DNA of 42,148 nucleotides, taken from Dysgonamonadaceae bacterium. GTDB lineage: Bacteria > Bacteroidota > Bacteroidia > Bacteroidales > Azobacteroidaceae. The notes under the pieces are model-generated. The model saw nothing but the letters and a program-made list of their open reading frames with translations. It searched no databases and was not told where the DNA came from. Every line of letters starts with the position of its first letter. Within the stretch, counting starts at the first letter, position 1. The stretch is taken from contig JAIRYM010000017.1 in NCBI GenBank assembly GCA_031267615.1, forward strand, positions 1-42,148. The letters run 5' to 3'. The position numbers and the translations under genes are program-made. Below, one piece after another: positions 1 to 42,148 of this stretch.

Positions 1-197
1 GTAGCCCCCGCCATAGACGAGTTTAGGAAACCAAACATTGCAATAATACCGCCCACCACGCCATAAATACCAAAGTCATCAACACCCAGCGTATTAAGCA
101 CCACACGCGAAGTGTAGAATGCAATCACCATATTCAGCAACATCCGCACATAGAGATAAGCGGAGTTCTTTGCTATTCTTTTGTTATTTTCCTGCAT
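1..197 (-). CDS. Polysaccharide/LPS biosynthesis flippase (Wzx/MATE-like), N-terminal part only, truncated by window start
   Basis: Reverse-strand translation from ATG at 197: MQENNKRIAKNSAYLYVRMLLNMVIAFYTSRVVLNTLGVDDFGIYGVVGGIIAMFGFLNSSMAGAT, typical of Bacteroidetes O-antigen flippases; AGGAGG RBS upstream. Confidence 0.8.
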   Translation of the reverse strand, partial: MQENNKRIAKNSAYLYVRMLLNMVIAFYTSRVVLNTLGVDDFGIYGVVGGIIAMFGFLNSSMAGA

Positions 198-384
198 AAC
201 AATTAGAAGTCCTCCTGATTTTGAATAGACGTGATTGGAATAAATGATTCTTAATAAGAGTAGAGCGTGAAATACCCGCCATTTCGGCAACTTGTTTGGC
301 TGTCAGTTTCCTGCGAAGCTGAGCTAATTTAATGTTTGCGCCCATTTCTTCGAGTATTCTGCTTAATTTGGGTAACAGTTCCAT
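184..384 (-). pseudogene. Truncated XRE/HTH transcriptional regulator (N-terminal HTH only)
   Basis: MELLPKLSRILEEMGANIKLAQLRRKLTAKQVAEMAGISRSTL matches the start of Bacteroidetes HipB-like HTH proteins, then diverges into an unrelated 23-aa tail overlapping the flippase start. Confidence 0.65.
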
Positions 385-408
385 TTTAATAATGTTTAGA
401 ATTCAGTA

Positions 409-416
409 CAAATATA
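409..416 (-). promoter_or_regulatory. Putative Bacteroidetes -7 element TATATTTG upstream of the truncated HTH gene
   Basis: CAAATATA on + strand = TATATTTG on -, 25 bp upstream of ATG at 384. Confidence 0.4.
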
Positions 417-916
417 ATGTATTTTGTTTGAAATATAAAACATTAAATGCAAAACATCTCTGTTTCCTGCAAAATTGCATAAAATATTAGCTCTGCATCT
501 TTGTTTTATTGTATTGGTTCCGTCAATTTGTATATTCATTTTATAATTGATTTTATTATTTTCTTCAATATGCGGAAAGGTATTTTTACTTTTAATTTAA
601 TATTCTGTATTTTAATTTCTTTTGCTACTGATTCTATAATTTTTTCTCTGCTTTTGCTCTCCAAATTTTTAAAATCAGAAGTTAGTTTTTCACATTTACT
701 GCAAGACAATTGTATAACCATCATAACCTTTTCCCTGTAATAGACGCGTTATTAAAATATCTACCGCAATCGCTATTTTTATTCAATGCTTCGCTTCACG
801 TCTTTTTGAGATAAAAAACGCGGATTATCGCCTGTCGAAACAAGCTCAATAAACCAATTGTTATCAACCTTTAAACAAGTGCTAAAAACAAAAGGTGCGC
901 CCCAAAGAACAGTGGG

Positions 917-3256
917 CTATTTTTCGTCGCTATTGTAGTAATAACCATACTTGGAGTGTTTATAGCCGTAACCGTAGCCATAGCGTCTTGATTCCGGCAC
1001 TGCGTTCAACACCCATGCAAGATGATTAAGTTTGTTATTTTTATAAATATCCTGAACTTCTTTCAGTAAACTTTTTTCTGTATATTCAGCACGTAACACA
1101 AAGATTGTAGCATCGGTAAACCTGTTCACTATGAACGAGTCTGACACTAACGCAACAGGCGCTGTATCAACAATAATGTATTCGTAATTAAGTTGTTCGA
1201 GTTCGGCAAACAACTGTGCTAACCTGTCGGAATAAAGCAGTTCCGTCGGATTTGGCGGATAAATTTTGACTGCGATAATATCCAAATTTTTGTGGTATTT
1301 GCCTGTATCAATCACTTCATTGAGTTTCACGGAGGAATCTACCAAATACATTGTAGTTCCTTTTTGATATTGTATGTCAAGGATATTCCTTACAACAGAG
1401 TTTCGCAAATCTATGTCAAACAGCAGAGTTTTCTTGCCGATACTTGCCAGGGAATACGCAAGGTTGCGGGCAACAAAACTTTTACCTTCCAAAGGTATGG
1501 AAGATGTTACGGATATAATTTTCGTCTTTTTATTTCCGATAATAAAATCAATATTCGATGAAATTAACCTGAAGTTTTCTGCAATTGACGAGCGCAATTT
1601 TGATACAGGCAATGGCTCGTTATTTTTGCTGACAGGGATTTTGCCGAGAAAAGCTGCTTTGACTGTTTTCTGTACATCTTCCTGATTGTGAATCTTAGTG
1701 TTAAACAGTTCTTTCAGGTAGATGATAATCACAGAAATAACTAAACCTGCTACCAGCGCAGCAAATATGATAATTGATTTTACAGGTTTCACTGGCTGTT
1801 TAGATGCTTTTGCTGCGTCTATTATTTTGGCGTTTGGCGTAGCAAGAGCGAGCGCAAGTCCTGTTTCTTCCCTTTTTTGAGAAAGATAGTTTGCTATAAA
1901 TTCTTTAGTGTTCTGCTGACGCAACAATCCGCGCGATTCTCTATCTTTGGTAGGCAGGGCGCTTGCTTCTGAACGATACATTCCTTCCTGACGGCGCAGT
2001 TCGCGAATTGTCAGTTCGACGCTCGAAATTAAATTGTTAATACCCTGTCGCAGATTTTCACGCAATGTACTTATCCTCTTGTTGAATTCTTTCACAATGG
2101 GAAAGTTATCTTTCATTCCAGTTGTTTGCTTTTCTTTATTCAGAATTTCAGCATTGTAGGCCTGTATCAGTCCAAGTATCGTAGGGTCTGTCAGTCCATC
2201 ATTGGAAGGTACAATATTTTTGCTGTTTTCGGGATTTGTAATAAATAATCTGGTTTTCTGCAAAATCAATAATTGAGTATTGGCACTATTGATACGGTTA
2301 ATATAATCGGCTGTCGATGTTAGCAACAATTGTCCCTGCGCCTGCAAATCCATCACATTCGCGTTTTTGCGATAACGTTCCACATCTTTTTCCGCTTCGT
2401 TGAGTTCGCCTGAAATCACATTTAACTGTTTGTCAATGTAAGTTATAGTGTTCGAGGCAACATAGTTTTTTTCAGTAATAGCATCATTGTTATATATATC
2501 AATCATAGTATTGATGATGTCTTTTCCTTTTTCCCTGTTTCCTGTTATGATAGAGATTTCCACGACTGAAGAAGTTTTATTGACAGGATTTATCTTTATT
2601 TCAGGCAATGTGTTTGGAAAAATTTCAGCGATAATCGGACAGGTTTCCGTTCCATACAAATTTTTAGTAACGGTAATCAGTCCGAATGGCGTCATCAGTT
2701 CTTTCCCAAATTCGATTTCTTCATGAAAATCGTCACCACTTACCAACAAAGTCTCATCGTCTATTAAGTCGAAGGTAAGACTGCCAGAGAGCATGCAGTC
2801 TTTTACCGTAACAAAGAAAGGAGTGTTATCGTATATTTCAAGAGTTTTCATTCCTTTATCCTTGAGATATACAACATCAAGATTAAGGCTGTCCACTACT
2901 TTACTCATAAGTGTCTGAGAGCGCATAATTTCGATTTCATTGTCGAAGTTATTTTGCTGTTGAAAAATGCCTAAGTCATTGAAAACCGTCATCATATCCT
3001 GTCCTGTATTTCCTTTCTTCCCGTCGTTAATCAAGATAGTAGAAACGACTTTGTACTTCGGTGCGGTAAACAATATGTATGTAATCGCAAATCCGAAACA
3101 AATCGCTACCGAAATAACGAACAATTTCCATTCACTAATGTAACGGAAAAGAAGTTCTACAAATGAGATTTCATTCTCATTTGTAGCGAGAAACGAGGTT
3201 TCTTCCATAATAGCAGATATAAATTGTGTGTTTAATTTGCATTTTTTTATTACCAA
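917..3256 (-). CDS. Polysaccharide biosynthesis tyrosine autokinase (Wzc/BY-kinase)
   Basis: Wzz-like N-terminus, Walker-type SSIPLEGKSFVARNLAYSLASIGKKTLLFDIDLR, Tyr-rich tail YGYGYGYKHSKYGYYY; true start may be the internal ATG at about 3208. Confidence 0.93.
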   Translation of the reverse strand: MVIKKCKLNTQFISAIMEETSFLATNENEISFVELLFRYISEWKLFVISVAICFGFAITYILFTAPKYKVVSTILINDGKKGNTGQDMMTVFNDLGIFQQQNNFDNEIEIMRSQTLMSKVVDSLNLDVVYLKDKGMKTLEIYDNTPFFVTVKDCMLSGSLTFDLIDDETLLVSGDDFHEEIEFGKELMTPFGLITVTKNLYGTETCPIIAEIFPNTLPEIKINPVNKTSSVVEISIITGNREKGKDIINTMIDIYNNDAITEKNYVASNTITYIDKQLNVISGELNEAEKDVERYRKNANVMDLQAQGQLLLTSTADYINRINSANTQLLILQKTRLFITNPENSKNIVPSNDGLTDPTILGLIQAYNAEILNKEKQTTGMKDNFPIVKEFNKRISTLRENLRQGINNLISSVELTIRELRRQEGMYRSEASALPTKDRESRGLLRQQNTKEFIANYLSQKREETGLALALATPNAKIIDAAKASKQPVKPVKSIIIFAALVAGLVISVIIIYLKELFNTKIHNQEDVQKTVKAAFLGKIPVSKNNEPLPVSKLRSSIAENFRLISSNIDFIIGNKKTKIISVTSSIPLEGKSFVARNLAYSLASIGKKTLLFDIDLRNSVVRNILDIQYQKGTTMYLVDSSVKLNEVIDTGKYHKNLDIIAVKIYPPNPTELLYSDRLAQLFAELEQLNYEYIIVDTAPVALVSDSFIVNRFTDATIFVLRAEYTEKSLLKEVQDIYKNNKLNHLAWVLNAVPESRRYGYGYGYKHSKYGYYYNSDEK

Positions 3257-4029
3257 TTTTTCAATCCAAAGAAAGCGATTATCGTCATTGTCATCGACAA
3301 TATTGATAATCCTATCGACATATTCTGATTGAACAACGAAGAACTGCGTATTCGCGCTTTGTTTGGTGAAACATATAATATATCGTTTTGTTTCAGAAAA
3401 TACTGTGGCGAGAATGCAGTTTCCGGTTTAGTCAAGTCGATAGTAAACACCTCTTTTTCTCCGTTGTCCATTCGCATAAGTATTATGTTATGCCGTTCAC
3501 CATTGATGGTAAGGTCGCCTGCAAGCGACAAAGCTTCGGGGATAGACACTTTTTCGTCGTTGATTGAGTATGTTCCCGGACGTGTAACTTCACCTAGTAC
3601 AGTAACTTTGTAATTCAGCAGTCGGATATTGACAACAGGGTCGTCAATATAATTTGCTATTTTGCCTTCCAGCAAGTCTATAGCCTCGGACTTTTTCAAT
3701 CCTGCAACTCTTATTTTCCCTATCAACGGGAAGTTGATTTCTCCGTTCTCATCAACCAAATAACCTAGAAGTTCGATTAAATTTGAGTTGTATGTATGTC
3801 CGAAGTTCACTTTGTTGAACGGTGCCGCCGCTATATCATTTTCTGCTGAAACATTTATCATCAGTACATCGTTCGGGTTGATAATAACTGTCGATTTAGT
3901 AGAATCAATAAGATGAGAATATTCATTTTGTAGATTCTGAAAATACACTACCTTCTTCTTCGAACCGCATGCAGAGATGATAATTGAAAAAGAAAAAACA
4001 ACGAAAAAATGTCCAAATTTAATTCCCAT
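3250..4029 (-). CDS. Polysaccharide export outer-membrane protein (Wza-like, SLBB)
   Basis: Lipoprotein signal (IISACGSKKKVVYFQN), INPNDVLMINVSA, VTVLGEVTRPGTYSI; overlaps the following kinase gene by 7 bp. Confidence 0.92.
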   Translation of the reverse strand: MGIKFGHFFVVFSFSIIISACGSKKKVVYFQNLQNEYSHLIDSTKSTVIINPNDVLMINVSAENDIAAAPFNKVNFGHTYNSNLIELLGYLVDENGEINFPLIGKIRVAGLKKSEAIDLLEGKIANYIDDPVVNIRLLNYKVTVLGEVTRPGTYSINDEKVSIPEALSLAGDLTINGERHNIILMRMDNGEKEVFTIDLTKPETAFSPQYFLKQNDILYVSPNKARIRSSSLFNQNMSIGLSILSMTMTIIAFFGLKNW

Positions 4030-4064
4030 AACAGAAAATTATAAGTTAAATTTTGAATATGGCG

Positions 4065-4072
4065 CAAAGGTA
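4065..4072 (-). promoter_or_regulatory. Bacteroidetes -7 element TACCTTTG for the wza/wzc operon
   Basis: CAAAGGTA on + strand, 36 bp upstream of ATG at 4029. Confidence 0.6.
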
Positions 4073-4095
4073 GTAATTATTTTTCAGAAATGATG

Positions 4096-4103
4096 TACTT
4101 TTG
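4096..4103 (+). promoter_or_regulatory. Bacteroidetes -7 element TACTTTTG for the OsmC gene
   Basis: TAnnTTTG match, 37 bp before ATG at 4141; followed by a T16 tract. Confidence 0.5.
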
Positions 4104-4140
4104 TAAAATTTTTTTTTTTTTTTTCTGTTTTTCTAAAATT

Positions 4141-4551
4141 ATGGAAACAATACAAACTACCTATTTAGGTAACCTTCGCACCGAGGTGATGCATCTTCAA
4201 TCGGGAGCAAAAATCATTACTGATGCGCCAATCGATAATCACGGAAACGGTGAGGCGTTTTCGCCAACCGATTTGTTTGCAGCGTCATACGCAAGTTGTG
4301 CGCTGACTATTATTGGAATAGCCACACAGACTCACGGTTTCAATATCGACGGCACTGTGGTAAAAACAAAAAAAATAATGGGCGAAAACCCACGTCGAAT
4401 CATGGAGCTCATCGTTGAGTTTATTTTTCCACAAAATAATTACAGCGATAAAGAGCGCCGTATCATTGATGGCGCTATCAAGGGTTGTCCTGTTTCCAAC
4501 AGTCTGTCGGAAATGCTAAAAATTACACGGACTGTCAGATTTAGGGAATAA
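4141..4551 (+). CDS. OsmC family protein
   Basis: METIQTTYLGNLRTEVMHLQSG...FSPTDLFAASYASCALTIIGI...GCPVSNSL; ATG 4141 preferred over 4090 because the upstream extension is a poly-T translation. Confidence 0.9.
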   Translation: METIQTTYLGNLRTEVMHLQSGAKIITDAPIDNHGNGEAFSPTDLFAASYASCALTIIGIATQTHGFNIDGTVVKTKKIMGENPRRIMELIVEFIFPQNNYSDKERRIIDGAIKGCPVSNSLSEMLKITRTVRFRE

Positions 4552-4594
4552 ACCTTGGCACTGAACACTGTTTCACAGGATTTACGTTTGTTAT

Positions 4595-5068
4595 CTAAAT
4601 TTTTTTCTTATTTTTTCTCGAACACGCACTGCAAATTCCGTAAATATTGAGGCTATAATGTGTTGGTGTAAAGCGTTTCATGCCATTATTGGCAATGAAT
4701 TGAATTAGACCGGGGTCTTTATATTCCATCACTTTTTTGCACGAATTGCAGATAAGATGATGGTGCAGATCGTTACCGTAGGTGTGCTCGTAGACCGAGA
4801 TGCTTTTACCGAACTGATGTTTCTGAGCGAGATGACATTCGACTAGCAATTGCATTGTGTTATAGATAGTTGACCGGCTCACGCGAAAACTCTGCTTTTC
4901 CATTTCCTTATAAAGCCATTCGATGTCGAAATGTTCCTTATTACTGTAAACCAAATCAAGAATGGCGTAGCGTTCAGACGTTTTGCGGCAATGTTTCAAA
5001 AATAAAAAATTGTCGAAAAGCGTTCTGACTTTTGTCTTTATATCAATTTTTTCTTTTTCCTTCGTCAT
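4595..5068 (-). CDS. Fur family transcriptional regulator
   Basis: RxSRSTIYNTMQLLVECHLAQK, HHHLICNSCKKVMEY, GICSACSRK: Fur fold with CxxC zinc motifs. Confidence 0.92.
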   Translation of the reverse strand: MTKEKEKIDIKTKVRTLFDNFLFLKHCRKTSERYAILDLVYSNKEHFDIEWLYKEMEKQSFRVSRSTIYNTMQLLVECHLAQKHQFGKSISVYEHTYGNDLHHHLICNSCKKVMEYKDPGLIQFIANNGMKRFTPTHYSLNIYGICSACSRKNKKKI

Positions 5069-5086
5069 TGTGCATAATCATTTATG

Positions 5087-7135
5087 TTAATCATTATATG
5101 TCGGCAGGGGCGAATAATCGCGGGCGTAACGCATCATCTGCTCTGCAAACCCTTCGGTATAAGATACTTTCACAGCACTAATTTTTCCTTCTGCGTCGCG
5201 TACAGCCTCGTAAACGGGATTGATAAAACCCTTGTATGGCGCGATACCGAGAGCGTTGTAGCGGGTTTTTACTTCGCGGTGCAATTCGGCGTCAACTTTC
5301 ACGGCGTAATTCTCGACAAGCGCTTGTGCAGCAGTAAAATCGCCTTCTGACTTAATCCGCTGAATTTCAGCAAGCAAATTCCCAATAAGCGTCCGCATTT
5401 TTTCGTAATCGTTGATGACGACGCAAGTTTTGTTATATTCGTTCTTTTTGATTTCTACAACTTTATCGGTAGCGCCTTTTTCAAGCACCCAATGGGCTAT
5501 AAGCGAGCGGTTTCGCATGTGAGCCTCTTCTATTTGTTTGCCCAAATCAATGCGGGCGAGTTGTGTCATCAAGCCATTCATCATATAGCGGTAATATTCT
5601 GATTTATAAGCCTCTGCATTGTCAAGCAGTCCGAGTTCGAGAATTTTTGCATCAGGCATATAATAGAGTCCAAACAAGTCGGCGCGCGCCTCTTCGATAG
5701 TCGATCCATAGACTTTCAGCGCATCCTGGTCAACTCCAGGCAGGAGTTTGCCAGAACCGTGTCCGAGACATTCGTGGAGGTCGGTATGGAGATTGTCGGT
5801 CTGCGAGCCATATTTTTTTATGAGTTCTTTTTCGTAGTCGCAGCACACAAATTCGTCAATAAATCCGTTGCCTGCCGCCGCCTTGTCATAGGCTTCGGTA
5901 ATGTTTGTAATTGTAACAGATTTTGAGCCGTATTCTGTGCGTATCCAATTTGAATTAGGCAGGTTAATGCCGATAGGTGTTGTCGGATAGCAGTCGCCCC
6001 CTAGTATTGCCGCCGTGATTGCCTTTGCGCTTACACCTTTCACTTCGTCTTTCTTAAATTTCTTTGCTACAGGTGAATGGTCTTCAAACCATTGCGCATT
6101 AGTGCTGATGGTGCGGGTTTTGTCGGTCGATTCGATGTCTTTGAAATTGACGAGGGCTTCCCAACTGCCTTTCAATCCAAGCGCATCGCCGTATGATTCG
6201 GTAAATCCGTTCACGAAATCGACTGTTGATTCGGTGTCTTTTACCCAAGCAATGGCGTATTCGTCGTAGATTTTAAGCGAACCGGTGCGGTAGAAATTTG
6301 TGAGTAACGTTATAACTTGCTTTTGTTCTGTATTTTCGGTATATTGTTCGGCTTCTGTGAGCCAATAAACTATGCGCTCAATGGCAAGCGAATAAAGTCC
6401 CTCAATTTTATAAACTTGCTCTGTGAGTTTGCCGTCCTGCTTTATTAAGCGGCTGTTAAGTCCGTAAGACAAAGGGCAATGGTCGTTGGGGTCTTTCTTG
6501 GTGCCGTAGAAACGTTCTACATCGTGCTGCGTAACGCCTTCGCCATAGTAATTATTAGCAGACGAAGCGATTACATCTTTTCCGCTGTTCTGCTCTACTT
6601 TTTTTGCATATAGCGAGGGAGAGAAAATGACAGGCGTGATTTCGGTAAGAAAATCATCAACTGTCTGTTCTTCGCGCACAGGTAACAGTTTTGCATCTAT
6701 CGATTTAACCGCATTTCTAAAAAATTCTTCCGAAAATGCTGGGAGAAATTTTTCCTGCCCGTAGTGATGATGAAATCCGTTGGAAAACCAGACACGTTTC
6801 AGATAAACGAGAAATTCTCGGTAATCGGTGCTTGCAGTATCGCTTTTGCAGTTTGCATAAATTGCTTCGAGGGTGCGGCGTACAGCAAGGTTGTATCTGT
6901 TGTTCTGGTCGAAAAGGATGTCGCGGCCCCAGAGCGCAGCTTCGTTGAGACAATAGACGAGCGCTTTTTGATTGACCGACAAACTGTCCCAGTCAGTAGC
7001 CTGGAAACGCAGAACGCCGAGGTCGGCAAACTGTTCGACGTTGTAGTTGAAGTCGTTTTGCTGCTTTGGTGCCTGTGGTTGAGAGCAGGCGAAAAGAATT
7101 GATAATGACATAATTGCAACAGTTAATTGTTTCAT
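5087..7135 (-). CDS. Dipeptidyl-peptidase III, M49 family, putative lipoprotein
   Basis: HECLGHGSGKLLPG (HEXXXH zinc motif of M49), EEARADLFGLYYM, lipobox LSILFACSQ. Confidence 0.93.
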   Translation of the reverse strand: MKQLTVAIMSLSILFACSQPQAPKQQNDFNYNVEQFADLGVLRFQATDWDSLSVNQKALVYCLNEAALWGRDILFDQNNRYNLAVRRTLEAIYANCKSDTASTDYREFLVYLKRVWFSNGFHHHYGQEKFLPAFSEEFFRNAVKSIDAKLLPVREEQTVDDFLTEITPVIFSPSLYAKKVEQNSGKDVIASSANNYYGEGVTQHDVERFYGTKKDPNDHCPLSYGLNSRLIKQDGKLTEQVYKIEGLYSLAIERIVYWLTEAEQYTENTEQKQVITLLTNFYRTGSLKIYDEYAIAWVKDTESTVDFVNGFTESYGDALGLKGSWEALVNFKDIESTDKTRTISTNAQWFEDHSPVAKKFKKDEVKGVSAKAITAAILGGDCYPTTPIGINLPNSNWIRTEYGSKSVTITNITEAYDKAAAGNGFIDEFVCCDYEKELIKKYGSQTDNLHTDLHECLGHGSGKLLPGVDQDALKVYGSTIEEARADLFGLYYMPDAKILELGLLDNAEAYKSEYYRYMMNGLMTQLARIDLGKQIEEAHMRNRSLIAHWVLEKGATDKVVEIKKNEYNKTCVVINDYEKMRTLIGNLLAEIQRIKSEGDFTAAQALVENYAVKVDAELHREVKTRYNALGIAPYKGFINPVYEAVRDAEGKISAVKVSYTEGFAEQMMRYARDYSPLPTYND

Positions 7136-7137
7136 GA

Positions 7138-8538
7138 TTATTTGAAATAATAGATTGTATCAAGTAAGATGGGATTTTTTTTCAGAGTTGCAGTTGATAT
7201 GGACACTGTTTTTGTTATCAATGTTTGCAAATCAACAATAATTCCCAGTGTATGAGGATGTGATATTGCATCTGTAAGATATTGATAATTGTCGAAAGTT
7301 AAAGTATTGTCGTTTATTTTTATAAAAATATCACCTCGCTTTAAACCTGCCTGTTCTGCCGGCGAATTTGGAAGAACGTATGTTATTGTTCCACAAAGAA
7401 TCTGATTGTAATAGAGTAGTTGATAATCATATCCGGCATCATAATTGACCCCTACAAGCATATCCTGAAGTTTGTTATAATCATCTACTATAAACGAAAA
7501 ACGGTCGCCTTCATACAAAGATTCATGAAAAAATAAATCAGGCGAGAGCGATTTATCTATATCTTTATGAAGTTTGTCATTCCAGAGATAAAAATAATCT
7601 AATTGATTTATGATCCATTCATTAATATTTTCATAATTATTGCCGGCTGTTTTTAAATTCATTTCAACGTATGCATTACCGCGAGAATAATAATTGTCAG
7701 GCAAGTAAGACGTTTCAATCGAAACATTATCTGAAGAACGTGCCGAAGAATGTACAGAAGTCATTTTAGTTACTCCAATATCATTAAGAGCAAAGAAAAG
7801 CAATGGATCGTGTTCAATATCACCCAACGGTGCAAGCATATAATCAAATTCATTAAAATAAATATCGGGAATAAATCCGTTGCTATAATTAGAAAAGCTA
7901 TCTTTATTCGACAGTTCCAGTACAATAGGCTGCATACCCCAACTGTTATTGATTTCGTTTTCGGCAGTAATAGATATAGAACCCACATTTTTACCGACAG
8001 TTGTATCGCCAATGAGTATTACGTCCATATAAGGTTTCAATCCGTTGATGACAGCCTCACTTGCCGATGCTGTTCGTTTTGACGTCAGAACATATAAACG
8101 ATTCAATCCTAATTTATTTATTGCTATATTACCACCATCAATTTTATTTACAAAATAGCTTTTGTTGTCATATTGTCCTGTTTTTGTGATATTATCGTTA
8201 AACCTGTATTGCTGGAACACATCGTCAGTCTTTCGATTGGAAATCATACTTGCCAGATATGTCGCCATTGAAAGCGCACCTCCGCTGTTATACCTCAAAT
8301 CAAGTATTAGTTCACTTACATTTTTGCGTTTAAACTGTCCGAAAGCTTCGTTCAGCTCTTTGACATACTTTTTGGATTTATCGCCGTCGTCTTCTGCAAA
8401 AAAGTTAAAAACAAGGTATCCTATTCTTTTTGTACCTGTTTTATTACTTTCCTGTTCGTCATCGCACGAAACAAACACTGCCGTTAGCATTAGCAACAAG
8501 AATGAATACAATAATAAATTAGTCTTTGTCATAGTCAT
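7138..8538 (-). CDS. S41 family peptidase with apparently circularly permuted domain order
   Basis: Lipoprotein signal, then GYLVFNFF...LILDLRYNSGG...TASASEAVINGL...GDTTVGK; the cap (NEWIINQLDYFYLWNDKL) and PDZ (ITYVLPNSPAEQAGLKRGDIFIKIN) follow the catalytic half. Confidence 0.9.
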   Translation of the reverse strand: MTMTKTNLLLYSFLLLMLTAVFVSCDDEQESNKTGTKRIGYLVFNFFAEDDGDKSKKYVKELNEAFGQFKRKNVSELILDLRYNSGGALSMATYLASMISNRKTDDVFQQYRFNDNITKTGQYDNKSYFVNKIDGGNIAINKLGLNRLYVLTSKRTASASEAVINGLKPYMDVILIGDTTVGKNVGSISITAENEINNSWGMQPIVLELSNKDSFSNYSNGFIPDIYFNEFDYMLAPLGDIEHDPLLFFALNDIGVTKMTSVHSSARSSDNVSIETSYLPDNYYSRGNAYVEMNLKTAGNNYENINEWIINQLDYFYLWNDKLHKDIDKSLSPDLFFHESLYEGDRFSFIVDDYNKLQDMLVGVNYDAGYDYQLLYYNQILCGTITYVLPNSPAEQAGLKRGDIFIKINDNTLTFDNYQYLTDAISHPHTLGIIVDLQTLITKTVSISTATLKKNPILLDTIYYFK

Positions 8539-8562
8539 AAAAAAATTTTAACGTTTCGCCGA

Positions 8563-8570
8563 CAAAGTTA
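8563..8570 (-). promoter_or_regulatory. Bacteroidetes -7 element TAACTTTG upstream of the S41 gene
   Basis: CAAAGTTA on + strand, 25 bp upstream of the start at 8538. Confidence 0.55.
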
Positions 8571-8621
8571 CTGAAAAATATCAAATGCCAAAAACAAAAA
8601 CGCCAAATTTTTAAAAATTAT

Positions 8622-9131
8622 TCACTCAAACAAAAATTCAACTTCAGAAGGCGAGATATGGTATTCCGAAACCCAAGCCGGCTTTTTTGTCAAAGTTACT
8701 GAACAGGCCGGACTTGAACTATCAAGCAGACTGTGATAAGCAACACCCGTTTCAAAATCATCTTTTAAAAAAGGATGTTGCTCCGAATCAGTCGAACAGA
8801 CAGTTATTGTTACTTCGGGAGGGAAAAATCTGACTTTACGATTTGCAGGTACCCCATAACAGATAATCGGCAAAATAAACGTATCAACAGACATTTCAAC
8901 CGTTTTTGCTTGATATTTTATCTTTTTACCTGCAACGACATTTGGTGCGGTAATACTGTCCGGATATTCTTTTGCCTGTTGTGTTTCATGACCACCGTCA
9001 GGCATTGAATAACGAAATACAGCAGCAAGCGCTGTGAATGACAGAAACACTACAACGCTGTTCCATTTTTTGCTGCGTAAAAATATTCGTAGTTGTTGTA
9101 GCAGTCGCTTATTTGGCAACTTGAATGTCAT
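8622..9131 (-). CDS. YbbR-like domain protein
   Basis: Position directly after yajC with 23-bp overlap, single N-terminal TM, YbbR-like β-rich C-terminus; start taken at MTFKLPNKR. Confidence 0.65.
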   Translation of the reverse strand: MTFKLPNKRLLQQLRIFLRSKKWNSVVVFLSFTALAAVFRYSMPDGGHETQQAKEYPDSITAPNVVAGKKIKYQAKTVEMSVDTFILPIICYGVPANRKVRFFPPEVTITVCSTDSEQHPFLKDDFETGVAYHSLLDSSSPACSVTLTKKPAWVSEYHISPSEVEFLFE

Positions 9132-9444
9132 CACTTGATGCGTAAACCGACGCCTTATCAACTTTAATTCTGACTCCATCGGAAATTTCGATGATAAAAG
9201 TCTTTTCGCCTGTTTCTTTTATCTTGCCGTAAATACCGCCCGCGGTAACTACTTTGTCGCCAATCGTCAGACTTTCGCGCATTTTTTGAATTGCTTTCTG
9301 TTTCTTCTGTTGAGGACGAATCATAAGAAAATACATAATGGCGAACAGCAGGATAATCATAATCAGCGGACTCCCGAGGATACCGCCAAGACCACCTGAA
9401 CTTGCAGGAGCAGGGTCTTGTAATAAAATAAAGAGATTTGTCAT
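9109..9444 (-). CDS. yajC: Preprotein translocase subunit YajC
   Basis: LIMIILLFAIMYFLMIRPQQKKQK...LTIGDKVVTAGGIYGKI. Confidence 0.95.
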   Translation of the reverse strand: MTNLFILLQDPAPASSGGLGGILGSPLIMIILLFAIMYFLMIRPQQKKQKAIQKMRESLTIGDKVVTAGGIYGKIKETGEKTFIIEISDGVRIKVDKASVYASSDDIQVAK

Positions 9445-9472
9445 ATTAACGATAATTTTAATAAATGAAACG

Positions 9473-9480
9473 CAAAGTTA
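9473..9480 (-). promoter_or_regulatory. Bacteroidetes -7 element TAACTTTG for yajC
   Basis: CAAAGTTA on + strand, 29 bp upstream of ATG. Confidence 0.5.
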
Positions 9481-9534
9481 TGTATTTTTATTCAGAAAAT
9501 CAAATATAAGCATATTTTTTTACGGAAATTTTAA

Positions 9535-9542
9535 TACTTTTG
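9535..9542 (+). promoter_or_regulatory. Bacteroidetes -7 element TACTTTTG for the DUF4857-like gene
   Basis: TAnnTTTG, 24 bp before ATG 9567. Confidence 0.5.
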
Positions 9543-9566
9543 TTGCATAATTTCTGCAATAAAATT

Positions 9567-10637
9567 ATGTTCAGATATAAAAAACTCGTATATATCATTA
9601 TACTACTGTTTGTTGCGCTCATTGCACTGTGGGGAATACCTGAAATTGTGCGCACTGCAACCCGTACTCGCAGCAATTATCCGTTTGTTTATTTCAGTTC
9701 GATTAAAAAGAAGTTTCTGCTGCGCGAAAGCAACGGACAGAAAAGTATCTTCAGAGATGACGAAGGCGAAACGCTGACGGAAGACGAGTACGACCACGCT
9801 CTGCCGCTGCTCAATTTCCGCCAACTGACAGTAAATGGCGAAATGCCTGATTCAATTGACGGCATCGCTATCGACCCGCGCGAACTGCGCATCAAATCAA
9901 TGAATTTTCGCTATCAGCCGGTAGAAATCCATACTCCGCAAACAGAACTGTATATTATGTACGAATCGCTTCCTAAAAAGGCGAAACTTGAATCGCCGGG
10001 CGATGTTTTCCGTCTTGACAACAAGATAGAATTTATTGACGATGAAACCAATACAGTAAATAAAGAAAAGAGCGAGATCTTCCAAATGGCATTGAAAAAA
10101 GCAGGTTATACTTTTCCTGCACAATGGACCTGCGGAAATTTGAGTATCCGTAAACCTTACGACGAAGGTTATTTTTCGCTTGATGATGCAGGACAACTTT
10201 TCCATATCAAAATGGTTAACGGACGTCCATTTGTGCGCAATACGGCACTTGATAAAAATATTGAACCTGCACATTTTTCGATGCTCGAAGTCGCAGACAA
10301 GCGATTTTACGGTTTGCTGTTCGATAAAAAAGGGTTTGTTTATATTCTGGAAGAAGGTGGTGGAAAATACAATCCTTTACGTCTTGAAATAGAGCCAATG
10401 AACATAGATAAAGATGAACTTTTGATTATCGGAAACATGCTTTATTGGACTGTTACAGTACAAACTTCAGAAGGCAGACACATTTATGCTCTTGATGCTG
10501 CAACGCTTCAACAGTTACGCACACTGTTAATAGAAGCGCCAAAAAATAAATTTGACGTCTTGCGTAAAATATTTTTCCCTGTTTCGCTGACTTTTCGTAA
10601 AAAAACAAGCGATTACATTGAACCGCGCTTGCAATAA
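9567..10637 (+). CDS. DUF4857-like protein
   Basis: N-terminal TM then NYPFVYFSSIKKKFLLRE...GETLTEDEYDHALPLLNFRQL; resembles Bacteroidetes DUF4857 by eye. Confidence 0.7.
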   Translation: MFRYKKLVYIIILLFVALIALWGIPEIVRTATRTRSNYPFVYFSSIKKKFLLRESNGQKSIFRDDEGETLTEDEYDHALPLLNFRQLTVNGEMPDSIDGIAIDPRELRIKSMNFRYQPVEIHTPQTELYIMYESLPKKAKLESPGDVFRLDNKIEFIDDETNTVNKEKSEIFQMALKKAGYTFPAQWTCGNLSIRKPYDEGYFSLDDAGQLFHIKMVNGRPFVRNTALDKNIEPAHFSMLEVADKRFYGLLFDKKGFVYILEEGGGKYNPLRLEIEPMNIDKDELLIIGNMLYWTVTVQTSEGRHIYALDAATLQQLRTLLIEAPKNKFDVLRKIFFPVSLTFRKKTSDYIEPRLQ

Positions 10638-10851
10638 AAAGGCAACCATACGGCTATCTTTTTATTAGACCTCTTCCGGAAAATAATTTGCAAAAAAACA
10701 TAAAAAGATGATTATAGAATAGGGACATGAACACATATTTTTGACTTCAATTATTTTGCCCTCGCATCTTGAACAGATTACCGGCAATTTAATAAACCTT
10801 GCCTTATAATATGTCTGTTTGTTACAACGCAATTAGTTTCCAAACCTGTAT

Positions 10852-12114
10852 TTATTGATGTTTTCTTAAACTAATTTTAAATCCTGCCTTTTTCAAATCA
10901 TTCCAAAACGAAGGATAAGACTTTGAAACCACCTGTGGTTCAGCGATATGAATTTTATCAATGTAAAGACATGCAGGGGCAAAAGCAAGAGCCATCCGAT
11001 GGTCATCGTAAGTTGCAATGACGGGCAAATGTTCAGGCTCGCATCTTTCGCCTTTCCATTCAAGCAAGTTATCACGCTCTGTCGAGAGTATATAACCGAG
11101 TTTTTTCAGTTCTGTTTGTAATGCGAAGATTCTGTCTGTTTCTTTGATTCTCAAACTTTGTAAACCACTGAATCGAAATGGAATACCGAGCATACAAGCT
11201 GTAACTGCCATAGTTTGCACCAAATCCGGCTCGTCGGTAAAATCATATTCCAGAAAAACAGGCAACGTTCTGTCCCGGATATTTTGCAATTTTACGCCGG
11301 AATCGGTAAAAGTAGTTATAACGCCGAGAGGATAAAATAGTTCCGCCACTTTTGAATCGCCTTGCAGACTATTTTTTCTCAAATCAGAAATGGTAATATT
11401 TACCTCACATTTTGCCAATGAAGCGATTTCGTACCAGTAAGACGCCCCTGTCCAATCGCTTTCAACGCTGAAAGCGCGCGGAACATATTGCTGCTGTGAA
11501 ATTTGGATTGAATTATCGTAAATTTTTGGTTTCACGCCAAACAGTTCCATCAATCGCGCAGTCATTATAATATAAGGAAACGAAACAACCTGTCCTTCAA
11601 GATCGATTGTCAGCCCGTTATTCATCATAGGAGCAATCATCATCAAGGCAGAAATATATTGTGAACTGACACTGCCGTCAAGCGAAATATTACCGCCTTG
11701 CAATCTGTGTCCTGTTATTTTAAGTGGAGGAAAACCTTCTTTTTCAAGATATTCAATTTCTCCGCCAATAGAGCGAAGTGAATCTGCAAGAATCTTCACA
11801 GGACGGTTTTTCATTCGTTCAGAGCCTGTAAGAATCCTGACGCCATCGGTTTGAGCAAAATAGGCAGTTAGAAAACGCATTGCCGTTCCTGCTGCACCAA
11901 TATCAACAGTTGTATTGTCGGTATTGAAAGCGTCTATCATTACTCGTGTATCGTCGCTGTCTGACAAGTTTTGTATCGGAAAAACATTTCCACTTAAAGC
12001 GTTTATGACCAACACCCGGTTGCTTATACTTTTTGATGAGGGTGGTTTCAGGGAAACATCAATCCTGTCTGGAGGTGTTATATTATAAATAGTATTATAA
12101 TTAGTATTATTCAT
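10852..12114 (-). CDS. aroA: 3-phosphoshikimate 1-carboxyvinyltransferase (EPSP synthase)
   Basis: KPPSSKSISNRVLVINAL, GAAGTAMRFLTAYFA, SLRIKETDRIFAL, YDDHRMALAFA. Confidence 0.96.
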   Translation of the reverse strand: MNNTNYNTIYNITPPDRIDVSLKPPSSKSISNRVLVINALSGNVFPIQNLSDSDDTRVMIDAFNTDNTTVDIGAAGTAMRFLTAYFAQTDGVRILTGSERMKNRPVKILADSLRSIGGEIEYLEKEGFPPLKITGHRLQGGNISLDGSVSSQYISALMMIAPMMNNGLTIDLEGQVVSFPYIIMTARLMELFGVKPKIYDNSIQISQQQYVPRAFSVESDWTGASYWYEIASLAKCEVNITISDLRKNSLQGDSKVAELFYPLGVITTFTDSGVKLQNIRDRTLPVFLEYDFTDEPDLVQTMAVTACMLGIPFRFSGLQSLRIKETDRIFALQTELKKLGYILSTERDNLLEWKGERCEPEHLPVIATYDDHRMALAFAPACLYIDKIHIAEPQVVSKSYPSFWNDLKKAGFKISLRKHQ

Positions 12115-13345
12115 ACCTTATTGAATCAACAGGTTTTAAGTTTGCTGCATTTTTTGCAGGAAGGTATCCAAAACTTACCCCGACAAGTACCGAAAAAGCA
12201 AAGGCAATAAAAATGGAATAAAATTGGATAGAAGTTTTTACGTCAGTAAAAAGCGAAACAACAAATGAAAGCACTACACCAAACACTACGCCGATAATTC
12301 CGCCTGTGATACTGATTGCAACGGCTTCCGAAACGAACTGTCGCATAATATCTTTCTTTCTTGCTCCAATAGCCCTACGGATACCTATTTCACGTGTACG
12401 TTCCATAACCGTAGCGAGCATTATATTCATAATACCTATTCCTCCGACAATCAACGATATTGCAGCAATAGCACCAAGCAGAAAATTATAAATTTGCCGT
12501 TCTTTTTCTTCCTGTTTCAGCAATTCATAAGGAATGACGATGCTGTAATCATCATTATTAAAGTGACGGCGTTTTAATATTTCGCGAATCAAGTTAGATA
12601 TTTCAATTATTCGTCCTGAATCGTTAATTTTTATTGTTATCTGACTGACTTCGCTCTGTAAGGGTTTTTCCGCTCCGAATCGAGAAACAAATGTTCCAAA
12701 CGGCATATAAACGTCATTGTTCAAATCACGTGCGGCAAGTTCGCCGACAGTTTCTGTGAAAAGTGCCTTAGAATTAAGGACACCGACAACTTCAAGCCAC
12801 TGGTCTTCTATTTTTACCATTTTTCCGGCAGGATCTTCCTGACGAAAAAGCGTAGATGCTACACCTGCACCGAGCAAACAAACTTTTTTGCGATGTGTAT
12901 TATGTGTTTCATTTAGCCATTCACCGCTTTTGAGATGATAATTTGTCATATTGAAAAAATCAGGCGTAACTCCTACTACAGTCGATTTTACAGACTTGTC
13001 TGTATATTTAACTTCGGCATTGATTTCGGTTTGCGAAGATATACATTCTATGTTTGGTACAATTTCAAAAATAGCCTGTGCATCTTTTGTAGAAAGTCCC
13101 TGCGAAAATTTTGAGCGGACTTCTTCCAACTCTTCATCTGACAGATTTTTATCGCGAACAATAATATTATTCACGCCTAAATCCTGATATTTTGCAATTG
13201 CTTCTCGCTTTGCTCCCTCGCCAATGGAAAGCATAGAAATAACAGATGCTACGCCGAAAATAATTCCAAGCATCGTCAAAAAGGAGCGAAACTTGTGGTC
13301 TGCCAAACCATTGAGTGCTAATTTTATATTTTCTTCAATCTGCAT
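12107..13345 (-). CDS. MacB-like ABC transporter permease (FtsX domain)
   Basis: ENIKLALNGLADHKFRSFLTMLGIIFGVASVISMLSIGEGAK...GGIGIMNIMLATVMERTREIGIRRAIGA; 8-bp overlap with aroA. Confidence 0.92.
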   Translation of the reverse strand: MQIEENIKLALNGLADHKFRSFLTMLGIIFGVASVISMLSIGEGAKREAIAKYQDLGVNNIIVRDKNLSDEELEEVRSKFSQGLSTKDAQAIFEIVPNIECISSQTEINAEVKYTDKSVKSTVVGVTPDFFNMTNYHLKSGEWLNETHNTHRKKVCLLGAGVASTLFRQEDPAGKMVKIEDQWLEVVGVLNSKALFTETVGELAARDLNNDVYMPFGTFVSRFGAEKPLQSEVSQITIKINDSGRIIEISNLIREILKRRHFNNDDYSIVIPYELLKQEEKERQIYNFLLGAIAAISLIVGGIGIMNIMLATVMERTREIGIRRAIGARKKDIMRQFVSEAVAISITGGIIGVVFGVVLSFVVSLFTDVKTSIQFYSIFIAFAFSVLVGVSFGYLPAKNAANLKPVDSIRYE

Positions 13346-13366
13346 ATATTTTGATTTATTAAAACA

Positions 13367-13374
13367 CAAAGGTA
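13367..13374 (-). promoter_or_regulatory. Bacteroidetes -7 element TACCTTTG for the MacB-like/aroA operon
   Basis: CAAAGGTA on + strand just upstream of ATG 13345. Confidence 0.6.
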
Positions 13375-13496
13375 CTGTTTTTTTGTTCTATAAAAAACCA
13401 TTGTGTAAATTTTGTGATTTTTTTGTTTTAAATCTGACTGTTCCGAGGAAAGTGTCTATCGTTTTTTAGCGATTTCTAAATGCAAAAAAAATTTTG

Positions 13497-13504
13497 TACA
13501 TTTG
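13497..13504 (+). promoter_or_regulatory. Bacteroidetes -7 element TACATTTG for the DUF3467 gene
   Basis: TAnnTTTG, 30 bp before ATG 13535. Confidence 0.5.
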
Positions 13505-13534
13505 CAACTTAATTAACAACAAAAAATTTCTTTT

Positions 13535-13843
13535 ATGGAAAATGTACAGCAAAACAATATGCAGATTGAATTAAATGAGGAAGTTGCTCAAGGTGTATAC
13601 TCTAATTTGGCGATTATTGCTCATTCGTCTTCGGAGTTTGTTCTTGATTTCGTGAGAATGATGCCTGGCGTACCAAAGGCAAAGGTTCAGTCGCGTATTA
13701 TTATTACTCCCGAACATGCTAAGCGTTTGTTTCTCGCTCTGATGGATAATATCAAAAAATATGAATCGCAATACGGAGAAATACGCTTGCAAACGCCTCC
13801 GGGATTTACTCCGCAGATAATGGGTCCTGTGGGCGAAGCGTAA
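13535..13843 (+). CDS. DUF3467 domain-containing protein
   Basis: ELNEEVAQGVYSNLAIIAHSSSEFVLDFVRMMPGVPKAKVQSRIIITPEHAKRLFLALMDNIKKYE. Confidence 0.92.
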   Translation: MENVQQNNMQIELNEEVAQGVYSNLAIIAHSSSEFVLDFVRMMPGVPKAKVQSRIIITPEHAKRLFLALMDNIKKYESQYGEIRLQTPPGFTPQIMGPVGEA

Positions 13844-13862
13844 GATAGATAATTACTCCTGT

Positions 13863-14837
13863 TTATTTTTCTTTGTAAATAACATATAATACAGTTTGTC
13901 CGACTGCTTTCAATGTTTCGCGGCTAACGTGTTCCATGTTATCATTCAGTGTGTGCCAAAATGCAGCAAAGCCTGTCGCTCTGTCCGGATCGTATTGTAT
14001 AATGTCTATACATGGGATTCGGCGGTATAGATTTATTTGTTTGTGGTCGTCTTCTATGCCGCTGATTTTTTTGTCAGGGAAAAAGTTTTCGTAACCTGTG
14101 GCGCGCGCTGCATCCCAAACTTTTTTTACAACATGCGGCGCATATTCTACTGAATAGTATTCTTGATAAAATTGTGCGTCCGCTCCACTTACCATATCAA
14201 GTAATATTCCGTAATTCGCTCTGTAACCGGACTTGTGCGGATTTTTCGCCCAATATGCTGAGCCCATACACCATTCTCCATGATGCAAACTTGATGCATC
14301 TGAATAATTATTTCCCCAGTCTTCTGCATCAAAAAATATTATGTCGACTCCGATTACTGGCGGTAAAATGCTGATTTGTCGTGCTATTTCGAGAAGTGCT
14401 GCACACGAACCTGCGCCGTCGTTTGCGCCGTCAATTGGTTTATTTTTATTTGCTGGATTTGGGTCCTGGTCGGCAAATGGACGTGAATCCCAGTGGGCAC
14501 AAAGCAGTACTCGATTTTTCTTTTCCGGCTGAAATTCTCCAATGATATTACTGATGTTAATCGGAGTGCCGTCAAGTAAATGCAGTGTGGTTTCCTGGAT
14601 TGTTACTTGTGCGCCGAAGTTTTTCAGTTTATCTGCCAAATATGCTGCACAGGCAGCGTGTGATGGTGTGTTTGGGATTCTGTATCCGAAATTTACCTGC
14701 GATAAGGTGTATTGATATGCGCTGTCTGCATTGAAATCGGGAATATGTATTTGTTGCTCCTGTATTCTGGCGGTCTGTTTACTGCAAGAGATTCCAACTG
14801 TGGCTATTGCAATAATAATGAGTATTTTATTTAACAT
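13863..14837 (-). CDS. M28 family peptidase / glutaminyl-peptide cyclotransferase-like lipoprotein
   Basis: VGISCSKQ lipobox; RVLLCAHWDSRPFAD...GANDGAGSCAALLEIAR...IIFFDAEDWG. Confidence 0.9.
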   Translation of the reverse strand: MLNKILIIIAIATVGISCSKQTARIQEQQIHIPDFNADSAYQYTLSQVNFGYRIPNTPSHAACAAYLADKLKNFGAQVTIQETTLHLLDGTPINISNIIGEFQPEKKNRVLLCAHWDSRPFADQDPNPANKNKPIDGANDGAGSCAALLEIARQISILPPVIGVDIIFFDAEDWGNNYSDASSLHHGEWCMGSAYWAKNPHKSGYRANYGILLDMVSGADAQFYQEYYSVEYAPHVVKKVWDAARATGYENFFPDKKISGIEDDHKQINLYRRIPCIDIIQYDPDRATGFAAFWHTLNDNMEHVSRETLKAVGQTVLYVIYKEK

Positions 14838-14850
14838 TTTGTGTGTGTTG

Positions 14851-15720
14851 TTAACTGCGTTTGTGAAAAAGCATCATTAGCGCTTTTACATAGTCTTCAT
14901 CTGTCCTGATCGATATGGAATCAACGTGGCTGCGCTTAAAATTGCTGCTCATTTCTTGTTGACGATTTTTCCACCACTGCCCGTAGGATTCGCGAACTGT
15001 GCGTGAAGATGTGTCAATATATGTTTCTCTACCTGTTTCGGGATCGCGGACTTTCATTAATCCGATGTTCGGTATTGTTGTTTCGCTGCGATCGTATACT
15101 TGAACGGCTACTATATCGTGTTTGCGGTTGGCGATTGTTAATGCGTGTCTGTAGTCTCCTTTGTCGATGTAGTCTGAGAAGATAAATGCGGTGCAACGTT
15201 TCTTGATGGCGTTGGTTAGATAGCGTAATGCTTGCGTGATGTCTGTTTGTGTTTGACTTGGTTCAAAGTTGAGCAATTCTCTGATTATGTAAAGTATATG
15301 ACTTTTTCCTTTTTGGGGAGGTATGAATTTTTCTATTTTGTCGGTGAAAAATATTACTCCTGTCTTGTCGTTGTTCTGAATGGCTGAAAATGCGAGCGTT
15401 GAGGCGATTTCGGTGATCATATCGCGCTTAAACATGGTGTGGGAGCCGAAATTGCGACTGCCTGAAATGTCGACGAGTAACATTACGGTGAGCTCCCTTT
15501 CTTCTTCGTAAATCTTGATGTAGGGCTTGGAATATCTTGCGGTTACGTTCCAGTCTATGTCTCTAATGTCGTCGCCGAACTCATATTCACGTACTTCTGA
15601 GAATGACATTCCCCGTCCTTTAAAAGCGGAGTGATATTGTCCTGCAAAGACGTTGCGTGACAGTCCTTTAGTTTTTATTTCTATTTGACGGACTTTTTTT
15701 AACAGTTCTGATGTTTCCAT
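14851..15720 (-). CDS. DUF58 domain-containing protein
   Basis: VRQIEIKTKGLSRNVFAGQYHSAFKGRGMSFSEVREYEFGDDIRDIDWNVTARY; start overlaps the MoxR stop (TAATG). Confidence 0.93.
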   Translation of the reverse strand: METSELLKKVRQIEIKTKGLSRNVFAGQYHSAFKGRGMSFSEVREYEFGDDIRDIDWNVTARYSKPYIKIYEEERELTVMLLVDISGSRNFGSHTMFKRDMITEIASTLAFSAIQNNDKTGVIFFTDKIEKFIPPQKGKSHILYIIRELLNFEPSQTQTDITQALRYLTNAIKKRCTAFIFSDYIDKGDYRHALTIANRKHDIVAVQVYDRSETTIPNIGLMKVRDPETGRETYIDTSSRTVRESYGQWWKNRQQEMSSNFKRSHVDSISIRTDEDYVKALMMLFHKRS

Positions 15721-16715
15721 TATGGTACTTCTACCTTGTTGAGTATTTCGCTGATAATTTCTTCTGTGATCATGTTTCTGGCTTCTGCTTCGTATGATAA
15801 TCCGATTCGGTGACGGAGGACGTCGAAGCATACGGCGCGAATGTCTTCGGGTATGACGTAGCCGCGGCGTTTGATGAAGGCGTAGGCGCGTGAGGCGAGG
15901 GCGAGGTTGATTGATGCTCTGGGCGATGCTCCGAAGGTTATCATGTCCTGCAATGCGGGTAATCCGTGTTCTTTGGGATAGCGGGTCGCAAAGACTATGT
16001 CGACGATGTATTTTTCTATTTTTTCATCGAGATAGACTTCGCGTACTATTTTGCGGGATTCTGTTATTTCTTCTTTTTTTAATACGGGGCTGATGTTTAT
16101 TTTGTCGCCGCTAATGTTTTGACGTATAATCTGTTTTTCTTCTTCTTTCACTGGATAGTTGATGATGACTTTTAGCATGAAACGGTCTACCTGCGCTTCG
16201 GGCAATGGATATGTGCCTTCCTGCTCGATTGGGTTCTGAGTTGCGAGTACTAAAAAGGGCTCGGGCAGTGTGTAGGTCTGGTCTCCTGTCGTTACCTGCC
16301 TTTCCTGCATGGCTTCGAGCAGTGCGCTCTGAACTTTTGCCGGTGCGCGATTTATCTCGTCAGCAAGGATGAAATTTGCGAATACCGGTCCGTGCTTGAC
16401 TATGAATTCTTCCTTTTTCTGACTGTAAATCATCGTTCCTGTTACATCTGCGGGAAGCAAATCCGGGGTGAACTGTATCCTGCTGTATTTGGCTTCTATG
16501 AGCGATGCAAGTGTTTTGATAGCTAAGGTTTTGGCTAATCCGGGGACGCCTTCGAGTAGGATGTGTCCATCGGACAGCAACCCGATCAGGAGTGATTCTA
16601 CCAAGTGTTTCTGTCCTACTATCACGTTATCCATTCCTTTGAGGATCAGGTTTATGAACTGGCTTTTGCTTTCTATCTTCTGGTTAAGTTCCCGTATATC
16701 AATCATTTGATTCAT
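15720..16715 (-). CDS. MoxR family AAA ATPase
   Basis: HILLEGVPGLAKTLAIKTLA, RIQFTPDLLPADVTGTMIY, FANFILADEINRAPAKVQSALLEAMQE. Confidence 0.95.
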   Translation of the reverse strand: MNQMIDIRELNQKIESKSQFINLILKGMDNVIVGQKHLVESLLIGLLSDGHILLEGVPGLAKTLAIKTLASLIEAKYSRIQFTPDLLPADVTGTMIYSQKKEEFIVKHGPVFANFILADEINRAPAKVQSALLEAMQERQVTTGDQTYTLPEPFLVLATQNPIEQEGTYPLPEAQVDRFMLKVIINYPVKEEEKQIIRQNISGDKINISPVLKKEEITESRKIVREVYLDEKIEKYIVDIVFATRYPKEHGLPALQDMITFGASPRASINLALASRAYAFIKRRGYVIPEDIRAVCFDVLRHRIGLSYEAEARNMITEEIISEILNKVEVP

Positions 16716-16766
16716 TTTGTTTGTGTTGTTTTTTTTTATTGTTTTCTTGTTTAAAAATTTGATTTG

Positions 16767-16774
16767 CAAAGTTA
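16767..16774 (-). promoter_or_regulatory. Bacteroidetes -7 element TAACTTTG for moxR-DUF58
   Basis: CAAAGTTA on + strand upstream of ATG 16715. Confidence 0.5.
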
Positions 16775-16836
16775 TTTGTTTTTTTTCTTTTTTGCAAGTG
16801 TTTTTGTGTTAAATGTAATTAATATTTTTTTGCCTG

Positions 16837-17787
16837 CTAATCGCTGAACAGTGTGTCTACAAATTCTTTCCGGTTAAAAATTTGCAGGTCATCTGTTCCT
16901 TCGCCTGTTCCGATGTATTTTACGGGTATTTTGAACTGATCGGATATTCCTATTACTACGCCTCCTTTGGCGGTGCCGTCTAGTTTGGTGATTGCGAGGG
17001 CATTGACTTCTGTCGCGGCTGTGAACTGACGCGCCTGCTCGAAAGCATTTTGTCCGGTGGATCCGTCTAATACTAACAGTATTTCATCGGGGGCGGTCGG
17101 GACTATTTTCTTCATTACGTTTTTTATTTTTGTCAGCTCGTTCATCAGATTGATCTTGTTGTGTAATCTGCCTGCGGTGTCTATTATGACTACGTCTGCC
17201 TTGTTTGCTGTCGCCGAACTGAGGGTGTCGTACGCGACTGAGGCGGGATCTGATCCCGCCTGCTGCTTTATTACGGTCGCGTTTGCCCGTTCGCCCCAGA
17301 TGGTTATTTGGTCTGCGGCGGCAGCTCGAAAGGTGTCTGCGGCTCCGAGGTATACCTTTTTTCCTGCTTTGGTGAACTGGTATGCGAGTTTGCCGATTGT
17401 TGTTGTTTTCCCAACGCCGTTGACGCCTGCTACCATGATGACGTATGGTTTTGATGTGTCCGGGATCGAAAATCCGTCTGTTTCTGATCTGTTATCTGTC
17501 AGCATGGCAGTGATTTCGTCGCGAAGTATGCTGTTCAGCTCTTTGCTGTTGATATATTTATCACGGGCGATTCTTTCTTCTATTTTTCCGATTATTTTGA
17601 GTGTGGTTTCTACTCCGACATCGGATGTGATGAGGGCTTCTTCTAATCCGTCTAATATATTTTCGTCTACTGTTGACCGGCCTGCTATCGCCCGTGCTAA
17701 CTTGTTGAACATGCTGTCTTTGGTCTTCGACAGACTTTTATCCAGCTTGTCTTTGCTGCTTCGCGAAAAAATGTTTGGAAAATTCAT
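16837..17787 (-). CDS. ftsY: Signal recognition particle receptor FtsY
   Basis: VNGVGKTTTIGKLAYQF, LGAADTFRAAAADQ, VVIIDTAGRLHNK, ITKLDGTAKGGV. Confidence 0.97.
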   Translation of the reverse strand: MNFPNIFSRSSKDKLDKSLSKTKDSMFNKLARAIAGRSTVDENILDGLEEALITSDVGVETTLKIIGKIEERIARDKYINSKELNSILRDEITAMLTDNRSETDGFSIPDTSKPYVIMVAGVNGVGKTTTIGKLAYQFTKAGKKVYLGAADTFRAAAADQITIWGERANATVIKQQAGSDPASVAYDTLSSATANKADVVIIDTAGRLHNKINLMNELTKIKNVMKKIVPTAPDEILLVLDGSTGQNAFEQARQFTAATEVNALAITKLDGTAKGGVVIGISDQFKIPVKYIGTGEGTDDLQIFNRKEFVDTLFSD

Positions 17788-18740
17788 AATGTTCTCTCTA
17801 TTACGAAGGTAAAGAACTTGCTTCCTTTGAATTTTCTTATCCCGTGTATTTTCAAACTTGCGTTACCGACTTCGACGTTATCTGTGAAACTTATATTGAA
17901 GTCTCGTCCTATTTCGAGGGGGACTGTTTTTTCTTCTGTCTTAAACAGTATTACAGGCACCGGAGTTACTGGCAGACCGGTATATTTCTGAACCGGAATC
18001 GGAGCCGGCTGCGCTTTTGTGATGTCATAGTGTTTAAATCTGTGTTCACGGTTCAAGCGGTGGATTTCATGATTAATTTTTTTTATGAGCGCTATGAATC
18101 CCGGGTCTTCATTTGTTTCCGAGTTTGCTTCCAGAACTTCTGCTATTCTGAAGAATATCGGTTCTATTTCTTTCCTGATTTCTTTGAAGTTTACTTCCGG
18201 CTTGGTGTCGTAATATTCATCTCTTTTTTCCAGAATGTCTCTAAACGCTATACTTGCGTTTTTCAGCTCTGCGATATGGGCTGTGGTTGAGGATGCGTAC
18301 TGCATCATCCACGTAACGTCGCCGCTGTATCTGGTTGCAAGCTCTCTGAGGATAGATTCGATATCTCCTGTCTGCTGTGAATACGGCTTTGAGTTTACAT
18401 TCTTGTAGCTCATCAGCATTTCATATACTCTTTTTGCGGCGTCTGCATTTTGCTTGCTGAGCTCGAATGTCTGGGATTTTGCAAGTGATCGAAGCGCTGT
18501 CAGTGCAGTATCCTGCCTTTTGTCTGCTTCTTCGATTTCCAGTGTGAGAGGCGACAGTTTTTGCCAGTCTTCGATTGCTTTTTCGATCTTAAGTTTGACG
18601 TCAAAGGCTGTTTGCAATTCGCTTAATTCATTTTTTACCTTTTCGGTAGATAATGAGATTTTCGCACTTACATACGTCATAAATCCACAGTGTGATGCAA
18701 CTGGATAGATGCTAAATAGCGGTTTTCTAATTCGTAACAT
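17784..18740 (-). CDS. Uncharacterised DUF6261-like protein, translationally coupled to ftsY
   Basis: MLRIRKPLFS...FMTYVSAKI...SPLTLEIEEADKRQDTALTALRSL pattern; stop overlaps ftsY ATG (ATGA). Confidence 0.6.
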   Translation of the reverse strand: MLRIRKPLFSIYPVASHCGFMTYVSAKISLSTEKVKNELSELQTAFDVKLKIEKAIEDWQKLSPLTLEIEEADKRQDTALTALRSLAKSQTFELSKQNADAAKRVYEMLMSYKNVNSKPYSQQTGDIESILRELATRYSGDVTWMMQYASSTTAHIAELKNASIAFRDILEKRDEYYDTKPEVNFKEIRKEIEPIFFRIAEVLEANSETNEDPGFIALIKKINHEIHRLNREHRFKHYDITKAQPAPIPVQKYTGLPVTPVPVILFKTEEKTVPLEIGRDFNISFTDNVEVGNASLKIHGIRKFKGSKFFTFVIERTL

Positions 18741-18764
18741 AATATTTTTATTTAAAAGTTTATG

Positions 18765-18772
18765 CAAAGGTA
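18765..18772 (-). promoter_or_regulatory. Bacteroidetes -7 element TACCTTTG for the DUF6261-like/ftsY operon
   Basis: CAAAGGTA on + strand, 24 bp upstream of ATG 18740. Confidence 0.6.
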
Positions 18773-18871
18773 ATATTTTTTTTTTATTCTGCAATAGTTT
18801 TTCTAAAAAAAAGTGTGTTTTTTAAAAAAATATTTTGAAACGGGCTTAAAGTCCACTATAATTCCGGTTTT

Positions 18872-19098
18872 GATTCTTTTTTTTCGTCCCAAACAGCTTG
18901 GCATGAAAGCAATGATTCTTTTTTTTCTCCCAAACAGATTGCTGCTGAAGAAATGGTTCTTTTTTCCATCATAAACAGTTGGTTACGCCAGAAAGAGTCA
19001 TTTTTCACCTCCCCAACAGTTTGGCGGGTAAGAAAGAACCATTTTTCATATTCCAACGTCTTTGGAGAGCAAGAAAGAGCTATTTTTCATATTCCAAA
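18872..19098. repeat. Degenerate tandem repeat, period 40-42 bp, about 5.5 units
   Basis: Unit starts at 18872, 18914, 18955, 18995, 19036, 19077; unit pattern GATTCTTTTTT..CCCAAACAG.TTGG...GAAAGAAA. Confidence 0.8.
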
Positions 19099-19142
19099 AA
19101 AAAAATATTAATTCATAATTCATAAATCATAATTATTTTTCG

Positions 19143-19150
19143 TACCTTTG
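19143..19150 (+). promoter_or_regulatory. Bacteroidetes -7 element TACCTTTG for the ClC gene
   Basis: TAnnTTTG, 22 bp before ATG 19173. Confidence 0.6.
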
Positions 19151-19172
19151 CAGCGTTATACATATATATATA

Positions 19173-20966
19173 ATGAGTAAAAGAAAAAATGATAAATCAT
19201 GGTTCGATTCGCTGCTGATATGGAGAGAGAAGCATATTCGCGAACGATACTTTATCCTCATGCTAAGTTTCGTGACGGGCATTGCGACTGCGATCGCGGC
19301 GCTGATCCTGAAAGAAATAATACATCTGATTCAGCATTTTCTAACCGGTCATGCGATGATCAGCGGTATGAACTTCCTCTTCCTTATCTATCCCGCGGCA
19401 GGTATTTTACTTGCCGGACTTTTAGTCAAATATATAGTCCGGGATGATATAAGTCACGGAGTAACAAAGATTCTTTACGCCATTTCACAGCGGAAAAGCA
19501 GGATCAAACTGCATAATATATGGTCTTCACTCACCGCAAGTTCAATTACTATCGGATTCGGCGGATCAGTAGGAGCAGAAGCGCCGATAGTTCTTACCGG
19601 ATCCGCGATTGGATCAAATCTCGGGAGAATGTTTAAAATGGAACATAAAACGTTGATGCTCATGGTCGGATGCGGAGCCGCAGGTGCGATTGCAGGCATA
19701 TTCAAAGCGCCAGTAGCCGGACTGCTGTTCACGATAGAAGTTCTGATGCTCGACCTGACCGCTACCTCCGTCCTGCCTCTTCTCACCGCCTCCATCACAG
19801 CAGCAACAGTGACATTTATATTAACAGGAACAGAAGCAATGTTCAAGTTCCAGCAAACAGAAAGTTTCGCCATGACCCGTATTCCTTATGTATTGGGATT
19901 AGGCATAGCCTGCGGACTTATCTCCCTCTATTTCACGCATGTATCAATATGGATAGAAAAAATCTTTAGAAAGTTGGGAACTTTCTGGAAGAAATTCTTT
20001 TTAGGAGCTATAATTCTGAGTATACTGATATTTTTATTTCCAGCCCTTTACGGAGAAGGATATAATATAATAGGAGGACTTCTAACCAATAATTACGACA
20101 GCCTTCTATACGGCAGCCCTTTAAAAAACCTTGGAAGCAGCGCTTTTGGACTGATAATATTTTTTATAATAATAATATTAATAAAAGTATTTGCAACCTC
20201 AGCCACAAACGGCGGCGGCGGCTGCGGAGGAATTTTTGCACCGTCGCTATATCTTGGATCAATCGTCGGTTTTACATTCTCGTATGCTTTTGGCATGGCA
20301 GGCATACATTTACCGGTAGAAAACTTCGCACTCATGGGCATGGCAGGCATGATGTCCGCAATCATGCACGCCCCCCTTACCGCAGTCTTTTTGATAGCCG
20401 AACTCACCGGCGGTTTCGATCTCTTCCTGCCCTTGATGATAGTAACCCTCAGCGCCTATATCACCATACTGACATTTGACCGGTACAGCCTCTATTCATC
20501 AAGACTAGCGCAAAAAGGAAAACTCCTTACTCACCACAAAGACCGAGCAGTACTCACATTATTAAATATAAATGAAGTCATTGAGAAAGACTTTTTATCA
20601 GTCAATCTGAATAACAATCTCGGAGAAGTAGTAAACACCATCACAAAATCAAACCGCAACGTCTTTCCCGTCACCGACGACAGCAATATCCTTCGCGGCA
20701 TAGTCCTGATAGATGATATACGCAACATAATGTTTCGTCCCGAGCTATACGAACGCTTCAAAGTCAAGCAATTCATGGTCTCTCCACCTGCAAAAATATC
20801 CGTAACCATGAAAATGGAAAAAATCATGCAAACCTTTGACGATACCAAAGCATGGAACCTCCCCGTCATAGATGAACAGGGACACTATCTCGGCTTCGTC
20901 TCCAAATCAAAAATATTCAATGCATACCGTGAAATCTTAGTTGAAAACTTCTCAGAAGACGAATAA
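19173..20966 (+). CDS. ClC family chloride channel/antiporter with C-terminal CBS domains
   Basis: GFGGSVGAEAPIVLTGSAIGSNLGRM, GAAGAIAGIFKAPVAGLLFTIEVL, GGGGCGGIFAPSLYLG; CBS-like tail. Confidence 0.95.
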   Translation: MSKRKNDKSWFDSLLIWREKHIRERYFILMLSFVTGIATAIAALILKEIIHLIQHFLTGHAMISGMNFLFLIYPAAGILLAGLLVKYIVRDDISHGVTKILYAISQRKSRIKLHNIWSSLTASSITIGFGGSVGAEAPIVLTGSAIGSNLGRMFKMEHKTLMLMVGCGAAGAIAGIFKAPVAGLLFTIEVLMLDLTATSVLPLLTASITAATVTFILTGTEAMFKFQQTESFAMTRIPYVLGLGIACGLISLYFTHVSIWIEKIFRKLGTFWKKFFLGAIILSILIFLFPALYGEGYNIIGGLLTNNYDSLLYGSPLKNLGSSAFGLIIFFIIIILIKVFATSATNGGGGCGGIFAPSLYLGSIVGFTFSYAFGMAGIHLPVENFALMGMAGMMSAIMHAPLTAVFLIAELTGGFDLFLPLMIVTLSAYITILTFDRYSLYSSRLAQKGKLLTHHKDRAVLTLLNINEVIEKDFLSVNLNNNLGEVVNTITKSNRNVFPVTDDSNILRGIVLIDDIRNIMFRPELYERFKVKQFMVSPPAKISVTMKMEKIMQTFDDTKAWNLPVIDEQGHYLGFVSKSKIFNAYREILVENFSEDE

Positions 20967-22163
20967 ATGAAACAACACATTATATATATATTAACCATGC
21001 TGTCAATATCACCAGTCCATTCACAGCATCAAGACAGCCTGCAAATCAGTCTCCTGACCGTTAGTCCAAGAAACACGGAGATCTATACAATCTACGGACA
21101 CACAGCGCTCAGGCTTCAGAATACAGAAACATCAACAGACATCGTTTTCAACTGGGGTACTTTTGACACGTCACGCAAAAATTTCATGTATAACTTTGTT
21201 CGAGGCGAGACCGACTACTATCTAAGTTCAGAACCTTATATACATTTCAAACGCGCATACATCACTTCCGGTGCACAGATAATAGAACAGACCCTCAACA
21301 TTCCCGACAGTATAAAGCCCTTATTAGTTCAGGAAATCAATAAAAATCTTCTACCAGAGAACATAGAATATCGTTACAATTATTTCTTTGACAACTGCAC
21401 ACTTCGACCTCGCGATATAATAGAAAAATACTGTGGAGGAATTTTAGTATATCCCGAACAGGATAAAAAAATCACTTTAAGAGATTTGGTACACGAATGT
21501 ACATCACCATATCCGTGGATGAAATTTGGCATCGACATCGTCATCGGAAGCGGCGCCGACTCATTGATCTCCAGACGCACATCACTTTTTTTGCCAGCTA
21601 AACTTAGTGAAACGCTCAACAATACTTACATTCAGTTTCCGGACGGCATTAGAAAGCCAATAATCACATCAGTCATCAGCAGCAATAATATTTCATCATC
21701 AGCAGCAACAGAGACAAAAGCATCAACATCTTTTCTGTCAAATCCGCTGTCAGTTTTCACCTCATTATTTTTTTTCTATCTGATAATAAATCTTTGCTCG
21801 ATTAAGAAGAAGACCATATTCCGGCTTCCGTTTGCATTATTGTTCATGACGGCAGGAGCAGGCGGGATTATAGTAGCATTTCTCATGCTCTTTTCTACAC
21901 ATCCATGCGTATCATCAAACTGGAATATCATTTGGCTAAATCCGCTGTACCTGATTGGTTTTGCAAGTACCATAACAAAAAAGCGATACAAAGTATTTAC
22001 TCTGTATCACTCTATAAATTTTTATTTGTTAACTGTATTTTTACTTTTCTTGCAATGGATTCCTCAGCATATCGACATCGCTTGCCTTCCGCTTGTACTG
22101 TGTCTCTGGATAGCAGAGTTCACAATATACCTAACGAATATCAAGCGTGTAAGCCAACCCTAA
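20967..22163 (+). CDS. DUF4105 domain-containing membrane protein
   Basis: SLLTVSPRNTEIYTIYGHTALRLQNTETSTDIVFNWGTFD...YNYFFDNCTLRPRDII; ATG directly abuts the ClC stop. Confidence 0.88.
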   Translation: MKQHIIYILTMLSISPVHSQHQDSLQISLLTVSPRNTEIYTIYGHTALRLQNTETSTDIVFNWGTFDTSRKNFMYNFVRGETDYYLSSEPYIHFKRAYITSGAQIIEQTLNIPDSIKPLLVQEINKNLLPENIEYRYNYFFDNCTLRPRDIIEKYCGGILVYPEQDKKITLRDLVHECTSPYPWMKFGIDIVIGSGADSLISRRTSLFLPAKLSETLNNTYIQFPDGIRKPIITSVISSNNISSSAATETKASTSFLSNPLSVFTSLFFFYLIINLCSIKKKTIFRLPFALLFMTAGAGGIIVAFLMLFSTHPCVSSNWNIIWLNPLYLIGFASTITKKRYKVFTLYHSINFYLLTVFLLFLQWIPQHIDIACLPLVLCLWIAEFTIYLTNIKRVSQP

Positions 22164-22646
22164 ATAAAACAGGTGATAAGCATGTTCAGTCTGTGCATTA
22201 GTATAACGCCAGCCGCCATTGAGTTGCAGGTTTCGATCATCCGTAATAAATACTCTCGCGTGCCATCCTAGATTAAACCCAGGCAAATTATCAGCGCCAT
22301 ATTCTTCGTTCTTGTTTTTTAGACTGAAAAACTGTCCTCCAATAGCAGGACCGGTCCCCCATATCTCTTGCTGAATAAGATAGAATCTCAGGTCAAGACT
22401 TGCAGACAGAAGAGAGTAATCATATCCTGTATATGAACTTGGCAACGCAGGACTGTAAATTCCAGTAACTGCAGCTTCTATCGCGTATCCAAACTGATAT
22501 GCAACGTCTACGCCATACTGCATACCTTTGAGATTGTATCCGTTCATTCTTGAATATCCGGATTTAATTCCAAGCGACAGATTTTTCTGTGAATAAGCCG
22601 ACAAAGCGATGCTTACCAAAACTAAAGTAAATAATATTCTTTTCAT
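22131..22646 (-). CDS. Small outer-membrane beta-barrel protein
   Basis: Signal peptide MKRILFTLVLVSIALSAYSQ, alternating aromatic β-strand pattern; convergent overlap with the DUF4105 gene. Confidence 0.65.
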   Translation of the reverse strand: MKRILFTLVLVSIALSAYSQKNLSLGIKSGYSRMNGYNLKGMQYGVDVAYQFGYAIEAAVTGIYSPALPSSYTGYDYSLLSASLDLRFYLIQQEIWGTGPAIGGQFFSLKNKNEEYGADNLPGFNLGWHARVFITDDRNLQLNGGWRYTNAQTEHAYHLFYLGLAYTLDIR

Positions 22647-22689
22647 TGTTATTATTTGTTATTTGTTATTATTTTTTATCTTTAGGAGG

Positions 22690-22697
22690 CAAAGTTA
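22690..22697 (-). promoter_or_regulatory. Bacteroidetes -7 element TAACTTTG for the beta-barrel gene
   Basis: CAAAGTTA on + strand, 44 bp upstream of ATG 22646. Confidence 0.45.
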
Positions 22698-22715
22698 GAA
22701 AAAGTTTTTTATATA

Positions 22716-23942
22716 TCAAATTTCGTAATGCTGAAAGAGAAAATCGTTATAAGGAAATCGCTGTATATGGATTTCTCGTACTTTACTGTACAGCATCTCT
22801 TTCAGCTCTTCTATATTTTGTTTCTCACGAGCTGAAATAAATACACAGTTTTCGTTGAGTCTGCTGATCCATGACTGTTTCAGTTCGTCAAGCGTGATAT
22901 TCTCACGGGTTAAAGGCGTTAAATCATCTGAGTCTTTTTCTATAAATGTAAAGGCGTCTATTTTATTGAAGACTATTATATTTGGCTTGGTTTCGCCTGT
23001 TATGTCCGTTAGAGTTTTGGAGACTACTTCAATATGTTCTTCAAATGAATGGTGAGAAATGTCTACTACATGGACGAGAAGGTCTGCCTCACGAACTTCG
23101 TCGAGTGTTGATTTGAATGATTCAATTAGTTCTGCGGGAAGTTTGCGGATAAAGCCAACGGTGTCTGACAGCAAAAAAGCGAGGTTGTCGATTGTTGTTT
23201 TGCGAACAGTGGTATCAAGAGTTGCAAAGAGTTTGTTCTCTGCAAAGACTTCTGATTTTGTTAAAAGAGTCATCAGTGTTGATTTTCCTGCGTTGGTATA
23301 TCCGACAAGCGCTACGCGGACTAATTTTCCGCGATTCTGACGCTGTGTAAATTGTTGCTTGTCTATTTCTTTTAAATCGGCTTTTAGTCTGGATATTTTT
23401 TCTAATATTATTCTTTTGTCGGTTTCCAACTGGGTTTCTCCGGGTCCTCTCATGCGGAATCCGCCGCTACCGCTTCCACTTTGGCGTTCAAGGTGTGTCC
23501 AGAGGCGTTTCAGGCGAGGAAGCATGTAGTTATATTGCGCCAGTTCGACTTGTATTTTAGAGTGGGCGGTTTGTGCGCGGGAGGCAAAGATGTCTAATAT
23601 TAGACTTGTGCGGTCCATTATTTTAATTTTTAAGACTGATTCAATGTTGCGCAATTGCTTTGGGGTGAGCTCATCGTCAAAGATTACCATTCTGATGCTA
23701 TTGTTTTCGTCTTCGACAAATGTTTTTATTTCCTGCAGTTTTCCGGAACCGACAAATGTTACCGGATGTGGTGTTTCGGTCTTTTGTGTGAATCTGCGGA
23801 TTGAACGGATACCGGCGGTTGTTGCCAGAAATTCTAATTCGTCTAAATATTCTTTTGACTGTGATTCTCGCTGACCGGATGTGATTAGTCCGACGAGTAC
23901 AGCGGTTTCTGTTTTTGTTTCGGTCGGGATAATTTCTTTCAT
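22716..23942 (-). CDS. hflX: GTPase HflX
   Basis: MRGPGETQLETDKRII, VALVGYTNAGKSTLMTLLT, LSDTVGFIRKLPAELIESFKSTLDEV. Confidence 0.96.
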   Translation of the reverse strand: MKEIIPTETKTETAVLVGLITSGQRESQSKEYLDELEFLATTAGIRSIRRFTQKTETPHPVTFVGSGKLQEIKTFVEDENNSIRMVIFDDELTPKQLRNIESVLKIKIMDRTSLILDIFASRAQTAHSKIQVELAQYNYMLPRLKRLWTHLERQSGSGSGGFRMRGPGETQLETDKRIILEKISRLKADLKEIDKQQFTQRQNRGKLVRVALVGYTNAGKSTLMTLLTKSEVFAENKLFATLDTTVRKTTIDNLAFLLSDTVGFIRKLPAELIESFKSTLDEVREADLLVHVVDISHHSFEEHIEVVSKTLTDITGETKPNIIVFNKIDAFTFIEKDSDDLTPLTRENITLDELKQSWISRLNENCVFISAREKQNIEELKEMLYSKVREIHIQRFPYNDFLFQHYEI

Positions 23943-23948
23943 CCGGGT

Positions 23949-24551
23949 TTATATAATTGTTGTGATTTTGCTTATGTATTTTCCTATGATGTCAAATTCG
24001 AGGTTTACGACTGTTCCGGCTGTGATGTTGTGGAAATTTGTTTGTTCGTAGGTGTATGGGATTATTGTGGTCTGGAAACTGTTTTGCCTGGAGTTGCATA
24101 CGGTAAGGCTGACGCCGTTTACGCAGATTGATCCTTTTTCTACTGTTATGTATCCTTGTTTTGCTTTTTCTTTGTCGATGGTATATTGAAATGTATAGAG
24201 CCAACTTCCGGATGTGTCTTCTACCTGTGTGCAGATGGCGGTTGTATCGACGTGTCCCTGGACGATATGGCCGTCTAATCGTCCGTTTATTTGAATGCTG
24301 CGCTCTACATTTACTTTGTCGCCTGGTTTTAATGTTCCAAGGTTTGAGCGAAGGAGGGTTTCCCTGACTGCTGTGACGGTGTATGTGTTGCCTTCAACGG
24401 TGACTGTGGTCAGACAAACGCCATTGTGTGATATACTTTGATCTGTTTTTAAGCTTCCGGCGAATGTGCATTGAAGTCTTATATTGAGGTTGTCTTTATC
24501 GGGTGTGACGGCGATTACTGTTGCGACTTCTTCTACTATTCCTGAAAACAT
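23949..24551 (-). CDS. ribE: Riboflavin synthase, alpha subunit
   Basis: MFSGIVEEVATV, SISHNGVCLTTV, GRLDGHIVQGHVDTTA, ICVNGVSLTV. Confidence 0.95.
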   Translation of the reverse strand: MFSGIVEEVATVIAVTPDKDNLNIRLQCTFAGSLKTDQSISHNGVCLTTVTVEGNTYTVTAVRETLLRSNLGTLKPGDKVNVERSIQINGRLDGHIVQGHVDTTAICTQVEDTSGSWLYTFQYTIDKEKAKQGYITVEKGSICVNGVSLTVCNSRQNSFQTTIIPYTYEQTNFHNITAGTVVNLEFDIIGKYISKITTII

Positions 24552-24591
24552 TTTTGTTCTTTTGTTAATATAATGTGAGGAAAAGGTTTTT

Positions 24592-25266
24592 TTATGGTAT
24601 TATCGCGCTTTTTATTTCGCTCCACGGTCCTTTTTCTCCGCGTGTATTTTCCCAGCGCAGGGCGCAGAAGAATTTTTTTCCTGCGTCTTTGATGTCAAAC
24701 TGGAATGTGTAGGGCGACCGTGTGTCGAACACCGAGTGTATCAGGTCGTTATATGATTCCGGATGGGTTTTAAGTATTGCCCACGTTATTTCTATTCCAT
24801 GAATAAAGGGCGGCCGGGCTGCTATTTGTTCCTGGTCGGAATAGCGATAGCGAAAGTGGACGTTAAGTCGGCTTCCTGTTTCTTGTTTAATGTCAAAATC
24901 TGCTTTCTCTGTTGGTTTCGGTGATGGCGTACGGGTCGTTTTATGAATCGGAAGACCTAACGTTTTGCGATTATTGTCTGTTACATTAAGGTTATAGGTG
25001 ATATAGCCTTTGATTACTTTCCTCAAAACGGAGGTAAATGTCTTGCGGGCGGTGTTTTTGGCAAAGACGATGGCAGATGTACGTGTCTGCGGATCGTTCG
25101 AGAGGGCATATTTGTCGTGATATTCTTCCTGTTCACTTAACAGTTCTTCCCATTTGTATTCCGGAATTCCCCAAACTTCATAACTTATTTTGGCGATGTT
25201 TACAAAGTTGACTTCCCACGCATAAAATTTGCTCTCTTCTACTGGAATGTAGTCATTATTTCTCAT
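24592..25266 (-). CDS. Uncharacterised protein, RWENTRG-tail family, paralog of 34916-35596
   Basis: C-terminus DTRSPYTFQFDIKDAGKKFFCALRWENTRGEKGPWSEIKSAIIP aligns with DTHTPLKLTFSDEDRGKKLWFAARWENTRGQKGPFGEIQSVIIP. Confidence 0.85.
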   Translation of the reverse strand: MRNNDYIPVEESKFYAWEVNFVNIAKISYEVWGIPEYKWEELLSEQEEYHDKYALSNDPQTRTSAIVFAKNTARKTFTSVLRKVIKGYITYNLNVTDNNRKTLGLPIHKTTRTPSPKPTEKADFDIKQETGSRLNVHFRYRYSDQEQIAARPPFIHGIEITWAILKTHPESYNDLIHSVFDTRSPYTFQFDIKDAGKKFFCALRWENTRGEKGPWSEIKSAIIP

Positions 25267-25285
25267 TTTTTTAAAATTTATTTGT

Positions 25286-25567
25286 TTATAATATATTAAT
25301 TTTTATTTCTTGTTTGTTCGTTTTGAAATTTGTATGACAGTTTTTAAAAGCTGTAAGACAGTATTGCGAAGATGTAAGACTGTTTTTAAAAGCTGTAAGA
25401 CAGTTTTGTGAAGATGTAAGACTGTTTTTAAAAGCTGTAAGACAGTTTTGCGAAGCTGTAAGACAGTCTTTAAAAGCTGTAAGACATTTTTTAAAATATT
25501 GTCCTACATATTTTAAAACGGGGTTTACCGCCATGCTGTTTTTTCTGTATATATAATAATGTGTCAT
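25286..25567 (-). other. Possible leader ORF across the 21-bp array (heptapeptide repeats CLTAFKN/SLTSSQN)
   Basis: ATG at 25567, about 20 nt after the predicted TSS; ends 19 nt before the downstream gene; coding status unproven. Confidence 0.35.
25331..25498. repeat. Tandem array, eight 21-bp units (ninth degenerate to about 25519), alternating A/B subtypes
   Basis: Units TGTAAGACAGTTTTTAAAAGC (A) and TGTAAGACAGTTTTGCGAAGA (B) in order A B A B A B' A A'. Confidence 0.95.
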
Positions 25568-25590
25568 TATATTTTATATATTTCCGGCTA

Positions 25591-25598
25591 CAAAGGTA
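25591..25598 (-). promoter_or_regulatory. Bacteroidetes -7 element TACCTTTG upstream of the 21-bp array and RWENTRG gene
   Basis: CAAAGGTA on + strand. Confidence 0.6.
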
Positions 25599-25766
25599 AT
25601 ACATATATTTTGATTTTCCAAATTTTTTCGCATTTTTTTTAAAAAAATTCGTTATTAAGAATGATTCCGAATTATTTTTATTTGTCCATTATCATGAAAT
25701 ATATTATAAATAGAAGAAAAAAACTTGTTTGTTTGAAAAAATATTTGTTATTAAAAAAAATTTATT

Positions 25767-25774
25767 TACCTTTG
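25767..25774 (+). promoter_or_regulatory. Bacteroidetes -7 element TACCTTTG for the SDR-flippase operon
   Basis: TAnnTTTG, 39 bp before ATG 25814. Confidence 0.6.
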
Positions 25775-25813
25775 TATGTAATAATTCTATTTTTTATCTA
25801 AAACATTTATATC

Positions 25814-26614
25814 ATGAACGGATTAAAAGGAAAAGCGGCCATCGTAACTGGTGGATCAAGGGGCATCGGAAAGGCAACGGCAGAGAGATTGCTGGCAGAG
25901 GGAGTAAGCGTGCTGTTTTGTGGACGCAATGAAAAAACAGGGGAGACGACGCTGTTAGAATTGAGGAAAAAGTATGGCGACAGGGTGCATTTTTTAGCCT
26001 GCGATATGGGAGAGAAGGAAACTCCGTCTATCCTGATAGCAAAAGGGAGAGAATTGTTTGGAGAATTAGACTTCTTAGTAAACAACGCGTTCCCGTTTAC
26101 GGCTAAAGCAATGGACGCGACGTATGAAGACTGGAAGCACACATTTATGTCAGGTCCCGCAGCGTATGCCCGAATGATCGCCGAGTTCGTCGGTCAAAGG
26201 AAGAGAAAAGAAGGAGCAATAGTGTGCGTGTCAAGTATATCGGGACATATTGCACAGCCCCTCAGATGGACATACAATGCAGCCAAAGGAGCAGTAAAGC
26301 AGCTCATCAGATGCGCCGCGCTCGACCTCGCGCCCTTTGTAAGAGTCAACTGTGTAAGCCCGGGCTGGGTATGGACAGATGAAGTGGCAAAGGCGACTCC
26401 TGATGGCACCCGGGAAAGCGTTCCTAAAGCCTGGGAAGAATACCATATCCTTCAACACTTGCAAGAGCCTTCACAGATAGCATCAGCAATCACATTCCTG
26501 TTAAGCGAAGACGCCGCCGTGATTACCGGTCATGACCTGTTTGCCGATTCGGGCTACCTCGCGATGGGACCGGAAGGACTGGGGAAAACTGCTAACTTCG
26601 CAGGAAGTAACTGA
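25814..26614 (+). CDS. SDR family oxidoreductase
   Basis: KAAIVTGGSRGIGKATAERL, VNNAFP, WTYNAAKGAVKQLIRCAALDLAP.VRVNCVSPGWV. Confidence 0.94.
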   Translation: MNGLKGKAAIVTGGSRGIGKATAERLLAEGVSVLFCGRNEKTGETTLLELRKKYGDRVHFLACDMGEKETPSILIAKGRELFGELDFLVNNAFPFTAKAMDATYEDWKHTFMSGPAAYARMIAEFVGQRKRKEGAIVCVSSISGHIAQPLRWTYNAAKGAVKQLIRCAALDLAPFVRVNCVSPGWVWTDEVAKATPDGTRESVPKAWEEYHILQHLQEPSQIASAITFLLSEDAAVITGHDLFADSGYLAMGPEGLGKTANFAGSN

Positions 26615-26623
26615 AGATAAAAC

Positions 26624-28120
26624 TTGTCAGTGTCTAACCAGTTAGAACCCGGATTAAAGCAAAAGACTGCCAGAGGATTATTCTGGGGGGGCTTCAGTAT
26701 CGCCGTTCAACAGGCAGTGGGATTAATCTTTGGCATCGTGTTCGCCAGACTGTTAAGCGAAGAGGACTACGGACTTGTTGCAGAACTGTCCATATTCACC
26801 GGTATTGCCGGCACGATAATCAATAGCGGATTTTCCACCGCTCTGACAAACAAACAGGACGCATCAGACAAAGACTATAATTCCGTGTTCTGGTTTTCGG
26901 TCATCGCGGGTTCCGTAATTTATATCGCGCTCTTCTTTTCCGCTCCTCTGATAGCGCAGTACTTTCACGAGCCTTCACTGACATTAATTTCTCGCGTCCT
27001 GTTCCTTACATTTCTCATCGGAGGAATTTCCACGTCCTCATACACATATTTATATAAAAACATTAAAATAAAACAGCTGGCAATAATAGACATAATGTCA
27101 CTCATAACAGCCTGTCTGTCCGGACTGCTACTCGTTCTTAATGGCTGCGCATACTGGGCGCTTGTCATCCAGACCTTAATATTCATAACCCTCGGCTCAA
27201 TATTAAAAATAATTATCTCCCCGTGGAAGCCGTCGCTTTCTTTAGACCTGTCCCCGTTAAGAGCAATGTTCCCCTTCAGTATAAAGATCCTCGTGACGTG
27301 GATTTTTATACAAATAAATAATAATATATTTTCAGTAATCATCGGAAGAATGTTCGGAAAACGAGAAACAGGCATCTACAGTCAGGGACAGAAATGGGCA
27401 TCGATGGGCTGTTCACTCGTAACGACAATGATATCATCCGTCACACATCCTGTGCTCGTCCGGACCGGCTACGATAAAGCCCGTCAGGTAAATGCTCTTC
27501 GCAAGCTGATCCGCTTTGGAGCCTTTGTATCATTTCCTTTACTGTTAGGACTTGCATTTGTCTCCGATGAATTTATAATAATCACGATCGGAGAAAAATG
27601 GTTACCTTCCTCACCTTACCTTCAGCTGTTCTGTATCTGGGCGTCCATGCAGTTTCTTTCAACAATATTTACCAGTCTTATTTTTACCCACGGGAAATCC
27701 AACATATATATGAACGTAACAGTAATAACAGGCACAGTTCAGATCGTGTCAGTCATTCTGCTTGCATCGTCAGGCATATTCACGATGATAACCGTCTACG
27801 TATCAATATCATTATCAAGCCTGTTCGTATGGCATCACTATGTAAAAAAATTAGTTGGAATAAAACTTGCAGAAGCAGTAAAAGACATTTCTCCGTATCT
27901 GATTATCACCGTCGGATGCTTCATAATAACAGCATTAATCACACAGCAGATAAAAAATATATACATTCTTTTTGCTGCTAAAATAATTATATCAGGAAGT
28001 CTTTATATAATTGTTTTGAAGACCATCAATTCCATTATATATAAGGAAAGCATTGAGTTTCTGAAGCAGTTGCTCAAATCATTTCAGCCCAGTTTTCGCG
28101 GTCGAGGTTACGATAGCTAA
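26624..28120 (+). CDS. Polysaccharide flippase (Wzx/MATE-like)
   Basis: LKQKTARGLFWGGFSIAVQQAVGLIFGIVFARLLSEEDYGLVAELSIFTGIAGTIINSGF; multi-TM; non-ATG start. Confidence 0.9.
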   Translation: MSVSNQLEPGLKQKTARGLFWGGFSIAVQQAVGLIFGIVFARLLSEEDYGLVAELSIFTGIAGTIINSGFSTALTNKQDASDKDYNSVFWFSVIAGSVIYIALFFSAPLIAQYFHEPSLTLISRVLFLTFLIGGISTSSYTYLYKNIKIKQLAIIDIMSLITACLSGLLLVLNGCAYWALVIQTLIFITLGSILKIIISPWKPSLSLDLSPLRAMFPFSIKILVTWIFIQINNNIFSVIIGRMFGKRETGIYSQGQKWASMGCSLVTTMISSVTHPVLVRTGYDKARQVNALRKLIRFGAFVSFPLLLGLAFVSDEFIIITIGEKWLPSSPYLQLFCIWASMQFLSTIFTSLIFTHGKSNIYMNVTVITGTVQIVSVILLASSGIFTMITVYVSISLSSLFVWHHYVKKLVGIKLAEAVKDISPYLIITVGCFIITALITQQIKNIYILFAAKIIISGSLYIIVLKTINSIIYKESIEFLKQLLKSFQPSFRGRGYDS

Positions 28121-29618
28121 TTGCTTCAGCAATATATTCCTGTTTGATGTCTCTTTCACCTTCGAGGTCTGCAATAGTTCGAGACACGCGCAATATTTTA
28201 TCATAAGCGCGAGCAGATAAAGAAAGTCGTTCCATAGCGTTTTTCAATCTGGCAAGCCCGGCAGCATCCGGCATAGCATATTTGTTTAAGAGGCGGGCAG
28301 TCATTTGAGAGTTGCAGTATATTCCTTCTTCGTTTTTGAACCGGTCAGTTTGAATCTGCCTCGCACTAACAACGCGGTCGCGAATTTCTTCACTTGATTC
28401 TGTCGGTCGAACATTAGATATTGCCTCAAACTTCACCGGGACGATCTCAACCTGAATGTCGATACGGTCCATAAGCGGTCCTGAAATACGGTTCAGATAT
28501 TTCTGCACCTGTTGCGTTGAGCATGTGCACGCTTTGTACGGATTGTTGTAATGACCGCACGGGCAGGGATTCATTGCAGCGACAAGCATAAACCCGGCAG
28601 GAAATTCTACAGTCTGTTTAGCCCTTGCGACAGTAATTTTTCGATCTTCGAGCGGCTGGCGAAGTACTTCCAGCACCTGCCTGCTAAATTCGGCAATCTC
28701 GTCGAGAAACAAAACTCCATTGTGAGCCAGCGATATCTCTCCCGGCCGCGGATATGAGCCCCCTCCGACCATCGCGACGTGAGAAATAGTGTGATGCGGA
28801 ACCCGGAACGGACGTATGGCGATAAGCGAATCATTGTTGGTTATTTTTCCTGCCACAGAGTGGATCTTTGTAGTTTCGAGGCTTTCTCTTAAAGTAAGCG
28901 GGGGCAATATTGAAGGAATCCTTTTTGCAATCATACTTTTTCCGGCACCCGGACTTCCCACCATTATAATATTGTGTCCTCCCGCGCAGGCAATTTCTAC
29001 TGCGCGCTTTACATTTTCCTGTCCTCTTACTTCCGCAAAATCAGAGTCGATAAACGACTGTTTTTCGTAGAACTCCCTGCGAGGATTAACAACAGTACGT
29101 TCAAGAGTTATTTCATCATTGAAAAACTTTATTACTTCCGCAAGATTTTTGCAGCCGTACACTTCAAGGTCTTTTACTACAGCAGCTTCTCTTGCGTTGC
29201 TTGCGGGAAGAATCATTCCTTTAAAACCGCACTCCCTGGCTTTAATTGCGATCGGTAATACGCCATGCACGGTTTTAAGCGAGCCGTCGAGCGACAGTTC
29301 GCCCATAATTATAAAATCGCCGATGCGATCGTGTTCAATTTTTTCTGCACCGGCAAGTATTCCTATTGCAAGCGGCAGGTCGTATGACGATCCTTCTTTT
29401 CGTATGTCGGCCGGCGCCATATTGATAACTATCTGTCTACCGGGAAACTTGTATCCACTTTCGTTCAGCGCTGAATTTATGCGTTCGTGCGATTCTTTTA
29501 TACTTACGTCGGGGAGACCTACGAGGAAAAACTTGATTCCTCTGCTGCAATTGACTTCAATCGTAATAATTTGAGCATCTATGCCTTGCAGTGCGGCAGC
29601 ATAAGTTTTAACTAACAT
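28074..29618 (-). CDS. YifB/ComM family Mg-chelatase-like AAA ATPase
   Basis: VEVNCSRGIKFFLVGLPDVSIKESHERINSAL, IIMVGSPGAGKSMIAKRIPSILPPLT, AAMNPCPCGHY. Confidence 0.96.
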   Translation of the reverse strand: MLVKTYAAALQGIDAQIITIEVNCSRGIKFFLVGLPDVSIKESHERINSALNESGYKFPGRQIVINMAPADIRKEGSSYDLPLAIGILAGAEKIEHDRIGDFIIMGELSLDGSLKTVHGVLPIAIKARECGFKGMILPASNAREAAVVKDLEVYGCKNLAEVIKFFNDEITLERTVVNPRREFYEKQSFIDSDFAEVRGQENVKRAVEIACAGGHNIIMVGSPGAGKSMIAKRIPSILPPLTLRESLETTKIHSVAGKITNNDSLIAIRPFRVPHHTISHVAMVGGGSYPRPGEISLAHNGVLFLDEIAEFSRQVLEVLRQPLEDRKITVARAKQTVEFPAGFMLVAAMNPCPCGHYNNPYKACTCSTQQVQKYLNRISGPLMDRIDIQVEIVPVKFEAISNVRPTESSEEIRDRVVSARQIQTDRFKNEEGIYCNSQMTARLLNKYAMPDAAGLARLKNAMERLSLSARAYDKILRVSRTIADLEGERDIKQEYIAEAISYRNLDRENWAEMI

Positions 29619-29675
29619 AGTTTAAAAAATTTGTTTGATGATTATTGTTTTATGATTAAAGGCTTTTACTGTTAA

Positions 29676-30869
29676 TTAAAACAATGTTTTTATCCTTTCG
29701 GTAGCCTCGACAGTAGATTCGCGGTTCCCGAAAGCAGTAAAGCGGAAAAATCCTTCTCCGGCAGAACCAAAACCTGATCCTGGAGTACCAACAACTTGAA
29801 TTTTGTTTAACAGCAGGTCAAAAAACTCCCACGAAGTCATCCTGTCGGGAGTTTGACACCATATATAAGGAGCATTTACTCCTCCGTAGCAGGTCAATCC
29901 CAGGCTTTCGAGAGCAGTTTTAATTATTTTGGCGTTAACCATATAATATTCAATGGCAGATCGAGTCTGTCTCTGTCCATCGGGAGAATAAACCGCCTCT
30001 GCGCCTCGCTGAACGATGTATGCAGTGCCGTTGAATTTGGTAGATTGCCGGCGTTTCCAAAGCGCGTTAAGCGATATTGTTTCTCCTTTTGACGTCTTAG
30101 CCTTAATTTCTTTCGGCACGACAGTATATCCGCATCTCAGACCGGTAAAACCAGCCGTTTTGGAGAAACTGCGAAACTCAATCGCTACCTGTCTCGCCCC
30201 TTCGATTTCAAAAATGCTGTGAGGGACATCCGGTTGAGAAATAAACGCTTCATAAGCCGCATCGAAGAGTATCAGTGAATTGTTGCGGATAGCATAATCA
30301 ACCCAGGGTTTCATCTGGTCTCGTGTCAGGACGGTTCCGGTAGGGTTGTTAGGATAACACAGATAAATCACGTCGGCAGATCGTTTTGGGAAAGGAGGAA
30401 CAAATCCGTTAGAAGGCATACATGGAAGCAGTTCGATTTTCCTGCCGGTCATCAGGTTGGTATCAACATATACGGGGTATGCCGGGTCTGTAATCGCAAC
30501 TGTATTTTCCTGTCCGATGATGTCGCCGATATTTCCCGTGTCACTCTTTGCTCCGTCGCTGATGATAATTTCATCTTCCTCGACGAGAATACCTCTGTCG
30601 ATAAATTCATGTTTAAGAATAGCCTGCACCAGGAAATCGTATCCGTAATCCGGTGCATATCCGCGCAGAGTACGGGCGTCAGCCATCTCGTCAGTTGCGC
30701 GATGAATAGCCTCAATTACGGCAGGCGCAACAGGCTGAGTAATGTCTCCGATACCAAGACTGATTACGGTTTTATCCGGATTTTTCGCCTTGTATTCTCT
30801 TACTTTTTTTGCTACTTCAGCAAAAAGATAATTGTTGCCTATTTCGGTATAATGCTCGTTTATTTTCAT
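29676..30869 (-). CDS. dapL: LL-diaminopimelate aminotransferase
   Basis: VISLGIGDITQPVAPAVIEA, LRGYAPDYGYDFL, LCYPNNPTGTVLTRDQ, FRSFSKTAGFTGLRCGYTVVP. Confidence 0.95.
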   Translation of the reverse strand: MKINEHYTEIGNNYLFAEVAKKVREYKAKNPDKTVISLGIGDITQPVAPAVIEAIHRATDEMADARTLRGYAPDYGYDFLVQAILKHEFIDRGILVEEDEIIISDGAKSDTGNIGDIIGQENTVAITDPAYPVYVDTNLMTGRKIELLPCMPSNGFVPPFPKRSADVIYLCYPNNPTGTVLTRDQMKPWVDYAIRNNSLILFDAAYEAFISQPDVPHSIFEIEGARQVAIEFRSFSKTAGFTGLRCGYTVVPKEIKAKTSKGETISLNALWKRRQSTKFNGTAYIVQRGAEAVYSPDGQRQTRSAIEYYMVNAKIIKTALESLGLTCYGGVNAPYIWCQTPDRMTSWEFFDLLLNKIQVVGTPGSGFGSAGEGFFRFTAFGNRESTVEATERIKTLF

Positions 30870-30890
30870 AAATTCTATGATTTATCAATG

Positions 30891-30898
30891 CAAAGGTA
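30891..30898 (-). promoter_or_regulatory. Bacteroidetes -7 element TACCTTTG for dapL
   Basis: CAAAGGTA on + strand, 22 bp upstream of ATG 30869. Confidence 0.6.
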
Positions 30899-30952
30899 GA
30901 GCATTTTTTTTGAAAAAGTGCAGTATTTGAATGTAAATATAGAGAAAGTTCA

Positions 30953-30960
30953 TACCTTTG
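30953..30960 (+). promoter_or_regulatory. Bacteroidetes -7 element TACCTTTG for ung, with a candidate upstream TTTG at 30926-30929
   Basis: TAnnTTTG, 19 bp before ATG 30980. Confidence 0.6.
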
Positions 30961-30979
30961 TCGGACAGTGTACATAATT

Positions 30980-31642
30980 ATGATTGACGTAAAAATAGAA
31001 TCTTCCTGGAAAGAGCGGTTAGGAGAGGAATTTGACAAACCCTATTTCAAAACCCTTACTGATTTTGTTCGTCAGGAATATTCAACAACACAAATCTTTC
31101 CGAAAGGAAGCCTTATTTTCAATGCTTTCGACAAGACGGCTTTTGATAAAGTAAAAGTTGTAATTCTTGGGCAAGACCCTTATCACGAGCCGAGACAAGC
31201 GCACGGACTTTGTTTTTCGGTAGACAACAATGTTGCGCTACCGCCTTCACTTGTTAATATATATAAGGAGTTAAAAGACGATTTGGGCGTTATTCGTACA
31301 TCCGGCAATCTTGAATGTTGGGCAGAACAGGGCGTTTTGCTCTTAAACTCAACGCTCACGGTTCGCGCACATCAGGCAGGATCACATCAGAATCGCGGAT
31401 GGGAACAGTTTACCGACGCCGTTATTCACAAAGTAGCCGAAGAGAAAGACAATATAGTATTTATTCTTTGGGGTGCTTATGCACAGAAGAAGGGAGCATT
31501 TATAGATCCTTTCCGTCATCTGATAATTAAGTCGGCGCATCCCTCGCCATTATCTGTTTTCAGAGGCTTTTTCGGTAGCCGTCCGTTCAGCAAAACTAAT
31601 GAATATCTGAGGCAAACAGGACAAATGCCGATAGAATGGTAA
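30980..31642 (+). CDS. ung: Uracil-DNA glycosylase
   Basis: [67 protein letters not shown]. Confidence 0.97.
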
Positions 31643-31678
31643 AAATATAACAGTGAAATTTCTTTACAAATCATAATA

Positions 31679-32872
31679 ATGAAGATATTAGTATTAAATT
31701 GCGGCAGTTCATCTATCAAGTACAAATTGATGGATATGGACAAAGCAGAAGCTTTGGCGCAGGGCGGAATAGAAAAAATAGGACTTTCGGGTTCATTTCT
31801 TAAACTGACGCTGCCTGACGGGAACAAAGTTGTTCTTGAACGAGAAATAACAGAACATCAGACAGGTATTCGATTTATTTTAGATGTTATAGTTAGCAAA
31901 GAATATGGCTGCATCAAGTCGCTGTCGGAAATCGACGCGGTAGGACATCGAGTTGTTCACGGCGGCGAGAAATTCAGCGAAAGCCAGTTGATAACAAGCG
32001 AAGTGATTCGTAAAATCGTTGAGTGTATTGATTTAGCGCCATTGCACAACCCCCCTAATTTAAGCGGAATTGAAGGTATCAGGGAAATCTTGCCCAACGT
32101 GCCGCAGGCAGCAGTTTTTGATACCGCTTTTCATCAGTCGATGCCGGATTACGCATACATGTACGCACTCCCCTACTCTCTCTATGAAAAATACGCTGTC
32201 CGTCGCTACGGTTTCCACGGCACAAGCCATCGATATGTTTCCCGTCGCGCCTGCGAATTTCTCGGCGTGGATTATTACAAACAGCGCATAATTACCTGTC
32301 ATATAGGAAACGGAGCATCTATCGCAGCAATCGCTTATGGCAAAACAGTTGATACCTCGATGGGCATGACGCCGGTAGAAGGCTTGATGATGGGTACACG
32401 TTGCGGCGACGTCGATGCAGGCGTACTCACATATCTTATGGAAAAAGAACAGTTAGATGCACAGGGCGTTGCAGAATTAATCAACAAACAAAGTGGCGTT
32501 CAGGGCATCACCGGTATCTCGTCGGACATGCGCGAAGTCAGTGCAGCAGCAGAATCAGGCAACCGGCGAGCAAAGCTGGCGCTGCAAATGTATGACTACC
32601 GCATCAAAAAATACGTTGGCGCCTATACAGCAGTACTTGGCGGCTGCGACATCCTGGTCTTTACCGGCGGCGTAGGCGAAAACCAGTGGAAAACCCGCAA
32701 GTCTGTCTGCGAAGGACTGGAATACATGGGCGTCAAGTTCGACAACTCACGCAACGACGGCGTAAGAGGCATAGAAACCATTATCAGCGCCGACCATTCT
32801 GCGGTCAAAGCAGTCGTAATCCCGACAGACGAAGAGTTGCTGATTGCTCAGGACACATTAAGCCTGCTTTAA
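31679..32872 (+). CDS. ackA: Acetate kinase
   Basis: MKILVLNCGSSSIKYKL, VDTSMGMTPVEGLMMGTRCGDVD, FTGGVGEN. Confidence 0.97.
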   Translation: MKILVLNCGSSSIKYKLMDMDKAEALAQGGIEKIGLSGSFLKLTLPDGNKVVLEREITEHQTGIRFILDVIVSKEYGCIKSLSEIDAVGHRVVHGGEKFSESQLITSEVIRKIVECIDLAPLHNPPNLSGIEGIREILPNVPQAAVFDTAFHQSMPDYAYMYALPYSLYEKYAVRRYGFHGTSHRYVSRRACEFLGVDYYKQRIITCHIGNGASIAAIAYGKTVDTSMGMTPVEGLMMGTRCGDVDAGVLTYLMEKEQLDAQGVAELINKQSGVQGITGISSDMREVSAAAESGNRRAKLALQMYDYRIKKYVGAYTAVLGGCDILVFTGGVGENQWKTRKSVCEGLEYMGVKFDNSRNDGVRGIETIISADHSAVKAVVIPTDEELLIAQDTLSLL

Positions 32873-32904
32873 ACACCATATTGCCTGCGTGTGCATCTCA
32901 CACC

Positions 32905-32950
32905 TTCCAGAGTGTATGCCTAACACGTTCCAGAGTGTGTGCCTAACACC
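32905..32950. repeat. Two adjacent 23-bp units plus a degenerate third (from about 32888), with GTGT/ACAC dyads
   Basis: TTCCAGAGTGTATGCCTAACACG / TTCCAGAGTGTGTGCCTAACACC; preceded by GTGTGcatctCACAC. Confidence 0.75.
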
Positions 32951-32952
32951 TC

Positions 32953-34758
32953 TTACTCATTCACCACACAGCGCACCGCGAAGCCGTAGCTGCGACTGAG
33001 GTAGCTCTGGTAAGCTTCATCGCTGTCGAAGTGCAAGCACCAGGCGGTACTAGTACCGTCGGCAGAACTACTCCAGTAGTAGCCGTTGCTACCGGAATTA
33101 CCGGAACTGCTGACCGAAGCACCATTATTGGGGCGGAGACCGCCTGCGGGCGCAAAAAGGCTGGCGCCGGAGTCAGAAGCAGGATTGGTATACAGGACGC
33201 CGATGTAAGCAGCGTCTTTAGTATCCCTACTGACGGCGGAACTTGCTTGACCGCTTACAGAAGTCGCGATAGCGCAACGGTCAAAGTATCCGTCAGCGTA
33301 ATAACCCCAATAACGATGATTATTACCGTGTTGGTTGCGGGTTGCATCGTTGAAGGGCACTTCAAACAAACTCTGCATAAGTTCGGATCCACTGGCAGCC
33401 TGTAATAGGTGGCTATCGTTAATAGCGCCAACAGTAGGACGACGCCAACCCTTAGGACAGGTCTCGTGAGTGGCTCCAAGATCACTCCAGTAACCGGGTA
33501 AGTAGTTGTTTACCCAATAGGATACATAAGCAGAAGGATGGAAAGCAAAGGTTTCGTTTCCTGATATTCCTGCCCACTGAAAGAAAGCGCCAATCTGAGT
33601 AGGATAGTCAACAAACTTACCTTTGTAAGATCCATCTGTGGCTATACCTACGCCGGTAGCGGCAAAAGTTGTTGTTTCGTTTATGAGTTCATTGGTAAGG
33701 TTGTAAGGACTGAACTTGGCAGCAAGATTGCGCTCTGCATTGGTCATATCGCCGCCGGTAGCCTTGTCTTCTTTACGAAAAACATAGTCAGCAGAATGTC
33801 CCTGACGACAATAGATTGTATAAGGTGTATTGTTGACAGTCAGGATAACTTTAGCGTAACGCGGTTTTATTTTTGTGTCGTAGGAGTTGTCTGTCTGAGT
33901 GTTCTTACTCAAAGCGCCGATGCGGAACAGGATATGACCTGTTCTGCTGGCTATTTCTGTAACGCGAGCAGAAGGCAACTGAAATTCTTCAGCGTCGTCA
34001 GGATTGTCTGTCCAGAGGTTAGGGTCGTAACCGCCATTGCCGTCAAGAGTAAGCCACGAACCGGTAGTGCCGGAGTTTTCAATCGAAACAGACCAGGTAT
34101 CGGAAGAAGGATTAGAGACTTTAGAGGCGATAACACGCTCGCCGGTCTGGTCGTCCCGCCAGAAAGCACCTACCCATCTTTTTTTAGTCCATGTGTCGCC
34201 GCCCTTAGTTTCGGGAATAGTAGTGACAGGAGTACCAAATCTTACAGTACATCTAGTGCGGCTGCTTTCGCAGTAAAGACCATCAACATTGGAAATGTAA
34301 TAAGTGCCAGCAACAAGAATAAAAGACTTGGCAAGAGGCTCGCCGTCGGTGGCAACGGAGTAAAACCTGTATTGAGGGTAATCTCCTGCTGTTATATCAC
34401 CTTGTTTCGTGATGTCAAGCACCATAGATGTCTGCGACGGAGCAGGAAGGAGAGTATTACAGGGACAACTGGAAATCCAAGCCGCACCGCTCCAGGTCTC
34501 AATGCAATCTGTCGTAGTGTTAAAAATCTGCAAACCCTTTGCCTTGTTTGTTTTTTCGGTTTGAAATTGCACAGTTGCCTGAAGCGTCTCTCGCTGTTCT
34601 GTTGTCAGTTGCGGCAACCGCAAACCTCCGGAGGTGCTTACTAACTCAAGAATTGAAAACTCCTGCGGATCGCTGAGCGACCCAATAGTTACCTGCGCCT
34701 CAGCGCAACTTGCACTCAACATGAAGAGCGCCGTCATTGTTAAAAGAATCATTTTCAT
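32953..34758 (-). CDS. Secreted surface protein with C-terminal FISUMP-like (Fib_succ_major) domain
   Basis: Signal peptide MKMILLTMTALFMLSASCAEA; C-terminus CPKGWRRPTVGAIND...GYYWSSSADGTSTAWCLHFDSDEAYQSYLSRSYGFAVRCVVNE. Confidence 0.75.
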   Translation of the reverse strand: MKMILLTMTALFMLSASCAEAQVTIGSLSDPQEFSILELVSTSGGLRLPQLTTEQRETLQATVQFQTEKTNKAKGLQIFNTTTDCIETWSGAAWISSCPCNTLLPAPSQTSMVLDITKQGDITAGDYPQYRFYSVATDGEPLAKSFILVAGTYYISNVDGLYCESSRTRCTVRFGTPVTTIPETKGGDTWTKKRWVGAFWRDDQTGERVIASKVSNPSSDTWSVSIENSGTTGSWLTLDGNGGYDPNLWTDNPDDAEEFQLPSARVTEIASRTGHILFRIGALSKNTQTDNSYDTKIKPRYAKVILTVNNTPYTIYCRQGHSADYVFRKEDKATGGDMTNAERNLAAKFSPYNLTNELINETTTFAATGVGIATDGSYKGKFVDYPTQIGAFFQWAGISGNETFAFHPSAYVSYWVNNYLPGYWSDLGATHETCPKGWRRPTVGAINDSHLLQAASGSELMQSLFEVPFNDATRNQHGNNHRYWGYYADGYFDRCAIATSVSGQASSAVSRDTKDAAYIGVLYTNPASDSGASLFAPAGGLRPNNGASVSSSGNSGSNGYYWSSSADGTSTAWCLHFDSDEAYQSYLSRSYGFAVRCVVNE

Positions 34759-34811
34759 TGTCTTATAAAATTTAGAAGTGAATATTTAATAGTTTTTTTA
34801 TGAAAACCAGA

Positions 34812-34881
34812 CTCTGCAAGGCATCGCAAATTGTTTTTAACATTCACTTTAAAAGATTCTTTCGTGCGATACCTTGCAGAG
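34812..34881. repeat. 17-bp inverted repeat (one mismatch) with 36-nt spacer
   Basis: CTCTGCAAGGCATCGCA (34812-34828) and TGCGATACCTTGCAGAG (34865-34881). Confidence 0.85.
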
Positions 34882-34915
34882 CCGGCTGTCATACTGTTTT
34901 GTTTGTTAACTGTTC

Positions 34916-35596
34916 CTACGGAATGATCACGCTTTGAATTTCTCCAAAAGGACCTTTCTGTCCGCGGGTGTTTTCCCAGCGTGCGGCGAACCACAGTTTT
35001 TTACCGCGGTCTTCGTCTGAAAACGTCAGCTTGAGCGGCGTGTGAGTATCGAAATCGGAGCGTGTCAGGTCTTTCAGCACAGGAATGGCGTCGCTGATTG
35101 TCGATATGACCTCTATGCCGTGCTGACCTTCGGGTTTGGATCTCGAGTTTTCCGATGCGCCATAGTGGAAACCGACGGTACGGGCTTCGTCGGCGCGCGC
35201 CCTGATGAAAGGTGCGTGTTCGGCGACCGGAGACGGGCTGTGTCCGCCTGATGAATGTTTCGGAAATCCCATTTTTTCGAGGTCGCCGTCGGTAATTACC
35301 GGGTTTTCCCGAACAAAATTGTAGAGTTTCCTGACTAAGGGGATAAACTCTTCTTCCGCAGCGTTGAGGTCGTCGAGAGCGACGGGCGTACGGGTCGAGA
35401 TGTCGTTCCACACGTCGAACGCGGTGCAAAAAATGGTGCATTGCGGCGTGTAAACGGTGTCATACCAGTCGCCGGGAGGCGTTTTGGCGCTCAGCCCTGC
35501 CTTGATACGAAGATCGCCGATCAGGATTGTGAAGATTAATACTGCCAACTTGTGGCGAAGTTCGTGCCCGTAGGGCAACCAATCATGTGTTGTCAT
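34916..35596 (-). CDS. Uncharacterised protein, RWENTRG-tail family, paralog of 24592-25266
   Basis: Shared tail WENTRGQKGPFGEIQSVIIP and mid-protein GFPKHSSGGHSPSP versus GLPIHKTTRTPSP in the paralog. Confidence 0.85.
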   Translation of the reverse strand: MTTHDWLPYGHELRHKLAVLIFTILIGDLRIKAGLSAKTPPGDWYDTVYTPQCTIFCTAFDVWNDISTRTPVALDDLNAAEEEFIPLVRKLYNFVRENPVITDGDLEKMGFPKHSSGGHSPSPVAEHAPFIRARADEARTVGFHYGASENSRSKPEGQHGIEVISTISDAIPVLKDLTRSDFDTHTPLKLTFSDEDRGKKLWFAARWENTRGQKGPFGEIQSVIIP

Positions 35597-35647
35597 ACAA
35601 TAAAAATTAAATTGTTTGTAAATAATGATTTTTTATATCCAAATGTG

Positions 35648-35920
35648 ATTTGGCTTGAGATGAAAGGGATTCGGCTTGACCCGAAATAGATTTGGCTTGA
35701 GCCGAAAGCAATTTGGCTTGAGCCGAAAGTGATTTGGCTTGAGCCGAAAGTGATTTGGCTTGAGCCGAAAGCAATTTGGCTTGACCCGAAAATGGTTTGG
35801 CTTGAGCCGAAAACGATTTGGCTTGACCCAAAAGCAATTTGGCTTGACCCGAAAACATTTTGGCTTGAGCCGAAAATGGTTTGGCTTGAGCCGAAAACGA
35901 TTTGGCTTGAGCCGAAAACA
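35648..35920. repeat. Tandem array of thirteen 21-bp units
   Basis: Consensus ATTTGGCTTGAGCCGAAAGCA; units start every 21 bp from 35648; each typical unit contains the dyad GGCT-TG-AGCC. Confidence 0.97.
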
Positions 35921-35961
35921 TTGCAGGAAGCCCCGAAGAAAAAGGAAATGCCCCCAAATAA

Positions 35962-36000
35962 TTTTGGGATGAATGAAAAACTTTTCCATTCATCCCAAAA
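35962..36000. repeat. Perfect 14-bp inverted repeat, 11-nt loop, between promoter and array
   Basis: TTTTGGGATGAATG (35962-35975) / CATTCATCCCAAAA (35987-36000). Confidence 0.9.
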
Positions 36001-36182
36001 CAAAGATAAACCGCCCGAAAAAATTTTCGGTCTGTTTAATACAGAATTTATAAATAGATTGTCGGTTACTGGTTTTAGGGGGGGGCGTGTGGCATAAACT
36101 GACACATTTTTTCATGCGTCAATTGCGAATTTTTGATGTAAAAATGTTCGTTTGCCATTTTATTTTTTCGTTTTTACGGCAG

Positions 36183-36190
36183 CAAAGGTA
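36183..36190 (-). promoter_or_regulatory. Bacteroidetes -7 element TACCTTTG upstream of array, leader ORF and RWENTRG gene
   Basis: CAAAGGTA on + strand. Confidence 0.55.
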
Positions 36191-36304
36191 AAACATTATT
36201 TTGAAACGGCAAAATTATTTTGAGTTTTTATTGTGTTTTCAATCCGATTAATAATTTTTGTGCATATAATACAGCAAAATTATTCGAGAATCATATTTTT
36301 TTTA

Positions 36305-36312
36305 TAGTTTTG
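36305..36312 (+). promoter_or_regulatory. Bacteroidetes -7 element TAGTTTTG for ppdK
   Basis: TAnnTTTG, 55 bp before ATG 36368. Confidence 0.45.
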
Positions 36313-36367
36313 CAAACTTTTTCAAATGTAAAAATATCAAAACGAGCAAATCAAAATCGAAAAATCT

Positions 36368-39085
36368 ATGGACAAAAAAAGAGTTTATCTCTTCGGTAAT
36401 GGCGCTGCCGAAGGACGTGCAGACATGAAAAACCTCCTCGGAGGTAAAGGCGCTAACTTAGCTGAAATGAACCTTATAGGCGTTCCTGTGCCTCCAGGTT
36501 TCACTATCACAACTGAAGTTTGCGCAGAATATACACAACAGGGAAAAGATACAGCTGTATCCCTGATTACAAAAGAAGTTGAAACCGCTATGCAGCAGGT
36601 AGAAAAACTTACCGGCACAAAATTCGGCGACAAAGAAAATCCCTGCCTCGTCTCTGTCCGCTCAGGCGCTCGCGTTTCGATGCCGGGTATGATGGACACC
36701 GTGCTTAACCTCGGTATGAACGACAGCGCAGTGGAAGCAGTCGCCAAAAAATCGGGCAACGCTCGCTTCGCCTGGGACTCCTACCGCCGCTTCGTGCAAA
36801 TGTATGGCGATGTAGTTCTCGGTATGAAACCGACTTCCAAAACGGAAATCGACCCGTTTGAAAAAATTATGGAAGAAGTTAAAGAAGCCAAAGGTGTGAA
36901 ACTTGACACCGAACTCGGAGTTGAAGATCTTCAAAAATTGGTAAAAGAATTTAAAGCAGCAGTCAAAACACAGACCGGCAAAGATTTTCCCGATAGCCCT
37001 TGGGAACAACTTTGGGGCGCCGTTTGCGCAGTGTTCGATTCCTGGATGAACGAACGTGCAATCCTCTATCGTCAAATGTACCGCATCCCCGAAGAATGGG
37101 GAACTGCCGTCAATGTTCAGGCGATGGTATTCGGCAATATGGGAAACAATTCCGCTACCGGTGTTGCTTTCAGCCGCGACGCTGCTACAGGCGAAGACAT
37201 CTTCAATGGTGAATACCTCATCAATGCACAGGGAGAAGATGTGGTTGCCGGTATCCGCACTCCGCAGCAAATCACCCTCGAAGGCTCGAAACGATGGGCA
37301 GCACAACAGGGAAAGACAGAAGAAGAACGTAAATCGAAATATCCTTCACTCGAAGAATCAATGCCCGAATGTGCAAAGCAACTGATTGAAATTCAACAAA
37401 AGCTCGAAGACCATGCCCGCGATATGCAGGACATCGAATTTACCATTCAAGACGGCAAGCTCTGGCTGCTGCAAACCCGCAACGGCAAACGCACCGGCGC
37501 AGCAATGGTTAGAATCGCAATGGAAATGCTCGCACAAGGCGTAATTGACGAAAAAACAACCCTCCTCCGTCAGGAACCCGAAAAACTCGACGAACTACTG
37601 CACCCCATCTTCAAAAAAACAGCACTCGCACAGGCAAAACCGCTCACAAAGGGACTTCCCGCATCTCCGGGCGCAGCGACTGGCAAAGTAGTGTTTCACG
37701 CCGACGACGCAGAAGAATGGGTAAAACGAGGAGAAAAAGTAGTTCTTTGTCGCATTGAAACTTCGCCCGAAGACCTTCGCGGCATGGCTGTTGCAGAAGG
37801 AATTATGACCGCTCGTGGCGGTATGACGTCTCACGCTGCGGTTGTGGCTCGCGGTATGGGGAAATGTTGCGTATCAGCTGCTAACGGTATTCATATAGAT
37901 TATAAAAAGAAAACCCTTGCAGTGGACAATCAACTGCTCAACGAAGGCGACTGGATTTCGCTCAATGGCTCAACCGGACTTGTTTATGCAGGAAAAATCG
38001 AAACGCAGGAACCCGAGCTCAGTGGCGATTTCAACGCATTGATGAAACTTGCCGACAAACATGCCCGTCTAAAAGTTCGCACCAATGCCGATACGCCGAA
38101 AGACGCATCGGTAGCCCGCTCATTCGGAGCACAGGGTATCGGACTTTGCCGCACCGAACACATGTTTTTTGAAGGCGACAAAATCATCTCTATGCGTGAA
38201 ATGATTCTGGCGAAAGACGAAGCCGGACGCCGCAAGGCGCTTGCCAAACTTCTTCCGTTGCAACGCGCCGATTTCTACGGTATCTTCGAAGCAATGAAAG
38301 GACTGCCCGTAACAGTGCGCCTGCTCGATCCGCCTCTTCACGAATTTGTTCCCCACGACGAAAAAGGTCAGGAAGAAATGGCGAAAGTGATGGGCGTTCC
38401 CTATGAAGAAATTCACGTCCGTGTAGAAAGTTTGCTCGAACAGAACCCGATGCTTGGGCTTCGTGGTTGTCGTCTCGGAAACCTTTATCCCGAAATCACC
38501 GAAATGCAAACCCGCGCTATTATCGAGGCTGCGTTAGACCTGAGCGCAAAAGGCGTTGAGGTGTATCCAGAAATTATGGTTCCGCTCACAAGTATTCTTC
38601 ACGAGTTTGAAGCCCAGAAAAAAATCATCGACCAGACAGCACAGACAGTTTTTGCAGAACGCGGCAAGAAAATAGACTTCAAAGTCGGCACGATGATTGA
38701 AATCCCGCGTGCAGCGCTTACCGCTCACCGTATTGCCGAGGCAGCCGAGTTTTTCTCGTTTGGTACCAACGACTTGACGCAGATGACATTCGGTTTCAGC
38801 CGCGACGACGTTGCCAAGTTCCTTCCGATGTATATTGACAAGCACATCTTGAAAGAAGACCCGTTTGCAGTTCTCGATCAGAAAGGCGTGGGACAACTCG
38901 TTCAAATGGCAACCCAGAAAGGACGCGAAGTTCGTGACAACCTCAAATGCGGCATCTGCGGCGAACACGGCGGCGAACCTTCGTCGGTCAAGTTCTGCCA
39001 CCGCGTAGGTCTTGATTACGTAAGTTGCTCGCCTTTCCGCGTGCCTATCGCACGGCTTGCTGCAGCGCAGGCGGCAGTGGAATAA
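36368..39085 (+). CDS. ppdK: Pyruvate, phosphate dikinase
   Basis: LLGGKGANLAEM, VSVRSGARVSMPGMMDTVLNLG, GGMTSHAAVVARGMGKCCVSA, GICGEHGGEP. Confidence 0.97.
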   Translation: MDKKRVYLFGNGAAEGRADMKNLLGGKGANLAEMNLIGVPVPPGFTITTEVCAEYTQQGKDTAVSLITKEVETAMQQVEKLTGTKFGDKENPCLVSVRSGARVSMPGMMDTVLNLGMNDSAVEAVAKKSGNARFAWDSYRRFVQMYGDVVLGMKPTSKTEIDPFEKIMEEVKEAKGVKLDTELGVEDLQKLVKEFKAAVKTQTGKDFPDSPWEQLWGAVCAVFDSWMNERAILYRQMYRIPEEWGTAVNVQAMVFGNMGNNSATGVAFSRDAATGEDIFNGEYLINAQGEDVVAGIRTPQQITLEGSKRWAAQQGKTEEERKSKYPSLEESMPECAKQLIEIQQKLEDHARDMQDIEFTIQDGKLWLLQTRNGKRTGAAMVRIAMEMLAQGVIDEKTTLLRQEPEKLDELLHPIFKKTALAQAKPLTKGLPASPGAATGKVVFHADDAEEWVKRGEKVVLCRIETSPEDLRGMAVAEGIMTARGGMTSHAAVVARGMGKCCVSAANGIHIDYKKKTLAVDNQLLNEGDWISLNGSTGLVYAGKIETQEPELSGDFNALMKLADKHARLKVRTNADTPKDASVARSFGAQGIGLCRTEHMFFEGDKIISMREMILAKDEAGRRKALAKLLPLQRADFYGIFEAMKGLPVTVRLLDPPLHEFVPHDEKGQEEMAKVMGVPYEEIHVRVESLLEQNPMLGLRGCRLGNLYPEITEMQTRAIIEAALDLSAKGVEVYPEIMVPLTSILHEFEAQKKIIDQTAQTVFAERGKKIDFKVGTMIEIPRAALTAHRIAEAAEFFSFGTNDLTQMTFGFSRDDVAKFLPMYIDKHILKEDPFAVLDQKGVGQLVQMATQKGREVRDNLKCGICGEHGGEPSSVKFCHRVGLDYVSCSPFRVPIARLAAAQAAVE

Positions 39086-39109
39086 TAAACATCTTATTAT
39101 TGTTATAAA

Positions 39110-40027
39110 ATGAAAATTCTTATTGCAACCGAAAAGCCATTTGCAGCAGATGCTTCAAGTAAAATTAGACAAATGATTGAATCAGCAGGATATACTGTTG
39201 CGTTGCTTGAAAAATATACCGAAAAGCAGCGATTGCTCACGGCTGTTGCCGATGTTGACGCAATCATTATCCGAAGCGATATTATTGACAAAGAAGTGAT
39301 TGCAGCAGCAAAGAATCTGAAAATAGTTGTACGTGCGGGTGCAGGTTACGATAACGTCGATTTGACAGCAGCCACAGCAGCAAAAGTAGTAGTTATGAAT
39401 ACTCCCGGACAAAATTCCAATGCAGTAGCTGAACTTGCTCTCGGAATGATAGTTTACGCCGCCCGCAATTTCTACGACGGAAGTTCAGGAACAGAACTGA
39501 AGGGCAAACGGCTTGGCATTCACGCTTACGGCAATGTTGGACGCAACGTTGCCCGAATCGCCAAAGGTTTCGAAATGGAAATATATGCCTACGATGCTTT
39601 CTGTCCATCGGAAATTATTGAGAAAGACGGCGTTCGGTCACTTGCATCAGCGGAAGAACTCTACCGTACCTGTCAATATGTTTCATTACACATTCCTGCA
39701 ACTGCTGAAACTAAAAATTCTATCAATCGCACTCTTCTCGAAAAACTTCCTGCACGGGCAGCGCTTATTAACACAGCCCGAAAGGAAGTTATCAATGAAG
39801 CCGAACTTGAACAGTTTATGGAAGAGCGTCAAGATTTTAAGTATTTGACAGATATTGCTCCAAACAATGATATGTTATTGAAAGAAAAGTTTCCTAAATG
39901 CTATTTCGCCACGCCTAAAAAGATAGGAGCACAAACTGCTGAAGCGAATAACAATGCAGGAATAGCGGCTGCAAGCCAAATTGTGGATTTTTTCAAGACT
40001 GGCAATAGAAAGTTTCAGGTAAACTGA
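39110..40027 (+). CDS. D-3-phosphoglycerate dehydrogenase-like 2-hydroxyacid dehydrogenase
   Basis: VVRAGAGYDNVDLTAATAAKVVVMNTPGQNSNAVAELALGM, GKRLGIHAYGNVGRNVARIAKGF. Confidence 0.88.
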   Translation: MKILIATEKPFAADASSKIRQMIESAGYTVALLEKYTEKQRLLTAVADVDAIIIRSDIIDKEVIAAAKNLKIVVRAGAGYDNVDLTAATAAKVVVMNTPGQNSNAVAELALGMIVYAARNFYDGSSGTELKGKRLGIHAYGNVGRNVARIAKGFEMEIYAYDAFCPSEIIEKDGVRSLASAEELYRTCQYVSLHIPATAETKNSINRTLLEKLPARAALINTARKEVINEAELEQFMEERQDFKYLTDIAPNNDMLLKEKFPKCYFATPKKIGAQTAEANNNAGIAAASQIVDFFKTGNRKFQVN

Positions 40028-40044
40028 TTGATTGTTTGTTCATA

Positions 40045-40083
40045 CAAAGAAAGTGAAATTGTTTTACAGTTTCACTTTCTTTG
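40045..40083. terminator. Bidirectional terminator-like hairpin between convergent genes, 14-bp perfect stem
   Basis: CAAAGAAAGTGAAA (40045-40058) / TTTCACTTTCTTTG (40070-40083), 11-nt loop. Confidence 0.7.
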
Positions 40084-41578
40084 CTTTGCCTTTTTTCGTT
40101 TCGTTGTGAAATCTGTCCACTGAAGTAACAATGTATTTGAATTTTTCTTTGCCGTCATTGTACGGCAGTTTGTAGTACGTGTTTCGTGTAATAGTTACGA
40201 TTCGTGCAGGATTATTCAAGTCGGTTTTCTGTTTTTTAGCAAAACGGTAAATCACGTAATATTGCGCTTTTTCGGGATTTTCAGGCTCGCCGTTGCGTTG
40301 CCATTGAAGGATATAACCATCCTTTGTCCATTCGGCACGCAGTGATTTAACATCTTTCGGACGATAATTGTGCAGATGAGAATACGCAGGAATCAAAGCG
40401 GGATAGCGCTGATAATTGCTTTGCAGACTGTCGGCTATGCCGGCAGTGTTAGACACAAGTTCATATCCTGGCCACCAACAGTTACCTTCAACATTTGGTA
40501 AAGAACGTTCGAGCAACATTTTACGCGGCAACTGATTTCTATTTGGATTGATATTGTCGGCTTTCTTGACTGTTCTGGTAATATCCTGTCCAATATAGAG
40601 ATGTCCGTTGTTTTTGTTGTCGTTCCACCATTCTGCAAGTATCTCGTAATCCGCAGGTCTATAGCCTGTTTCCCAATAAATCTGTGGAATAAGGTAATCA
40701 ATCCAGCCTTTTTTTGTCCACAGCAAAACGTCTGCATACAAATCATCATAATTTTGCAATCCGTTCGTTTCGCTGCCTGAACCGTCTGGTGTGCTTTTCT
40801 TGTTTCGATAAATGCCGAAAGGACTGATGCCGAAACGTACCCAGGGTTTAACGCCTGTAATTGTATGGCGGACCTGCTCTATAAGCATATTTACATTGTT
40901 GCGTCGCCAGTCGGCTCTTTGATTTGAAGAAAATCCCTGCCGTGAAGCGTAAACACTAAAACTCCAGTCGTCGTCAAATTTTTCTCCGGAAATCGGATAC
41001 GGATAAAAATAATCATCGAAATGAATAGCGTCTATATCGTAACGTTTCACTATATCTTTAACTACCGAACAGATATATTTTCTATTTTCAGGCAATCCCG
41101 GATCGAAGAAAATTTGATTGCCATAACTTACAAAGCGTTCAGGATAACGGAAATAAATATGTTCAGGACAAAGGATATCATTTCGCGAAGCAATAACCCG
41201 ATATGGATTCAGCCAAGCGTGAAATTCCATATTTCGCTTATGTGCCTCATCAACGAGAAACGCCATCGGGTCGAAATCGCTGTCTGGCACTTTACCCTGA
41301 ACGCCTGTCAGGTAGCGGCTCCAAGGTTCAATGTCAGATTTGTAAAACGCATCGGCAGCGGGTCGTACCTGAAAAATCAAGGCATTTATATTATTTGCGG
41401 CAAGATTATCGAGCAGACGGACGAAATACTGTTTCATCGCCTGTGAGCTCATTCTCGCATACTGACTTTGATTTATAACGTGAATCCACGCGCCGCGAAA
41501 TTCCCTCTTGGGCGCCGACTGTGAAAATACTGTAATTGTGAAAACAAGGATAATAAGCACTGCAAAAAAGCGTTTCAT
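40064..41578 (-). CDS. Secreted family-10-like glycosyl hydrolase (GHL10/DUF187)
   Basis: Signal peptide; REFRGAWIHVINQSQY...INALIFQVRPAADAFYKSDIEPWSRYLTG...MEFHAWLNPYR...IDAIHFDDYFYPYP. Confidence 0.93.
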   Translation of the reverse strand: MKRFFAVLIILVFTITVFSQSAPKREFRGAWIHVINQSQYARMSSQAMKQYFVRLLDNLAANNINALIFQVRPAADAFYKSDIEPWSRYLTGVQGKVPDSDFDPMAFLVDEAHKRNMEFHAWLNPYRVIASRNDILCPEHIYFRYPERFVSYGNQIFFDPGLPENRKYICSVVKDIVKRYDIDAIHFDDYFYPYPISGEKFDDDWSFSVYASRQGFSSNQRADWRRNNVNMLIEQVRHTITGVKPWVRFGISPFGIYRNKKSTPDGSGSETNGLQNYDDLYADVLLWTKKGWIDYLIPQIYWETGYRPADYEILAEWWNDNKNNGHLYIGQDITRTVKKADNINPNRNQLPRKMLLERSLPNVEGNCWWPGYELVSNTAGIADSLQSNYQRYPALIPAYSHLHNYRPKDVKSLRAEWTKDGYILQWQRNGEPENPEKAQYYVIYRFAKKQKTDLNNPARIVTITRNTYYKLPYNDGKEKFKYIVTSVDRFHNETKKGKAKKVKL

Positions 41579-41601
41579 ACGAAATCTTTAATATTCAGGC
41601 G

Positions 41602-41609
41602 CAAAGGTA
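41602..41609 (-). promoter_or_regulatory. Bacteroidetes -7 element TACCTTTG for the GH10-like gene
   Basis: CAAAGGTA on + strand, 24 bp upstream of ATG 41578. Confidence 0.6.
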
Positions 41610-41652
41610 CGTTTTTTTTGTCATACAATCAAAAATTATATAAAAAAATCAT

Positions 41653-41660
41653 TACCTTTG
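41653..41660 (+). promoter_or_regulatory. Bacteroidetes -7 element TACCTTTG upstream of the terminal gene
   Basis: TAnnTTTG match, giving a leader of roughly 165 nt before ATG 41832. Confidence 0.4.
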
Positions 41661-41831
41661 TCTTGTTTTATGGGTTGTTTTTTTTAGGCGCTGAAAAAAA
41701 ACTATAACATTTGCATGATTTTTGCCCATTATATTCACTTTTAAATATTTTTAACTAAAAATATTTTGCGGATAAAAATATCCTTTGTAATTTTACATCG
41801 TGAAATTTTTCACAAAAAACTTTAATTATTT

Positions 41832-42148
41832 ATGTTCATGAAAAAAATTTTTATTCTTATTTTATTCACTGCCATAGCAATGGTAGCAGGAATCAACATG
41901 AAATTAGGCATATCGAGTTCAGACTCTATGCCCGTGTTGACACTCAACAACGTTGAGCAATTGAGTAATGCCGAACTTGTCGTTATCAATAACGGCTATG
42001 TCGGTCTTTTCAACGGGAGTCCAAGTTATGTGTTGGAAATTGGCACAAGCGGTCAATCGAGGGTTGCCAAAATCAACGGAACATGGATTGCGACTTCCGA
42101 CAGTCGCGCTAAGGAAAATGTACGCGACCTGCCAAATTCACTCGATCT
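41832..42148 (+). CDS. Secreted protein with NVEALA-like N-terminus and start of a peptidase S74 (endosialidase chaperone) domain, truncated by window end
   Basis: MFMKKIFILILFTAIAMVAGINMKL...LNNVEQLSNAE...INGTWIATSDSRAKENVRDLPNSLD. Confidence 0.65.
   Translation, partial: MFMKKIFILILFTAIAMVAGINMKLGISSSDSMPVLTLNNVEQLSNAELVVINNGYVGLFNGSPSYVLEIGTSGQSRVAKINGTWIATSDSRAKENVRDLPNSLD

What the first reader, a model, noticed from the sequence alone, without database searches (positions are those of the whole stretch)
7138..8538. S41 peptidase with circularly permuted architecture
Seen directly: after the lipoprotein signal the ORF begins with KRIGYLVFNFF...ELILDLRYNSGG...RTASASE...GDTTVGK...PLGD...GVTKMTSVHSSARSS (catalytic half plus the usual C-terminal end). 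It then continues into NEWIINQLDYFYLWNDKL...DRFSFI...ITYVLPNSPAEQAGLKRGDIF...NPILLDTIYY (usual N-terminal cap plus PDZ) and stops. In the Bacteroidetes S41 lipoproteins I recall, NPVLLDT-type sequence leads directly into KxGYLVYN, so the two ends here match at that point. The probable Ser158/Lys183 dyad keeps the 25-residue spacing of E. coli Tsp (S430/K455), so it may be active. A tandem duplication followed by loss of the outer halves would explain it.
Basis: partly seen in the sequence, partly recalled or inferred. Interest (0 to 1): 0.75.

Follow-up and report, generated by a model that had tools for sequence, protein, structure and literature searches.

The report
Circularly permuted S41 lipoprotein protease gene
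In one uncultured Bacteroidales-type bacterium, a common cell-surface protease gene has its two halves in swapped order while keeping every residue that is invariant in its normal-order relatives, so it looks like a rare and probably still working natural protein rearrangement.

Summary
The 466-aa ORF at 7138-8538(-) carries a lipoprotein signal, then the S41 catalytic half with its C-terminal tail, then the S41 N-terminal cap and PDZ. About 70 distinct relatives from the genus, order and class, where both halves could be placed, all run cap-PDZ-catalytic; only this gene is reversed. The swap is exact: canonical relatives run from the equivalent of residue 464 straight into residue 34-37, and the cut falls in a 2-residue turn of a predicted beta-hairpin. 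The old C-terminus is joined in frame to the old N-terminal linker. The gene sits in the conserved S41-M49-Fur neighbourhood where sister species carry the canonical ortholog; no other copy of this subfamily is in the 88%-complete bin. Both halves fall in the same clade. All 41 columns invariant among 25 canonical proteins are kept, including Ser158/Lys183. The joins share no word over 7 bp, which argues against overlap misassembly, but no reads could be checked. Best explanation: a lineage-specific circular permutation, probably via tandem duplication and truncation, giving a probably active protease whose PDZ now ends the chain. New variant of a known kind. The permutant's structure model is only moderate; fold and activity remain inferred.

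The parts
7138..8538 (-). permuted S41 peptidase gene, 466 aa plus stop
   Evidence: ORF and translation; Pfam order
8464..8538 (-). signal peptide and lipobox, aa 1-25 (FVSC, Cys25 would be lipidated)
   Evidence: read from the translation; the same type of signal precedes the cap in canonical relatives
8431..8463 (-). junction J1: linker aa 26-36 (DDEQESNKTGT) joining the signal directly to the first catalytic strand KRIGYL
   Evidence: comparison with canonical relatives, where the linker leads into the N cap
7651..8430 (-). catalytic half and conserved C-terminal tail, aa 37-296; Ser158 (8065-8067) and Lys183 (7990-7992)
   Evidence: PF03572 at 38-226; tail aligns with canonical C-termini ...VRRNTYI..KL
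7630..7650 (-). junction J2: aa 297-303 (TAGNNYE), old C-terminus fused in frame to the old cap linker
   Evidence: canonical proteins stop at the left side and begin (after the signal) at the right side
7492..7629 (-). S41 N-terminal cap, aa 304-349
   Evidence: PF18294, 38.9 bits
7183..7446 (-). PDZ domain, about aa 365-452
   Evidence: PF17820 at 384-423; VIA-align to PDZ structures over about 361-460, Z about 9-10
7138..7176 (-). junction J3: aa 455-466 NPILLDTIYYFK and stop; strand that in relatives forms a hairpin with KxGYLxYN, now the C-terminus
   Evidence: canonical model strands 201-209 and 212-219 flank the cut; tblastn boundaries
5087..7135 (-). M49 dipeptidyl peptidase III-type gene, starts 2 nt after the S41 stop
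   Evidence: PF03571; the same gene lies downstream of canonical S41 in G018, G025, G026 and, a little further away, G017
4595..5068 (-). Fur-family regulator, conserved third gene of the neighbourhood
   Evidence: PF01475; synteny in G018, G025, G026

Best explanation
The gene is a genuine circular permutant of the NF058627-like S41 lipoprotein protease found in its genus. It arose in this lineage at the orthologous locus, in place of the canonical copy. Shown: the swapped order, exact cyclic closure, same locus, same clade for both halves, all invariant residues kept, no other copy in the bin. Inferred: the fold is kept. The new ends are the two strands of an opened beta-hairpin after the PDZ, and the old ends are bridged by a short linker. 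The mature lipoprotein would be anchored to the membrane just before the catalytic core's first strand, with cap and PDZ at the C-terminal side. PDZ binding of a substrate C-terminus would still feed the Ser158/Lys183 site, but the covalent strand link from PDZ to core is cut, so PDZ control would act through packing only. Origin is most likely a tandem duplication fused in frame, then loss of the first cap-PDZ and the last catalytic half.
For: Reversed domain order against about 70 canonical relatives. Canonical joint 464 to 34-37 with few codons between. S41-M49-Fur synteny with canonical S41 in sister species. Only one subfamily copy in the bin among five S41 loci. Both halves in the same genus-level clade. 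41/41 invariant and 59/63 near-invariant columns kept, similar to leave-one-out canonical rows. Cut in the turn between predicted strands 201-209 and 212-219 of the canonical ortholog. Tandem S41 pairs exist in the order, one with the two genes in one frame a few codons apart.
Against: One metagenome bin only; no second species has the order. AlphaFold for the permutant is moderate (pLDDT 66.6, pTM 0.55) against 84.5/0.84 for the canonical ortholog, though its alignment was unpaired and the signal peptide was left on. The gene is more diverged than its neighbour M49 predicts: S41 44-50% where M49 is 74-76%, against about 52% and 72% between other pairs, which could mean relaxed selection. Distance between the old termini was not measured.
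Confidence: 0.72

Rival explanations
1. Assembly artefact: the true locus holds a canonical gene or a tandem pair, and short-read assembly or chimeric molecules produced the swapped order.
For: The source is a 128-contig, 88%-complete bin, and the order is seen once only. Tandem pairs of these genes do occur in the order.
Against: Three separate joins are needed, all in frame or at the stop and all at domain boundaries. Overlap misjoins need long shared words, but the joins share at most 7 bp (31-78% of random pairs in the gene do as well) and no long repeats are present. No left-over canonical or half copy lies elsewhere in the bin.
Confidence: 0.13
2. Real rearrangement but a decaying pseudogene: the permuted protein is not functional.
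For: Faster divergence than the neighbouring M49, a long branch in both halves, a modest structure model. Another genus member has a copy of this gene broken, most likely by an insertion element, so loss is tolerated in some lineages.
Against: Intact signal peptide, 466 codons without stop or frameshift, 41/41 invariant columns kept. The permutation age is unknown, so a very recent event could look intact.
Confidence: 0.12
3. Real permutant, but made by fission and fusion: cap-PDZ and catalytic halves were first separate genes and were re-fused in the opposite order. This is a rival for the origin only.
For: The cut is at a clean module boundary. An N-half-only ORF exists in G009.
Against: The G009 half is most likely an insertion-element break at a contig end, not a free-standing module. 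No split pair was seen in the relatives checked. The old C-terminal tail and old cap linker are both kept at J2, as in-frame duplication would give.
Confidence: 0.1

Closest known systems
NCBIfam NF058627 (GFO_1087 family putative carboxy-terminal peptidase) and the canonical genus orthologs (G018, G025, G026, G017)
   Same: Same S41_N, PDZ and S41 modules, same catalytic dyad, lipoprotein signal, same M49-Fur neighbourhood
   Different: Order is S41 then S41_N then PDZ; the family profile matches in two swapped pieces
PDB 3k50, putative S41 protease of Bacteroides fragilis
   Same: Closest solved structure by sequence and fold
   Different: Canonical order; in the aligned stretch it lacks the TASASE serines of the window protein (alignment)
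CtpB, CtpA and Prc/Tsp C-terminal processing proteases
   Same: Ser-Lys protease core with a PDZ that binds substrate C-termini and controls activity through hinge strands (PMC6686036, PMC8764530)
   Different: There the PDZ sits between N-terminal region and core, tied at both ends; here it ends the chain
Known natural circular permutants such as swaposin and DNA methyltransferases (PMC3320104)
   Same: Permutation by gene duplication and truncation is the textbook model
   Different: None of the papers found describes it for S41 proteases; here canonical sister orthologs sit at the same locus

Membership tests
MEROPS S41 / PF03572 | S41 catalytic domain above curated cut-off | tested here: met
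   79.3 bits, cut-off 24
MEROPS S41 / PF03572 | Ser-Lys dyad 25 residues apart in the TASASE and TxGK motifs | tested here: met
   Ser158, Lys183; both columns invariant in relatives and kept here; 25 apart also in Prc Ser452/Lys477 (PMC6686036)
Bacteroidota S41_N-PDZ-S41 lipoprotein subfamily (NF058627-like) | S41_N cap and PDZ present | tested here: met
   PF18294 38.9 bits (cut-off 25.9), PF17820 36.9 bits (cut-off 27)
Bacteroidota S41_N-PDZ-S41 lipoprotein subfamily (NF058627-like) | order cap, PDZ, catalytic | tested here: not met
   reversed here; all of about 70 relatives checked are canonical
Bacteroidota S41_N-PDZ-S41 lipoprotein subfamily (NF058627-like) | NF058627 curated cut-off of 455 bits | tested here: not met
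   324 bits, but canonical genus orthologs also miss it at 389-396 bits, so this shows distance rather than permutation
Circular permutant | both segments homologous to one relative in swapped order, with cyclic closure | tested here: met
Circular permutant | same three-dimensional fold as the canonical protein | tested here: inconclusive
   catalytic half and PDZ each match known folds, but the whole-chain model is weak
Circular permutant by duplication | double or partly truncated intermediate in a relative | tested here: inconclusive
   tandem pairs only, no fused intermediate in the genomes searched
C-terminal processing protease | cleaves substrates through PDZ-bound C-termini | not testable with these tools
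   needs an assay

The most novel reading that the evidence does not exclude
A young, lineage-specific and active circular permutant of a PDZ protease, in which cutting the covalent link between PDZ and protease core has changed PDZ gating: a natural experiment on how PDZ domains control C-terminal processing proteases.
Probability: 0.35. Interest if true: 0.65.

Novelty: new variant of a known kind. Interest (0 to 1): 0.52.

Why it matters
Natural circular permutations are usually inferred between old, distant proteins. Here canonical orthologs sit at the same locus in sister species, so the event can be placed on one branch and the before and after proteins can be compared directly. It also breaks one of the two covalent ties of the PDZ domain in a protease family whose PDZ control differs between members (stimulatory in Prc, inhibitory in CtpB; PMC6686036).

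Tried and rejected
Common domain order for the subfamily: rejected. Chimera of two different paralogs: not supported, both halves fall in the same clade, though the exact position inside it is unresolved. Site-specific or repeat-mediated rearrangement: no long direct or inverted repeats at the joins; the 7-bp shared word AAAACAG at J1 and J2 is not above chance. The N-half-only ORF of G009 as a fission product: rejected, it is most likely an insertion-element break. Mixed half-alignments A1, A3, A4 and A6 were partly misaligned by MAFFT and not used for claims; A5, used for the model, still misplaces about 8-13 residues at the start of the N fragments. The single genome-contig scan gave only a canonical Prolixibacteraceae gene.

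Full report
What is there. The window ORF at 7138-8538(-) codes for 466 residues. After a lipoprotein signal (FVSC, Cys25) it runs KRIGYLVFNFF...DLRYNSGG...TASASE...GDTTVGK..., then a tail AYVEMNLK, then TAGNNYENINEWI...YLW...DRFSFI..., the PDZ, and NPILLDTIYYFK-stop. Pfam gives Peptidase_S41 38-226, Pept_S41_N 304-349 and PDZ_6 384-423. The closest solved structure, 3k50, is matched in two swapped segments.

Order in relatives. Within the 38 held genomes of the genus (the window's own included), twelve canonical genes of this subfamily were recovered. In each, the segment matching the cap-PDZ half lies directly before the one matching the catalytic half; in most the matches run from query 464 to query 34-37 with few or no codons between. 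The same holds for the order and class samples (393 and 395 genomes). Placing both halves on every locus fetched gave the normal order in about 70 distinct genes, and the reversed order only in the window gene. The other genera of the family held give no match at the threshold used. NF058627 matches canonical orthologs in one stretch and this protein in two.

Locus. G018, G025 and G026 have the canonical S41 gene directly before the same M49 peptidase and Fur-type regulator, and G017 has M49 slightly further off. In the window the S41 stop codon lies 2 nt before the M49 start. So the rearrangement happened inside the orthologous gene. The bin has five S41 loci but only this one of the subfamily.

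Joins. J1 links the signal and linker DDEQESNKTGT to the first catalytic strand. J2 links the conserved C-terminal tail (aligned with ...VRRNTYI..KL in relatives) to the cap linker. J3 ends the protein after the post-PDZ strand. In the predicted structure of the canonical G018 ortholog (pLDDT 84.5), the cut falls between strands 201-209 and 212-219, i.e. in the 2-residue turn of a likely hairpin. All joins keep the frame. They share at most 7 bp, which is not unusual for the gene, and no long repeats lie around them. This fits a real rearrangement better than an overlap misassembly, but reads were not available.

Selection. Both halves group with the genus copies, each on a long branch. Identity to sister orthologs is 44-50%, while the adjacent M49 is 74-76%; for other distant species pairs the figures are about 52% and 72%. 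Divergence is thus somewhat raised. Yet all 41 columns invariant in 25 canonical proteins and 59 of 63 near-invariant ones are kept, about what each canonical protein itself shows. Part of that conservation predates the permutation, whose age is unknown.

Fold. The AlphaFold model of the permutant is moderate (pLDDT 66.6, pTM 0.55), with a small unpaired alignment and the signal peptide on. The catalytic half matches 3k50 (Z 20.9, rmsd 6.5 over 234 residues) and the PDZ part matches PDZ structures (Z about 9-10). Assembly of the two halves is therefore not shown.

Function. From the anatomy this is a membrane-anchored Ser-Lys protease with a PDZ. In known relatives the PDZ binds substrate C-termini and controls the active site through hinge strands (PMC6686036), and it is held between the N-terminal region and the core. 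Here the PDZ ends the chain and its strand link to the core is non-covalent. I infer that it still works as a C-terminal processing-type protease, perhaps with altered gating.

Origin. Permutation by duplication (PMC3320104) is the simplest route. Both old ends survive at J2, and tandem S41 pairs occur in the order, one pair in a single frame a few codons apart. No intermediate was found, so this is an inference.

Novelty. Natural circular permutants are well known in general. Three literature searches found none described for S41, within the open papers held. I rate it a new variant of a known kind.

Noticed in passing
L043:8168-8912 (G009:C30, contig end): A close relative of the S41 gene is cut at the same PDZ/catalytic boundary (...NPILLDTVYEIRKCP*). 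The following ~125 bp occur identically at four other places in that genome, including the other end of the same contig, so an insertion element most likely interrupts the gene.
   Followed up: partly
L084:1735-4305 (G175:C94): Two S41 genes in tandem in the same reading frame, separated by one TAA and a few codons: a natural arrangement about one stop codon away from a fused double S41.
   Followed up: partly
L072 (G212:C39:13094-13555): A canonical-order S41 gene with an in-frame TGA inside the cap region (...EVDK*SWIVDD...); pseudogene, sequencing error or recoding not distinguished.
   Followed up: no
window 8622-9179 (-): A 185-aa ORF overlapping the YajC gene has no Pfam match at E 0.001; by eye it may be a YbbR-like protein. 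The genes upstream of S41 differ from those of the four syntenic relatives.
   Followed up: no

Follow-up and report, generated by a model that had tools for sequence, protein, structure and literature searches.

A tandem array of fixed period and free sequence in the leaders of a multicopy Bacteroidales gene family, and a possible poly-C switch

Why should a tandem array of short units stand directly in front of a protein-coding gene, and what, if anything, is read from it? The question is raised by a locus in a 42,148-nucleotide stretch of DNA from a Dysgonamonadaceae bacterium (hereafter the window). The initial annotation described thirteen 21-bp units, each with a GGCTtgAGCC dyad, and a reading frame across them that is coupled by ATGA to the downstream gene. 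TRF reports the units as one array with a period of 21 and zero indels, ending 51 bp before the ATG of a gene for a 226-aa protein on the minus strand (Table 1). The coupling is also present, as the minus-strand frame 35593-36105 spans the array and its terminal TGA overlaps the ATG of the 226-aa gene. The interval first marked for this locus ended at 36190, which is the edge of the -7 box of a Bacteroidetes-type promoter. No tRNA and no Rfam family were detected in the window. A CRISPR or TIGR-type guide array was considered and rejected, the 21-bp units being contiguous, with no unique spacers between them.

Table 1. Positions of the array loci and associated features in the window
Feature	Positions	Strand	Remarks
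DUF6261 gene (PF19775), 336 aa	17784-18794	minus	other array-bearing family (41-43 bp)
41-bp tandem repeat, 2.3 copies	18871-18965	minus	just upstream of the DUF6261 gene
Second WENTRG family gene, 224 aa	24592-25266	minus	37% identity with the first over 169 aa
Leader ORF of the second locus, 93 aa	25286-25567	minus	open across the whole array
Second 21-bp array, unit unrelated to the first	25331-25496	minus	before the second family gene
Secreted protein gene, sub-threshold Fib_succ_major match	32953-34758	minus	next gene, same strand
226-aa WENTRG family gene	34916-35596	minus	predicted helical bundle and Fn3-like domain
Open frame after the tract, across the array (FGSSQI-type heptads)	35593-36077	minus	TGA overlaps the next ATG
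21-bp tandem array, 12.9 units	35647-35917	minus	TRF
C8 tract, C on the gene strand	36078-36085	minus	inside the leader, before the array
Leader ORF, start MANEHFYIKNSQLTHEKMCQFMPHAPP	36075-36158	minus	stopped just after the poly-C tract
Bacteroidetes-type promoter	36183-36213	minus	-33 TTTG (36210-36213), 19-nt spacer, -7 TACCTTTG (36183-36190)

The 226-aa protein belongs to a family named WENTRG here, from the motif that is best conserved in it. A tblastn search of the 2.1-Mb genome that encodes the protein gave 31 matches, and its relatives occur for the most part in metagenome-assembled Bacteroidales genomes (Tannerella, Dysgonamonadaceae, Prevotellaceae and others), whose isolate names suggest the guts of termites and cockroaches as their source. 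Among same-genus genomes, 16 of 41 carry the family, with up to 32 matches each. Family genes are also found in bins labelled Planctomycetaceae (L055, L064, L065, L067, L072 and others), which probably represent binning contamination by Bacteroidales contigs. Searches of phage and plasmid collections gave no match, and IMG/VR gave five weak ones. No family was assigned to the protein in Pfam, NCBIfam, PHROGs or PADLOC, nor was it matched by sequence in the PDB. The predicted fold (pLDDT 95.8) comprises a helical bundle (about residues 11-108) and an Fn3-like domain (about residues 130-226), and a PDB search by fold returned generic Fn3 domains only. Matches to Regnase and beta-lactamase involved single members of the alignment and were judged to be due to chance; a common origin with the DUF6261 proteins, also encoded in the window, was rejected at a profile comparison probability of 3% or less.

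The initial annotation had made its reading depend on whether homologous loci carry the array, and in most cases they do. Using TRF, arrays of 21, 22 or 42 bp were detected upstream of 95 of 103 family genes (period 21 in 87, 22 in 5, 42 in 3 and none in 8), compared with arrays of any kind, of scattered periods, downstream of 12 out of 100. Autocorrelation likewise found arrays in 87 of 96 upstream regions versus 9 of 99 downstream ones. Once each gene and the 1 kb upstream of it had been masked, 265 kb of flanking sequence contained only eight arrays, of mixed period. Riboflavin-synthase and PPDK loci from 40 genomes of the genus served only as a control of array density; their divergence (riboflavin synthase being about 70% identical at the protein level) seemed too great for an empty-site comparison of intergenic regions.

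Individual loci show how gene and array can part. Three family genes (L023, L025 and L028) are internally deleted, so that about 28 N-terminal residues are followed directly by the last 25-35, and the array is retained at L023 and L025. At L041 (G000:C122, about 36961-37103), the promoter, the leader and an array with almost the unit of the window are present and the 226-aa gene is missing; the array runs straight to a paralogue of the secreted-protein gene that follows in the window, so that the locus reads as an array after gene loss. At L004 / L308:9897-10281, the array and the family gene are separated by an ORF whose 253-aa product is probably a coiled-coil protein.

What these family arrays conserve is the period, not the sequence. 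Between proteins at least 60% identical, the units share on average 10.4 of 21 positions, against 9.2 for shuffled units, and in a pair of 91%-identical proteins they match at 10 of 21 positions, against the same 9.2 by chance. The idea of cognate protein-array pairs was therefore discarded. Moreover, members of one unit family occur in front of WENTRG genes, in front of secreted-protein genes and on their own, and hence the linked protein does not set the unit.

The dyad does not have the regularity first ascribed to it. Rather than once in every unit, the perfect 10-mer is present in only 8 of the 13 units of the window, being broken by ACCC in four and by an AGAT ending in one, and the dyad of the consensus unit is no stronger than that of shuffled units (p = 0.63). 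The ACCC/AGCC exchange, which is the commonest dyad variant, swaps the synonymous codons GGG and GGC in the FGSSQI frame. Compared with shuffled units, 20 of 90 units had a dyad at p<0.05; the dyad is enriched in the class and absent from half of the units, and was dismissed as a universal feature. For this array, the proposal that a dimeric protein binds a conserved dyad is thus not supported, given the disruption of the dyad in 5 of 13 units, its chance-level strength and the unrelated unit sequences at homologous genes.

Where the arrays lie relative to the promoter is informative. The pattern TTTG-N17-21-TAnnTTTG was found before 21 of the 71 family arrays, against 0.2 expected, and between array and gene in none of the 71, so the arrays are most likely located in the transcribed leader. 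The array-spanning ORF of the window has no ATG of its own, only a GTG at 36105, and its likely start is the ATG at 36158, which is split from the array frame by a C8 tract. Homologous leader starts (MA[NTP][EH][YH]F[YH]..) are present at 16 poly-C loci of the same genome. At the second locus of the window, the leader begins with an ATG 23 nt after the -7 box. When the first ATG after the promoter was taken regardless of frame, its frame read through the whole array at 19 of 36 loci, compared with 1 and 3 for the other two frames, and most of the leader ORFs that cross the array stop no more than about 50 nt from the family gene start. At the other 17 promoter loci, the leader frame is not read through as assembled, and some of them have no tract to repair it. 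The pN/pS of leader codons, 0.68 in frame versus 0.91 and 0.95 out of frame, weakly suggests purifying selection.

An arrangement of promoter, tandem repeats and a gene of 150-250 aa, in this order and in many copies per genome, calls to mind a pair in which the repeat RNA is either an inhibitor or a processing substrate of the downstream protein, as in type III toxin-antitoxin systems. Arrays that outlive deleted genes, as at L041, would fit such a pair, as would the 41-43 nt repeats of the DUF6261 loci, a length near that of known type III repeats. However, a repeat RNA crossed by an ORF at those 19 of 36 loci is not non-coding, and 91%-identical proteins preceded by unrelated repeats, as well as a single unit family in front of two unrelated gene types, are difficult to reconcile with a matched RNA and protein. 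Given also that Pfam and PADLOC returned no toxin or defence family and that the predicted fold is a helical bundle with an Fn3-like domain, we regard this explanation as very improbable.

The poly-C tract determines whether the leader and the array share a frame. In the window, a C9 tract would put the leader start in frame with the array and give a product of 188 aa that ends in the ATGA overlap, while C7 and C8 lead to stop codons 85 and 0 nt after the tract; an FGSSQI peptide starting at the leader ATG is possible only if the tract shifts the frame, a dependence that the initial annotation did not note. In 1.56 Mb of this genome there are 15 C/G runs of at least 10. Twelve of them have a 21-bp array within 200 bp and lie on the gene strand, between the leader start and the array; the remaining three, close to contig ends, follow the same leader start. 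At all 13 poly-C loci with an identifiable leader and array, the window included (L256, cut by a contig end, was left out), exactly one of the lengths n-1, n and n+1 reads through the array and the other lengths stop within about 100 nt, although these loci are paralogues and do not amount to 13 independent tests. As assembled, L314 and L319 are in frame (ON) and the window is OFF (C8), these being states read from draft assemblies, like all the genomes used, in which homopolymer lengths can be off by one. At L301 and L319, the in-frame product continues into the secreted-protein gene. The same one-length logic applies at L011, L075 and L108, and at L003, where the tract is (AC)38. Two lengths read through at L054, and L070, L115, L143 and L152 are exceptions. 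Tract and unit counts are based on one genome per species.

Leader frames that are kept open, with a conserved N-terminus joined to locus-specific heptads, could indicate that the peptide encoded by the array (FGSSQI and its counterparts) functions in its own right, as a phase-variable repeat protein. A match to the beta-roll ice-binding profile PF21300, sub-threshold at 27 bits against a cut-off of 30, points in the same direction. Nevertheless, the heptads of different loci are unrelated, the synonymous fraction (0.301) is close to the neutral expectation of 0.286 (z = 0.83), and variability within the arrays, where changes are dominated by transitions, has no period-3 (codon) signal. The peptide is therefore rejected as a selected property, even though the frame stays open, and its role as the working product appears highly doubtful. 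At the RNA level, self-pairing of units exceeds that of shuffled units (p about 3e-9) on both strands, the effect being modest in size. Folding is somewhat stronger in the antisense than in the sense orientation, which does not favour a barrier formed by the sense RNA.

Considering the anatomy of the locus, the position of the promoter, the frame logic and the conservation of the array throughout the family, we lean towards reading the locus as a phase-variable leader cistron that gates the downstream gene by translation. Transcription from the promoter would produce a short leader ORF (MANEYFY...) that runs across the poly-C tract and then the 21-bp array, to a stop codon that overlaps or sits close to the start of the next gene. 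With a tract length in frame (ON), the array would be translated and ribosomes would reinitiate on the next gene or fuse into it. With a tract one base off (OFF), ribosomes would stop within about 100 nt and leave the next gene uncoupled, and the untranslated array would either self-pair or be exposed to termination. This switch presupposes a variable tract length, lower expression in the OFF state and an untranslated array that acts as the barrier. As 21 is a multiple of three, the number of units would leave the frame unaffected. Loci with a read-through leader and no tract appear to be permanently in frame. Transcriptional slippage at the C tract, with the DNA unchanged, would follow the same frame logic and yield a mixed product. 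The leader cistron does not account for a period of 21 over 18 or 24, nor for periods of 22 and 41-43; given that the 22-bp and 41/43-bp arrays lack a constant frame, translation is not the common purpose of all arrays.

A broader view of the arrays was obtained from a census covering 1.56 of the 2.13 Mb of the same genome, which yielded 85 tandem arrays of at least 3 copies, 70 of them with a period of 21 or 42. The genes behind these arrays encode WENTRG proteins, secreted proteins with a Fib_succ_major-like domain, DUF6261 proteins and a small third family; at loci other than the window, an array is found directly before genes of the type that occupies 32953-34758. In a fourth family, the array is downstream of the gene. 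About 19 arrays, not at contig ends, have no identified gene partner, and 9 lie between convergent genes. At L342:11067, L343:6920 and L328:7736, among others, a 21-bp array is flanked by convergent genes and there is no family gene in the vicinity. The multicopy ESGINTYVGNF family has a 21-bp array 3' of the gene in 3 of 3 copies examined (L292:2544, L315:7527 and L254:8797). The genome also has seven 23-bp tandem arrays (e.g. L336:11818 and L325:12831) that are unlinked to these families.

DUF6261 genes were sampled from twelve further genomes, which represent twelve different families of the order. TRF detected arrays of about 40-43 bp upstream of most of these genes and downstream of none, and the best autocorrelation lag was 41-43, or its double, at 26 of 28 loci, two of which are from the genome of the window. 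Spacing by whole helical turns is thus shared by 21/22 bp (two turns) and 41-43 bp (four turns).

Since the period corresponds to whole helical turns in all arrays, a DNA-level role of the class is possible. The units would then present the same face of the helix or sum an intrinsic bend, a nucleoid or regulatory protein would read the array, and the leader ORF would be secondary. Periods of 21-22 in one family and 41-43 in an unrelated one are consistent with this, in particular 41 and 43, which fall outside any coding rule, as are the otherwise free unit sequence, the enrichment of dyads and the 41-42-bp units at L357 and L363 with two different palindromes about 21 bp apart. On the other hand, a DNA-level role leaves the in-frame leaders and poly-C tracts unaccounted for, and the arrays follow the promoter, inside the transcribed leader. 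A dyad is missing from half of the units, and the linked proteins showed no recognisable DNA-binding domain. We therefore consider a DNA-level element unlikely at this locus, though with more to recommend it than the peptide or the toxin-antitoxin-like pair.

The arrays might alternatively be neutral or selfish DNA that expands wherever a leader tolerates it, with a period fixed by the replication-slippage machinery. Unit families dispersed over the genome, arrays between convergent genes, a free unit sequence and the predominance of transitions would all be expected of such DNA. It would not be expected to be linked to particular gene families at 92% of loci, nor to show read-through frames, a constant position relative to the promoter and the tract logic, and we give this explanation very little credence.

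We found no description of such arrays in the literature. We tentatively propose, as a suggestion that could well prove wrong, that they constitute an undescribed class of Bacteroidales elements with a fixed period of two or four helical turns and a free, rapidly replaced sequence, forming a near-constant component of the leaders of several unrelated multicopy families (WENTRG, DUF6261 and perhaps others) and equipped with poly-C switches in one lineage. The pattern provides a rule that can be checked on sequence across an order of gut bacteria, namely that a family gene has a 21-bp or 41-43-bp array in its leader, and this rule covers protein families of unknown function, including DUF6261. 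In the termite symbiont, a whole set of phase-variable switches is predicted, standing before genes of surface proteins and of the WENTRG family. A conserved period combined with a free sequence is unusual and raises the question of what is recognised when no sequence is kept.

Several known systems share part of this organization. In type III toxin-antitoxin loci (ToxIN, CptIN), tandem repeats lie between a promoter and a small protein gene (PMC8860590, PMC4627078). The array loci resemble them in having tandem repeats directly upstream of a gene under one promoter, but differ in a period of 21 or 41-43 with up to about 29 units, an ORF across the repeats, the lack of an endoribonuclease family and repeats that are not matched to the protein. 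Iteron and operator arrays similarly consist of tandem units spaced by whole helical turns, in part with dyads, whereas the array loci of one family share no site sequence, lie downstream of the promoter and have no identified DNA-binding protein. Leader-peptide attenuation and translational coupling offer a parallel in that translation of the leader ORF would end at the next start codon; unlike attenuation, the array loci have neither a conserved peptide nor an alternative hairpin, and the proposed switch would be a frameshifting tract. Phase variation through homopolymers is known from the simple-sequence-repeat contingency loci of Haemophilus, Neisseria and Campylobacter. As in those loci, a long poly-C tract lies inside an ORF, one length in three keeps the frame, and there are many loci per genome, partly before surface-protein genes. 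In contrast to them, the tract is found in a leader ORF rather than in the switched gene, and the controlled cistron is reached only after this leader has also crossed a 21-bp array whose sequence is free.
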